47,958 nucleotides of DNA from a virus, in IMG/VR virus record IMGVR_UViG_3300020219_000021, positions 1 through 47,958 of that record; one strand, given 5' to 3'. Shown piece by piece: positions 1-47,958 of this stretch. The notes beneath the pieces were generated by a model that was given only the letters and a program-made list of their open reading frames with translations, did no database searches and was not told the DNA's origin. The position numbers and the translations under genes were made by a program. The stretch's first letter is position 1. The number at the start of each line of letters is the position of its first letter.

Positions 1-185
1 CTAACCTGCCGCAACCCCTTCTTCAGATCCGGTTTATGACACTAATAACGATCTATGAAAAACCATAAGACGTTTTTCGTGACTATAAGTCTATAATTTT
101 GTTCACCGATTCTAGATCTCTAATCTTTAAATCCTTATAGCCCGTAAAGTTTATTAATAGCAACACACACAGAGCAAGGCAGCAG

Positions 186-356
186 ATGAAATACGCGATC
201 CACAGGACAACAAAAATCGGACTAGAAGTTTTCACCGTCACTGTAATGACTGACAGCGGCGTGAACATCGCCTACCGAACCTTCCTATCTCATGCAGCAG
301 CCTGGACATTTGCGCAACAGCAGATCAACAAATGGTCAGCAGAGGAAAAAAAATGA
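186..356 (+). CDS. Small hypothetical protein (56 aa)
   Basis: Begins MKYAIHRTTKIGLEVFTV and ends WSAEEKK. It is the first gene of a tightly packed run of short ORFs; its stop overlaps the start of the next gene as ATGA at 353-356. There are no recognisable motifs, only a mixed beta/alpha composition. The packing and continuous frame support it being real. Function unknown; it could be an early host-takeover or anti-defence protein, which is inference from position only. Confidence 0.55.
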   Translation: MKYAIHRTTKIGLEVFTVTVMTDSGVNIAYRTFLSHAAAWTFAQQQINKWSAEEKK

Positions 357-553
357 TCACGGAAACTAAAATTGTTTATTACTGGTGGCTGTCGCGACAT
401 AACTGGAACACCGCAGTAGCAGGCCTAGCAGGGCAACTTGGGATACCTAAGGAGTTGGTAATAGCAGAAATCTGGACAATAGCAGCTGAACCTGGACGCA
501 TATACACGCTTGAAGAATACCTAAACATGAAAGACGCGGAGGAGATTATATGA
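353..553 (+). CDS. Small hypothetical protein (66 aa)
   Basis: I chose the ATG at 353, which overlaps the preceding stop and has a GAGGA-type ribosome-binding site just upstream, over an in-frame ATG at 332. The product starts MITETKIVYYWWLSRHNW and is rich in aromatic residues near its N-terminus. No known domain is recognised. It overlaps the next gene by four bases, so translation is probably coupled. Confidence 0.6.
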   Translation: MITETKIVYYWWLSRHNWNTAVAGLAGQLGIPKELVIAEIWTIAAEPGRIYTLEEYLNMKDAEEII

Positions 554-759
554 ATATGATTATCAACAACAGAGAGATTAAAATTGTGAGAGTGTCGGGC
601 AGCGAGGATGACATGTTCATAGTCGCTAATTACAGCGACAACGACGAGCCCCTTGACTCTGCTGCGATCGAGGAGCTGTTGGATGTGTACGCAATGGAAT
701 TATATGAAATCTGGTATCAAACAAAAGTCTCAGCATCTGAAGACTTATATGAGGAATAA
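550..759 (+). CDS. Small acidic hypothetical protein (69 aa)
   Basis: Starts MNMIINNREIKIVRVSG with GGAGGA just upstream, and overlaps the previous stop. The product is acidic (DDMF, DNDEPLD, EDLYEE). Small acidic phage early proteins sometimes mimic DNA or inhibit host enzymes, but nothing in this sequence proves that. No family recognised. Confidence 0.6.
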   Translation: MNMIINNREIKIVRVSGSEDDMFIVANYSDNDEPLDSAAIEELLDVYAMELYEIWYQTKVSASEDLYEE

Positions 760-760
760 C

Positions 761-1120
761 ATGAACATTCAATTGGAAGTAGGTAAAAAATACGTGTGTA
801 GCAATCCAGCGGTTAAGTTTGTGTATATAGATACCCAGGCAAATTTGGGCATCTTAGGGACATGTTTTGAAGGCCAAATTCAAATGAAAGATGGGACGTT
901 AGTAGGACCCTATTCCTATTTCCCGCAGGGGAAATTGCTTACCGCTGTTTCAAATCCTATCACCACAGATTTTGATTTGACTGCGGAATACATAGAACCT
1001 TCTGAGTTGATGGGATATTTTGATGTCTGGAGTGCAGAGGACAGGGAGATGCGAGATATCTGGTTTGCCCCCTCTGAGGGCCGTGCACTGCCCGAGTACT
1101 GGGTGAAATATGAAGACTAA
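761..1120 (+). CDS. Hypothetical protein (119 aa)
   Basis: The ATG at 761 is preceded by GAGGAATAAC, a good ribosome-binding site, and follows the previous stop by one base. A longer reading from 653 lies inside the previous gene and has no such site. Starts MNIQLEVGKKYVCSN. The alternation of short hydrophobic and charged segments suggests a small beta-rich domain. It overlaps the next gene by 11 bases. Function unknown. Confidence 0.6.
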   Translation: MNIQLEVGKKYVCSNPAVKFVYIDTQANLGILGTCFEGQIQMKDGTLVGPYSYFPQGKLLTAVSNPITTDFDLTAEYIEPSELMGYFDVWSAEDREMRDIWFAPSEGRALPEYWVKYED

Positions 1121-1301
1121 GCCAGACCTTCAGGAATACCTGGAACTGCTACGGGAGGCATTTGCGGCCGTAGAACGGTACACGCACGAAGGCAGGGTTT
1201 ATTACTCTGTGCAGCAGGAAATGGTTGCTAGTTGCATCCAACATCTTGAGCTGCTCGCAGACCTGATAGACGCTCACAACAACGAATGGGAGGTTATATG
1301 A
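1110..1301 (+). CDS. Small helical hypothetical protein (63 aa)
   Basis: MKTKPDLQEYLELLREAF followed by further amphipathic helix and ending NNEWEVI. Predicted to be nearly all alpha-helical. Overlaps the gene on each side in the early cluster. No family recognised. Confidence 0.55.
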   Translation: MKTKPDLQEYLELLREAFAAVERYTHEGRVYYSVQQEMVASCIQHLELLADLIDAHNNEWEVI

Positions 1302-1669
1302 ATAAGGACGCAATAGCAAAGGTAATAGCCGGCGACAGCCAGTACAGCCAGGAACTGCTGGCGATAAACGGAGGTAAACGCTTCTGGATATACAAGCAGA
1401 ACATACTGGACGAGGACGGCAATAATCTGAGCTGGTACTTTCATCCAGTTTATAACAAGCTGACCATCCTTTATTGGGATGCTGACAAAGAGATGTTCTG
1501 GCTGCCGAAAAACAAGTTATATAACAAGCTGTTACTGCTAGAGCGGATCAAGCACGATAAGTGGGCGTTTTTTAGATATGAGTACGCAAGAGCAGTGATT
1601 GCGGGTCAAGATTCAAGCAAAGCTCTTAAAATGAGCGGCTGGTTGCCTAAAGGGGAGAGCTTTTCATGA
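1298..1669 (+). CDS. Hypothetical protein (123 aa)
   Basis: The start at ATG 1298 is set by GGGAGG about 5 bases upstream; an in-frame start at 1286 lies on top of that site. Begins MNKDAIAKVIAGDSQYSQ and is rich in aromatic residues (WIYKQN, SWYFHPVYN, WDADKEMFWL). It overlaps the genes on both sides by four bases. No known domain is recognised. Confidence 0.6.
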   Translation: MNKDAIAKVIAGDSQYSQELLAINGGKRFWIYKQNILDEDGNNLSWYFHPVYNKLTILYWDADKEMFWLPKNKLYNKLLLLERIKHDKWAFFRYEYARAVIAGQDSSKALKMSGWLPKGESFS

Positions 1670-1920
1670 AAAGTTATTCAAACAGAACGACTGATAAGGC
1701 TACTGAACTGCTGGCACATTACCTGCGACACGGATTCAATGGCAGATTCGAGAGACAGACTGCAGCAATCTTAGCTGATATGTTGGTCGCAGCGCTGTCA
1801 GGCAATCGAGTGAAGATGGTCGAGCTGCGGGCATTTGTGGAGAGGCTTGATGTGAGCAGCAGAGATGCACAGGCTCGGGATGAGATGTTCGCAGCCAACA
1901 AGGGAGTAAGGTACGGATGA
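1666..1920 (+). CDS. Small hypothetical protein (84 aa)
   Basis: MKSYSNRTTDKATELLAHYL onward; mostly helical and basic in the first half. The start overlaps the preceding stop and a GGGGAGAG sequence lies upstream. Ends GVRYG, overlapping the next ATG. Unknown function. Confidence 0.55.
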   Translation: MKSYSNRTTDKATELLAHYLRHGFNGRFERQTAAILADMLVAALSGNRVKMVELRAFVERLDVSSRDAQARDEMFAANKGVRYG

Positions 1921-2375
1921 AGGGATGTATACAGGAAATGCTGATTTTGAACGTTGGCATAGAGTTTGAGTATCTTGTGTTGTTACAGTGTCAAGGATTG
2001 TACTGGTGTAGTGTATACAAAAAAAGTGAGGATTTTAAAATGGACAAGGAACAGATACTGGAAAATGGTAATGATTACCTTGAGATTCCTAAACATCTTG
2101 TATTCGCTGGCGAGCTTTTAACTAACGTGGAATTTCGCATACTTATAGCGATTGGATACTTTGATCCATCCTTTCCTTCTTACGAGTACTTGATGATGAT
2201 GACAGGAATAAAAAGTCGACACACGATAGCGAAAGTTTTAAAAAGTCTGAAAAATAAAAACGTGCTGAAAATTCGAAAAGAGTGTTTTTCAAATAAGCGA
2301 TTTCGCAATTATTATTCTATAAACACGCCCAATCTTTGGACTGGTCAAATTGAAAAAATAATTGTGAACAGCTAA
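1917..2375 (+). CDS. Helix-turn-helix protein, replication or control type
   Basis: The C-terminal two thirds resemble the winged helix-turn-helix domains at the N-terminus of phage and plasmid replication initiators: LTNVEFRILIAIGYF, then a helix pair around YEYLMMMTGIKSRHTIAKVL and a basic wing KNKNVLKIRK. Two starts are possible. ATG 1917 overlaps the previous stop like its neighbours and has GGGAG. ATG 2041 has GAGG ten bases upstream and would begin exactly at the domain (MDKEQILENGNDYLEIPK, 111 aa). The 41 extra residues have no recognisable feature, so the short form may be the real one. It is the last gene before the control island, so a regulator or replication role is likely but unproven. 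Confidence 0.55.
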   Translation: MKGCIQEMLILNVGIEFEYLVLLQCQGLYWCSVYKKSEDFKMDKEQILENGNDYLEIPKHLVFAGELLTNVEFRILIAIGYFDPSFPSYEYLMMMTGIKSRHTIAKVLKSLKNKNVLKIRKECFSNKRFRNYYSINTPNLWTGQIEKIIVNS

Positions 2376-2560
2376 AGTTTTCGGCGAAAAAAGCCGAGAA
2401 GGAAATTATAAGCGGCGGTGATTCCGTCCCACGACTAAGCAGGTGATACTGGTTAGGGTTATAGTCCGAAAGAGACGCCGCCAGGTGTCCGCCGACATCG
2501 CCTAGCAAGGCCGAGTTGAAGAACACAATTTCTTATTCAGACTAATCACCTGAAAATACT
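2376..2560 (+). ncRNA. Structured RNA candidate, possibly group I intron-like
   Basis: No credible ORF here, but several complementary segments: TCGGC (2381) with GCCGA (2393); GCGGCG (2412) with CGCCGC (2476); CAGGTGAT (2440) with ATCACCTG (2545); GACTA (2433) with TAGTC (2462). The last pair, followed by CGAAAG, resembles the P7 pairing of group I introns (GACTA...ATAGTCCGA). No flanking exons of one gene are obvious, so a complete intron is not shown. It could also be a leader or other regulatory RNA. Strand is assumed from the neighbouring genes. Confidence 0.3.
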
Positions 2561-2751
2561 ATATCAAAATGTCGGTCATAATCATTGGGTTATGGCCAAT
2601 TTCCTATTTTCCCAATTTAAAACCTTAAGTCACGGGATACGTGGCCTGGAGCCCTATATGCAATTGAAAATAAGCATTCGCGATAATCAACTTTTGACCA
2701 TGCGGCCGGCGCACGCACAAATCGAATTTTTAAAAACCCGAAAAATAAATC

Positions 2752-2880
2752 TGATCGTAACTCCGCGTTATGATCAAAAAATAAATCTGTTCGTAACTCT
2801 GAGTTACGAACAAAAAATCTGTTCATGACTCAGAGTCACGATCAAAAAATAAATCTGTTCTAAACTCGGAGTTTATAACA
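2752..2880. repeat. Four tandem 25-bp palindromic operator-like repeats
   Basis: Palindromes centred on ACTC-N-GAGT start at 2752, 2788, 2820 and 2856 (spacing 36, 32, 36). The copy at 2788-2812 is a perfect inverted repeat with half-site TGTTCGTAACTC. The others keep the core with one to four half-site differences. Each is joined to the next by an A/T-rich linker such as AAAAAATAAATC. The arrangement is that of an operator array for a dimeric regulator, or less likely of replication iterons. Together with 2560-2917 it fills the stretch between the HTH gene and the regulator gene; no convincing gene lies there. Confidence 0.7.
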
Positions 2881-2917
2881 AAAGTTGCGTTTTGCGTTAG
2901 AAGGCTATGTCATAGCC

Positions 2918-3052
2918 ATGAGTTTCGTTACTATGAGTAACGAAAGTAAACAATACCTACGAGAACGCAAGCGGGAGTTTATTAACTCGGAGTTAATAAA
3001 GTCAAGTTTAAGCAATCGGCATGTTGTGTACAGTGAGTACAGAACAAAATAA
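2918..3052 (+). CDS. 44-aa ORF resembling part of the next gene
   Basis: Encodes MSFVTMSNESKQYLRERK and continues to YSEYRTK. The segment TMSNESKQYLRERK matches TMSHKQKKYLQERK inside the downstream regulator (coding about 3293-3335), and the DNA is also similar, so this looks like a partial duplication or a remnant of a regulator N-terminus. Two further palindromes lie inside it. No strong ribosome-binding site is seen. It may be a decayed fragment rather than an expressed peptide. Confidence 0.35.
   Translation: MSFVTMSNESKQYLRERKREFINSELIKSSLSNRHVVYSEYRTK
2923..2945. promoter_or_regulatory. Operator-like palindrome (site 5)
   Basis: Inverted repeat with left arm TTTCGTTACT and right arm GAGTAACGAAA, sharing the ACT-(C/A)-N-GAGT core of the tandem array. 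It lies between the array and the regulator gene, where a repressor could act on that gene's promoter. Confidence 0.5.
2978..3000. promoter_or_regulatory. Operator-like perfect palindrome (site 6)
   Basis: Perfect inverted repeat with half-site TTTATTAACTC around a central G. Same ACTC-N-GAGT core as the other sites; about 120 bases upstream of the regulator start. Confidence 0.55.
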
Positions 3053-3118
3053 ATCACAATTAAATCCGCCTTTTAAGGCACACGTTGAGCGCTTATGCGT
3101 TTTGCGTTTGGAGTTATT

Positions 3119-4282
3119 ATGGAAATTAAAACTACCCGTATTAATACTACTGCGTCTGAAAAACCTATGACTGTTAGGTGGTTAGCTATGGAGAACGGAG
3201 ATTTCTTCACTGCCGGTGATGCTGCAATATTGTTGGGCGTGAGCTCCCCGAATATTTACCAAATAGTAGAACGGCACAAGCTTTTGTTCCTGACTATGAG
3301 TCATAAACAAAAAAAATACCTACAAGAACGCAAAGTAATTTCAATCAAAGATCCACACTCCAAACTAGTCCCTCGTCAAACAATGGATGCCTTGGTAAAA
3401 ATTATTAACACACCAGAGACCAAAGCAATTTGGACTCAGATGCTGAAAGCGCTTCGCGATCCAAAAGAAAATGTGGCCCTTCAGTACGAAATGTACGGGA
3501 ACGAAGGATTGGCACGTCTTCAAGCAGAGTTGACTGCTAAACTAGCATTGACTATGGAACAACAGACGTACATAAATAATTGCTTACATGAAAGGCTTAC
3601 AGACATAGGCATACGTGCCCGCGACTCCTATTATACTGTGTATAATGAACTGCAGAACGGTACCGTAAATTCTTTCCGAAAGCTGATAATTGCGGAATTC
3701 GGTCCGGAAAAAACTGACACCAGCAGGAATATCGCCGGACATGAGTTGTACACAAATGCTGCTATCGGTAATCAGGGTAACTATCAAACAATAGTCGATC
3801 GCATATTGAAATTCACACCGACGGAAGAGCAGCTACGTCTCCTTAAGAGGGTTGAAGACTACAATAATGCCAATCCGAACAAAGCTGATTTCTATGCAAG
3901 AAGAATACAGGTCCAAGAGTTTAAGAAAAAACTCAACCTGGAAGATGAAATCAGTATCAGTGAAGCAATGTTAACGGTCGAAAAGTTCAAAAACCTTGCT
4001 GATGACGACTTTCTTCCATTGACCGCTGTGGCAAATGTATTGGGTGTGGACTCTGGCACACTTTTTAAAATGGCGAAGCGTGATGCTATTAAGTTCAATA
4101 AGATATCTCCAGAAGCTAGGTATGTAATGAAAGCTCGGGGCTTATTATCACCTAAAGATAGATCTTCCTACATGCTACCAAAGAAACTGTTCTCAGTTCT
4201 TGCGAACTATGTAGAAACGAAAGAAGCAGCTGAGTTCAAGCAGGCGCTCGCATGTAACGAAGTAACACTTAACCTAAATTAG
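3119..4282 (+). CDS. Two-domain DNA-binding protein, antirepressor-like
   Basis: I chose ATG 3119 because GGAG lies six bases upstream; an in-frame ATG at 3095 has no good site. The product is 387 aa. Near the N-terminus FTAGDAAILLGVSSPNIYQI reads as a MerR/excisionase-like helix-turn-helix. A second helix-turn-helix-like segment lies near the C-terminus (LTAVANVLGVDSGTLFKMAK), followed by a basic region, in the position where phage antirepressors carry a KilA-C type domain. The middle is charged and helical. It sits just after the operator array and contains one more, weaker copy of the palindrome in its coding sequence (3285-3309). It is probably the regulator acting on these sites or countering the repressor; identity with a named family is not established. 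Confidence 0.5.
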   Translation: MEIKTTRINTTASEKPMTVRWLAMENGDFFTAGDAAILLGVSSPNIYQIVERHKLLFLTMSHKQKKYLQERKVISIKDPHSKLVPRQTMDALVKIINTPETKAIWTQMLKALRDPKENVALQYEMYGNEGLARLQAELTAKLALTMEQQTYINNCLHERLTDIGIRARDSYYTVYNELQNGTVNSFRKLIIAEFGPEKTDTSRNIAGHELYTNAAIGNQGNYQTIVDRILKFTPTEEQLRLLKRVEDYNNANPNKADFYARRIQVQEFKKKLNLEDEISISEAMLTVEKFKNLADDDFLPLTAVANVLGVDSGTLFKMAKRDAIKFNKISPEARYVMKARGLLSPKDRSSYMLPKKLFSVLANYVETKEAAEFKQALACNEVTLNLN

Positions 4283-4302
4283 CCGAAAGGTGGCGATCAA
4301 GG

Positions 4303-4440
4303 ATGATTACTTTTAACAAAGCCAAACAGATGGAACAATTGGCAATGCAATGGAAAGAGAGAATTGAAAATGATATTATTGAATATATTTACATTAAGGA
4401 ACTGCTTGGTTGCTACGACCGCTTTCTGCCTTTTGACTGA
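4303..4440 (+). CDS. Possible 45-aa ORF overlapping the next gene
   Basis: MITFNKAKQMEQLAMQWKER and onward to RFLPFD. The upstream sequence CAAGG is too close to the ATG to be a good ribosome-binding site, and the second half overlaps the signal peptide of the next gene in another frame. Helical and charged. It could serve translational coupling or be chance. Confidence 0.25.
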   Translation: MITFNKAKQMEQLAMQWKERIENDIIEYIYIKELLGCYDRFLPFD

Positions 4441-4957
4441 TTGCGGCGCGGAACGCACAACAGTTGTTCAAGGAACGCCCGGACCCAAGGGTGACACAGG
4501 TACCGCTGGTGTTAATGGCATCGACGGAAGTGATGGCGAGACTGGCAGCAGTGGACATCAAGGCAGCACCGGTCCACAAGGTGAGACCGTGCAAGGTCCC
4601 GCAGGTTCAGACGGCACTTCATGTTCGGTATCGCCAATGATTGGCGGTGCGCTTGTCACTTGCTCAGATGGGACTCAGGCAGTAATCGTCAATGGTCTTG
4701 ATGGAGCTAACGGTACCGACGGCCAAGACGGAATAGACACCGAGCCCGGAGTATACGACATTATTGAAATAATAAATCCGTGTGGCGTTAACGGGCCGTA
4801 CGATGAAGTTTTGTTGCGGCTGCGTAACGGGCAGATCATTGCGTACTACAGCGCGGTCAACAAACAGCGTCTGGCTGTACTTGTGTCCGGTAGCTACATC
4901 ACCACAGACGGATACTCGTGTGCCTTCGCGATTGACGTCGACGGAAACATTATTTAG
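4370..4957 (+). CDS. Collagen-like repeat lipoprotein
   Basis: Begins MILLNIFTLRNCLVATTAF and has a lipobox-like LLTDC, so it is probably exported and lipidated. A run of Gly-X-Y triplets follows (GTPGPKGDTGTAGVNG, then GSDGETGSSG and GPQGET), typical of bacterial and phage collagen-like proteins that form trimeric rods. A second short Gly-X-Y stretch (GLDGANGTDGQDG) precedes a small C-terminal beta domain ending AIDVDGNII. ATG 4370 is chosen for its spacing from GAGAGAA; a TTG six bases upstream is too close. Gly-X-Y rods are usually in tail fibres, but the lipobox argues for a host-envelope protein, perhaps expressed from the prophage. Followed by a terminator. Confidence 0.6.
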   Translation: MILLNIFTLRNCLVATTAFCLLTDCGAERTTVVQGTPGPKGDTGTAGVNGIDGSDGETGSSGHQGSTGPQGETVQGPAGSDGTSCSVSPMIGGALVTCSDGTQAVIVNGLDGANGTDGQDGIDTEPGVYDIIEIINPCGVNGPYDEVLLRLRNGQIIAYYSAVNKQRLAVLVSGSYITTDGYSCAFAIDVDGNII

Positions 4958-5005
4958 TCATTGGGTTAATTGCTTAACCTAATATTCCATAAGCCTCCTC
5001 TATGC

Positions 5006-5037
5006 GCCCTGCCGAGGACACCTCGGTGGGGCTTTTT
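5006..5037 (+). terminator. Rho-independent terminator
   Basis: GCCCTGCCGAGG pairs with CCTCGGTGGGGC across an ACA loop (12 pairs including two G-T wobbles), followed by TTTTT. It ends the transcript containing the collagen-like lipoprotein and lies just before the ribosome-binding site of the next gene. Confidence 0.85.
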
Positions 5038-5047
5038 AGGAAAGTGC

Positions 5048-5302
5048 ATGAAATACTTAATATTTTTTATTCTTCTGAATAGCTGTATTCGGGTTCCAAA
5101 TTTCAAATTCGACACAAACGATTGTGTGTCCTCTGGGCGAAACGACTCAATAAAAATTCTAAATAGAACTGTCACATTTTTAGGCAGCTATTATGAAGTC
5201 GCCTACTGGTTCGCGCCTCTCAAGTACAATTCTAGCTTTCCTTCAACCGTCAGCCGGAAAGAACTTGAGTCAGAATATGAACTTACGGACTGTAACGAGT
5301 AA
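5048..5302 (+). CDS. Small lipoprotein (84 aa)
   Basis: ATG 5048 follows AGGAAAG. The product begins MKYLIFFILLNSC, a short hydrophobic signal with lipobox LLNSC, then a 70-residue mature part with two more cysteines. It lies right after a terminator, so it needs its own promoter or read-through. Small lipoproteins encoded in this way by temperate phages often act as superinfection-exclusion factors; that is inference only. Confidence 0.55.
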   Translation: MKYLIFFILLNSCIRVPNFKFDTNDCVSSGRNDSIKILNRTVTFLGSYYEVAYWFAPLKYNSSFPSTVSRKELESEYELTDCNE

Positions 5303-5310
5303 AACCGATA

Positions 5311-5339
5311 TTAGCTCGATAATAGATTTATGGTATAAT
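5311..5339 (+). promoter_or_regulatory. Sigma70-like promoter candidate
   Basis: A perfect TATAAT at 5334-5339 preceded after 17 bases by a weak TTAGCT. It lies in the only sizeable gap between the small lipoprotein and the recombinase operon. A 7-codon reading frame with AGGA upstream (ATG 5370) follows and could be a leader. Confidence 0.4.
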
Positions 5340-5390
5340 TTATGCTATAGACACTAATCGAGGATTAAAATGCCGAAGCTAAACTACAAT

Positions 5391-5470
5391 TGAATATTGG
5401 AGACTACCTTGGGAGATTTCATCGTTTTCGTGGCCTGCCTACTATTTTGGATTGTGCTCGCCTGGATCGC
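5391..5470. repeat. Direct repeat copy 1 flanking the serine recombinase
   Basis: Aligns without gaps to 6211-6290, exactly 820 bases downstream, with about 66 of 80 identical positions counted by eye. It covers the ribosome-binding site, the TTG start and the first transmembrane codons of a small membrane protein. Confidence 0.75.
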
Positions 5471-5603
5471 AAGCCTGGTGTCCCAACTACTATTTGCGTG
5501 TGTGCTCGGCTGCATCGCAGGCATAGTTTGCCCTCGCCTTGAAGAGGAGGCGAAGGCATGGCTGCGAACCGCTGTCCGTGATGTGGAGGATTCTGATGAG
5601 TAA
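5409..5603 (+). CDS. Small membrane protein (64 aa), TTG start
   Basis: TTG 5409 has GGAG seven bases upstream, the same arrangement as its paralogue at 6229. Starts (M)GDFIVFVACLLFWIVLAW and has two hydrophobic segments, then a charged C-terminal tail (EEEAKAW...DVEDSDE). The stop overlaps the recombinase start. Function unknown; a holin-like or exclusion role is possible. Confidence 0.5.
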   Translation: MGDFIVFVACLLFWIVLAWIASLVSQLLFACVLGCIAGIVCPRLEEEAKAWLRTAVRDVEDSDE

Positions 5604-6213
5604 ACCAATTGCCATATATTACCGAGTCTCGACGGACAAGCAAGAGACTGATATGCAGCGAGTTGCAGTCACAGACTGGGTGAAAAAGAACAGGCCTGGT
5701 ATCGAAGTTAGAGTCTATGAAGACAAAGGAATCAGCGGCAAGACAACCAAGCGACCGGCATTCCAGAAGATGCTCGCAGATATCGAAGCAGGCGAAGTCG
5801 GCTGCATCGTAACCTACCGACTCGACAGACTGAGCCGCAAGACAGCAGATGCTCTGAGACTGATCATGGACTGGATAGAGGCCGGCATTGAGCTTGTGGT
5901 CACGGATCAACCGGCATTAAACGCTACCATAGACGATCCATTTCGCATGACTAAATACGCGATGTTCAGCGAGATAGCCCAGCTAGAACGAGAGACCGCA
6001 AGCCGCAGAGTCAAGGCAGGGCTGGAAGCTGCAAGACGCAGAGGCAAAAAGATCGGCAGACCTGCAGGCGACAAGTCATTGCTTATATCTAAGATACGTA
6101 GGCTGCGGCGAGAAGGGTACACTTTCGACCAGATATCCACACACTTGAAAATGGCAGTTTCCTACATCCACAAGCTCTATCAAGATGTCCGCTACGACCG
6201 TGTAACTAACTGA
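5596..6213 (+). CDS. Serine recombinase (resolvase/invertase family)
   Basis: The 205-aa product has the hallmark N-terminus IAIYYRVSTDKQETDMQR (catalytic Ser in RVS), then VYEDKGISGK, the family segment YRLDRLSRK and a long helix E region (EIAQLERETASRRVKAG). The C-terminal helix-turn-helix is KKIGRPAGDKSLL...GYTFDQISTHL. The length fits small resolvases and invertases such as Hin and Gin rather than large serine integrases. ATG 5596 has TGGAGGA upstream. The gene is bracketed by 80-bp direct repeats. Its target is unclear: the tail-fibre gene is 28 kb away and no inverted crossover sites were found near it. Confidence 0.9.
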   Translation: MSKPIAIYYRVSTDKQETDMQRVAVTDWVKKNRPGIEVRVYEDKGISGKTTKRPAFQKMLADIEAGEVGCIVTYRLDRLSRKTADALRLIMDWIEAGIELVVTDQPALNATIDDPFRMTKYAMFSEIAQLERETASRRVKAGLEAARRRGKKIGRPAGDKSLLISKIRRLRREGYTFDQISTHLKMAVSYIHKLYQDVRYDRVTN

Positions 6214-6290
6214 ATATTGGAGAATACCTTGGAAGATGTCATCTTTTGCGTGGCCCGCATACTATTTTGGCTTGCGATCGGCTACACCGC
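6211..6290. repeat. Direct repeat copy 2 flanking the serine recombinase
   Basis: Second copy of the 5391-5470 repeat. It starts with the identical TGAATATTGGAGA and keeps ACTATTTTGG intact. It supplies the start of the paralogous 36-aa membrane protein. Confidence 0.75.
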
Positions 6291-6339
6291 AGGCACATTT
6301 ATCGGGCTAACTGTTCACTATTTTATGAGGGTTTTATGA
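6229..6339 (+). CDS. Small membrane protein (36 aa), paralogue of 5409 gene
   Basis: TTG start with GGAGA upstream; encodes (M)EDVIFCVARILFWLAIGY and ends HYFMRVL. Its first half aligns with the 5409 product through the direct repeat. One transmembrane segment. The stop overlaps the next ATG (ATGA). Confidence 0.45.
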   Translation: MEDVIFCVARILFWLAIGYTAGTFIGLTVHYFMRVL

Positions 6340-6410
6340 TTATTTTAATTTTTTATGTTGCAGTAATAGTTTTCATTGCTTTTGCATTGGAAACAAAACG
6401 GTTCAAATGA
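6336..6410 (+). CDS. Tiny membrane peptide (24 aa)
   Basis: MIILIFYVAVIVFIAFALET then KRFK: a single transmembrane helix. It overlaps both neighbours by ATGA junctions, which makes expression believable despite its size. Function unknown. Confidence 0.4.
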   Translation: MIILIFYVAVIVFIAFALETKRFK

Positions 6411-6664
6411 ACATCTTAGGATGGCTAGCCTCCATTCTTCTCGCCCTATGCGCACTACCCCAGACAATCTCCGCAATACAAAATAAAGCCTGCTACTTGG
6501 ACAAGTGGTTCCTGTGGCTGTGGCTAAGCGGAGAAATCTTGGGTCTGATTTATGTTGCAGTGCGACAGGACTGGCCGCTGATACTCAATTATTTACTTAA
6601 CACAATATGTACAGCAATTTTAGTTTATCACCGAAAGGATCCAGCATATGGCAAAGATACTTAG
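6407..6664 (+). CDS. PQ-loop (SemiSWEET-like) membrane protein
   Basis: MNILGWLASILLALCALPQTISAIQNK contains the PQ-loop signature: a hydrophobic helix ending in PQ and followed by a polar turn. Two further hydrophobic helices follow (WFLWLWLSGEILGLIYV and ILNYLLNTICTAILVY). Three helices in 85 aa match bacterial SemiSWEET-type proteins, which dimerise into small-molecule transporters. It sits in a cassette of small membrane genes with four-base overlaps. Transport function is inferred from the fold only; a holin-like role is an alternative. Confidence 0.6.
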   Translation: MNILGWLASILLALCALPQTISAIQNKACYLDKWFLWLWLSGEILGLIYVAVRQDWPLILNYLLNTICTAILVYHRKDPAYGKDT

Positions 6665-6815
6665 TTTCCCAGAACCCGCGAAAAAAGAAAAAAAGGCATC
6701 GCCGGCAGCCAAAACCCTATTCATTAGTCCCGAGGAACAAAAGAGACTTCGTAAAAACGATCAAAAAGAAAGAAACGACACAATCATAGTCGCATTGAGG
6801 AACGCCAGTGAGTAA
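6648..6815 (+). CDS. Small basic hypothetical protein (55 aa)
   Basis: MAKILSFPEPAKKEKKASPA and ends IIVALRNASE. ATG 6648 has GAAAGGA upstream. Highly charged and lysine-rich, with a short helical C-terminus. It overlaps the end of the PQ-loop gene and the start of the next one. Confidence 0.5.
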   Translation: MAKILSFPEPAKKEKKASPAAKTLFISPEEQKRLRKNDQKERNDTIIVALRNASE

Positions 6816-7065
6816 TAAATTTGGTGTGAGCGTAAAGATCTCTGGAGCGGAAATCGCGGCTCTTAAAACCCTCTGTAGGCTCTATAAATTGTCCCCAAAC
6901 GAAATGTTGCGGTATGCCCTGGCAACGTTTTATCAAGCAAATGTAAGGAATATGAATGAAAGCACTAATACTGATACTGATTCTAGCGACGACGTCATGC
7001 AACGAGCCACTGACACAAACAGTACAGAGTCCAGTTCACCCGCTGTCGGTTCCCCAACCGCCTAA
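6808..7065 (+). CDS. Ribbon-helix-helix-like DNA-binding protein
   Basis: GTG start with GAGG upstream. The first 45 residues (SNKFGVSVKISGAEIAAL, then LCRLYKLSPNEMLRYALATF) have the strand-helix-turn-helix pattern of CopG/Arc-like repressors. The tail is disordered and rich in Ser, Thr and Asp. The last 110 bases overlap the signal peptide of the next gene in another frame, so the disordered tail may be a by-product of that overlap. Confidence 0.5.
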   Translation: MSNKFGVSVKISGAEIAALKTLCRLYKLSPNEMLRYALATFYQANVRNMNESTNTDTDSSDDVMQRATDTNSTESSSPAVGSPTA

Positions 7066-7567
7066 TAGTATTACCCCATATATTAAAAATGTGATCAATC
7101 GGATAAACGCGCCGTTGCCTGCTTATTATAAAGAAGTACTGGTCAGGCTGCTCGGCGATATCGCTACAGACTCAATTAAGGACCCAGACTTGGGCCGAAT
7201 TTGGATAGCAATGATCGCAGTTGAGAGTAGGTTTGAGCGATCAGCTAAGTCCAATCGCGGCGCCCGTGGCATTGGCCAGCTCTTGCCGGCATACAAGGAT
7301 GATTTCGGCAAAGTGTGCGGCTTTGATAATGTGAGACCAGACGACCTCTGGGATATATACATCAACGCGCAATTGTCTGCCTGCTACTTCAAAGACCTGG
7401 TTGCTCGCAATGAGGGTAGTATACCGTTTGCTCTGATTGCCTACAACGCAGGGCCCAACAGTGAGTCTCTGAAAGCTGCTAAGCAAGGACGCAGCATTAA
7501 TAATGAGCCAGCTAATTACGTAACAAAAATTATGATTGTTAAGGAACAAGGAGAGAGAAATGATTAA
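6956..7567 (+). CDS. Lipoprotein lytic transglycosylase (SLT family)
   Basis: MKALILILILATTSC is a signal peptide with lipobox, placing the enzyme in the periplasm or outer membrane. The catalytic core shows the SLT/goose-lysozyme pattern: IAVESRFERSAKSNRGARG with Glu90 as the probable acid, then GIGQLLP and the later AYNAGPN motif. It cleaves peptidoglycan between MurNAc and GlcNAc. ATG 6956 has AAGGAA upstream. It may be the lysis enzyme, since no other endolysin is visible, or it may help DNA entry if packaged. It is followed at once by another lipoprotein. Confidence 0.85.
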   Translation: MKALILILILATTSCNEPLTQTVQSPVHPLSVPQPPNSITPYIKNVINRINAPLPAYYKEVLVRLLGDIATDSIKDPDLGRIWIAMIAVESRFERSAKSNRGARGIGQLLPAYKDDFGKVCGFDNVRPDDLWDIYINAQLSACYFKDLVARNEGSIPFALIAYNAGPNSESLKAAKQGRSINNEPANYVTKIMIVKEQGERND

Positions 7568-8171
7568 GATTTTATTGTTAATTATGTCGTTGTTAAGTTG
7601 CAAAACCCAGGCACGCAGCATAGAACTCAATCCAAAACGGACGGTAGTGGTCAAAGGAGTGATTGACGGGCGAGCTATTGGAACCGCCTCATTGATTGAG
7701 AAGCTGGCTGACGGCTCTGGCCAGCCCATCTATCTAGTCATCAACAGTCCTGGTGGCAGTGTGATCGCTGGCGCGCAAATCATTTCTGCTATGAATCTAG
7801 CAAAGGCTCGCGGGCACAAGTTCATCTGTCTCGTCCCTATGCTTGCAGCCAGCATGGGCTTTCAGATATTCGTTCACTGTGATCAGCGCTATGCCCTCGA
7901 AAACTCACTACTATTGTTTCACCCAATGTCTGTCGAATTAAACGGATCGCAGGATTCTGAACACTTGTTGTATTACAGCCTACGTTTGAGAGCCTGGGAG
8001 AAACCATTTATCCGTGACTTAATGAATACATTGAAAATCAACGCAGACGTATTTTTGTATCATTATCGCAATCAAACAATGTGGTTTGCGAGTGAATTCG
8101 GCGAGCTGTCGCCAAAATTTGTAAAAATTGTCGAGGATGTTCGCGGATTCAGTGGACTGTTCGACCTGTAA
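7560..8171 (+). CDS. ClpP-like serine protease with lipoprotein signal
   Basis: 203 aa from ATG 7560 (GAGAGA upstream). The N-terminus MIKILLLIMSLLSC carries a lipobox (Cys14). The body is ClpP/SppA-like: VINSPGGSV, then LAASMG with catalytic Ser98, and LLFHP with His121, spaced as in ClpP. ClpP enzymes are normally cytoplasmic, so a periplasmic lipid-anchored form encoded next to a lytic transglycosylase is unusual. No ClpX-type ATPase is nearby. It might process secreted phage proteins or act in lysis or exclusion; unproven. Confidence 0.75.
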   Translation: MIKILLLIMSLLSCKTQARSIELNPKRTVVVKGVIDGRAIGTASLIEKLADGSGQPIYLVINSPGGSVIAGAQIISAMNLAKARGHKFICLVPMLAASMGFQIFVHCDQRYALENSLLLFHPMSVELNGSQDSEHLLYYSLRLRAWEKPFIRDLMNTLKINADVFLYHYRNQTMWFASEFGELSPKFVKIVEDVRGFSGLFDL

Positions 8172-8181
8172 AAGGAAACAT

Positions 8182-8604
8182 ATGAAACTATTGCTTATAC
8201 TACTGTTTGTCAGCGGACCAGCAGTGGGCGCGCCTTGGCGATTGCTTGAACCGAGAGAAGTCTATATCGACATACATCGGTACCATGTAATACAGGACCC
8301 ATATCTAAATCCGGTCGACAGGAATTTGCTGTATGGAGCCGACTTTCACCTAGGAATAAACCTCCTCACCATCAAGAATCACACCCTGTACTGGGACAAC
8401 GATTTGTTTTTTGACCAGTCTAAACAAGACGGACGTATAAAAACAGGCGGTTGGCGGTACCGAGTGGCCTTTGAGATTATAAAATCAAAGCTCGAGGTGT
8501 TCTGGGCCCACGAGTCCAGGCACATCTTTGAAGACACCAGGCAGCAGCACTTTCCGAACTACTTCAGAGGTGGCATAAGGCTGATAATCGTACCGAAGGA
8601 ATAA
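8182..8604 (+). CDS. Secreted protein with HExxH motif
   Basis: ATG 8182 has AAAGGA upstream. MKLLLILLFVSGPAVGA is a clear cleavable signal peptide. The mature 123 aa are rich in aromatic beta-strand patterns (NHTLYWDNDLFFD, GGWRYRVAFEI, LEVFWAHESRHIFED), which could be a small barrel or sandwich. HESRH matches the zinc-protease signature HExxH, but it is not in an obvious protease fold, so the match may be chance. Third exported protein in a row. Confidence 0.5.
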   Translation: MKLLLILLFVSGPAVGAPWRLLEPREVYIDIHRYHVIQDPYLNPVDRNLLYGADFHLGINLLTIKNHTLYWDNDLFFDQSKQDGRIKTGGWRYRVAFEIIKSKLEVFWAHESRHIFEDTRQQHFPNYFRGGIRLIIVPKE

Positions 8605-8607
8605 ACG

Positions 8608-8961
8608 ATGCAGAACAAAATAGCTATAAAGCACGACAGAGATAAAATTCGTATGGAACTACTGCCGCCCGTAGGACTAGCAGCCATTGCTGAGGTGCTG
8701 ACTTACGGTGCCATCAAATATGGTGATCATAATTGGAGAAATGGTTTCAAATGGAGTCGACTTTTCGGTGCATTGCTTCGACATATATATGCACACATGA
8801 GAGGTCAAGATAAAGATCCTGAAACTGGTTTTTCTCATTTAGCTCATGCGGGATGTTGCATTTTATTCCTAATAGAGCACGAAAAAGAAGGGTTAGGCAA
8901 CGATGATAGATATAAACGACCTGGTTCGGAAGGGACTGGCTCACCACGACAGCGTTCATAA
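8608..8961 (+). CDS. dATP/dGTP pyrophosphohydrolase-like protein
   Basis: 117 aa. KYGDHNWRNGFKWSRLFGAL, then LRHIYAHMRGQDKDPETG and FSHLAHAGCCILFL are the conserved block of the phage all-alpha NTP-pyrophosphohydrolase-like family annotated as dATP/dGTP diphosphohydrolase. These metal-dependent enzymes hydrolyse purine dNTPs and shape the phage nucleotide pool. The Glu/Asp/His-rich motifs fit metal binding. No PurZ homologue was seen, so genome-wide base substitution is not indicated. The 3' end overlaps the next gene by 59 bases. Confidence 0.75.
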   Translation: MQNKIAIKHDRDKIRMELLPPVGLAAIAEVLTYGAIKYGDHNWRNGFKWSRLFGALLRHIYAHMRGQDKDPETGFSHLAHAGCCILFLIEHEKEGLGNDDRYKRPGSEGTGSPRQRS

Positions 8962-9799
8962 GAAATCCGAGAAAACCAAAACGAAGCATTACCGAGTCGG
9001 TAGCGTTGGAGCTGTTGGAGCAGACAACAAGATTTACGGAGTCTGTCATAGAATCTCACATGCAAGGTTTCTAGGCTATGACAAACCGATCGAAGAATCA
9101 CAGAAAATATTGTTCAAGGGCGGTGAGGTTACAGAATTCTTTTGGGACATGATATTAGCCCCAGTGTTTGATGGCCAAGTCCAGACCGGCAGTTACCTAC
9201 AGCACAAATTTGAAGATATTAGCATCATGGGACACCCGGACAGAATTCTGGCAGACAAGGACGGCAACCCTAAACAGCTTATTGAGATTAAAGGAATATT
9301 TGGGCAGTCGACTGCGATTCAAGTCTATTTCAAAAAGCTTCCAAAGGTGGAGAACCTGCTTCAAGCAGCCTTGTATTGCATGATGCTCGACCTACCAGGA
9401 TCTCTCTGCTACACAAGTTTTTCTTGGATTAAGTTGGATGAATTTGACCAGGATCGATATAAACAGAGACACATTCTGCCCTTTGTAATGATCTTTGGGC
9501 TGAAATGGGATGATGGTCGGCTCTTCTACAAAGAAGAATCAAGCGACACGTGGATACAGACAATATTTACAAAAGAAAGCATCCTGGATTATTACCGCCT
9601 TTTGCACGAAATGGCGAATACGGAGATTTTGGGCCCGCGTCCCAGCCATGCAGATGTTAATGGAAAGGCACCGTACTACAATGCATGCAATCTGTGCCCA
9701 TTCAAACGGCAATGCGATACATACGACAAAACAAACGACTACAACAAATGGATAAAGGGGGTGAAACGTGTTTGCACCAAGGCCGAATCAAAAGAATAG
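8903..9799 (+). CDS. Cas4/RecB-like PD-(D/E)XK nuclease
   Basis: 298 aa. Nuclease motifs GHPDRILAD (Asp113) and IEIKG (Glu128, Lys130) match the D-ExK active site of the RecB/Cas4 clan. Cysteines at residue 48 (GVCHR) and in the C-terminal cluster CNLCPFKRQC could bind a 4Fe-4S cluster as in Cas4 and AddB. Cas4-like enzymes are single-strand DNA exonucleases used in recombination; no CRISPR genes are present. It lies directly upstream of a Sak4-like ATPase and an SSB, consistent with a phage recombination module. Confidence 0.8.
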   Translation: MIDINDLVRKGLAHHDSVHKKSEKTKTKHYRVGSVGAVGADNKIYGVCHRISHARFLGYDKPIEESQKILFKGGEVTEFFWDMILAPVFDGQVQTGSYLQHKFEDISIMGHPDRILADKDGNPKQLIEIKGIFGQSTAIQVYFKKLPKVENLLQAALYCMMLDLPGSLCYTSFSWIKLDEFDQDRYKQRHILPFVMIFGLKWDDGRLFYKEESSDTWIQTIFTKESILDYYRLLHEMANTEILGPRPSHADVNGKAPYYNACNLCPFKRQCDTYDKTNDYNKWIKGVKRVCTKAESKE

Positions 9800-9929
9800 G
9801 TCCTTAGAAAATTACAAACAACAACAAGCTGCCATTGCAAAGAGTAATGGAGTTTATGAGCAGTTAATTGCTGCAAAGACTTTAACCGCCGCGCGCGAGA
9901 TTGTATATGGAAAGAAAAGGAGAAAATGA
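9768..9929 (+). CDS. Small basic helical protein (53 aa)
   Basis: GTG 9768 follows a GGGGG ribosome-binding site. VFAPRPNQKNRSLENYKQQQ, then a helix to EIVYGKKRRK. It overlaps the nuclease gene by 32 bases and the ATPase gene by an ATGA junction. It may be a partner of the recombination proteins; unknown family. Confidence 0.5.
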   Translation: MFAPRPNQKNRSLENYKQQQAAIAKSNGVYEQLIAAKTLTAAREIVYGKKRRK

Positions 9930-10666
9930 TGAGCGTATTAAAAAGACTTATGAATATCGACAAGATGACTGGGAAAAAATTGTTTGGAGTTGTCGCGGGT
10001 AGGCGACTGTCAGGTAAATCCACCCTAGCCGGAACACTGCCAGGCAAGACCTTGGTGCTCCAGGTTGGTATTCTAGAATCTGGCAGCAAGAGTGCTGAGG
10101 CGTTGGCAAAGCAAAACGGTAATGACATTACTGTGGTCACTTTCCAGACTATTGAGGAGCTTGAGACGATTCTCGTCGAGCTTAAGGCCGATACAGCCTT
10201 TGATAATATCTTCATAGACAGCCTGTCTGCAGTAACCGAAATGAAATATAATCAGGCTGATGTTCAAAAGACACTCAAACGAGACAACTGGGCCGCTTTT
10301 CGTGAAATTGGCAAGTCTGCGAGTGATATCCTACTCGGAGCCAAGTCCCTTACTTATCCCGATCAAACTAAAAAGCCAAAGAATGTGTTTATCACGATCG
10401 CGATTGAAATTAAGACTGACGCAAACGGCAATCCCATCGATGTTTCATTAGTCGCCAAGGGCAATAAGGCTTTGTCTGAAGTCACTAAGTTAGGCGAGGC
10501 AGTCGTATCAGTCATCCAAATCGAGACTGAAACTGGCATGCAGCGGAAGCTTCTTACCCGAACCGCCAACAATTTCCCTGGTCGAGTCGACAACGTACTT
10601 GATCAACAGAACCCAGGCATGATTGATGCCAACTTAACCGAACTTTTAACTTTAGCAGGAGTTTAA
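9926..10666 (+). CDS. Sak4-like RecA-fold ATPase
   Basis: 246 aa with Walker A GRRLSGKST (residues 25-33) and a Walker B-like strand FDNIFIDSLS, then a RecA-like core (VFITIAIEIKTDANGNPI, AVVSVIQIETETG). This matches the phage AAA-type nucleotide-binding family that includes the Sak4 single-strand annealing proteins. Sak4 proteins are commonly encoded just before an SSB, as here. It probably promotes annealing and repair of phage DNA together with the Cas4-like nuclease. A second ATG three bases downstream is equally possible. Confidence 0.75.
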   Translation: MMSVLKRLMNIDKMTGKKLFGVVAGRRLSGKSTLAGTLPGKTLVLQVGILESGSKSAEALAKQNGNDITVVTFQTIEELETILVELKADTAFDNIFIDSLSAVTEMKYNQADVQKTLKRDNWAAFREIGKSASDILLGAKSLTYPDQTKKPKNVFITIAIEIKTDANGNPIDVSLVAKGNKALSEVTKLGEAVVSVIQIETETGMQRKLLTRTANNFPGRVDNVLDQQNPGMIDANLTELLTLAGV

Positions 10667-10667
10667 A

Positions 10668-11336
10668 ATGAGTATTTTTAACCAGATGGCCGCCGAATTT
10701 TCCGCACCCAACAAGTCCGTTGATGACATCCTGGTCGGTGACAATAGCCAATACTTAGGTGAAGGCGAGCACGAGGTAACCATCAAGGCAGCAGATTCGA
10801 GCAAAGTAGCTACTAAGCAGTACGTTCTGTTAGTCCTGGAAGACGCAGCGGGCAAGAGCATGAAGGACTACGTTTTCCTGATGAACAAGGAAAAGAATGG
10901 CTATAGCTACCACTTCCGAAAGCTTTTGTCCTCATTGTTTACCACAGAGGTCATTGAGAAGACCCGTGAAGCACTGCAAAAATTCATTGCGGCCAGTAAG
11001 GACAACAATGAGGTCTGTAACATTTTCACTGGTATGCAATTAAAAATCAAGGTGGGTCGCGAGAAACGAGGGTACTTAGTCAAGTCAACCGGTGACGACA
11101 AGTATGTTACAGAGGACGCTGAAACCGGCAAAACATTGCTCGGACCTTTCGATTCCTACAAGGAAGCCCGCGAATACATGAAGGCGGAGACAAGTTTGTT
11201 TCCCGCAAAAATAATCGTAGTAAGCAGGAGTGCAACCCATGGTGAGAGTAACATCAAAATACTCGACACTGCTATATCGCCAAAATCTGGCGCCAAGGCA
11301 GCCGGCGGCAATTCTGGAATGCCCAAGTTTAGCTGA
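10668..11336 (+). CDS. Single-stranded DNA-binding protein candidate
   Basis: 222 aa directly after the Sak4-like gene, the usual place for a phage SSB. The central part has OB-fold-like beta strands (GEHEVTIKAADSSKVATKQY, VLLVLEDAAGKSMKDYVFL) and the C-terminal tail is low-complexity Gly/Ala (SGAKAAGGNSGMPKFS). The classical acidic SSB tail is absent. Assignment rests mostly on context. The last 98 bases overlap the polymerase gene. Confidence 0.6.
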   Translation: MSIFNQMAAEFSAPNKSVDDILVGDNSQYLGEGEHEVTIKAADSSKVATKQYVLLVLEDAAGKSMKDYVFLMNKEKNGYSYHFRKLLSSLFTTEVIEKTREALQKFIAASKDNNEVCNIFTGMQLKIKVGREKRGYLVKSTGDDKYVTEDAETGKTLLGPFDSYKEAREYMKAETSLFPAKIIVVSRSATHGESNIKILDTAISPKSGAKAAGGNSGMPKFS

Positions 11337-13128
11337 GCTGCAAACCTACCTGCAGCCCGGTCTTTGGGCTGTGGACCTTGAGACCTGCGGCACGGACGCC
11401 ACAGACCCCTCCACCTTTATAGCCGGCATTGGCTTCGCGAATAGTGATCACTCGTTCTATGTTGATGTTCGCACACTGCCTGCCGGCACGGAGCAATACC
11501 TTAAACATTGCCTGATCCAGTCAGAGCTTATCGCATTCAACGTGATGTTTGACGGCTGCTTCTTGGCCCGATACACAGGACAATGGAATAACTGGATAGG
11601 CTGCAGCTACGGGCTGTTCAAGCAATTATCCAGCGAGGGCTATGAGGGTCAATCCTGGTCACTTGACACGGCCATTGACGGTGTCCTGGGCTGGGAAGTA
11701 AATAATAAAAAGATCATGGAAGCCGCCCTGAAAGAGCGCAAATTGACCAAAGCCACAATGTACCAGCTTCCGATCGATATTCTTGGGCTGTATTGTGCGC
11801 AAGACGCCGATGCCGCCTGGCAGCTTTGGAACTATCTAATGGATGTCGCAAAGCCTTATTCTCAACTGATTAAATATCATTCAGAAGACTTTTTAAACCT
11901 TGTGAAACTCGTGGCTGAACAACAGTTTCGAGGCATTTACATAGATCGAGATAAGCTATTTGCCCACCACGCTGATCTAGCTCAGCGAATCTATACCAGC
12001 ATGCAATCCTTTCTCTCTCATTCCTCTGTATCCCCTCACATTGAGGCCTTTAACACGGAAGTTCTCGCGGCATGGAAAGCTGCGGAGCCCTCGCCCAAGA
12101 CTGCATTGGGGAAACCGAGCGCCAGACATGAAGCCTGGTTCAAGAGAGGAGAAACGTTGCTAACTAAGTTGGGATTCAATCCTAATAGTAAACAACAGCT
12201 GGGCTGGCTATTCTTTGAAAAGTTGGGGTATAAACCGCTTAGCAAAACGCCGACGGGCCGGCCGGTAATTGATAAGAAGACACTGCCTTTTCTGGGAGAG
12301 CCTGGAAAAATCTTGGTAGCTTACAATAAGTCCATAAAAGAGCAGGGTTACGTTAGCCGATTAGTTGAAAAAAGTGAGGCCAGCAGCCAACTGCATCCTC
12401 AATTCAACAGCGTCGGGACCATCACCGGTAGGCTCGGAGGTTCCGGAGGGTTCAATCTTCAGCAACAACCAAAATCCAAAGGATATCTATCATGCCTAGT
12501 GGCAAGGCCTGGCCATAAGTTGGTGCAGGCTGATCTCCAGGCTGTCGAACCGGTAGTATTGGCGGAAGTTTCACGAGACCCAATACTCTGGTCAATCTAT
12601 GGACCAGATGCAAAGCCCAATGATATCTATCTGTTCATAGCAGGCAAGATACCCGCTATTGGCGCTAATATTCTTCAATATTATGATCCTGACAATCCGA
12701 CACCCGAAGGCATCTCTCAAGCCAAAAAACACTGCAAACGCGATCGGCAGATAGCGAAGACCCTGCAACTGTCCTGTCTATCCGAAGGCACGTTAATACG
12801 CGTACAAAATCGAGGATACATTCCAATTGAGTCGATTGCAGACGGCGATATTGTCTGGGACGGAGAGAAATGGGTTGCGACGGCCGGCGCAGTCTATATG
12901 GGAACTAAGAAATGTATCACTTTCGAGGGAGTGACCGCGACGCCAGATCACAAGTTTTTAACAAAGGATGGATGGATTGAAATTCAAGAAGCGAAAGAAA
13001 CCACACAATTGCTCCGACCTAAGCAGCCTGGTGCAACTTGGAGAGATGTTTGGTGCATGGCAGGTCAAATCATCAGATGTGCGGCGAGTTGGGCAGTATC
13101 GATATGTTCTCGTTGGATGTCCTCATGA
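11239..13128 (+). CDS. DNA polymerase A, N-extein plus N-half of split intein
   Basis: ATG 11239 has CAGGAG eight bases upstream. Residues 1-512 are the N-extein: a 3'-5' exonuclease domain (WAVDLETCG with Asp46/Glu48; AFNVMFDGC; YCAQDADA), a thumb/palm region and motif A (QADLQAVEPVVLAE). It ends in the first half of motif B, RDRQIAKTLQLS. At codon 513 (base 12775) an intein begins: CLSEGTLIRV with the nucleophilic Cys1, and block B GVTATPDHKF. The frame then runs to a stop at 13128, 117 codons of intein at most. The other polymerase half lies in a separate ORF at 13488. Trans-splicing would join LS to CAYGAG and rebuild motif B, giving about 679 aa. Confidence 0.85.
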   Translation: MVRVTSKYSTLLYRQNLAPRQPAAILECPSLAELQTYLQPGLWAVDLETCGTDATDPSTFIAGIGFANSDHSFYVDVRTLPAGTEQYLKHCLIQSELIAFNVMFDGCFLARYTGQWNNWIGCSYGLFKQLSSEGYEGQSWSLDTAIDGVLGWEVNNKKIMEAALKERKLTKATMYQLPIDILGLYCAQDADAAWQLWNYLMDVAKPYSQLIKYHSEDFLNLVKLVAEQQFRGIYIDRDKLFAHHADLAQRIYTSMQSFLSHSSVSPHIEAFNTEVLAAWKAAEPSPKTALGKPSARHEAWFKRGETLLTKLGFNPNSKQQLGWLFFEKLGYKPLSKTPTGRPVIDKKTLPFLGEPGKILVAYNKSIKEQGYVSRLVEKSEASSQLHPQFNSVGTITGRLGGSGGFNLQQQPKSKGYLSCLVARPGHKLVQADLQAVEPVVLAEVSRDPILWSIYGPDAKPNDIYLFIAGKIPAIGANILQYYDPDNPTPEGISQAKKHCKRDRQIAKTLQLSCLSEGTLIRVQNRGYIPIESIADGDIVWDGEKWVATAGAVYMGTKKCITFEGVTATPDHKFLTKDGWIEIQEAKETTQLLRPKQPGATWRDVWCMAGQIIRCAASWAVSICSRWMSS

Positions 13129-13684
13129 GGATGGGTGGAAGTTACTAGATCACATGGTTTCCGGGAAATCAAGGGGATGTCGGAAATGCAGTGCCGAGAC
13201 TCGCAAAAAGTATTCAACACCGCTAGAAATGTCACTTAGACAACGAGGAAAAAACGCCAAGCATCGCTGCGTAAATCCAAACGATCCAGGGTACGACCGG
13301 TACGGCGGCCGCGGCATTGAGTTTAGATTTGACTCAATCGAAACGTATGTCCGGTATTGTGTAACACTGCAAAACGCGGGCATCGGACTAGATATAGATC
13401 GTATTGACAACAACGGCCACTATGAGCCAGGTAACCTCCGCTGGGTTACTAGGGCGGAGAATATGCGTAACACTAGGAGTAATGTAAATGTCATCTGGGG
13501 TGGGATTGAGATGTGTTTCGAAGATTTTGCACGAGACTTTACCTTCCTTTCTCCTAACTATGCTCGAAGGTGTTTTGCGCGCGGCATGTCGCTTGAGGAA
13601 ATCTCAAACAAAAAGCCGGGTGTACGATCTGGTAAATTGCGGGCCGGACAGTCGGTTCATGGCCGGAAATTTGATTGTTCATAA
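12968..13684 (+). CDS. Free-standing HNH homing endonuclease
   Basis: Lies in a third frame between the two polymerase halves and overlaps both. From LGEMFGAWQVKSSD a zinc-binding-like region follows (GCPHEDG, RGCRKC), then the HNH core IDRIDNNGHYEPGNLRW and a C-terminal DNA-binding helix region (FARDFTFLSPNYARRCFARG). The start is uncertain: ATG 12968 is nearly on top of AAAGG, while TTG 12977 is 5-6 bases from it. It would cut intein-less polymerase alleles and spread the insertion. Homing endonucleases between split-intein halves are the known fractured-gene arrangement. Confidence 0.8.
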   Translation: MDGLKFKKRKKPHNCSDLSSLVQLGEMFGAWQVKSSDVRRVGQYRYVLVGCPHEDGWKLLDHMVSGKSRGCRKCSAETRKKYSTPLEMSLRQRGKNAKHRCVNPNDPGYDRYGGRGIEFRFDSIETYVRYCVTLQNAGIGLDIDRIDNNGHYEPGNLRWVTRAENMRNTRSNVNVIWGGIEMCFEDFARDFTFLSPNYARRCFARGMSLEEISNKKPGVRSGKLRAGQSVHGRKFDCS

Positions 13685-14189
13685 CTGTGCCTACGGTGCT
13701 GGCGCAGAGACAATTCACGAAACTCTAAATATGTCGGGAGTGGAGGTCACACTTGACGACGTTAAAAAGCTGCACAGAGAATATTGGAAGCTTTTTAAGG
13801 GCGTGAAAACATTCGAAAGCCGGCTGATTAGCATCTGGAAAACCTCTGGAGGCTGGGTACCATCCCTGTTCGGTGTCCCTCTCCCAATCGCTGAGAGGGC
13901 CATGAAAGATTCGATCAACAGGTTCTGCCAGCAGTCCGGACACCACATTTTAATGCGAATCCTTTACTGGGTCAGTGTCTTTAGGAAAGAGCAAAATATA
14001 ACCATGTTCCCATTCATTGTTGATTTTCATGACGAAACAATCTGGGAGGTACCTGATCACGACGTAGAACGAGCGAAACAGGCCATAATTATGGCAAGGG
14101 AAAAAGTAAATGACGAGCTTAATACAGAGATTAAATTCAAGATTGATCCAGAAGTGGGCTTATCTCTCGCAGATTTTAAGACAGAATAG
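13488..14189 (+). CDS. C-half of split intein plus DNA polymerase A C-extein
   Basis: ATG 13488 has a near-ideal AGGAG (13475-13479) eight bases upstream, inside the HNH gene, so this half has its own translation start. About 66 residues precede the splice site; the last part is a typical intein C-terminus, RVYDLVNCGPDSRFMAGN then LIVHN. The C-extein begins with Cys at base 13686: CAYGAGAETIHETL completes polymerase motif B (compare the KT...YGAG helix of T7-like polymerases). The palm motif C is FIVDFHDETIWEV, with the usual His-Asp-Glu. A later in-frame ATG at 13560 would give a 42-residue IntC but has no ribosome-binding site. Confidence 0.8.
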   Translation: MSSGVGLRCVSKILHETLPSFLLTMLEGVLRAACRLRKSQTKSRVYDLVNCGPDSRFMAGNLIVHNCAYGAGAETIHETLNMSGVEVTLDDVKKLHREYWKLFKGVKTFESRLISIWKTSGGWVPSLFGVPLPIAERAMKDSINRFCQQSGHHILMRILYWVSVFRKEQNITMFPFIVDFHDETIWEVPDHDVERAKQAIIMAREKVNDELNTEIKFKIDPEVGLSLADFKTE

Positions 14190-14301
14190 GCAATCACCTA
14201 GGGATATTACTATCATACTACTCGCCCTGATTTTGCCGGGCGGAATTCTGCTCCTGTTCGTGCCAAAGTTACTGAAATTAGCGAGGAAATACTATGGATA
14301 A
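14110..14301 (+). CDS. Possible small membrane protein (63 aa)
   Basis: ATG 14110 has AAGGGA eight bases upstream but lies inside the polymerase 3' end. The C-terminal half, beyond the polymerase stop, is strongly hydrophobic (ITIILLALILPGGILLLF) with a basic end KLLKLARKYYG. The stop overlaps the primase start. The membrane segment outside the overlap supports a real gene; function unknown. Confidence 0.4.
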   Translation: MTSLIQRLNSRLIQKWAYLSQILRQNRQSPRDITIILLALILPGGILLLFVPKLLKLARKYYG

Positions 14302-15064
14302 GTATTGGGTGGAAGTACGGCCAACGGTCAGGCGGTCGGGAAGACCCAATCTTGTGCCGCTCTCAGACGTTGATAAGTATAGCGGGTTCCGTAGTGCCTT
14401 TGCTTTCGACGAGACTACCAAAGCTGCAATAGAAGAACGCGGTTCTACCTCATATCTGAGGGGTACATCAGTCTATGCAGACACTCTGTTTGTTGACTTC
14501 GACCGATCTGATGGCAGCACCCTAATTGAGACACTAAAAGCGTATGGAATCAGGTTTACACGCTGGCATTCGGGAGGACGTAGCATTCATTTGCACGTGT
14601 CCCTGGAGCCTGTATTCGGTCCCTGGGTGCCTCTAAGCTGCAAGAAATGGATCCGGTCCAATGCCCATGATGCGGACATATCTTTTTACCATCCTGCTGG
14701 CATGTTTCGGTTGCCCAGGACGTATCACGAGAAGCGGCCCGGACACTGCAAGCAACTGCTGGAGACTGTCGAGGGTAAGTTGTTGAGCCTACAGGAATTT
14801 CGACCCCCTGAATTCCGTCTCGGCAGGCAATTGGAGTCTTCCTTCGAGACCCTCACTGAGATGCTGACAAGACCGGCTTCAGAAGGCGCACGCAGGCCAT
14901 TTCTCTGGCAGCTAGGCACCACAGCCGCCGAACTAGGCATGGAATTTGGCTCGGCCCTTGAAACCCTTCAGTTTTGGAACGATAACTTCTCGATACCTCC
15001 TCACGAACCTGATGTAATCGAAAAACAGTGCAGATCTGCATATGAGCGCGTAAGCCGCAAGTAA
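14294..15064 (+). CDS. Archaeo-eukaryotic-type primase (AEP/PrimPol)
   Basis: 256 aa. The AEP motifs are visible: motif I LFVDFDRSDG (Asp68, Asp70 for metal) and motif II SGGRSIHLHV (Ser97-x-His99). The C-terminal 70 residues (FLWQLGTTAAELGMEF through PDVIEKQCRSAYERV) resemble the helical PriCT-like domain found after phage primases. It makes primers for the family-A polymerase. No T7-type primase-helicase was found; a separate DEAH helicase follows. Confidence 0.75.
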   Translation: MDKYWVEVRPTVRRSGRPNLVPLSDVDKYSGFRSAFAFDETTKAAIEERGSTSYLRGTSVYADTLFVDFDRSDGSTLIETLKAYGIRFTRWHSGGRSIHLHVSLEPVFGPWVPLSCKKWIRSNAHDADISFYHPAGMFRLPRTYHEKRPGHCKQLLETVEGKLLSLQEFRPPEFRLGRQLESSFETLTEMLTRPASEGARRPFLWQLGTTAAELGMEFGSALETLQFWNDNFSIPPHEPDVIEKQCRSAYERVSRK

Positions 15065-15101
15065 CACTCTTTAAAACTTAAACAATAATCGAGATAATAA
15101 A

Positions 15102-15614
15102 ATGGCAGGGACCCGCTATGTCAAATGGCCGAAGGGCAATGAACCCTTTTATAAAGACGTTGTTAAATTTAATGATAGGATTTTTGGTGGTTGCATGGTC
15201 GTCATTGATCCTGCTTCCGGTAGCTCTTCTAACCCTGGTTACGCTATTTTTAGTGGAGGAAAGCTTAAAAGCTCTGGGGACGTCGACGTTGATAAACGAC
15301 TCCGAGTCAACGAACGACTCCAAGTAATTTATGATCATCTTTCTAAACTTGCCAAGAATCCAGACATTCTACTGATCGAGAAGTTGCGAGGCCGGATGGC
15401 ACCAGCATCTTTGATGTTTTCAGTAGGGACAGCGATGTCTGCGGTTCGTTCGCCAATTTGCATTGAAGTGCCGGTATGCGTTTGGCATGCATACGCAGGT
15501 CGCCAGTATTTAAACGATAAAAAGCTAGGTATTACTACAGACGCACAGGACGCAGAAATGATCGGCCTGTCTGTTGTGGAACTGGCATTGTGGGGCAGAA
15601 ATGAAGCTTTTTGA
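15102..15614 (+). CDS. RuvC-like Holliday junction resolvase
   Basis: 170 aa with an RNase H fold pattern: MVVIDPASGSSSNPGYAIF (Asp36), ILLIEKLRG (Glu93) and TTDAQDAEMIGLS (Asp147, Asp150), the acidic residues of RuvC-type resolvases in the expected order and spacing. It probably resolves recombination or packaging intermediates. Overlaps the helicase start by 14 bases. Confidence 0.75.
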   Translation: MAGTRYVKWPKGNEPFYKDVVKFNDRIFGGCMVVIDPASGSSSNPGYAIFSGGKLKSSGDVDVDKRLRVNERLQVIYDHLSKLAKNPDILLIEKLRGRMAPASLMFSVGTAMSAVRSPICIEVPVCVWHAYAGRQYLNDKKLGITTDAQDAEMIGLSVVELALWGRNEAF

Positions 15615-16971
15615 CTATTTTCCTAAAGGGTATGCGCCCAGGGATGGACAGACCGAGTTGCTTGAGAGCATTGAAACTGCATTGCGAGTGTCGGATGTAA
15701 TCTGCGTAACGGCGCCCACTGCTATCGGCAAGACAGTGCTGAGTCTCACAATCGCAAATTATATGGCTGCTCAAGGCAAATCAACCAGTTACCTTGTACC
15801 GACGAATGTCCTACTGACTCAGCTGTCTCAGGAATTTCCTGACCTGGCTGTCCTCAAGAAAAAGGACTTATACAGTAGTCTGGAACACTACAAGGAAGCC
15901 AAGGAGCATGCTCAGGAATCTAAGGTCCGAGCAATGAACTACCATATGTACATGGCTCTGAAAATGTATAGCCATTGCATGATAGGTGATGAGGGACACA
16001 AAGTTGTCGACATGCTTGCAGACATGGGCAGCGTCAAAATCTGGTCGTCTGAGTATAAGTTTCCTACAGAGTTGATGACAGTGGGTGACGTGCTTGCTTG
16101 GATTGAAAGCGAACCGAACTGGCGAAATGACAGGAAATTAAGTAGCGCATATAGGAGCATTACTTCAATAAAACACAATGCTTTGGTTGAGTACAATAAT
16201 GAGACCTATTACGGCAAAAGACAGCCAGTTCTGAGCATAGTTCCGATGTCGACCAAATCTTTGCCGCCCATCCTTTGGCCTTCGGCGGTGAAAAAGATAG
16301 TGCTACTGTCTGCCACTATTAATCCCAAGGACATCGACGAATTAGGGCTTAGCCTGCGAAGAGTGACATATATTGAAGCTGACAGCCCCATAGATCCTAT
16401 GCGCCGCCAAGTCAAGTATATCCCCGCAGGCCGCATGTCTAATCAGACACTTATTGCTGGTGCCAAGCGCATATCTGAGAAAATCAACGAACTGGCGGAT
16501 CTGCAGACAAATGACAAGGGCATTATTCATATCCCGTATGGAGCCGCCAATGAGCTGCGTAAACACTTGATTGGGCCTCGATATATCTGGCACACGCATG
16601 ATGACAAAGATTCAGTCCTAAATAGGTTTAAAACCAGCAAGGAACCTTTAGTCATGATTGCAAGCGGGATGTATGAGGGAGTCGATCTCCCCTATGACAA
16701 GGCCCGTTGGCAAGTAATTGCAAAGGTACCATTCCTAAACCTAGGTAGCCCAAAGGTTAGGGCGAAGATGGAAAAAGACTCTGACTGGTACGCATGGGAG
16801 GCGATAAAGCGGATTGTACAGGCTACAGGCAGGATAGTCCGTGCGCCAGACGACTTTGGAGTCACCTACATCCTAGACAGCAGTTTTGCGGGCCTGTGGT
16901 ACCGAGACTCCGAACGCAAAAATGATCGAATGTTTCCCAAATACTTCCGGGAATCACTAATTCTTAAGTAA
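15601..16971 (+). CDS. DEAH-box superfamily 2 helicase (DinG/Rad3-like)
   Basis: ATG 15601 with GGGG upstream. 456 aa containing Walker A APTAIGKT (residues 38-45), IGDEGHK (DExH box), VLLSATI (motif III), ASGMYEGVDLPYD (motif V) and the motif VI region QATGRIVRAPDDFG. Order and motifs match the DinG/XPD group. The four-cysteine Fe-S cluster of XPD is not evident. It probably unwinds DNA in replication or recombination alongside the primase and polymerase. Confidence 0.8.
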   Translation: MKLFDYFPKGYAPRDGQTELLESIETALRVSDVICVTAPTAIGKTVLSLTIANYMAAQGKSTSYLVPTNVLLTQLSQEFPDLAVLKKKDLYSSLEHYKEAKEHAQESKVRAMNYHMYMALKMYSHCMIGDEGHKVVDMLADMGSVKIWSSEYKFPTELMTVGDVLAWIESEPNWRNDRKLSSAYRSITSIKHNALVEYNNETYYGKRQPVLSIVPMSTKSLPPILWPSAVKKIVLLSATINPKDIDELGLSLRRVTYIEADSPIDPMRRQVKYIPAGRMSNQTLIAGAKRISEKINELADLQTNDKGIIHIPYGAANELRKHLIGPRYIWHTHDDKDSVLNRFKTSKEPLVMIASGMYEGVDLPYDKARWQVIAKVPFLNLGSPKVRAKMEKDSDWYAWEAIKRIVQATGRIVRAPDDFGVTYILDSSFAGLWYRDSERKNDRMFPKYFRESLILK

Positions 16972-17006
16972 CTAATCAACCACAACTGAGCATTTTGAGG
17001 TAAGAA

Positions 17007-17960
17007 ATGGACTTTAATGAGAGCCATATCGCAGAGATTATTGCTTTGCGCGAACAAGGTGAATCCTATCCAAGCATTTCGAAGCATCTAGCCAAGAAAT
17101 ATAAGATCCATATGGACGATCGTAGGATCGGAGAAATTGTACGACAATACGCGCGCGCTCCAGGGGCGAGAGCGACCAACAATTCATCACAATCACAGGA
17201 CAACAACCTTAAGCTGCTTGCAGGAGGTAAGTTATTCAAGCGAATTCTAATACTACCAGATCTCCATTTTCCTTTCGCTGACTGGGCGGGAATACATCAA
17301 GCCGCAGCCTGGGCTCAGACGCATAAACCAGACTTAGTTATACAGCTGGGAGACTTCTTCGACCAAAAGGCCTGGAGTCGCTTCCCAAAGGATGTCGACG
17401 ACTACAGTCCGCAATTAGAATGGGACATGGCCGAATCCGACGCAAAGCGCATGTATAAGCTATTTCCAAATATGCAAATACTGGTGGGTAATCACGACAG
17501 CCGAGCTATGCGAAAAGCTGCAGAAGTCGGTCTGCCCCAGCAGATGATAAAAGCGTTGGATTCTATGTTTGGACCAGCAGGGGGGTATAAAGGATGGCAC
17601 TGGCATCTTAACTCGTCCGAGAAGTTAGTTGTAAACACTGTTGGGGGTCCCGTGCTTTTCCTACATGGAGACGAACTAGGTGGGAATGCCATTCAGATCA
17701 GCAGACGTTTAGGTATGAATGTGATCATGGGACATACACATCAACATATTATCGGCAGCACGACTACATTAAAGGATTCTATTTATGGCATGGAATGTGG
17801 GGCACTGATGGACGGAGACAGTAAGGGAGCTAGATATGCTAGCCGGAATCCTGTGGGCTTTGCCCAGGGCTTTGGAGTGATAGATAACGGTGTTCCTTAT
17901 TTTATTAAAAAAGGCCTTCCTCCCAATTCAAAGGTTAAAAAGTCAATAACCCCTCCCTAA
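17007..17960 (+). CDS. Calcineurin-like metallophosphoesterase with HTH N-terminus
   Basis: 317 aa; GAGGTAAG upstream of ATG 17007. The N-terminal 50 residues look like a resolvase-type helix-turn-helix (IIALREQGESYPSISKHL). Metal-binding phosphoesterase motifs follow: LPDLHFP, QLGDFFD, VGNHDSR, FLHGDE and MGHTHQH. Such enzymes act as DNA nucleases or phosphatases. The last codons, ITPP and the stop, are supplied by the left end of the IsrB element, so the native C-terminus may have been changed by the insertion. Confidence 0.75.
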   Translation: MDFNESHIAEIIALREQGESYPSISKHLAKKYKIHMDDRRIGEIVRQYARAPGARATNNSSQSQDNNLKLLAGGKLFKRILILPDLHFPFADWAGIHQAAAWAQTHKPDLVIQLGDFFDQKAWSRFPKDVDDYSPQLEWDMAESDAKRMYKLFPNMQILVGNHDSRAMRKAAEVGLPQQMIKALDSMFGPAGGYKGWHWHLNSSEKLVVNTVGGPVLFLHGDELGGNAIQISRRLGMNVIMGHTHQHIIGSTTTLKDSIYGMECGALMDGDSKGARYASRNPVGFAQGFGVIDNGVPYFIKKGLPPNSKVKKSITPP

Positions 17961-18185
17961 AGAGAGGGGCTTGGAAGGAAAAGGATTAACCGCCACTAAC
18001 TTCCAAGGGTAAGAAGAGACTAGTTTAGACAAGGAGAAAAATATCCGTTTGAAGTCAACTAAGGTTCTGGTCATGGCAGACAAAAGTATATTGGAGATGC
18101 TTCACAAGTCCCCTTTCCCTGCTGAGCCGAGTAACGATGTGAGATTAACAAGGCACGTAAGTGCATTTTAGAAAGGAGTAAGATC
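17950..18185 (+). ncRNA. Omega RNA (HEARO-type) candidate for IsrB
   Basis: A 236-base non-coding stretch directly upstream of isrB, where IscB/IsrB systems encode their guide RNA scaffold. It has stacked hairpins: CCCCTC/GAGGGG, CTTGGAAG/CTTCCAAG (17970-18006) and GCAC-GTAA-GTGC near 18150. In this family the guide lies at the 5' end of the RNA, read from DNA just outside the left end, here the 3' end of the metallophosphoesterase gene. The exact 5' boundary and the pseudoknot were not computed. Confidence 0.6.
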
Positions 18186-19223
18186 ATGGTACCAGTAATC
18201 AGTAGAAAAAACATCCCATTAATGCCTTGTTCTGAAAAGCGGAGCAGAAAATTAATGGAAAAAGGACAGGCTAAAGCGATGTGGAAGAATCAAATCTTCT
18301 GCATTCAGCTTTTAAAAGACCCATCAGATAGCGGCTACCAGGATGTTACGATTGGGATTGATCCGGGAAGCAAGAAAGAAGGTCTGACTGTGGTCACCGA
18401 TACCAAGGTTATTTTGAACATCACAACCGAGGCGGTCACTACTGTAAAAGATGCGGTAGAAACTAGAAGAATGTTGCGTCGGTCTCGGCGAGGGAGAAAC
18501 ACCCCTTACCGGAAGTGCAGATTCAATAGAGTTATTGGCCTAATCCCCCCGTCAACGAAAGCAAGATGGAACCAAAAGATCAGACTGCTCGGCCTTCTTC
18601 AAAAGATGCTTCCCATCACGGTTGTCAATTTAGAGGACATTAGTGCTGTTACTAAAAAGGGACAGCGAAAATGGAATCTTAATTTCTCTCCGCTGCAAGC
18701 GGGGAAGGCATATTTCAACCAACACATAAAGTCTATTGGACTCATGCTGCATACTACTCAAGGATTTGAAACCAAAGAGCACAGGGATTTAAGAGGCTTT
18801 AAGAAAACAAAAAAGAAACTGGATAACGTATGGGAGGCCCATTGTGTCGACAGCCACTCTCTATGTGAAATAGCTACGGGGACGACCATCGCGCCATTTA
18901 AGGGAATGTATATCTTCGAGAATTTTAGTTTCTCTAGAAGGCAGTTACATGTCCAGAACTTTTCAACGGGCGGGAAGCGAAAAGAATATGGAGGGACGGT
19001 TTCTTTGGGAATACCTAGAGGTTCGTTGATAAGACATCCCAAGTTTGGACTGGCCTATGTTGGCGGAACGAGCAAGGGATTTATTTCTTTGCACAGTCCT
19101 ACAGGGAAGAGAATCACTCAATCAGCTAAGAAGACGGATATAACAATTCTAAACAACAACAAATGGAGAACGCAATTCCTCCCTTGCCTTAAGGCAGGGG
19201 TCTCCTTGCGTGAAAAAAAATGA
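18186..19223 (+). CDS. isrB: IsrB-family RNA-guided nickase (RuvC only, no HNH)
   Basis: 345 aa; AAAGGAG precedes ATG 18186. The N-terminal PLMP domain is clear (VISRKNIPLMPCSEKRSRKL). RuvC-I is TIGIDPGSKKEG (Asp59), the arginine-rich bridge helix is ETRRMLRRSRRGRNTPYR, RuvC-II is VVNLEDIS (Glu150) and RuvC-III is EAHCVDSHSL (His219, Asp222). Only about 70 residues separate RuvC-II and III, and they lack an HNH motif, which separates IsrB from IscB. The C-terminal target-interaction region keeps FSRRQLHVQNF, GGTVSLGIPRGSLIRHP. All catalytic residues are present, so nicking of the non-target strand is expected. The last residues read through the right-end hairpin and the stop overlaps the next start codon. 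Confidence 0.85.
   Translation: MVPVISRKNIPLMPCSEKRSRKLMEKGQAKAMWKNQIFCIQLLKDPSDSGYQDVTIGIDPGSKKEGLTVVTDTKVILNITTEAVTTVKDAVETRRMLRRSRRGRNTPYRKCRFNRVIGLIPPSTKARWNQKIRLLGLLQKMLPITVVNLEDISAVTKKGQRKWNLNFSPLQAGKAYFNQHIKSIGLMLHTTQGFETKEHRDLRGFKKTKKKLDNVWEAHCVDSHSLCEIATGTTIAPFKGMYIFENFSFSRRQLHVQNFSTGGKRKEYGGTVSLGIPRGSLIRHPKFGLAYVGGTSKGFISLHSPTGKRITQSAKKTDITILNNNKWRTQFLPCLKAGVSLREKK
19180..19200 (+). repeat. Right-end subterminal hairpin of the IsrB element
   Basis: CCCTTGCC pairs with GGCAGGGG across TTAA with one G-T wobble; CGCAA (19171) and TTGCG (19206) can extend the structure. It lies inside the isrB 3' coding region, as in other IS605-type right ends. Confidence 0.65.
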
Positions 19224-19693
19224 ACAATCAAGTGATAATCCGAATAATCGCCTATCTTGCCGTCGCGGCAGTCGCATTTGCCTCTGGCTACTACTCCCAT
19301 GACTCAAACTCTGAAGTTGCCGTCAAAACTCAAACCAAGACTGTCGAAAAAGTAGTCACAAAGCGGATCTTGATTAGGGATACAAAGCCTGATGGTACCG
19401 TCTCCGAGCGTACTGAGGAAACTGAAACCAAGGACAATCAGACGATCGCGAAGGACAAGACTAACAAGCCAGATCCGATCGTAGCAAAAGCGCAGGCAGA
19501 CAAGATTCGCCAGCAGAAGCACTACAGTCTGGGCCTGCAATGGCACCATCCAAGGCTATTCGCTGAGCCCATTGAGACGTTGAAACCTACAGGATTCGAA
19601 GGCGGCTATAGAGTCTGGAAAGACCTCTGGCTGAGCGGCGGATACGACTGGGGTAGTACGGCAATAACCTTTGGAATGCGGTGGGAGTTTTAA
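19220..19693 (+). CDS. Membrane-anchored protein with beta-rich C-terminus
   Basis: 157 aa. An N-terminal transmembrane helix (IIRIIAYLAVAAVAFASGYY) is followed by a charged, coiled or extended stretch (KTQTKTVEKVVTKR..., ETKDNQTIAKDKTNK) and a C-terminus of alternating aromatic strands (GGYRVWKDLWLSGGYDWG, FGMRWEF). The domain order is that of a periplasm-spanning protein. The start overlaps the isrB stop and has no close ribosome-binding site; the insertion may have separated it from one. Function unknown. Confidence 0.55.
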   Translation: MNNQVIIRIIAYLAVAAVAFASGYYSHDSNSEVAVKTQTKTVEKVVTKRILIRDTKPDGTVSERTEETETKDNQTIAKDKTNKPDPIVAKAQADKIRQQKHYSLGLQWHHPRLFAEPIETLKPTGFEGGYRVWKDLWLSGGYDWGSTAITFGMRWEF

Positions 19694-19696
19694 CTT

Positions 19697-19969
19697 ATGC
19701 GCGCAATACTAACCAGGTTGCAATCTTCTCATTCCAACCTTCGTACAGATGTTATTGAGGGCGAGACACACCAGATGCCCGAGGTAGGCAAGCCCTTTCT
19801 TCTGATTGGAGCACCGCTTGATATCAAAGAAGTGGATTACAGGCGCTATGTCTGTACATCCCCGATCGTTCACATCGCATGGGAGGACCTGTCGAAGTGT
19901 CGATTACACACTGAAAATTCGATCTATTCATTGGAATTGGATTGGCTCACTTATCAAGAGGGAATTTGA
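19697..19969 (+). CDS. Hypothetical protein (90 aa)
   Basis: MRAILTRLQSSHSNLRTDVI onward; a GGGAG site overlaps the end of the preceding gene. Beta-rich with a short C-terminal acidic region. No family recognised. The stop overlaps the next ATG. Confidence 0.5.
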   Translation: MRAILTRLQSSHSNLRTDVIEGETHQMPEVGKPFLLIGAPLDIKEVDYRRYVCTSPIVHIAWEDLSKCRLHTENSIYSLELDWLTYQEGI

Positions 19970-20115
19970 TGAAAGCTACGGCCGCCCAGCAGGCACGATA
20001 CCTCAAACTCAGAATCCGCAAACTTCAGGGCTTTATAAGAGCCCACACGACAGAAATCGCAAGGGTGACTAAAACTTTGCTCAAACTAAAAGGAACAAAA
20101 AATGAAAAACTTTAG
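19969..20115 (+). CDS. Small basic helical protein (48 aa)
   Basis: MKATAAQQARYLKLRIRKLQ and ends KLKGTKNEKL. GAGGGA upstream. Strongly basic amphipathic helix. It overlaps the following lipoprotein gene by 14 bases. Unknown function. Confidence 0.45.
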   Translation: MKATAAQQARYLKLRIRKLQGFIRAHTTEIARVTKTLLKLKGTKNEKL

Positions 20116-20230
20116 ATTCACTCTTATGGCCGCACTTTGCATACTTATCGCTGCATTCATGGGCGCTTTTTTGGACGGTTGCGCCTCTTCACTTTCGAAG
20201 CAGGGCCGAGAAACTGAGGAGTATCCATGA
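20102..20230 (+). CDS. Tiny lipoprotein (42 aa), spanin-like candidate
   Basis: AAAAGGA precedes ATG 20102. MKNFRFTLMAALCILIAAF then GAFLDGCASSLSK: signal peptide with a lipobox-like LDGC and a mature part of only about 15 residues. The size fits outer-membrane spanin subunits (Rz1-type). It overlaps the next small membrane gene by ATGA, so the two may form a pair. The spanin assignment is tentative. Confidence 0.45.
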   Translation: MKNFRFTLMAALCILIAAFMGAFLDGCASSLSKQGRETEEYP

Positions 20231-20442
20231 TCGCAATAATAGTTAGTTTTCTATTAGGGCTTGTTTTCTGGGTAATAGGCAGAGAAACCTATAAAAAGGA
20301 ACGAAAACAGCGGCAAAGTCTGCAGATGCAGCTGGCTTATGCGATAGAGGCATTGGCTTTCTACGCAGACAAAGGTTCCTATCCCACGATAGTCGAAGAA
20401 GACGAAGGCGAAACAGCACGTAAAGCACTTGATATTAATTAA
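20227..20442 (+). CDS. Small single-pass membrane protein (71 aa)
   Basis: MIAIIVSFLLGLVFWVIGRE is one transmembrane helix, followed by a basic amphipathic helix (TYKKERKQRQSLQMQLAYAI) and an acidic tail. It could be an inner-membrane spanin partner of the preceding lipoprotein, although it is short for that role. Confidence 0.5.
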   Translation: MIAIIVSFLLGLVFWVIGRETYKKERKQRQSLQMQLAYAIEALAFYADKGSYPTIVEEDEGETARKALDIN

Positions 20443-20457
20443 AGAAAGGGGGATTAG

Positions 20458-20835
20458 ATGAATAGACCTATCATTCAAACAACTAATAGCGCAGGAGCAG
20501 ACTTGCTGTCGGCTCAAGATATCATCATTCAACCAGGTGCAACGGTCTCAGTGCAAACTCAATATGTATATGATTTAGACAGTGCCGCGCTTGTGTTAGG
20601 GCGATCGGGTCTAGCATTTAATAAAGGTGTAGTTTGCTCTCATGTAGGCCTTATCGATGCTGACTATCGTGGTTGCATTAGCGTGCTTATAAGTAACACT
20701 GGCTCAACCCCTTTCTATATTTATCCGGGCGATAGAATAGCACAGCTAGTTGTAATTAAAACTGATACCGCTGCGCATTTTGAAACCAAAGGCCAGGCTA
20801 GGGTAGGCGGGTTTGGGAGTACAGATGAAGAATAA
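20458..20835 (+). CDS. dut: dUTPase
   Basis: 125 aa with all five trimeric dUTPase motifs: SAGADLLS, LGRSGLAFNKG, GLIDADYRG, GDRIAQLVV and the C-terminal RVGGFGSTDE. Hydrolyses dUTP to dUMP and pyrophosphate, keeping uracil out of phage DNA and supplying dUMP to the neighbouring ThyX. AAAGGGGG lies upstream. Overlaps thyX by 11 bases, so the two are co-translated. Confidence 0.92.
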   Translation: MNRPIIQTTNSAGADLLSAQDIIIQPGATVSVQTQYVYDLDSAALVLGRSGLAFNKGVVCSHVGLIDADYRGCISVLISNTGSTPFYIYPGDRIAQLVVIKTDTAAHFETKGQARVGGFGSTDEE

Positions 20836-21451
20836 GACTGAACTAGTCTGGATAACGCCGGATGCAGAACGGCTGATAGTAAACATGGCAAGGGTGTCCA
20901 GTGGCCCCTCCAAGGCGAAAGCTCCTGATGCTAAGTTGCTGGCCTACCTCATTGCCCACAAGCACTGGAGCCCATTTCAGATGGCCTCCATGTGCGTTGA
21001 GGTGACAACCGGCAGAGCTATTAGTGCTCAGCTGGTCAGACACCGCAGCTTGAATGTACAGGAGTTTTCACAGCGCTATTCCTCTGACATCAGCTTTCAG
21101 AAAGTAGGGGCACGGAGGCAGGACACCAAGAACAGGCAAAACTCCATTGATAACCTCTCTGAGGAGGATAGGAGCTGGTTCGCTACTCAACTCTCCTGTC
21201 TGAACGCGGTTAGCGGGCTACTTTACGAAGAGGCTTTGGCTAGAGGCATAGCGAAGGAGTGTGCGAGGTTTCTGCTGCCAATGAACACCACAACCAAGTT
21301 GTATATAGCTGCCACTTTGCGTGACTGGATACACTATCTAGCCGTGCGTACTGACCCTACTACGCAGCTGGAGCATAGACAACTGGCCGAGGAAATACAG
21401 GCTATTTTTATCGAACAATTCCCTGTCATAGCCGAAGCAGTTTTTACTTAA
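20825..21451 (+). CDS. thyX: Flavin-dependent thymidylate synthase
   Basis: 208 aa from ATG 20825 (GGGAG upstream). The ThyX signature RHRx7S is present as RHRSLNVQEFSQRY (residues 72-85), with the earlier HWSPFQM and the C-terminal RDWIHYLAVR region that binds FAD and dUMP. Converts dUMP to dTMP using methylene-tetrahydrofolate and NAD(P)H. It lies between dut and nrdJ in a deoxynucleotide operon. Confidence 0.93.
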   Translation: MKNKTELVWITPDAERLIVNMARVSSGPSKAKAPDAKLLAYLIAHKHWSPFQMASMCVEVTTGRAISAQLVRHRSLNVQEFSQRYSSDISFQKVGARRQDTKNRQNSIDNLSEEDRSWFATQLSCLNAVSGLLYEEALARGIAKECARFLLPMNTTTKLYIAATLRDWIHYLAVRTDPTTQLEHRQLAEEIQAIFIEQFPVIAEAVFT

Positions 21452-21473
21452 AACCACATACAGGAGTACCCCC

Positions 21474-23120
21474 ATGATTTACGGGCCACAGTCGTCGTTC
21501 GCTTTGAACATTATGAACAATAAATATGCCAAGACTAAAGCAGATGGCACAAAAGAAAACTGGGAGGAAATTGCACGCCGAGTTACCGACGAAGTTATGT
21601 CGGCCGTGCCTGCCGATGCAGAACTGAAGCAGCAGATATTCGAGATGATACGGAGTCGCAAATTCATGCCTGGCGGGCGGTATCTCTATGCTGCTGGTAA
21701 TGATTATCACCAAACTCAGAACTGCCTTTTGCTGCGTGCTGAGGACAGCAGGGAAGGCTGGTCAGACCTGATGTATAAGTCCTCCATGGCTCTCATGTCC
21801 GGTGCGGGCATTGGGGTTGACTACTCTGCTGTAAGGCCGGAGGGTTCCCTTATTAAACGTACAGGCGGCTTTGCTACAGGTCCCATAGCTTTGATGAAGA
21901 TGGTGAATGAAGCAGGCCGAAACATTATGCAAGGCGGCTCTAGGCGTTCTGCTATTTGGGCTGGGCTGAACTGGGCTCACCAAGATGTTATCAAGTTTAT
22001 CGTGTCAAAGAATTGGTCAGAGGATATTCGCAAGCTGAAGACCAAGGACTTTAACTTTCCGGCAACTTTAGATGGAACTAATGTTTCAGTAATATTAGAT
22101 AAGCCTTTCTTTGATGCCTATCATGACAGTAAAAATGGAATGAATAGTCATGCCCATAATGTGTATTGGGCTGTCGTCCGGCAGATGCTTTCCACAAGCG
22201 AACCTGGATTTTCTGTTGACTATGATAACCCACGAGAATCATTACGTAATGCTTGTTGTGAAATAGTGAGCGAAGATGATTCTGACATCTGCAACTTAGG
22301 TTCTCTAAACTTGGCCCAGATAGACAGTCTTGAGGATTTTGTCGAATGCGTAAACTTGGGTACAACCTTTCTTCTGGCGGGAACCGTCTATTCACACGTT
22401 CCTTATGCACAGGTTGACAATGTTCGTACTAAAAACAGACGCCTTGGACTGGGGTTGATGGGGATACATGAGTGGCTGCTTAAGCGAGGAAAGTCTTATG
22501 GTCCAGATGCTGAACTACAGGAATGGCTTGAGCAATATGTAAATCATTCCACAAGCACCGCCATCGTTAGAAGCTTGTGTTTTGATGTTTCAACCCCGAT
22601 AAAGACGAGAGGAGTCGCTCCTAACGGCACGATTGGGATAGTTGCAGAAACGACTACCGGTATTGAACCCATCTTCTGTGCTGCCTACAAGCGACGCTAC
22701 TTGAAGGGAGAGTCCTGGCACTACGAGTACGTATTAGACCCTACAGCAAAGCGTCTAGTTGATGCTGGAGTGTCTCCTGACGCTATTGAAGATGCTTATA
22801 CTCTCGCTGCAGATGTCGAGCGGCGGGTTGCCTTCCAAGCCTGGGTGCAGCAGTTTGTCGATCATGCCATCAGCTCCACTATTAACATGCCGGCCTGGGG
22901 CTCTGAGCTGAATAATGAGTCCAAGGTGCAGGACTTCGGCACCATGCTGCTGAAATATCTGCCCAAGATGAGAGGCGTAACTGCCTACGCGGATGGATCT
23001 CGAGGCGGTCAACCCCTCACACCGGTTAAGTACCAAACAGCCATGAAACACGTCAGTCAGATATTTGTCGAACAGGCTGACGTTTGCTCAATCTCAGAGA
23101 GAGGTTCCTGCGGAGAATAA
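21474..23120 (+). CDS. nrdJ: Class II (B12-dependent) ribonucleotide reductase
   Basis: 548 aa; AGGAG upstream. Active-site residues are recognisable: Cys84 (TQNCLLL), NACCE at 259-263 (Asn, thiyl Cys, Glu) and DICNLGSLNL (Cys273). The phosphate-binding loop APNGTIG and the C-terminal cysteine pair CSISERGSCGE are present. No small subunit (NrdB) gene is nearby and the N-terminal ATP cone is missing, which fits a short, monomeric or dimeric class II enzyme using adenosylcobalamin. It would supply dNTPs with or without oxygen and depends on host B12. Confidence 0.85.
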   Translation: MIYGPQSSFALNIMNNKYAKTKADGTKENWEEIARRVTDEVMSAVPADAELKQQIFEMIRSRKFMPGGRYLYAAGNDYHQTQNCLLLRAEDSREGWSDLMYKSSMALMSGAGIGVDYSAVRPEGSLIKRTGGFATGPIALMKMVNEAGRNIMQGGSRRSAIWAGLNWAHQDVIKFIVSKNWSEDIRKLKTKDFNFPATLDGTNVSVILDKPFFDAYHDSKNGMNSHAHNVYWAVVRQMLSTSEPGFSVDYDNPRESLRNACCEIVSEDDSDICNLGSLNLAQIDSLEDFVECVNLGTTFLLAGTVYSHVPYAQVDNVRTKNRRLGLGLMGIHEWLLKRGKSYGPDAELQEWLEQYVNHSTSTAIVRSLCFDVSTPIKTRGVAPNGTIGIVAETTTGIEPIFCAAYKRRYLKGESWHYEYVLDPTAKRLVDAGVSPDAIEDAYTLAADVERRVAFQAWVQQFVDHAISSTINMPAWGSELNNESKVQDFGTMLLKYLPKMRGVTAYADGSRGGQPLTPVKYQTAMKHVSQIFVEQADVCSISERGSCGE

Positions 23121-23150
23121 TGCAGGCCTCCTCCCCTCCTGAACGTTTTC

Positions 23151-23175
23151 TGATCGTGACTCGGAGTTGCGATCA
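23151..23175. promoter_or_regulatory. Operator-like palindrome (distant copy)
   Basis: Half-sites TGATCGTGACTC and GAGTTGCGATCA around a central G, the same core as the array at 2752-2880. It lies downstream of nrdJ and upstream of attP and int, so the same regulator may control integration genes. Confidence 0.55.
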
Positions 23176-23360
23176 ATTCTAAGGCACCTAGGAGCCACGC
23201 TGGCGCGTTCTTGTGTCTGGGAATAGGGAGATAAGGCTAAGGGTCCCTTCGGCCGCTACAGAGCCACCTAGGCGCACCTGAAACACCTCCCTTAAATCCC
23301 CTACCTTAAAGTCGCATTCAATATCTGCCGAGTGTTTTATGTCGGCACAAAACTCCCACT

Positions 23361-23436
23361 ATGGCTAGCGGCAGACACACAGGACTTAAAATCCTGTATC
23401 CGCAAGGGTGTGCGAGTTCAAGTCTCGCTCTAGGCA
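23361..23436 (+). tRNA. tRNA-Leu(UAA) 3' fragment, probable attP core
   Basis: The anticodon arm CAGGA-CTTAAAA-TCCTG gives anticodon UAA. A variable arm, the T arm GCGAG-TTCAAGT-CTCGC and the 3' acceptor strand TCTAGGC plus discriminator A follow. No matching 5' acceptor strand (GCCTAGA) is found upstream, and the D-stem does not pair. So similarity to a tRNA starts at about the D-loop (GGCAGAC). A tRNA cut in this way next to an integrase gene is the classic attP core: integration would restore the host tRNA-Leu 3' end. A functional phage tRNA is unlikely. The rest of the 23121-23463 gap holds one palindrome, two CACCTAGG repeats and no gene. Confidence 0.7.
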
Positions 23437-23463
23437 CTCTTAATCATTGAGGAAATTGATAAC

Positions 23464-23850
23464 ATGACTGACACCTGCGATAGACAAAAAATAGGCCTTG
23501 AGGTAGGTATGTCTATCACAATAGATATGGAATGTTATTTGTTGGCTAAAGCCTACTCAAGCATAAGTGTCGCTACCGATAAAAATTTAACAAAAAAAGA
23601 ATATAGACAGATTTTAGCGAGCTGGTATAATAGGGACCTTAAAAACAAGATTGAAACACCCGACCAATTCAATAGAAATTATAGGTCATACTTTAAGGGA
23701 CTGCGAAAATGTCACAGCCAGCGAAGGTCAAAGAATACTACATCCGTGCGCCGTCGAAAACCGGACGACATTGCTCCTTCGCTATATATTGCAGAGAAGG
23801 CCGCGGCACGCCAGAAGCGAAAACCAGCAAAGTCTCGTCCAGCGCAATAG
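23464..23850 (+). CDS. Hypothetical protein upstream of integrase (128 aa)
   Basis: GAGG precedes ATG 23464. The first 80 residues are soluble and helical (NLTKKEYRQILASWYNRDL). The last 47 overlap the integrase start in another frame and are very basic. The position between attP and int suggests an excisionase or directionality factor, but no MerR-like or Xis fold is clearly visible. Confidence 0.5.
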   Translation: MTDTCDRQKIGLEVGMSITIDMECYLLAKAYSSISVATDKNLTKKEYRQILASWYNRDLKNKIETPDQFNRNYRSYFKGLRKCHSQRRSKNTTSVRRRKPDDIAPSLYIAEKAAARQKRKPAKSRPAQ

Positions 23851-24818
23851 ACGCAACAAACCAACTTTACCTTTCTAGTAAAATTGACATACACCAAGCT
23901 AGGGAATCACTTAGAGCTGAAGTGAACCGTCTCAGAAAACAACAATCCCGCTACCGAAACGTGCAATTGAATGAAATAAATGTACAGGTTCTTAAAGCTT
24001 ATTGGGATGCGCGTTATCATGACAAGGACATCATAGACAAAGAATCAGCGTATAATAGACTAAAACGGGCTTTGCGTGTCTTGGAAGGTCTTCCCATCAC
24101 AACCGCATCAGCCAGAGAAATGCAAGATAAAGTAACTATATACTGTTCTAAGAAGAAAATTGATGGAGGCCGAAGCCCACCCCAACGAGACATCATCGCG
24201 GCTTTAAATCAAATGCTGAAGTTTTTCGGCAGATCAGAATTGAGGCTGCAAAAAAACAGAAAGCTGAGACGGCAAGTTAAAAGGTTAACTTTGGCGGAGT
24301 TTACTAGAGTTGTGAGTTTTGTAGAAAACAAAGCTCTAAAGTTGTTGCTGTGGTCTGCAATAGGCACAGGGGCTCGGTGTGGTGAGTTATTTTCTCTCTC
24401 ATATTCAAGTTTGAAAGAAAAAGAGCTGTCAATTGAAGGACAGATAGATAGAAATTTAACAGAACGAGAAACAAAAACTAGACATACCAGAAACTTAGTG
24501 GTGCTTAAGGATGCACTCCCTTATTTAAGAGATTGGTTAAGCTTGCCATTGAACGATAAACTCACAATTAGACACGCATCCCATGCATCTATATTACGAA
24601 AAGCCTGTAAGAAAGCATTCCCAGATGAGCCGGATAAACATCTCGTGTTTCACGATTTACGGCATTCTTACGCAATCGCATGGTTGTCTGCAGGTATTAC
24701 AATAGATATCATTGCCGTAATGTTGGGAAATAGCGTCTCCGTTTGTCAAGAATATTATATCGGCAATAGACTGCCTCAAGGGGTGCTGGACAGAGTGAAT
24801 TTAATAGTCTTCGAGTAA
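23709..24818 (+). CDS. int: Tyrosine recombinase (phage integrase)
   Basis: 369 aa with AAGGGA upstream of ATG 23709. N-terminal arm-binding and core-binding helices are followed by the catalytic domain: Arg223 in GTGARCGELFSL, a Lys in the RETKTRH hairpin, His315 and Arg318 in VFHDLRHSYA, and tyrosine at 349 or 350 (CQEYYIG). The usual LGH/W position reads LGN (Asn341). It inserts the phage at attB, probably the 3' end of a host tRNA-Leu gene. It is the last plus-strand gene; the 113 bases to the convergent minus-strand genes hold no obvious terminator. Confidence 0.88.
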   Translation: MSQPAKVKEYYIRAPSKTGRHCSFAIYCREGRGTPEAKTSKVSSSAIDATNQLYLSSKIDIHQARESLRAEVNRLRKQQSRYRNVQLNEINVQVLKAYWDARYHDKDIIDKESAYNRLKRALRVLEGLPITTASAREMQDKVTIYCSKKKIDGGRSPPQRDIIAALNQMLKFFGRSELRLQKNRKLRRQVKRLTLAEFTRVVSFVENKALKLLLWSAIGTGARCGELFSLSYSSLKEKELSIEGQIDRNLTERETKTRHTRNLVVLKDALPYLRDWLSLPLNDKLTIRHASHASILRKACKKAFPDEPDKHLVFHDLRHSYAIAWLSAGITIDIIAVMLGNSVSVCQEYYIGNRLPQGVLDRVNLIVFE

Positions 24819-24931
24819 AAATGACGCTCCAGGACGCCTCAGGATCGACGATAGACATTTGGGAATAGTGAGGGTAAGGCCAAATTGGCGTTGATTGTGG
24901 AGTGTTCTAGGAGGTTTTAGGTAGGTCTTTG

Positions 24932-26416
24932 TTATTCTTGGCCAATTTGCTTGCGGTATTCAGGATCATTTTTCATAAGCAAATAATGGGTGAGGCCAAG
25001 GGACTGAGCGCCGCGTTGTGCCGCCTTCTCTAGAACGGGCGCATACTTGCCGAGAGTCTCGGGTGCAGTTCGCACAATGTTTGCAATTTTATCTGCTCCA
25101 ACCGCCGCCATCTGGTTACCGTAAGCGTCATGAGCTTTTTTACCAGCCAGAACCGCCAAACCTTTCGGCCCCATTGCAGCAGTGGCGCCAACGCCTATAA
25201 TGTTATCCGTGAGCCCTAAAGCGTTGTTGCCTTTTTTTGCGAGCTGTTTACTTAACAGTTTCTCTGAAGCTACTGCATTGCCGTAAAGCTTCTTGCCTGC
25301 CTGAAGTTTGGCCAGCAATTCAGGATTATTTAGCGTCTTGGAGCCTGCTTCGACAGCGTCGTCAATCCCAGAGCTTGTGATGTGATAGGCTTCGCGAGCC
25401 ATTTTTTCCTTTTCGGAAACATTTAGCTTATTCTTCCAGTTAGCGGCCTTACCAAGTTCTTCTTTCAAGAGCTGTGCTTCAGACAGGGGAATATCCTGGC
25501 TGCCTCGCATGGACACCGACTCAAGCATATTATCTAGCTGCTTGGTTTCGCCGCGATTGATCGGTGACCGGTAAAAATCCCCCAATTCAGTATCAATTTT
25601 ATTGGCAGTTTTGAGAGGATTAAAGGTGCTGGCTGATGCATCATCGATTTCTTTGTATACTTCACCCATCTTTGAGCCGCCTGACTCTTTCAGAGCGATG
25701 TTGCGAGCAGCCATAGTCTTGTTAGAGGCTAAAGGCGTTACTACCTTTTCGTCCAAAGCCTGCCTACCCACCTGCCTAACTTTATCTTCACCCATCTTCT
25801 GAATAGCAACTTTGTCTGCGCCAAGTGCTTTCGCGGCTTGCACTTCAGCTGTGGCTGCAAGGCCGGCGGCGGTCTCTTCTGCAGCTTCCTTGACTGCTTT
25901 AGATCCTAACAACTTGCTTACGCCCTTACCTAGCAGATTGCCTGCATAACCCGTAGTAGCTCCAATGACTGCGCCTGTGCCCGTATCTTTAGCGGCTTTA
26001 AGGTATTCACCTTTAGTTAAGTCAGCTTCAGATCGTCCTAAACCCTCTATTGCGCCCATTCCTGCGCCTAAGGCTGGGCCGACAACTGGAATTTTTGCGG
26101 CCATAGATCCAACAATACCCGAACCTATCTGCGCGCCGTTGTAAGCAACAGGATGTGCGTCCTCAGCATCGTGGTAGGCCTTTCGGCTTTCGTCACGAGC
26201 CTGGTCATACGTCTTGTCAGTCAATGCAGATTCCACAAGTCCAGTTGCCTCATCAGCATAGGGTCCGATGATTGGTAGCCCTTGCACTGCGCCGCGAACT
26301 GCGGATTCGGTTTTGGATATCTCGGGCGCAGTCTCCGTAATTGAGTCGCGCCAAGAACCTGATTTAGGGGGCTCTTGACCTTCTGGAATTGTTTGAATTG
26401 TGTTCTTCCAACTCAT
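24932..26416 (-). CDS. Ejection-type (internal virion) protein with membrane-active stretches
   Basis: 494 aa. Glycine- and alanine-rich helices of glycine-zipper type (AQIGSGIVGSMAAKIPVVGP, GAVIGATTGYAGNLLGKG) alternate with charged helices. Such composition is typical of podovirus DNA-ejection proteins that form a channel through the host envelope. It is the last gene of the structural operon, in the usual place for such proteins. No enzymatic motif is visible. Confidence 0.6.
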   Translation of the reverse strand: MSWKNTIQTIPEGQEPPKSGSWRDSITETAPEISKTESAVRGAVQGLPIIGPYADEATGLVESALTDKTYDQARDESRKAYHDAEDAHPVAYNGAQIGSGIVGSMAAKIPVVGPALGAGMGAIEGLGRSEADLTKGEYLKAAKDTGTGAVIGATTGYAGNLLGKGVSKLLGSKAVKEAAEETAAGLAATAEVQAAKALGADKVAIQKMGEDKVRQVGRQALDEKVVTPLASNKTMAARNIALKESGGSKMGEVYKEIDDASASTFNPLKTANKIDTELGDFYRSPINRGETKQLDNMLESVSMRGSQDIPLSEAQLLKEELGKAANWKNKLNVSEKEKMAREAYHITSSGIDDAVEAGSKTLNNPELLAKLQAGKKLYGNAVASEKLLSKQLAKKGNNALGLTDNIIGVGATAAMGPKGLAVLAGKKAHDAYGNQMAAVGADKIANIVRTAPETLGKYAPVLEKAAQRGAQSLGLTHYLLMKNDPEYRKQIGQE

Positions 26417-27651
26417 TAGTTGAATCCTTCGGTGCGTGCTTCTTGTTCTTCCTCGGGACTTGATACTGTGGCGGCTTGATTACCCTTGCGCAGTTGTTTT
26501 GGGTAAGCTGAAAGGGCTTGCGGAGCTTTCCCTGATCGTCGTGCAATCTCGGCCTCGTTTGCTTGGACTGCTCCCCGAATGGCGTTTATCTGGTTCGTGG
26601 TCTGGTCTTTAAACCCTGGCAGATCGCGTCCAAATTGAACTGGGTTATCATTTGTAAAATTGCCCATTGCATATTCTAATTTGGAACCCAAACGCTTGGA
26701 TTCCTCGACACCGATTGCGTCAGCGCCTTCCGTACTATTTAAAACCTTTAAAAGCATTCGTCCTGTGGTCAGCTTTTGGTCTTCCGGCAAGCTGTCCCAA
26801 TTGGACATTGTAGCTTCAATCTGATTGGCAATTGCGATTTTACTGGCATTTTTTCGAGCTAGATCCTTGACTACTCCCTGGTCTGGAGGGGCTAGGGTCT
26901 CGAATTCTTGTTTAGCGGCAGACTTAGTTGAAAGTTTGGCTTGCTCTTTCTCGAATACTGATTTCAGTTCGGGCAGAACCTTTGCTAACTGAGAAGCGCT
27001 TCTACCCTCAAGGCTTTTCGCCATTGAAGGGGATAGCTTGCTGGCCAAATCTCTGTACAATTGAGATTCTGGGCTATTTGGGTCATCCAGAGCGACCTGT
27101 TTGGACACGTCCGTATCGTGTTTCTGTTTGTCCCAACCAAACTTTGTCTGTTCGTGGGCAAAGCCCTTTTGGTCGTTGGCGAATTTGGTGTCGCTTTGGG
27201 AATATTCAGTATCCATGCGTCCCAGGCGCTTGTTGGCTGCAGAATTGCCGATAACCTTGCTTTCTATATCAAGCTTGTGCTGTTCTTGGTCGTTTCCAAA
27301 CTTTTCTGCGTCTCGGGATCTTTCTACGTCCTGATCCTGGAATTTGTCTTTGTTCACTAGATCTTGAAGTGCCTGCTTGCGGGCGTCAACTCCTTGACTC
27401 AATTTTGCTTGATTTTGCTGTCTTGCAGCGTTGAATCCATCCTTATTTTGATTGCCGCCATTGCCGTACAGATCTGCATTTCCTATAACCTGCATTAAAC
27501 TGACAAATTTGTTATCACTTGCGGCATTTCGGGCAGCGGCTGCATCTGAAGCTGCATTGGTAGCAGCCATATCACTGTATTCTTCGCTCAGAGGAACTTT
27601 ATTAATTTGATCTTCATCTTCATTTTTTTTATTAAGCCAACTGAAGTTCAT
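26416..27651 (-). CDS. Internal virion/ejection-type protein, coiled-coil rich
   Basis: 411 aa, highly polar, rich in Ala, Gln, Asn, Asp and Lys, with long helical segments (SDAAAARNAASDNKF, DRQQ-type runs). It overlaps the next gene by a single base and follows a similar protein. No known domain. Assigned as an ejection or internal protein by composition and by its place between two other such genes. Confidence 0.5.
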   Translation of the reverse strand: MNFSWLNKKNEDEDQINKVPLSEEYSDMAATNAASDAAAARNAASDNKFVSLMQVIGNADLYGNGGNQNKDGFNAARQQNQAKLSQGVDARKQALQDLVNKDKFQDQDVERSRDAEKFGNDQEQHKLDIESKVIGNSAANKRLGRMDTEYSQSDTKFANDQKGFAHEQTKFGWDKQKHDTDVSKQVALDDPNSPESQLYRDLASKLSPSMAKSLEGRSASQLAKVLPELKSVFEKEQAKLSTKSAAKQEFETLAPPDQGVVKDLARKNASKIAIANQIEATMSNWDSLPEDQKLTTGRMLLKVLNSTEGADAIGVEESKRLGSKLEYAMGNFTNDNPVQFGRDLPGFKDQTTNQINAIRGAVQANEAEIARRSGKAPQALSAYPKQLRKGNQAATVSSPEEEQEARTEGFN

Positions 27652-28886
27652 TATTTTTTGTCCTTTATTTTATCTGCCAGGAACTTAATTGCAGCAAGCT
27701 CAATACCTTGCAGCTTTCGAGGGTCATATCGTAAGTTTCCTTCGGCGTCAGGGGCTATCATCTCTTTTCCTAATTTGGTTTCGGCAATATCCTGGGCCAT
27801 AAAACCAGTAAACTTGCCTTCACCTTCGGATGAATCCTTGTATCGGTAGGATTTGGGGCTAAAGCTACCGAGAAATTCTTCAATGTCTATTTCTTTGACA
27901 GGTTTGATATCTTTCTTTAGGGTTTCATCAGACGCGGCGGCTGCGGCCTGTGTGCCCATATTTATCCAACCTTGTCTTTGGCGTTGGTCGGCATCTAGGT
28001 CATCCCTTTGAAAGCCTTTGTATGAGGTGTTAGCACCAGAAACAGCTTGATGCTTAGCCATTGAATTAGCATATTGTTTTGATGGTATATCAATCTTGTT
28101 CATTACTTGTGCTTGATTGTTCATTCCGGCGTTTTGCATAGCAAGCCCTTGCCTGCTGTCTCTGTTTGCCTGGTTCGCCCCAAACGACTGGTCAGCAACA
28201 TGTGTATTCATTGTGTTCTTATTGCCAGTATTGAATTGATTAATTGCGTCTTGTGCTCTGGCTTTGTCGGACTGTTCGCCAAAATCTTGGTTTCGCATGT
28301 CACCAGCCAACTGCCCACCTTGCATCATGGATTCCAAGGCTCGTTTCTGTGCCATCCCATTGATATCAAGGCCTTCCTGCGCCTGACGATCCGTCGCTGC
28401 TTGGCTAGAATCCAGTTGTGCTAGCAGTTCCATACCTGATCCACCCATACCCCTTGCATTGGCATTTTGGAGAATAGCCTCTCTGCGGCCGCGATCGGCT
28501 TGAGCTGCTTGAGTCTGGCTCCGAGCTAAATTTGCTCGGTCTTCAGCAGTCATCCCACCATTAGCAGAAATTCCTTGGAGAGACGCTAGAGCAGACATTT
28601 GAGCTTCTTTAAGTCTCGGATCGGTACTGACTCCAGCCATTCCAGAATCTTGCTGGGAGGTAAATTCTGGAGCCGAATAGTCGACGTCGCCAGTGTATTT
28701 GACATTTTCGGCCTTGATTTTTTCATATGTAGGCGTTTTTATTGCTTTCGCTGCGGCAATATTCTTCTTCTCTAGGGCCTCTATTTTCTTTTTCTTCTTT
28801 TTGTCGTCGACACCAAGAATATCGGAACCTGTTATGTTTTTTAGATGCTTGCCGTAAGTATTTTTGACTTTTTGACCTAAATCCAT
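27651..28886 (-). CDS. Virion protein with C-terminal S74 intramolecular chaperone-like domain
   Basis: 411 aa. The first 310 residues are Gln/Ala/Asn/Met-rich helices, like an ejection protein. The end carries SDETLKKDIKPVKEID, then the tyrosine-rich KSYRYKD and GFMAQDIAETKLG. These match the start and core of the peptidase S74/endosialidase chaperone domain (SDxRLKxDI... and GFxAQDV). In S74 proteins the Ser of the first motif is the self-cleavage site after trimer folding. Such domains normally end tail spikes and fibres, so this location is unusual. Confidence 0.6.
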   Translation of the reverse strand: MDLGQKVKNTYGKHLKNITGSDILGVDDKKKKKKIEALEKKNIAAAKAIKTPTYEKIKAENVKYTGDVDYSAPEFTSQQDSGMAGVSTDPRLKEAQMSALASLQGISANGGMTAEDRANLARSQTQAAQADRGRREAILQNANARGMGGSGMELLAQLDSSQAATDRQAQEGLDINGMAQKRALESMMQGGQLAGDMRNQDFGEQSDKARAQDAINQFNTGNKNTMNTHVADQSFGANQANRDSRQGLAMQNAGMNNQAQVMNKIDIPSKQYANSMAKHQAVSGANTSYKGFQRDDLDADQRQRQGWINMGTQAAAAASDETLKKDIKPVKEIDIEEFLGSFSPKSYRYKDSSEGEGKFTGFMAQDIAETKLGKEMIAPDAEGNLRYDPRKLQGIELAAIKFLADKIKDKK

Positions 28887-28887
28887 C

Positions 28888-29316
28888 TTATCGCCTCATC
28901 GTGGACGCTATGCCAGCGTACTTATTTTTTGGTTCGGTAGTTGTCGGAGCAACCGGACTGCGCGTCACGGCTATCGGCCTATCCTGTATTGCCCGGGAAA
29001 TATTTTGCGTGGCCTGCTGTGCACCCTGGCCCTGTTGTAGAATGTAAGAGTCCAGTACATTTTCTCCATGGGTATATCCTGGACCCTTGCCAGTGTTTGG
29101 ATCAAGGTTAGGTTTATTAACCATGTCGCCCTCAATCTGGCTGCGTAACCCATTGACCCTGGCTGCATCATTGCCTTTATTGGCATTCAAATAGGTACTT
29201 AAGTTGGCGAAGCTGCCTGACTTTGTTGGCGCCTGCATAGCAGCAGCAGGTGTTTGTGGCAGGATGATGTTTGGTTGATTTTGTTCGTCTTGTTGTTGAT
29301 TTAATACGAAAGCCAT
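28888..29316 (-). CDS. Small virion-associated protein, low complexity (142 aa)
   Basis: Starts MAFVLNQQQDEQNQPNI and is rich in Gln, Asn, Pro and Ala. No known domain. It lies between the tail genes and the ejection-protein genes, one base from the next gene, and probably belongs to the same ejection complex. Confidence 0.5.
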   Translation of the reverse strand: MAFVLNQQQDEQNQPNIILPQTPAAAMQAPTKSGSFANLSTYLNANKGNDAARVNGLRSQIEGDMVNKPNLDPNTGKGPGYTHGENVLDSYILQQGQGAQQATQNISRAIQDRPIAVTRSPVAPTTTEPKNKYAGIASTMRR

Positions 29317-29922
29317 TTATATTGCCTTACATTCGAGAATTATTACAAACTTATTGGTTGAGTTGGGTTCGATTCCCAGGACGTCTTCGATAACTAACTC
29401 ATTGCTTTGGTTGAATGACCAGCGCACTTGTATGGCTTGATCGTATTCAAAGGTTAGGGCGATGTCGGTCGCGGTCGCGGTCGCAGGTCGACTGATGGTG
29501 ATTGCGAATGAACTGTCCACACTTATAATATGAGTATCGTTAGGTACGCCAGCTCCTGAAACCAGCAAACCCGCCCTTAGACCAACTACACTGTCTAAAC
29601 TATCGACAGTTTTATTGGTATTGGTGTTACCAATTGCTGACAAAACCAACTCTTTGGTGCTCTGATCTTTTCGATACCAATCGCCTACCAGCACCGACTT
29701 GGGTTTTTTGACGAAGGGCCAAGTAATACGTTTGGGAAACTGCCCGTCCAATTCGACTGTAATCATTTTGCCCAACATATTGTCATCAACTGTAAGTCCT
29801 TGATTCAAAGTTGACCGGACATCATCCATGAACTGGTTCACTGCTGATAGGAGTGGAGCGATCCAGGGCTGATTCGGGAAATCTTCGACCAGAAGTTTAC
29901 GAGATTGAGGTAAGCGTGCCAT
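29317..29922 (-). CDS. Putative tail protein (201 aa)
   Basis: The N-terminal helical part (LLVEDFPNQPWIAPLLSAVN) is followed by a beta-rich part with VVGLRAGLLVSGAGVPNDTH and AITISRPATATATDIALTF, a pattern common in phage tail and fibre modules. It overlaps the upstream nozzle-like gene by 26 bases. Likely a tail accessory protein. Confidence 0.5.
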   Translation of the reverse strand: MARLPQSRKLLVEDFPNQPWIAPLLSAVNQFMDDVRSTLNQGLTVDDNMLGKMITVELDGQFPKRITWPFVKKPKSVLVGDWYRKDQSTKELVLSAIGNTNTNKTVDSLDSVVGLRAGLLVSGAGVPNDTHIISVDSSFAITISRPATATATDIALTFEYDQAIQVRWSFNQSNELVIEDVLGIEPNSTNKFVIILECKAI

Positions 29923-32914
29923 TGCTTGTCCTTTCGCTCATTTCCTTGAACGTAGCCGAAATGCCTGTTAATTCCCAGGCGCTGAATCCAACGTTGTGAT
30001 TAAATTCAACCAAGAGTTGATTGCATCTTTGCTTATTTCGAGGCACAAAAATCCTGAAAGCGGCTCTGGTATGCTCGCCGCCCCAATGTCCTTCGCCCCA
30101 TGCGCCAGCGCCCCAACCGCCGGTTTGCGAACCTTCAATGTTTTCAGTTTCTTCGGACGGATACTGGTCATTAGAAAATATTACACTTGCTTCACCGACA
30201 AAATCGGTCTTGAATAGCAGAAGGACCTCTCGAAATTGCTTTTGAGCGCCCGGATTTCCTCCAGATATTGGAATCCATTGAATTTTGGTGGGAATGCTCT
30301 TATAAACAGTTACGGCGCCTGCAGCAAATTCTGCAGCATACCCAACAACAATAGTGCCCGCGCCCTCATTGATTGAGGTGATTGTTGCATAGGTGCTACT
30401 AGACTGATATACAACATGGCCAACACTAAAAAGGTTGGCGTTGCTGATAGTTAATGAAGACCCACTTACTGCGCTAATAGTCGCAGTCGTGCTATAGTCT
30501 GCATGATCAGTAAAGTCGTAATCCTTGCGCTCAATATTTAGGTAGCTGCTGTCGGAATCGCCCAGGTACAACTTATCGTCAGGAGGGTTTACTCCGCCAC
30601 AAGTTTTTTCCAATACCCATCGAACCCAAGTATTAGTAAAAGTATTGTATACATAGGCCTGAGTTGGAAATGTGTCTGTTTCTTCAGTGATAGTAAACAG
30701 TATATATTTCCGTTCGGATTCATAAGAGACTGCGAACGTCAGGTCCCTAAGTTTGTCCAGATCAACACCCAAAAGGGATAGGATCGTGTTCTCGATTGGC
30801 CTGGACTTGACCTGGACGCCTCCCTCAGTAATTGCAACTACACCTTGATCAGACAATGCAAATATTTGGTTATTCAATACTGCAACTGATTCTGGGGCAA
30901 GAATTTTAGTCGTGGAGTCTGCAAGGTCAACGCGAAAGCTGGTGCTATCGATGCCTGACAGCCGAAAAATACCATCATCTTTGAATATAAACAAAGAGTC
31001 GCGCAACGGAATTATCCTTTTTATACTGTAGTTTGCGGACCCAACAAAGAAAATGTTTGGTAGTGGTGCTGCATCTGGCTGATTCAGTTTTGAGAAGTAT
31101 AAGCCGTTTTTAAACCTGTCGTTAGTGCTTGCAACGTTTGTATTATTTGTGGCCAATTCCGCCCATGCTGATACTCGGCCTGATTGGACGTTGAATGCCA
31201 CGGAACCAAGCCCGCGTTCTTCAAGCAATATTTTTCCGGGGAGGTCGTCAGGTCCAGATAAGTAGTACGCATAAACTGTACTGGTGGAACGTTGGTTGAT
31301 GACTCGTATCAAAGACAGGGCGGTTTCTTTTATCTTGGTTGCGCCTGAGGCTGCTGCGCTCACCTCAAAGTTTCCGGACGTTACAGCTTCAGTAGCGGCT
31401 GCAGTATACACAATTCCGCCAATCGTCACAGTGTCTGCAGATTGAATTCCGTTTGGGCTGCCTACTCCGAGCATCGTCAGGTAAAATCTGTGCGGCCCGG
31501 TGGTATTGGCAAAGAAAGTATAGTTTTTATACGTTGTTATATCTTGAGCCATTGGAGGGCGCTCGTTCGCCTGTGCAATTCCTTGTTGTGTGGCTGCAGT
31601 GTATATTGTAGCGCCGCGTAATTCGTCAGGAACAATATCTTGAATAGCAATAATTCCGCCATAGTATACCGTATGCGTGCCGGTACCTTGAGACGAGATG
31701 TTTATGGCTGTTCCACCATAAGTAGCACTTATTTTAAAAGTGTCCGCAGTAACATTTACAACATAATATTTAGTGTTAGCGGCAGTGCCGGCTGGAAGAG
31801 TACCAGAACTAGAAAGTGTTACAATATCACCATTGGCTAAACCATGGGCAGTTTCGGCGATCGTCTCCGCAGTTGTATCTATATCTCCTGTTGCGACTGT
31901 AAATGATGAGGCAGTCAGTTGCTTCGTAGTTGGATTGGCTTCATATATTAGCCCCAACTCGTCGTTAGGTTCAACGTCACCCGAAGTATTGTCAACGGAC
32001 GCGGATCTATAGAGCTGGTAAAACCAGGAAGTTGTGACCCCTGCGGGGACTGATGCGTGCAAATCTATTGCGGCGATGCTGGCCCCATTGGTGATAACTT
32101 CTCGCTGGCTGGGAGAACCCAAAATGAGGTTGTTGTTCGCGTCCCGGTAACCCCACACAAGACGATATGCAACGGAGTAGTCTGCCGGCAGCCATGCTGA
32201 GCCTGGTAGGGCGTTTGCAACTGCGGTAAGGTCCAAGCCCTTGTAGGCGCCTGCAGAGCTTGGTGTAGCATTGTAGGCGTCCAATTTATAAATGCCGTCG
32301 CTAGTAGTAAAATAGAGGTTTTGGTTGCCCTGGGTGGCTCGTACAGGTACGACTGTTTGAAGATATATCGTATGCGTGCCGCCACCTGCAGCCGCTGTGA
32401 TGTCTAATGCGCTGCCGCCGCTCGTTTCAGATAGCTTGAAAGTATGGGTTGTAACTGTAGTCACGTAATAAGATGTGCCAGCTGACAGACCGGCAGGCAG
32501 GACTCCTGAGGTCGAAAGCAGCACTTTATCGCCTGCCGCGAACGCATGAGAGGATACGGTAATTACATCAGTAGTGGTATTTACATCAGCATCAACAAAA
32601 GTCTTAATGTAACTATCTATTGGATCGTAAGTGCTGGAATATGCTTGCCAACCAGAGCTTGAGTTGTAATAAGCGAGCTTGTTGGCTCCGTAATGCCCAA
32701 GAATCATATCCTGGTAGAAAAAAGTCTTGTTTAGTCGGAGGCTTGCGTTTGAAAGGCCGTAGCTAACCCGGTCAAAGCCTCGACGAGGGGACGCAATATC
32801 CTCCCTATCAATAACAATATCATCTGCCCTAAGAAGCCCTCCATTGGGCGTGGAGGATAAGTCAGACGGATGAGTATAAAGTCCATTAAACTTTGTGATC
32901 AGTTGTTGAGACAT
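29897..32914 (-). CDS. Tail nozzle/tubular protein B-like (1005 aa)
   Basis: The N-terminus LITKFNGLYTHPSDLSSTPN and VIDREDIASPRRGFDRVSYG is characteristic of large podovirus tail nozzle or stabilisation proteins. A beta-propeller-like body follows. Two copies of a roughly 75-residue beta module are inserted: one at about 110-190 (VSSHAFAAGDKVLLSTSG...), the other at about 345-420 (AETAHGLANGDIVTLSSSG...). The C-terminus has strands such as GGWGAGAWGEGHWGGEH. It is the largest gene in the window and follows the adaptor-like gene, as expected for a short-tail machine. Confidence 0.7.
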   Translation of the reverse strand: MSQQLITKFNGLYTHPSDLSSTPNGGLLRADDIVIDREDIASPRRGFDRVSYGLSNASLRLNKTFFYQDMILGHYGANKLAYYNSSSGWQAYSSTYDPIDSYIKTFVDADVNTTTDVITVSSHAFAAGDKVLLSTSGVLPAGLSAGTSYYVTTVTTHTFKLSETSGGSALDITAAAGGGTHTIYLQTVVPVRATQGNQNLYFTTSDGIYKLDAYNATPSSAGAYKGLDLTAVANALPGSAWLPADYSVAYRLVWGYRDANNNLILGSPSQREVITNGASIAAIDLHASVPAGVTTSWFYQLYRSASVDNTSGDVEPNDELGLIYEANPTTKQLTASSFTVATGDIDTTAETIAETAHGLANGDIVTLSSSGTLPAGTAANTKYYVVNVTADTFKISATYGGTAINISSQGTGTHTVYYGGIIAIQDIVPDELRGATIYTAATQQGIAQANERPPMAQDITTYKNYTFFANTTGPHRFYLTMLGVGSPNGIQSADTVTIGGIVYTAAATEAVTSGNFEVSAAASGATKIKETALSLIRVINQRSTSTVYAYYLSGPDDLPGKILLEERGLGSVAFNVQSGRVSAWAELATNNTNVASTNDRFKNGLYFSKLNQPDAAPLPNIFFVGSANYSIKRIIPLRDSLFIFKDDGIFRLSGIDSTSFRVDLADSTTKILAPESVAVLNNQIFALSDQGVVAITEGGVQVKSRPIENTILSLLGVDLDKLRDLTFAVSYESERKYILFTITEETDTFPTQAYVYNTFTNTWVRWVLEKTCGGVNPPDDKLYLGDSDSSYLNIERKDYDFTDHADYSTTATISAVSGSSLTISNANLFSVGHVVYQSSSTYATITSINEGAGTIVVGYAAEFAAGAVTVYKSIPTKIQWIPISGGNPGAQKQFREVLLLFKTDFVGEASVIFSNDQYPSEETENIEGSQTGGWGAGAWGEGHWGGEHTRAAFRIFVPRNKQRCNQLLVEFNHNVGFSAWELTGISATFKEMSERTSNGTLTSIS

Positions 32915-32927
32915 TGCTTACCTGAAA

Positions 32928-33809
32928 TTACCAGCGGCGGCTTACGATTTTTGTGGGCTGGCCGTGGTTACGTGGCGTGATTAGTTTAAGTGCCTGTTCG
33001 AGGTCGTCTTGTAGGTCTTTCCAAGCAACGTTGTTTCCGTCTCTGTCGCCCATTGCTTCGAGGACTTTTACGGCCGTCATTTGCGAAAGCACTGGTATAA
33101 GTTCGAAAGGCAGCTGAGGAATTGGTGTGTATTCTGCAGGCGCTACCCAGTCCCCTACAGCCAGTCCAGTGGGCAGGGAACTAAATGTTAGTACCGTACT
33201 TGCTACAGCAGAAGGAGTCTGATCCATTGCAAGCAGAGCATAAGGGACTGTTTTCTTGACAAAATCCAGCTCCGTAGTCGTGGACCAGGTACTGGGTATT
33301 GATGAAACAGTAACTCGTCCTAAGACAGTATCGATCGCGCTGATCTGTGCGCAGCTGGCAATGTCTGCAAGACGGCTAGGGCGAAGGTAATACTTTAGCC
33401 TCAGCGTTCCTGAAGTGGACGAGGGCGTGGGATACAGGACTATATTATTATGCTCAAAATAGTATGCAACAGGGCACCCTGTTGCCGTTGATGTGATATA
33501 TTCAGGTTCAACGCTTGGAAGGGACTCCAGCTGTGATCCAGTTAAGACAAATATATCCCTAACAATTAATCCTGTCGCTCTAGAGGGTACTTCGTAATTA
33601 GCCTGAGCGCTTGTAATTGAGTAGTCTTTGGTTGCAACGTAATAATCACCGCGAGTTGACTGAATCCTTGGATAAAGCTTGCTATGAAAAAGAGAAGTAG
33701 CCAACTTTAGGATGTTGTTATCGCTGTTTACGTTATCGTCATTGCTGGTATCAGGGATGTTCCCACGGAGGCGGACTTCAGTGAGAAAATCGCTCGTGTT
33801 GTAAGGCAA
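32928..33809 (-). CDS. Head-tail adaptor / tail tubular protein A-like
   Basis: 293 aa. MPYNTSDFLTEVRLRGNIPD resembles the N-termini of podovirus adaptor (gatekeeper) proteins. A helical frame surrounds a beta insertion, and the C-terminal helix ALKLITPRNHGQPTKIVSRR is basic. It lies just upstream of the nozzle-like protein, the standard order. It would form the ring between portal and tail. Confidence 0.6.
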   Translation of the reverse strand: MPYNTSDFLTEVRLRGNIPDTSNDDNVNSDNNILKLATSLFHSKLYPRIQSTRGDYYVATKDYSITSAQANYEVPSRATGLIVRDIFVLTGSQLESLPSVEPEYITSTATGCPVAYYFEHNNIVLYPTPSSTSGTLRLKYYLRPSRLADIASCAQISAIDTVLGRVTVSSIPSTWSTTTELDFVKKTVPYALLAMDQTPSAVASTVLTFSSLPTGLAVGDWVAPAEYTPIPQLPFELIPVLSQMTAVKVLEAMGDRDGNNVAWKDLQDDLEQALKLITPRNHGQPTKIVSRRW

Positions 33810-34064
33810 TTACTTATCTTCTTTAAGTTGGTCCAGCAGTTGTTGGAGCATTTCAGGATCGATTTCCATTTCAGGCTCTGGCATTTCTTCATCAGCGGCT
33901 TCAGGCTTTTCGCTCATCACCATTTTCGCCATATCCATCTCGCCTTCTTTTTCTTCAACAGCAGGCTCGTCTTGACCTGGCTTTTTCAATTTGGACAGCA
34001 TCGCCTCATCAGCCATGTCCATTATTTCCTTAAGAATTTGCTTCTTTACGTCGATTCCTTGCAT
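33810..34064 (-). CDS. Acidic hypothetical protein (84 aa)
   Basis: Very acidic and Met/Glu-rich (EKEGEMDMAKMVM, EEMPEPEMEIDPEML), with helical ends. Directly abuts the adaptor gene. Could be an assembly chaperone; function unknown. Confidence 0.5.
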   Translation of the reverse strand: MQGIDVKKQILKEIMDMADEAMLSKLKKPGQDEPAVEEKEGEMDMAKMVMSEKPEAADEEMPEPEMEIDPEMLQQLLDQLKEDK

Positions 34065-34075
34065 CTATATTCCTT

Positions 34076-34276
34076 TTAGTGTGTCAGCATTGTCCAGATA
34101 TATGAGGTGCCGCCAATAATTGCGGCTAGTGCCATGGTAACTATTATTTTAATCTGACCAGAGATGTGCTTTATGGACTCTTCAGATCGCGTAGTGCGTT
34201 CGCTATAAGCATCTAGTTTGGCTTCAATGCGGCGTAGTGCTTGTTTAACTTCGCTTATGTCGTTGTGATCCTGCAT
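34076..34276 (-). CDS. Coiled-coil plus C-terminal TM protein, XhlA/holin-like
   Basis: 66 aa: an amphipathic helix (SEVKQALRRIEAKLDAYSER) followed by one transmembrane helix (IIVTMALAAIIGGTSYIW). The layout matches XhlA-like hemolysin/holin-associated proteins. Its start overlaps the tail-fibre stop (TAATG). A lysis role is plausible. Confidence 0.5.
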   Translation of the reverse strand: MQDHNDISEVKQALRRIEAKLDAYSERTTRSEESIKHISGQIKIIVTMALAAIIGGTSYIWTMLTH

Positions 34277-36717
34277 TAGCGAGCTCTGCGTGCGGCCAGA
34301 AACCCGCTCGCCTTAACGCTTGATCCGCCAGTCCAAATAGCCCTTACTACTAAATGAAGTGTGGTGCTGGTAGTGCTCAGGCGGTAGTTGGGGAAAGTCA
34401 TGTAACACTCGTCATCTGTAATGGTTTGAGTACTACCATTAATTAATGTCAGCTTTCCTGAGCTGTCAGGCGTTCCTAATATGACGTCTAATGTGGGGGC
34501 TCCTGCGGTATTTACTTCCGCAAGCCGTTGTGTGAATGCCACAGCACCTGAGGTTTCGAAGTTAACAAAGGCTTGTATGTCCCAATCACCTGCCGTGAGG
34601 GCTAATCCATCGCCAGTGAGATTAGCGGCCGTAGAAGTAGTGAGCGTTACCTGGGATGCATATGTTTTAGTGACAGAGAGATATTCACCGACAAAACCGG
34701 CTGCTACTGCATCATTAGTAGTGGTGCCCTTTAGCTTCGTTCCGTTAGCATTTGTAACGTTTAAGAGGTCGGTGCCGTCTGACTTTTCGACTAAAAATAT
34801 ATCGCTCGTTTGAGTTGTGTGGCCTTGAACGGTTAGCTGTATTTCGTCAGCAGACCCGTCTATCATCTTACCGGTAGTGACTGTATTGCCCCAAGTTGGT
34901 GTTCCTGCGCCGCCAGATATGAGCCAATTTTGCGAGGTTCCAGCTGCAAGTTTGTTGGCTGCTCCGGATGCTCCGCCATAGATTAGTTGCCCTGCAGCGT
35001 CCATTGGATTCGTGAGAGGAGATGTCCAGCCAAGGCCTGAGGTCTGTCCACTGTCAGCAGTCAATACTGTGCCGTTTGCTCCTACAGCAACCCTTATATT
35101 ATTGCTACCATTGCGGGAAATTAGGTCGCCCTTAGTCGTAGTAGGTGATAAAGCATCAAAGCCAGCTGTTACAGTTGCTTGACCAGTTCCTCCTCTAACA
35201 ATGGCAAGTTGTGCCTCTGAAGAAAACGCTCCCGTAGTGGCTGCGTTTATGACTACATGATCTGCCGTTCCTGCCGCCAGCTTTGACCTGGCAATGGCCG
35301 CAGCAGCTTTAATGTCAGCGTTCTCAATATTTGTGATGCTATTGCCAGTGCCATCTGCATCGAAGGTTTTGTTTGTGAAAGTAGTGGCAGATGAGGCGGT
35401 TGCCTTAGCATCTAGCTGAGTTTGTATGGCGCTGGTAACCCCATTTACATAACCCAATTCAGTGGCTGTAGTGGTTGCGGCTACAAGGAATCCAGAGCCG
35501 TCTAGAGCTACAGCACGACTTGCAGTGAGGGCTGCTAATTTGCTGACAGCAATTCCTGCGGTTGCCTTAATGTGTGTATTTGTAATATTTGAAAGAGCGT
35601 TGCCTGTACCTTCGGCATCAAAGGTTTTATTGGTAAGGGTCTGGGTTGCTGCAATATAAGCTAAGGTGCCGTCTGCATTCGGTACAGTTATTGTACGTTC
35701 AGTTCCTGTCGTTACCCCGCTAACATCAAATTTTACAAGTTTAGTTACGTCACTATCGTCAGCAATTTTAACAGATGACGCCTGCAACTGCTTGTTGCTA
35801 AGCAATTGATTGGCGGCAATGAGTGTTAAGATTCCGGAAGCGTCCGGAGCTGTGAGTGTGCGGGTAGTTCCTGTGGTTATGTCGCCGGCCTGAAATTTTA
35901 TTATCTTAGTGACATCACCATCATCTTGGATCTGGAGATTTACATCCAAAATCTGCATAGAGGTGCTGTTCGGCAGCGTTTTGTTGGAAAGCGACTCTCC
36001 TCCAGCCAGGGTAGCGAGGGTGCCGGTTGTAGGCAGTGTGACGCCTGTAGTGCCAGAAGTAGTCAAAGTCAAGGCATGGTTGCCGGAGCGGGTTAACGTT
36101 GCAGCAGCGTTGTTTGCTACTCCAGTTCCGCCCTGAACTGGGGAAATTGTTCCTGAAATGTCGCCAGTTACGATTGAACTGGTTAAAGCTAGTTTGCTGT
36201 AAGCAATTGCAGCCGAACCGCTCACATCTGCGTTAACTATAGAACCGGAAAGAGCTAATTTACTATAAGCAATGGCTGCAGCGCTGTCGATGTTCGCGTT
36301 AACTAGCTGCGCGTATTCGTACGCAGATCCACCGCTGTTCATTCGTAGTACGGTGTTACCTGCGCCCAGAGCCAGAGTTGTAATGGGGTTTCCATCGTAT
36401 TCTAATATATCGCTTGAATTTACTTTAAGTAGCTTGTCGGCGCCGTTAGCAGCATTTCGCCAACCTATGGACTCGGCATTACCCAGCCGTATAATTCCTG
36501 CGCTGGAGGGGTTGCTAGCCTGAGATTTGAGGTATGCCTGCTTGACGCCATAAGTAGCGCCTAAGTTCAATTCTGCAAGAAGGGTTCGCGCTCCACCGTC
36601 AGTCTTTAAACAGTAATCTGATAGGGCTGCCAGATAGTTAGTGAGGCTGCTCCAGCCGGTCTCAGATTTCCCTGGGATGGAGTAGGAAGTATTGTTAACT
36701 GTTCTGGTTATTGCCAT
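34276..36717 (-). CDS. Tail fibre protein with internal repeats (813 aa)
   Basis: The N-terminal virion-binding part MAITRTVNNTSYSIPGKSET is followed by repeated fibre modules: LSNKTL / LSNKQL / LTNKTFDAEGTGN / FTNKTFDADGTGN, and the pair AIAYSKLALSGSI / AIAYSKLALTSSI. GGTG and NG-rich shaft motifs occur, and the C-terminus is a beta-domain (RLAEVNTAGAPTLDVILG) that may bind the receptor. No enzymatic depolymerase motif is seen. Likely trimeric. Confidence 0.75.
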   Translation of the reverse strand: MAITRTVNNTSYSIPGKSETGWSSLTNYLAALSDYCLKTDGGARTLLAELNLGATYGVKQAYLKSQASNPSSAGIIRLGNAESIGWRNAANGADKLLKVNSSDILEYDGNPITTLALGAGNTVLRMNSGGSAYEYAQLVNANIDSAAAIAYSKLALSGSIVNADVSGSAAIAYSKLALTSSIVTGDISGTISPVQGGTGVANNAAATLTRSGNHALTLTTSGTTGVTLPTTGTLATLAGGESLSNKTLPNSTSMQILDVNLQIQDDGDVTKIIKFQAGDITTGTTRTLTAPDASGILTLIAANQLLSNKQLQASSVKIADDSDVTKLVKFDVSGVTTGTERTITVPNADGTLAYIAATQTLTNKTFDAEGTGNALSNITNTHIKATAGIAVSKLAALTASRAVALDGSGFLVAATTTATELGYVNGVTSAIQTQLDAKATASSATTFTNKTFDADGTGNSITNIENADIKAAAAIARSKLAAGTADHVVINAATTGAFSSEAQLAIVRGGTGQATVTAGFDALSPTTTKGDLISRNGSNNIRVAVGANGTVLTADSGQTSGLGWTSPLTNPMDAAGQLIYGGASGAANKLAAGTSQNWLISGGAGTPTWGNTVTTGKMIDGSADEIQLTVQGHTTQTSDIFLVEKSDGTDLLNVTNANGTKLKGTTTNDAVAAGFVGEYLSVTKTYASQVTLTTSTAANLTGDGLALTAGDWDIQAFVNFETSGAVAFTQRLAEVNTAGAPTLDVILGTPDSSGKLTLINGSTQTITDDECYMTFPNYRLSTTSTTLHLVVRAIWTGGSSVKASGFLAARRAR

Positions 36718-36743
36718 TATTCACCCGTTTTTGAAATAAGAAG

Positions 36744-37742
36744 TTATTCAGACAGGTATATTTTAGATACCGTGACTGAATCCGAAACACCTGTCGTAAC
36801 TACGACTTTGCAGGGGCTCCAAAGTGGAAGTTGAGCTAAATCAGTTGTGTCGGCAGCGATCATTCGTACTTCGTATGCGGCGCCATATATAGCACAGGTA
36901 CTGGAACCGTATCCCGTGAGGTCTGCTGCTGTGCCTGCCAACGCGTCTGCTTGTGTAGAAGCGAATTTTACAGTATTAGCGTCTGTTTTGATAATGTAGT
37001 AATTACCAGCGCTTAAGCCTGCCGGGAGTGTGCCGGAGATGTAAACATAATCACCAGTTGCGAATCCATGTGAAGTACTTGTCACTGCATTGGTAGAAAT
37101 GTCTATTCCGCCGTTTGATCCAGCAGTGGTTGTGGCTATCCCAAACGAACCGCTTCCACCTTCAGCAGCATTGTAGCGAGCTACATCAGTAGCAGCACCA
37201 GTAACCACGTTTTCGATGATTACATCGGTAGTAGCACCCGTTACCGTAATATCGGTCTGCCCAGCGAGTGCTGCTCGTAATTTAGTAGCAACTTGAGAAG
37301 CGGTGTCACCCGTTACGATGCCAACTTTGATTTGTGCTGTTGTGGCAAGGAAAAGTGCACCTGCAGGAGTGGTTCCTGCGGCGTCAATGTCTAGCCAAAC
37401 CGCAATTGATCTAGCGACAGTGCTGTGAATAAAGAAGTCGCCTTGAGTAACACCAGCAGTTGCTGGAGCTGTAATGGTGTTTTTCTCGGCGGTACCTGCG
37501 GCAAACGTTTTTTTGACTGCTGGGGCTTCCGACTGGTCGCCAATATCATAAAAGGTAAGGCCGTTATCGAAGCTGTCTTGTACTTTAAACGTGATACCGT
37601 TGCTTATGGCGGCGGCGCTGAGTAAAATCTTGAGATTGAGTTCTTTTTTATCGGCAGGAACGAAAGGTTTGCTTACGTCGACGGCAGTAAGAGAGGAGCC
37701 TACGGTCACACCGCTGGCAATTAGCTGAATTTCACGTGACAT
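36744..37742 (-). CDS. Head/tail decoration-type beta protein (332 aa)
   Basis: The N-terminal 90 residues form a beta-sandwich-like domain (KKELNLKILLSAAAISNG). A second module resembles phage surface repeats (AQIKVGIVTGDTASQVATKL). A third (STSHGFATGDYVYISGTLPA) is the same roughly 75-residue module found in the nozzle-like protein. It lies between the capsid gene block and the fibre gene. Could be a head decoration or minor tail protein. Confidence 0.45.
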   Translation of the reverse strand: MSREIQLIASGVTVGSSLTAVDVSKPFVPADKKELNLKILLSAAAISNGITFKVQDSFDNGLTFYDIGDQSEAPAVKKTFAAGTAEKNTITAPATAGVTQGDFFIHSTVARSIAVWLDIDAAGTTPAGALFLATTAQIKVGIVTGDTASQVATKLRAALAGQTDITVTGATTDVIIENVVTGAATDVARYNAAEGGSGSFGIATTTAGSNGGIDISTNAVTSTSHGFATGDYVYISGTLPAGLSAGNYYIIKTDANTVKFASTQADALAGTAADLTGYGSSTCAIYGAAYEVRMIAADTTDLAQLPLWSPCKVVVTTGVSDSVTVSKIYLSE

Positions 37743-37756
37743 TAGTCACTCCTTAC

Positions 37757-38302
37757 TTATGTGTAGCCCAGGTTGTAAGTAACTGCAGTATTTGTTGCTC
37801 CACCTGTACCAGCGGCCAAGAAACCTGCGCCAGAAGCTGTGATAGTCACATCAGCACTAGTCAAAGGAATGAAATTGCCAACCACGCCTTTTTGAATGGC
37901 AGTAATTGTAACAACACCTAAAGCTGAAGATGCGAGGACAATTTTATTGACAGTTGTGTGGGCGTTGATTGCGGCTGCAAGTGCGGCTGCATCGAGGGTA
38001 TCGGTGGCACCATCTATTTCAACATCAGTAGCTAAGGTAGGGCTTGAAGTGAAGGTAAAGGTCGTGGTCCCGATTGTAATGGCGTCCGTAGCGACGGCAG
38101 AAACTAAGGTGAGGGTTCCGCTTGCAGCGACAGGATCAGTTGCGTTGTATTGTACATCAATTTCGGCGCCTTCATGCCCGCTAGCGGCATTCCTGAAGTA
38201 TTGTGCTAAAAGGATAGCGCCTTCAGTTCCCGCGGTAGCGTTGGTGATGTAGCGTTGAATGTCGGCACGTTGTGCCTTTATCATTATAGCTAATGTGGTC
38301 AT
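37757..38302 (-). CDS. Putative head decoration or minor structural protein (181 aa)
   Basis: A helical N-terminus (MTTLAIMIKAQRADIQRYI), then a Thr/Ala-rich beta module (LTLVSAVATDAITIGTTTFT, ATDTLDAAALAAAINAHT) similar in pattern to the neighbour's second module. It lies directly downstream of the major capsid gene behind a terminator-like hairpin. CTAGGAG precedes the ATG. Confidence 0.45.
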   Translation of the reverse strand: MTTLAIMIKAQRADIQRYITNATAGTEGAILLAQYFRNAASGHEGAEIDVQYNATDPVAASGTLTLVSAVATDAITIGTTTFTFTSSPTLATDVEIDGATDTLDAAALAAAINAHTTVNKIVLASSALGVVTITAIQKGVVGNFIPLTSADVTITASGAGFLAAGTGGATNTAVTYNLGYT

Positions 38303-38314
38303 TATTTCTCCTAG

Positions 38315-38347
38315 AAAAAAGGAGGCGTGGCGAACCAGACCTCCCTT
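38315..38347 (-). terminator. Terminator-like hairpin after the major capsid gene
   Basis: On the minus strand GGAGG...CCTCC encloses TGG-TTCG-CCA with a small internal loop, followed by TTTTTT. It could attenuate transcription between the major capsid gene and downstream genes so that capsid protein is made in excess. Confidence 0.6.
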
Positions 38348-38371
38348 TAGGTGATGTTTTGATGGTGTTTA

Positions 38372-39610
38372 TTAAGAGTTGTTGACGATGCCGGTTATTT
38401 TTACAAGGTAGCCTGGACGTTCAGAGAACAAGTTACCATCGTAGAATAAGCGCATTTCGTATCCAGCGTTGCTTGGCAATTGGAGCATCAGTTGCTCGTC
38501 AGCCATGCCCGGCATTCTCATGGTTACGTCGGTAGAACCGATTCGTTTCATTCTCTTAACTGGTACTATGAAAGCTTCGCCTTCTTTTACGTAAATGCTT
38601 GGCGTAACTTCAATTTCACCGTTAACACTGAAAAAACGAATTGATTCGTGACCGCTTTCGCCCTTAGCAGCTTTGTAGCTTTGATCCATAGACCGGAAGG
38701 CTGACAAGTCCGTATTGAGGTCGGCATATGTGGCTGGAGATACGTAGCAGTTGACTTTTTCGTCCAAACCCTTAGAAACACCCAGAGCGATGGCGCGTTG
38801 GATTTTTCCGAAAGTTAAAGGAGAAGAACCGGCAGAGTAGCTGTTTCCTTTCCAGAGTGCGAAGTCAGAAGCCACGATGTTATACAGTGAGCCTGTATTG
38901 GTAGTGATCTTGTCTAAGCCGTTTAATTCAGCGCCGTAACTGGCTCGGAAGTAAAGTACGCTGCCAACGTCGATTGCGGCAGTGTCAGAAGAGCTACCGG
39001 TTACTGTGATCGTGCGAGCGACCAAGTCAACTGCAGAAACAACCAAGGTACCGGCGCTGTTTTGTTTAGTGGTAGAAGTATAAGCGTCTAGGTTCATTCC
39101 TTCAGAACCCGCCCAGATTCCACTTGCCCAAGAAGCTGTAGAAATCGTGAGGGTATTGACACCAGCAGAATCACTTAAAGCAGAAACAGCTCCTAACCCA
39201 GTTCCGCCGTAAAAGTGCAGAATTTCGAGGCGTTTCGTGAAAGAGCTGGTCATGTTGCCGATTACTTGCTCAGACCATTTCATGAATGCTTTTTTGCTGT
39301 TAGATGCTCGTGCAGCGGCGTCGTAAGAAACAGAGGCGCGTAACAACAAGTTTTTACCGGCAATTTGTGCTTCGCCGTAAGTTGCAGAAATTGAATCGTT
39401 CAGTGAGAAAGCTCCAGAACCGACTGAAAAGCCGAATTCATGGGTCAGGGCTACTGGTTGAATGTAGTTGTCGCCAAGTTCTTTATCACCTTTTAAGAAG
39501 GGGATATCACGAAGTAAGCGAACACCTTCTGGGATTAGGTTTTCAAGTTTGTCTGCATAGATATCTTTTATCCAGGCAGAGATTGTCGACGCGGTATTGT
39601 ACTGGGCCAT
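38372..39610 (-). CDS. Major capsid protein
   Basis: 412 aa. N-terminal MAQYNTASTISAWIKDIYAD and ENLIPEGVRLLRDIPF, then GDNYIQPVALTHEFGF, a pattern typical of HK97-fold podovirus capsid proteins. The body is alanine- and serine-rich with a long beta C-terminus (MLQLPSNAGYEMRLFYDGN). It follows the scaffold gene in the standard portal-scaffold-capsid order. No propeptide is obvious. Confidence 0.8.
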   Translation of the reverse strand: MAQYNTASTISAWIKDIYADKLENLIPEGVRLLRDIPFLKGDKELGDNYIQPVALTHEFGFSVGSGAFSLNDSISATYGEAQIAGKNLLLRASVSYDAAARASNSKKAFMKWSEQVIGNMTSSFTKRLEILHFYGGTGLGAVSALSDSAGVNTLTISTASWASGIWAGSEGMNLDAYTSTTKQNSAGTLVVSAVDLVARTITVTGSSSDTAAIDVGSVLYFRASYGAELNGLDKITTNTGSLYNIVASDFALWKGNSYSAGSSPLTFGKIQRAIALGVSKGLDEKVNCYVSPATYADLNTDLSAFRSMDQSYKAAKGESGHESIRFFSVNGEIEVTPSIYVKEGEAFIVPVKRMKRIGSTDVTMRMPGMADEQLMLQLPSNAGYEMRLFYDGNLFSERPGYLVKITGIVNNS

Positions 39611-39780
39611 TTTAAAAAACTCCGAAAATTAAAAATTGGATTGTGAAAATTGGGATTTGTTTTTTGAGGTTTTGAAGGCTGGTTTACTTTAGGTAGGTCA
39701 CAATCCAGGGATGGGGTATGTGCCGCCGCGTAATTTTCTCGACTCTCATATATAATGTGAGTAAGAGTGTATGGTGCGGC

Positions 39781-40809
39781 TTATAACCCGGCTCTTTTTC
39801 GAATCATTTCTTTCCATTCATCTTCGCGCATGTACTTTTTCTGGTCTCGGCGTGGCTCTGAAGGGCTGTTTGACATCAATTTTTCTACTTGCTCGGCAGG
39901 TTGGTTGGTCTGCATCTTGGCACGCAAATTGTCCACGTCGTATTTCCGAATTTTCTTGGCAAGATCCGGGCCGAGAATTTTGATGATCTTCTCAGCATCC
40001 AGTTGACCGAAAATAGCTTGGACATCCCCAAGGTAATTTTCGTGAACCATATCTGCAGCGGTCTGAGCGTCCAATTCGTAGCCTCGGTTAAGGGCATTTG
40101 CCATGACCTCGGCAACTCGTTTAACGGTGTAAGGAGTTTTAGGCAGGCTGGACTTTGTGAGGGCGTCAGTAATTTGCGTATCGTAATGCTGACTTGCGCG
40201 CTGACGATACTCCTCGAACTGTTGCTTTTCTGTACTGGTTTTTTCGTTTGCTTCGGCTTCTTGCTTCGCCCTTTCGGATGAGGACTTGAATTCGCGCAAT
40301 TCAGCAATTTCCCGTTCTTCTGGCGTCATGAGGTCTCGTTGAACCTTGGAGGTCAGGCGCTTTTCAGCTAAGGCGTCTATATGATCATCCAATCCAAGCT
40401 GGCTCAAGACTGCGAAAGGATCTTCCTTTAGGGCTTTAACGAAATTTTGGAGTTGCTTTTCGGTTTCAGAAGCTTTTTGAAATCGCTCATCTGCCGCCTC
40501 AATCAGCTGCAGCTTCCGAGATACCTCGTCATCTGAGTATTCTTTTTCAACTTCTTTCCCGTTGACTTTGAGCTTGTACTTGCGCCGTTCGGCTTCCTTG
40601 CGGACTTCTTTTTCTTCTTTAGTTTCCTTTGGTTCGGCTGAATCCTTTTCACCTTCTTTTTTGGGAGCAGAAGCGGCCTTCGGCTCTTTAGAGGGCTCCT
40701 TGTGGTCAATTTCCCTTGGTTCAGAAGAATTTTCGGCCTGATCTGATTGCTTGGGTTCTGATGATGGCGCAGATGCGGCAGGAGCCGCGATAGGGGCTGA
40801 GGTATCCAT
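39781..40809 (-). CDS. Capsid scaffolding protein
   Basis: 342 aa, very charged. The N-terminal 90 residues are disordered (Ala/Ser/Pro/Glu/Lys-rich), followed by a long helical, coiled-coil middle (ELREFKSSSERAKQEAEANE) and a basic C-terminal helix (YMREDEWKEMIRKRAGL) of the kind that binds coat protein. It lies between portal and capsid genes. A 170-base gap to the capsid gene has no ORF; it may hold a promoter (minus-strand TATATA near 39753). Confidence 0.75.
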   Translation of the reverse strand: MDTSAPIAAPAASAPSSEPKQSDQAENSSEPREIDHKEPSKEPKAASAPKKEGEKDSAEPKETKEEKEVRKEAERRKYKLKVNGKEVEKEYSDDEVSRKLQLIEAADERFQKASETEKQLQNFVKALKEDPFAVLSQLGLDDHIDALAEKRLTSKVQRDLMTPEEREIAELREFKSSSERAKQEAEANEKTSTEKQQFEEYRQRASQHYDTQITDALTKSSLPKTPYTVKRVAEVMANALNRGYELDAQTAADMVHENYLGDVQAIFGQLDAEKIIKILGPDLAKKIRKYDVDNLRAKMQTNQPAEQVEKLMSNSPSEPRRDQKKYMREDEWKEMIRKRAGL

Positions 40810-40821
40810 GTATTTTTCCTT

Positions 40822-42804
40822 TTATGCTACGTTTGGATTCAGTTCGTTAGGGGTGTTTTGAGGTAAAGATGGCATATTTGCGGCGACTTCAGGAGCGCTG
40901 CCTGGAGCAGCCTCGACCCGATTGGGGTTTCCTTCGGATTGGGCGTTTGGTTGAGGCGCCATAGCTCCGGCAACTTGTGGCTGTGGCTGGGTAATAGGAT
41001 TCATGCCGAGTAGGTTCAGAAGGTTTGGATCGACGGTCTTAAGAGCGTTGATGTGCTCGTTAATATGTTTCAGTGTCGCTGCGACGATGGTTGGATCAGC
41101 CCGCACTGCAGGATCTGCCAATACTTCCTTGTGGCCTTCGATATGATCCACGTGCTTATCAACTGCAATGACTGGTACTGGTATGCCATCACGCAGACTT
41201 TCGTTTTCTCGCTGAATGAGAAGGCTTTCAGTTTCCTCAGCGCTGGTTATAGACTCAATACGACCTGTTGTAACAACCTGGATGTATTGTTCCGGCTTCT
41301 TGATCATGCCTTGTTGAAGTAGGTTGGTTGCCATCTCGATTCGACCAGCGATGGTCTGTGATACTGGGTTTCCGAGATCAACGATTACGCGATTTATCTG
41401 CGCAATATCCGAACCCTTGAAATCTTTGACGTAACTGCGGCGGTTTTTGCCTGCGATTACGGTTATCCTTGGGATGGTTGCTCTCTGTTGTAGTGTCTTG
41501 AGTAAAGCAGTTCCAGCATCTTCCAACGCCTGGGCATAAGCGGACTGCAAACCGTTAGCAAACTGTACTGCTTGTGATGCTACCAGCGCTAAGGCAGCTC
41601 CAGACTTCAGAGATGCTTCCGGTTGACCACGAGCAACGCTGTTGATGCCAGAGGTTACTTGTTGGGCATTCTCCAAGCCCTTGAGAAAGTTGAATATCTC
41701 AGGAGGGGTATAAGTTAGGTTAATAGGTTCTGGCTTGTCATTTGATTGAATAAAGTTTAGGCCGTCGCGCACTTGGGTGACCGAAACGTTCGAACCTGTT
41801 TTTATCCAAACGTTTTGAACACCAAAAGTTGCCTGGTTAGTAAGAATTGTACTGTAAATGATGTCAGAAGCTTCTTGCAGACCTAACAGATCGAACCCTA
41901 CCGTGTATCCTAAGCTAGTTCCGTCTTGGTTATACGCCGCCATTCGGATAACTGGCATGACTTCGTCCCTTAACGGTTCTGACGAAAGCATACAATCGGC
42001 GCCAATAAATTTTACCTTTCGACCGTTTGGACAGGCTGCGGTTCGACCATGAATAAATGTATAAGTAACAATTAAGTCGTCGTCTTCTTTGCCAGCCGAA
42101 TCAAAATAAGTGGTAAGAGACTTATTGTACATATCGCCAGAATAATTGAGAATTTTGTCAGCGCTATCTGAATTCTGTGCGGCGATATCATACCTGTTTT
42201 CCCATTGACGTAAAATATACCAGTCGCTTTTGGTGTCTGAATCAGACTGCACGCGACGAATAACATTGATAGGTTCGAATACCCTAACAACTACGTCTCC
42301 GGTCGGAATCGGTGCACCTGTCTCTGGGTCAACCGCGGCTACGTCCCCTGCAGCATCGTCATAGTCGACGTAAAGGAAACCTTCGGCATATACAATACAG
42401 TATTCGCATAATCGCTTATATTGCTCGGCAAGACGTTTTTCACGCATATAATATTCAAGGATATTGACACCCAGAATTGTCTGTGTTTGGGACTTATAGT
42501 CAGTATTTATCGCACGGCAATCATAAACTGGCTTTTGCTGTGTCACTATCACGTGCAAATGCTGTAGCAGGTTCCTGTAGTGGTTGACGGTCAGTTTGAA
42601 TAATTCGTTCTGTTCTCCTGAACGCCCGATCTTGCTTGCTTTATGTTGTCCGCTTTCGTCCATCCCATAGTATGCCCGGTGGGATTTTCTCCAAAGCTTC
42701 ATACGTCCACTGGCTTCGAGGATATCGTAGTAATCTTCTACTTTTGCGTATAGCCTCTCTGCTATTTCGTCGTCAGGCAAATTTGCAAAATAAACATTAT
42801 CCAT
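40822..42804 (-). CDS. Portal protein (660 aa)
   Basis: Large helical protein starting MDNVYFANLPDDEIAERLYA. It contains KLWRKSHRAYYG, then NELFKLTVNHYRNLLQHLHV and later VARGQPEASLKSGAALALVA, the conserved crown and stem helices of podovirus portals. The Gln/Pro/Ala-rich C-terminal tail is typical. It lies between large terminase and scaffold and forms the dodecameric DNA gate. Confidence 0.8.
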   Translation of the reverse strand: MDNVYFANLPDDEIAERLYAKVEDYYDILEASGRMKLWRKSHRAYYGMDESGQHKASKIGRSGEQNELFKLTVNHYRNLLQHLHVIVTQQKPVYDCRAINTDYKSQTQTILGVNILEYYMREKRLAEQYKRLCEYCIVYAEGFLYVDYDDAAGDVAAVDPETGAPIPTGDVVVRVFEPINVIRRVQSDSDTKSDWYILRQWENRYDIAAQNSDSADKILNYSGDMYNKSLTTYFDSAGKEDDDLIVTYTFIHGRTAACPNGRKVKFIGADCMLSSEPLRDEVMPVIRMAAYNQDGTSLGYTVGFDLLGLQEASDIIYSTILTNQATFGVQNVWIKTGSNVSVTQVRDGLNFIQSNDKPEPINLTYTPPEIFNFLKGLENAQQVTSGINSVARGQPEASLKSGAALALVASQAVQFANGLQSAYAQALEDAGTALLKTLQQRATIPRITVIAGKNRRSYVKDFKGSDIAQINRVIVDLGNPVSQTIAGRIEMATNLLQQGMIKKPEQYIQVVTTGRIESITSAEETESLLIQRENESLRDGIPVPVIAVDKHVDHIEGHKEVLADPAVRADPTIVAATLKHINEHINALKTVDPNLLNLLGMNPITQPQPQVAGAMAPQPNAQSEGNPNRVEAAPGSAPEVAANMPSLPQNTPNELNPNVA

Positions 42805-42816
42805 TATTTTCTCCGG

Positions 42817-44253
42817 TTAGCTCTTTGAGGTGGGAAACATTACAAGGAGGTGTTCAAAGTTTTGGTTTGGGTGTTTTCGAGGGAAACCCCAATCATTAAA
42901 TTGGTCGTATCCATGGCTAGCAGGGTATGGAATGGTTACCCTATCTATTGCCTTTAGGAAATAGATAAGGGCAGCTAGTAAATCCCAGTGGCCATTGGCG
43001 CTGCTGCGAGAGAACTTTGTCTTGGTGCTATCCCACGTTGCATACTTAATCTGCTCAACAAGTTTGGTGCAGCGAGGGTTGATGATCAGTCTGCGTTCAG
43101 TCAAATCCAGACGGACGCGGTTAATATTCGCGTGAAGGTCCTGTTTGGATGGCGCGTAACACGAAAAGTTGTGAATTTCATTGAGGTCTGCGATCTGCAT
43201 GGGATTGCCGTCTATCACTCGTGCCTTAGGGTGACGGTTCCAGAGCTGCAGTTCTCGTTCTTTTGTTAAGTCGGCTATCTGACGGCTGGTGATTTTGTTG
43301 ATCAGAATTTCGTCATCGATTATGACTTTGCCCTTGAGGAAATCGTAATATCCAAACAAAATTCCCGTATTATCTATGTAGCCCAAGTCTATTGCAGAGA
43401 AGGGCTCATAGAATTGAGGGCGGGCGAGATCAACTACGATCTCTTGCATGAGGTCGGCGGTTGCTTCTGGAAGTACCGCTAGGTCCTTGTCGGTCACGAA
43501 TTCAGCGAGGTATTCGCGTCGCCAAGTGGTCGACATTTCCCCACCGGCTTCAATCATGTACTTGTCAATTTGTGTACGGGTAAGCATTGGGTTGTCGTAA
43601 ATCGTAAACTTGCTATAACTTTCCTGCTCTATGGCAGTGTTTACATACCGAAGGAACGGATGATCTGGTGAGGGCGGCGGTGTGCTGGCAAGTATGATCC
43701 TAGCGTCCGGAATGGTCAGTGTTTGGGGCATTAAGACGGATTCAAGGGCATACTCTAGATCACTACAGAAGCCCGCCTCGTCGATTATAATGAGGTTTGC
43801 TGACGTTCCTCGAAGACCATCCACTTGGCCCTGCTCACTACCGCAGATATGGATCTCTGAACCATTGGGAAACGTCCACACCCCGTCAAACTTGTTAAAT
43901 TTTGGACGCAAAGAAACAGGGCAATTGGTCAAAATCTGCCTGAAAGTCGGAATCATGATCTTGCGAACCATGCGCTGGGTTGGGCACATGAATCGTATCT
44001 GGCTAGCTGGCTTTTGAATGGCCTGTTCAAGCGCAATCACGCAGAGCAGAAAGCTTTTTCCAAGGCGGCGGCTGCTGTTAATGATGAATTTCTTGGCAGG
44101 CGCGTGGTGAAAGCCATGGTACATTTTCTTCTGAGTTTCGTGTAGGAGCCAGGGCGCGAGTACACCCCGGCGAAACAACTCATCAATTTTCTGAGTGTTC
44201 GTAAATCCGATTGGCTTTTTCGGTCGGCCGCGTGTTTTAGCTGGTAGGCTCAT
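42817..44253 (-). CDS. terL: Terminase large subunit
   Basis: 478 aa. Walker A-like SSRRLGKSFLL (residues about 60-70), Walker B LIIIDEAG and coupling motif ILASTPP form the packaging ATPase. The nuclease domain has AIDLGYIDNTGI (first Asp), an RVIDGNP strand and the C-terminal GHWDLLAALIYF (Asp). It drives DNA packaging and cuts concatemers. The start overlaps the preceding small gene by 17 bases. Confidence 0.9.
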   Translation of the reverse strand: MSLPAKTRGRPKKPIGFTNTQKIDELFRRGVLAPWLLHETQKKMYHGFHHAPAKKFIINSSRRLGKSFLLCVIALEQAIQKPASQIRFMCPTQRMVRKIMIPTFRQILTNCPVSLRPKFNKFDGVWTFPNGSEIHICGSEQGQVDGLRGTSANLIIIDEAGFCSDLEYALESVLMPQTLTIPDARIILASTPPPSPDHPFLRYVNTAIEQESYSKFTIYDNPMLTRTQIDKYMIEAGGEMSTTWRREYLAEFVTDKDLAVLPEATADLMQEIVVDLARPQFYEPFSAIDLGYIDNTGILFGYYDFLKGKVIIDDEILINKITSRQIADLTKERELQLWNRHPKARVIDGNPMQIADLNEIHNFSCYAPSKQDLHANINRVRLDLTERRLIINPRCTKLVEQIKYATWDSTKTKFSRSSANGHWDLLAALIYFLKAIDRVTIPYPASHGYDQFNDWGFPRKHPNQNFEHLLVMFPTSKS

Positions 44254-44464
44254 CTAAGTCTTTTAATAATTCCTCAGTGGAGGAGGTGCTAGGATCGTCC
44301 TGGGGGGCGGGTTTGTCGGATGGAATCTCTCGAATGAGGGTTTTGTACGCTTTGATCAGAAGATCAAGGGTGCGGAAATCATCTAAGGCGAGTCCCTGTC
44401 CTTGCGACAGAGTATCCAGGCGTCCCAGCTCTCTTTTTAGGATGGAATGTATTTCTTCGTTCAT
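44237..44464 (-). CDS. Putative small terminase-like protein (75 aa)
   Basis: MNEEIHSILKRELGRLDTLS then DDFRTLDLLIKAYKTLIREI: two helices and an acidic disordered tail. It lies immediately upstream of terL with overlap, the normal place of a small terminase or its cofactor. At 75 aa it is short and lacks a clear helix-turn-helix, so the role is inferred from position. Confidence 0.4.
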   Translation of the reverse strand: MNEEIHSILKRELGRLDTLSQGQGLALDDFRTLDLLIKAYKTLIREIPSDKPAPQDDPSTSSTEELLKDLDEPTS

Positions 44465-44745
44465 AAGGGCAGCTTTTTACTCATCATTACTGCGGCAAAC
44501 TTGCTCTCAAGACTGCGAAGTTTTTCATTCAGTTCAGCTATCTTGTCCTCTGGTGGCTTTTGCTTACCTGCAACGACTCGCTTGAACTGATAACTGGCGA
44601 GTGTGATCCCCAGGGCTACAACGTCGTAAACATCAACATCGAACTGCAGTGCTACGTTTATAAGTGCTGCGATAACAGCAATATTGGTTAGAGATAGATC
44701 GCCATTTTCGTCAATAAATCTAAAGAATTGTAGTACTTTGATCAT
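44461..44745 (-). CDS. Putative holin-like membrane protein (94 aa)
   Basis: MIKVLQFFRFIDENGDLSLT, then two hydrophobic helices (NIAVIAALINVALQF and VYDVVALGITLASYQF), then a charged coiled C-terminus (EDKIAELNEKLRSLESKF). This topology occurs in phage holins and small membrane proteins near packaging genes. ATGA-type overlaps with both neighbours. Confidence 0.5.
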   Translation of the reverse strand: MIKVLQFFRFIDENGDLSLTNIAVIAALINVALQFDVDVYDVVALGITLASYQFKRVVAGKQKPPEDKIAELNEKLRSLESKFAAVMMSKKLPL

Positions 44746-44942
44746 TAGAAGTACCAGAAAAAGGCGGTTAGTTTGCGGTACTTTTCAAGTGCGACGCTAC
44801 GGAGATCAGGTTCACTTACTTTTTCTTCTACTACTTTTCCGTCTTTTATCGTGTACTGCACTGTCTGCCAGCCCAGTTGTGTCTTTCTCATCCCGAACGC
44901 CACGTCCTCCGGACTCGACGGTTTCTTTACTACTACCTTCAT
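44745..44942 (-). CDS. Small hypothetical protein (65 aa)
   Basis: Starts MKVVVKKPSSPEDVAFGMRK; the core QLGWQTVQYTIKDGKVVEEK looks like a beta-hairpin followed by a helix and ends TAFFWYF. It overlaps 131 bases of the neighbouring gene in another frame. The folded-looking core argues that this frame is real. Confidence 0.5.
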   Translation of the reverse strand: MKVVVKKPSSPEDVAFGMRKTQLGWQTVQYTIKDGKVVEEKVSEPDLRSVALEKYRKLTAFFWYF

Positions 44943-45075
44943 TGGCTTCTAATTCCTTGATTAAGTTTTGGAGAAAGATTCGGGCGCCCATTATGTGAGC
45001 AGATACGCTGCCGGGGAACATGCCCAAGTCGAGAAGTTCAGAAATTTCTTTGTAAATCTGGGTTACATTATTAAT
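44812..45075 (-). CDS. Small helical protein, possible AUU start
   Basis: The frame reads ...VTQIYKEISELLDLGMFPGS then IMGARIFLQNLIKELEANEG, a convincing helical protein that begins upstream of the first TTG (45027). The only start-like codon before the upstream in-frame stop is ATT at 45075, six bases after GAGAGG and 12 bases after the preceding gene. An AUU start is rare; the TTG at 45027 is the conservative alternative. The C-terminus (basic, RRKSSRRKSK) overlaps the 44745 gene. Confidence 0.4.
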   Translation of the reverse strand: MNNVTQIYKEISELLDLGMFPGSVSAHIMGARIFLQNLIKELEANEGSSKETVESGGRGVRDEKDTTGLADSAVHDKRRKSSRRKSK

Positions 45076-45086
45076 ACAGACCTCTC

Positions 45087-45467
45087 TTACTTATGAGTAA
45101 AGTTAGTGTCATAAAATTTTCGTATTAAGTTAACTATCCGCTGAAATTCATAAAAGTATGCTTTTTCAAGCAATTCATGTAAGGATTTCGGTGGCGTCTT
45201 TTGGTTGAGCAGTTCGTCGATATGAGCAGGCGCTGATTCGTTAGTCTGTAGCCATTCCAAGTATTTGCGAGTAGGGTATTTTGGAATTTCGATGCCGCTG
45301 GCGAGATAGTTAAGCGCTCTAAAGATAAGCTGGGTATCTAACCTGGGGTGATTGCCCAATACAAATTTGTATAGATATGCTGGGGCGTTATCCTGGGGGC
45401 TGTATCGACCTGGCTTGTCTTCATGAAAAAATCTAACAGCATTCAGGGCGAAATCTTCAATGTTCAT
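45087..45467 (-). CDS. Hypothetical protein (126 aa)
   Basis: MNIEDFALNAVRFFHEDKPG onward, helical throughout with aromatic residues (YLYKFVLGNHPRLDTQL, KAYFYEFQRIVNLIRKFY). It overlaps the ClpP-like gene by four bases. Position upstream of terL leaves a small-terminase role possible, but no helix-turn-helix is evident. Confidence 0.5.
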   Translation of the reverse strand: MNIEDFALNAVRFFHEDKPGRYSPQDNAPAYLYKFVLGNHPRLDTQLIFRALNYLASGIEIPKYPTRKYLEWLQTNESAPAHIDELLNQKTPPKSLHELLEKAYFYEFQRIVNLIRKFYDTNFTHK

Positions 45468-46000
45468 ATGGTCTGGACCTCATCTATCAGGTTTAAGGCT
45501 AAAGCCTGTTCTGGTGTTAATATAAAATCTGCTCGTAACTTCGATTCCCAAAACTTGGGAGGCTTGCCTGATCTAGCTGCTAAGACTTCGCAAAGTCTGC
45601 GCCGCGCATATCCGCTGTATTTTCCCCAGGCTTCAAAACTGATCGCTTCAGTGTCAATTGCAGTGTCTGATGGACTGTGTAGCATTATCGTGGTGTTGAC
45701 AGTCACGATGCGTGTGTCAGCAGCCTGCAGGATGATGGGCCCCATACTCATGGCCTGGCCTGTAGCTATTATGGTTACATGACCCGGAAACTTTCTGATG
45801 GCATCGTACATTGCATAACCTGCATAATAATCGCCGCCGCTCGTGTGCAGCTTGATTGTCACAGGTTTATCGCCCGTCAGAAGATCCAGCCCAATGATAA
45901 GCTGTCTTGCGGACTCAGTATCAATATCACCAAACACGTACAAAATTCGATCGCGGTAGTTTAGATTGATGTCGGTATATTCATTGATTTTCATTGTCAT
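45464..46000 (-). CDS. ClpP-like serine protease (cytoplasmic, head-gene cluster)
   Basis: 178 aa from ATG 46000, chosen because AGGA lies about nine bases upstream; a GTG two codons earlier is too close. ClpP motifs: LHTSGGDYYAG, QAMSMG with catalytic Ser85 and IMLHSP with His108; the strand order of ClpP is kept. No signal peptide. In head-gene clusters such proteins usually serve as prohead proteases or process scaffold. It is the second ClpP-like protein in this genome. Confidence 0.75.
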   Translation of the reverse strand: MTMKINEYTDINLNYRDRILYVFGDIDTESARQLIIGLDLLTGDKPVTIKLHTSGGDYYAGYAMYDAIRKFPGHVTIIATGQAMSMGPIILQAADTRIVTVNTTIMLHSPSDTAIDTEAISFEAWGKYSGYARRRLCEVLAARSGKPPKFWESKLRADFILTPEQALALNLIDEVQTI

Positions 46001-46259
46001 TTTCACTGTTCCTAGCTACCCAATCCGGATCGTAATCTAACCGTTCCCACACATTCCAGCCGTCACGTCTGCGCTCGTTGTCGGCCGAGTATCGCTCACG
46101 CATCTTTGCTTTTTTGTGCAGGGGATTTTTATCAACGCTATTGAGGTAGTATTCATTGTTGAACTTTTGCAACCAGGCTCGTTCCTCCTTGCTCAATTTT
46201 CGCCAGTAGTCATAGTCGATAAAGGGCCAGGCTGCTTTTTTGGTATGTGCTTTGTTCAT
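45981..46259 (-). CDS. Hypothetical protein (92 aa)
   Basis: MNKAHTKKAAWPFIDYDYWR, KLSKEERAWLQKFNNEYYLN: basic, Tyr/Trp-rich helices. Similar short proteins rich in aromatic and charged residues are common in phage late clusters. Overlaps neighbours at both ends. Function unknown. Confidence 0.55.
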   Translation of the reverse strand: MNKAHTKKAAWPFIDYDYWRKLSKEERAWLQKFNNEYYLNSVDKNPLHKKAKMRERYSADNERRRDGWNVWERLDYDPDWVARNSENDNENQ

Positions 46260-46504
46260 TCAGGCTTTCTAAATGGGATAACATTTGCGGGCAAATTTGC
46301 GGCCTTAAGAATGCGAATTTGAAACTTAAGTCCCTGGCCAGTCAGTAGTGCAGTCATTACTGGTACATTGGTCGGGTGTACGAACAGGAAGGTTGCATTG
46401 AAGAATTCGGACATTTCCACGGCCAATTTTTTGCGGGCAAACGGCTTGTACCATTTACTGCCGGCATGTACTGGCATATCGGGATGCGGGAATATATAGA
46501 TCAT
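46256..46504 (-). CDS. Small hypothetical protein (82 aa)
   Basis: ATG 46504 overlaps the stop of the zinc-ribbon gene, so the longer upstream reading inside that gene is rejected. Begins MIYIFPHPDMPVHAGSKWYK and contains FFNATFLFVHPTNVPVMTAL, a probable alpha/beta fold. Unknown function. Confidence 0.5.
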   Translation of the reverse strand: MIYIFPHPDMPVHAGSKWYKPFARKKLAVEMSEFFNATFLFVHPTNVPVMTALLTGQGLKFQIRILKAANLPANVIPFRKPE

Positions 46505-46710
46505 TTCTTGGGCTCCGCAGGCTTGGAGTAGCCGTCCTTGAACCATCCTTTGCCGCTCAGAACGAATCCAGCAACCTGCAAGGACCTGCTCATCTTGTGG
46601 CTGCAGCACCCCTCATCCACGGTGGGAGAGGAATCGCGAGCGTTGATCGGACGTTGGACATCACAGGACTGCCCACAGGTAGGGCATTCCCAGGTATAGA
46701 TAGGAGGCAT
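46501..46710 (-). CDS. FmdB-like zinc-ribbon protein
   Basis: 69 aa. MPPIYTWECPTCGQSCDVQR has the CxxC knuckle and N-terminal strand of FmdB-type zinc ribbons. The second pair is CC in DEGCCSHKM, and the end FVLSGKGWFKDGYSKP matches the family's typical GxGWFxDGY tail. Phage copies are found near terminase genes; function unknown. Confidence 0.7.
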   Translation of the reverse strand: MPPIYTWECPTCGQSCDVQRPINARDSSPTVDEGCCSHKMSRSLQVAGFVLSGKGWFKDGYSKPAEPKK

Positions 46711-46731
46711 TTCTAACTCTTTTAGTTGGTG

Positions 46732-46938
46732 TTATAAATCGCGGCCGGATCTGTTGGCTTCAATTTCATATGTCTGTGCGAGCAGGGATACCAGGTAGGA
46801 ACGAAACTGCTGCATCCTGGTTGGGCTATTGATGAATTCCTGAAACTGCGGTGAGGCCCATATCAGCTCTGGATCGCGCGCCAAATCATTCTCGTAGCGC
46901 GCCAGACCAAACTGCATCATCGGATCGATGTAAGTCAC
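46732..46938 (-). CDS. Small hypothetical protein (68 aa), GTG start
   Basis: GTG 46938 overlaps the stop of the preceding gene and has GAGGAAA upstream. The longer reading from 47031 is out of frame inside that gene and is rejected. Begins MTYIDPMMQFGLARYENDLA; helical. Confidence 0.5.
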   Translation of the reverse strand: MTYIDPMMQFGLARYENDLARDPELIWASPQFQEFINSPTRMQQFRSYLVSLLAQTYEIEANRSGRDL

Positions 46939-47078
46939 GAAATTTCCTCGTCTAAAAGTATTGCTAAGTGTTCCAAGAATTCCGGCGTCAGTGCCTGGAC
47001 ATCTATTGGTTGACGGGTGATAAGGTTCCATAACGTTGCTGCGTGCTCACTGATTTGCTGGTCGAGTTCTCTGGACAT
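46935..47078 (-). CDS. Small helical protein (47 aa), first gene of the late operon
   Basis: AAGGG precedes ATG 47078. MSRELDQQISEHAATLWNLI, then ALTPEFLEHLAILLDEEIS: an acidic helical protein. Coupled to the next gene by a GTGA overlap. It marks the start of the minus-strand structural operon. Confidence 0.55.
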   Translation of the reverse strand: MSRELDQQISEHAATLWNLITRQPIDVQALTPEFLEHLAILLDEEIS

Positions 47079-47533
47079 TAGATACCCTTTGTGGTTATTC
47101 AGGCGGAGTGCCCCTTTTAGGACACCTGCCCCTTGCGGCCGCCCTGTGCAGCCTCGGAGATCTGGCAGCGATGTGTGTGCTTGCGTAGGTCATTCACCAG
47201 TCACCTGGCAGCGTGAACTGCCTCAACTCTGGTGTTTTATGTGTCCAATTCGAGATCACTTGCAGCAACTCGGCGGCTACGGGATAGCCGACTTACCTAA
47301 CTCGCACAACATCTTATCTGCCAAACTATTTCTTGCGGCATCCTGAGAGCAAGCTACCTGCAGCCTTGGGGTTTAAATCAAGTGGGGCCGGTAGTAACTC
47401 GTTCTCGATACCATGCAGCTATAACGGCAAGCTTGGCCGCGCAGGTTTATTATCCGGCAGTCTGCGATATCCGGCATGTTTGGGTTGGGCAGCAAAACAT
47501 GTAAAACGCTGGCAATAAATTTTTGGGGTTTGT

Positions 47534-47560
47534 GGCGCTACCACTTTGGGCGCTACCACT
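47534..47560. repeat. 12-bp direct repeat in the divergent region
   Basis: GGCGCTACCACT occurs at 47534 and again at 47549, a 15-base period. Two exact copies suggest a protein-binding site. Confidence 0.6.
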
Positions 47561-47576
47561 CTCTTCGGCACTTTTC

Positions 47577-47656
47577 TCATTCACTAAAGTCTGCTTGACA
47601 AAGTATTTTATAAGGTACTGACATGATTCATATGTATTTTCTAGTTTAGTGAATGA
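47577..47656. repeat. 12-bp inverted repeat flanking a -35-like site
   Basis: TCATTCACTAAA (47577-47588) and its exact reverse complement TTTAGTGAATGA (47645-47656) flank 56 bases that include TTGACA. The arrangement suggests two operator half-sites controlling the plus-strand gene at 47729. Confidence 0.6.
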
Positions 47657-47728
47657 CTATTGAGGATTTTTTGGGGATCTCGGTTTACTCACTGTCTTGT
47701 ATAGGCAGTGTAGGCTTAGGAGAGATTA

Positions 47729-47958
47729 ATGAAGATAATTGAAACTAACGTACAACAACTCCTCACAGGGCTCGCAGTTGTTCCAAGACGTGCCGCAGAC
47801 CAGTTGCGACGATGGCAAAACGATCGAAAAGTTTACCCAGGCAGCACAAAGATGGGCGCCGCAAGACTGTACAAGAATTATGTAAGTTGGTACGCAGAGA
47901 CGTTTGGCGACAAGAATTCAGCACTATCCCTTACAGTCTGGGGGCTGGCCATGAAGGA
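47729..47958 (+). CDS. Hypothetical protein, cut by the window end
   Basis: TAGGAGAG precedes ATG 47729. MKIIETNVQQLLTGLAVVPR, then DQLRRWQNDRKVYPGSTKMG; helical and basic. 76 codons are visible. If the window is circular, the next bases (C TAA) give a final Asp and a stop at position 4. The VPRRAADQLRRW segment could be DNA-binding. Confidence 0.6.
   Translation, partial: MKIIETNVQQLLTGLAVVPRRAADQLRRWQNDRKVYPGSTKMGAARLYKNYVSWYAETFGDKNSALSLTVWGLAMK

Follow-up and report, generated by a model that had tools for sequence, protein, structure and literature searches.

Split inteins that surround endonuclease genes are known, and so are hidden HNH endonucleases. In the fractured genes reportedly described by Dassa and colleagues in 2009, the gene of an endonuclease, said to belong to a Vsr-like family, lies between the two halves of a split intein. 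The Pseudomonas jumbo phage MIJ3 carries a split intein in its PolB with an HNH gene, orf154, between the halves (PMC6892783; LR588166). The ShiLan domain is an HNH hidden out of frame in a phage methylase, in which its authors could identify no splicing domain of either the intein or the intron type (PMC11855218). In cyanophage CL131, the dCTP deaminase harbors an intein with an HNH, and self-excision in E. coli was shown by the authors (PMC6293099). Finally, in Hamiltonella phage APSE-1 the annotated HNH P46 lies inside the intein of the P45 polymerase, in the +1 frame, so one public annotation already displays an unbroken (cis) form of such an overlap; we found no discussion of the P45/P46 overlap in the literature examined.

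Here we analyze a 47,958-base stretch of viral DNA (the window), which is a single IMG/VR virus record and may be a fragment. As in fractured genes, an endonuclease gene sits between split intein halves, but in place of the Vsr-like family reported for those systems the window has an HNH whose ORF uses a third frame and overlaps each half. Like MIJ3, it has a split replicative polymerase, a split intein and an HNH between the halves. In MIJ3, however, the polymerase is PolB and the genes stand in tandem, the N-terminal gene overlapping the HNH gene by 8 nt and the HNH gene overlapping the C-terminal gene by 0 nt (LR588166), whereas in the window the polymerase is PolA and the corresponding overlaps are 161 nt and, counted from the coordinates with ATG 13488 taken as the C-half start, 197 nt. 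Tandem, nearly non-overlapping ORFs are a usual trait of split inteins, though not part of a strict definition, and the window departs from it. With the ShiLan domain the window shares an HNH hidden in another frame and a stop TAA buried in a final TAAC, but that domain is an open, unsplit insertion without splicing motifs, whereas in the window the frame is broken and intein blocks are present. APSE-1 also has an HNH ORF in a polymerase intein, but a continuous cis intein, and CL131 likewise combines a phage intein with an HNH, but in frame and in one polypeptide. The overlapping three-frame form, which links split inteins to hidden HNHs, appears to be undescribed in the accessible literature. 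Nor did we find in that literature any account of a class of inteins whose endonuclease lies in an overlapping frame, or of its split form; one preprint on actinobacteriophage inteins of non-canonical architecture may cover them.

Results

Layout of the locus

A sequence-only reading of the window had proposed a split intein at motif B of PolA, with an intact HNH ORF overlapping both halves. Its three ORFs in three frames were correct to the base: 11239-13128 (frame 1), 12968-13684 (frame 2) and 13488-14189 (frame 3). The middle ORF is an intact HNH gene by its match to phrog_3377. The first ORF ends in the intein N-terminal blocks that had been recognized there (CLSEGT and TPDH), and the last carries the intein C-terminus, LIVHN followed by Cys: block G (LIVHN/C) ends at 13685, with Cys+1 next, and block F, VYDLVNCGPDSRF, is present as well. 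The splice residues are thus complete (C1, TPDH, VHN and C+1) and are those of a class 1 intein. The stop TAA of the HNH gene is embedded in CAT-AAC, the codons of the intein's last His-Asn. The two intein parts lie in separate ORFs in different frames, the C-half having its own start signal (AGGAG and ATG), as in a split intein; the exteins yield a complete host protein and the endonuclease gene lies between the halves, as in a fractured gene. Together the blocks, the join of the exteins and the frames support the proposed split intein at motif B. The positions of all features are listed in Table 1.

Table 1 Features of the split polymerase locus in the window.
Feature	Position	Strand	Basis
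Shine-Dalgarno (SD) AGGAG of the polymerase N-half	11226..11230	+	Sequence; 8 nt upstream of ATG 11239
PolA N-extein, 512 aa: 3'-5' exonuclease and palm up to motif B, C-terminal ...KTLQLS	11239..12774	+	Pfam DNA_pol_A E 3.9e-18; phrog_17 E 2.2e-40
Intein N-part: C1 (CLSEGT) at 12775, block B TPDHKF at 12940, tail to TGA 13126-13128	12775..13128	+	N-intein HMM 96.4 bits
Possible SD AAGGA for the HNH (TTG 12977, spacing 8; alternative start ATG 12968)	12964..12968	+	Start-signal inspection
HNH endonuclease (by homology), 238 aa, +1 frame relative to intein N	12968..13684	+	phrog_3377 HNH E 5.2e-27; alignments A1/A3
HNH core motif IDRIDNNGHYEPGNLR	13394..13441	+	Near-invariant in alignments A1/A3
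Shine-Dalgarno AGGAG of the polymerase C-half	13475..13479	+	8 nt upstream of ATG 13488
Leader of the C-half ORF, 43 codons, overlapping the HNH ORF	13488..13616	+	ORF and start-signal inspection
Intein C-part: block F RVYDLVNCGPDSRF, block G NLIVHN	13617..13685	+	C-intein HMM 46.6 bits
PolA C-extein, 167 aa, from C+1 AYGAG (motif B to C-terminus), and stop	13686..14189	+	phrog_17 positions 1071-1229, E 1.8e-14; Pfam DNA_pol_A E 4.5e-8

Public models recognize these elements poorly: TIGR01445 matched the window weakly (E 0.06, below cut-off), and the NCBIfam and Pfam models of inteins and HNHs missed or barely detected these sequences.

The two polymerase halves meet without a gap. In PHROG family 17 (phage DNA polymerase) the N-half covers profile positions 669-1072 and the C-half positions 1071-1229, so the polymerase join is seamless. 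Joining LQLS to CAYGAG restores motif B, as had been claimed, and gives a family-A polymerase of 512 + 167 = 679 aa, the spliced length that had been foreseen. The alignment to a family-A relative that the sequence-only reading had called for gave the same picture: against an intein-less relative with about 40% identity (L002, LHLS/AGYGAG), no gap falls across the junction. No second PolA was found in the record, which is possibly a fragment, and DNA and protein searches of phages and IMG/VR found no close relatives of the window polymerase. These sequences suggest that the polymerase is delivered as two pieces needing protein splicing, and the phage would then replicate solely after trans-splicing.

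Unbroken and split relatives

We gathered HNH relatives in viral contigs and genomes and searched their three forward frames with three profiles, one each for intein N, the HNH and intein C, which gave 81 distinct loci with both intein parts; as some of these loci had supplied sequences for the profiles and each scan contributed its best 80 matches, the counts are not prevalences, and near-copies (e.g., L010-L019 and L136/L138) make the independent cases fewer. Among the matches listed, the HNH was in the intein frame in 0 of 81 complete loci. Sixty-one of these 81 were cis, with intein N and C in one frame, zero stops between them and the HNH in another frame; the remaining 20, the window included, had stops in the intein frame and were called split. 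Again among the matches listed, the HNH of the cis loci was offset by +1 relative to the intein in 57 of 61 and by +2 in 4. In the split loci listed, the C-part lay in f+2 (f being the frame of the N-part) in 19 of 20 and in f in one (L126), and of the 19 other split contigs, whose inteins all surround an HNH of this family, 18 had exactly the window's offsets (N = f, HNH = f+1, C = f+2).

The HNH of the window is at +1 relative to the intein N-part, as in most cis inteins with a hidden HNH, but the 15 stops in its intein frame mark it as a split relative, not a cis member. Because the same nuclease family is hidden in cis inteins elsewhere, we regard the window as a split form of an overprinted element. 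Most split loci are at the PolA site GRWSG/S...NLQNLPSR and the window is at motif B; cis versions occupy motif B in other phages (e.g., L007, L092, L157 and L166). The f/f+1/f+2 layout recurs at another PolA site, ILNR/C...SN/CVQSTGH, in L003, whose polymerase is 40% identical. In three genomes, Streptococcus Javan255, Gardnerella phage AB1 and Salmonella Jerseyvirus SP101, the polymerase is annotated as a plain single gene despite the intein and an unannotated match to the nuclease.

An AlphaFold model of the cis relative L166 was confident (pLDDT about 90 or more) for residues 1 to ~86 and 280-309, and the linker of ~190 aa between these HINT-folded ends was disordered (pLDDT <50). Its top Foldseek matches were inteins, Npu DnaE first (E about 5e-3, probability 1.0). 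The AlphaFold model of the HNH had no fold match in the PDB.

In an unrooted tree of the HNH the split label changed five times, at least three of these changes being forced by well-supported branches. In an unrooted tree of the intein it changed three times, one change being forced, and one 18-row split clade stood out, with the window and L003 apart from it. Being unrooted, neither tree fixes the number or the direction of splits. The HNH and the intein of the window are both divergent, on long branches in both trees. The f+2 position of the C-part in almost all split loci may reflect inheritance, because most of these loci form one clade.

Selection on the overlapping frames

To measure how far the intein frame is kept open, we shuffled the codons of each HNH ORF among synonymous positions 1000 times per locus. 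The 61 cis loci had 0 intein-frame stops against 640.6 expected and 832 third-frame stops against 787 expected; openness is partly used in calling a locus cis, yet 1-5 stops were seen in no locus, which leaves a clear gap between the two groups. Across the 20 split loci we counted 367 intein-frame stops (333.5 expected), and in the window alone 15 (16.0 expected).

The HNH is the better conserved of the two products. Pairwise amino-acid identity was about 0.55-0.98 for the HNH versus 0.27-0.92 for the intein frame (one near-identical pair left out), and differences at HNH codon positions 1, 2 and 3 numbered 787, 585 and 1466 in cis pairs and 367, 265 and 797 in split pairs. The HNH frame is under purifying selection. 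With zero intein-frame stops and the HNH as the conserved protein, the cis linker appears to be selected chiefly for staying open.

Translation start signals

A first ATG of the HNH was found 75 times across the 81 loci, and an SD of at least 5 bases preceded it in 40%, versus 4.5% of control ATGs. In L166, the SD AAGGAGGT and the HNH ATG are built from the intein codons K-E-V-I-T-Y-D. The stops of the HNH recur at set places within the intein C blocks. In the window, the HNH start itself is ambiguous between ATG 12968 and TTG 12977.

In nearly all split loci the C-half has apparent start signals of its own. Of the 20 split loci, 14 have an ATG exactly 9 nt upstream of block F, a spacing seen in none of the 61 cis loci. 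Eighteen split loci have some ATG no more than 60 nt from block F, and in 15 of them the closest such ATG is preceded by an SD, versus 14.5% of control ATGs. Fourteen of the 20 share an overlap of precisely 20 nt between the HNH gene and the C-half. The window and L003 are exceptions among split loci in having long C-half leaders; both starts (ATG 13488 and ATG 6716, respectively) follow AGGAG at a spacing of 8.

Discussion

We propose that the window encodes a split, class-1-type intein at PolA motif B with an HNH nested in its own frame (f, f+1, f+2), which trans-splices and homes, a reading to which we assign a probability of roughly 85%. Three proteins would be made from the locus: PolA-N with intein N, the HNH, and intein C with PolA-C from ATG 13488. 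The intein halves would assemble and trans-splice LQLS to CAYGAG, giving the 679-aa polymerase, and the free HNH would cut intein-less alleles, into which the element would then be copied. The anatomy, the frames, the seamless join, the selection on the frames and the start-site signals are features of the DNA itself; the splicing, the endonuclease activity and the homing are predicted from it. Counting against this reading are the divergence of the window's HNH and intein, its long C-half leader, the ambiguous HNH start, the weak match to a standard intein model and the absence of a PDB match for the HNH fold.

The sequence-only reading had named its own refuter, two single-base sequencing or assembly errors that break up a normal intein whose HNH lies in frame. 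The window is a lone metagenomic contig and its two frame changes are both +1, as such errors might produce. Eighteen other contigs with identical offsets nevertheless make it clear that the arrangement is not chance and an indel artefact very unlikely; an in-frame HNH was seen in 0 of 81 loci, the 15 stops of the window's intein frame are close to the number expected under shuffling, and the C-half has an SD and ATG of its own. The refuter was therefore rejected, and we consider it barely credible. Programmed +1 ribosomal frameshifting at each overlap, giving a single polypeptide that splices in cis, would also suit two +1 steps and large overlaps, but most split loci have an SD-led start codon for the C-half immediately ahead of block F, and cis relatives, whose intein frame stays open, need no shift; we find this account very improbable. 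HNHs of phages are common in group I introns, and L003 has other interruptions upstream, which could point to a self-splicing RNA intron that carries the HNH and is removed before translation. Searches of the window with Rfam (at the gathering threshold) and ARAGORN found nothing, however, and the HNH is flanked by intein blocks with full catalytic residues, which leaves an intron hardly plausible.

Somewhat more weight, though still little, goes to a degenerate locus, in which either a frameshift has broken the intein and left the polymerase a pseudogene, or the halves function unspliced. Selection against intein-frame stops is no longer visible, and close relatives on which to compute dN/dS for the window polymerase were not found. 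Against decay, both extein halves are intact and conserved, every splice residue is retained, the C-half start is led by an SD, the polymerase is the only PolA in the record, and the split state has been kept and has diversified in the 18-row intein clade. We consider degeneration unlikely.

As to how the split state arose, we infer that cis inteins carrying a hidden HNH were the starting point of splitting, because in them the out-of-frame HNH already owns a start and the linker is seemingly functionless. In such a course, an HNH gene with its own start would insert out of frame into a mini-intein's linker, and both frames would then be kept open. Once the C-part gained a start codon, the intein frame would be released and the intein permanently split. 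Whether overprinting is in this way a birth route for split inteins, with the window as one independent instance, we would call an even bet.

The split loci are candidate natural split inteins for use as tools. The cis relatives suggest a possible route by which natural split inteins arise. As one endonuclease family occurs in both unbroken and split inteins, and both states are found at PolA motif B, the path from cis to split is directly testable.

Unannotated inteins in phage DNA polymerases

The polymerase of Salmonella phage FSL SP-101 contains a motif-B intein (KAC LHRHT...VAHN/CELGLGYEGG) within its single annotated CDS, and the +2 frame of this intein gives an HNH match that carries no annotation in the record. 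Many further Salmonella phage records also give a match to the HNH. Continuous (cis) inteins, with 40-44% identity to the cis relative L166 over its full length, are likewise present in the polymerases of a Streptococcus and a Gardnerella phage, both annotated as plain DNA polymerases. Both polymerases contain an HNH match, and no HNH feature is annotated at either place.

Variation among related loci

At L113 and likewise at L128, a split and a cis intein element, both of the hidden-HNH kind, are near neighbours. L126 is the sole split locus in which the C-terminal part returns to the N-terminal frame, despite six intervening stops. In the split relative L003, the polymerase is apparently interrupted again upstream, after GTLTGRCSGG, and resumes near NCQQLPKAREYMD; this interruption, which comes with another nuclease-like ORF, may represent an intron or a further element of the hidden kind.

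Other genes in the window

A free-standing ORF matches the phage 'HNH endonuclease' families phrog_2214, phrog_119 and phrog_32617 and, judged by eye, looks like a candidate IscB/IsrB-type RuvC protein. Near the polymerase lie genes for thymidylate synthase, the ribonucleotide reductase large subunit and a CRISPR-associated family member, the last perhaps a Cas4-like nuclease.

Coordinates of the features discussed
Record	Feature	Position
Window	CRISPR-associated family, phrog_1706	8903-9796
Window	Free-standing ORF	18186-19223
Window	Thymidylate synthase	20813-21451
Window	Ribonucleotide reductase large subunit	21474-23120
L084, Javan255 (Streptococcus phage)	Polymerase	2380-5262
L178, vB_Gva_AB1 (Gardnerella phage)	Polymerase	1359-4262
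L086, KC139511.1 (FSL SP-101)	Polymerase	2415-5513
L126	Split locus	3808-4596
L003	Apparently interrupted polymerase	3100-5505
L003	Nuclease-like ORF	4891-5439
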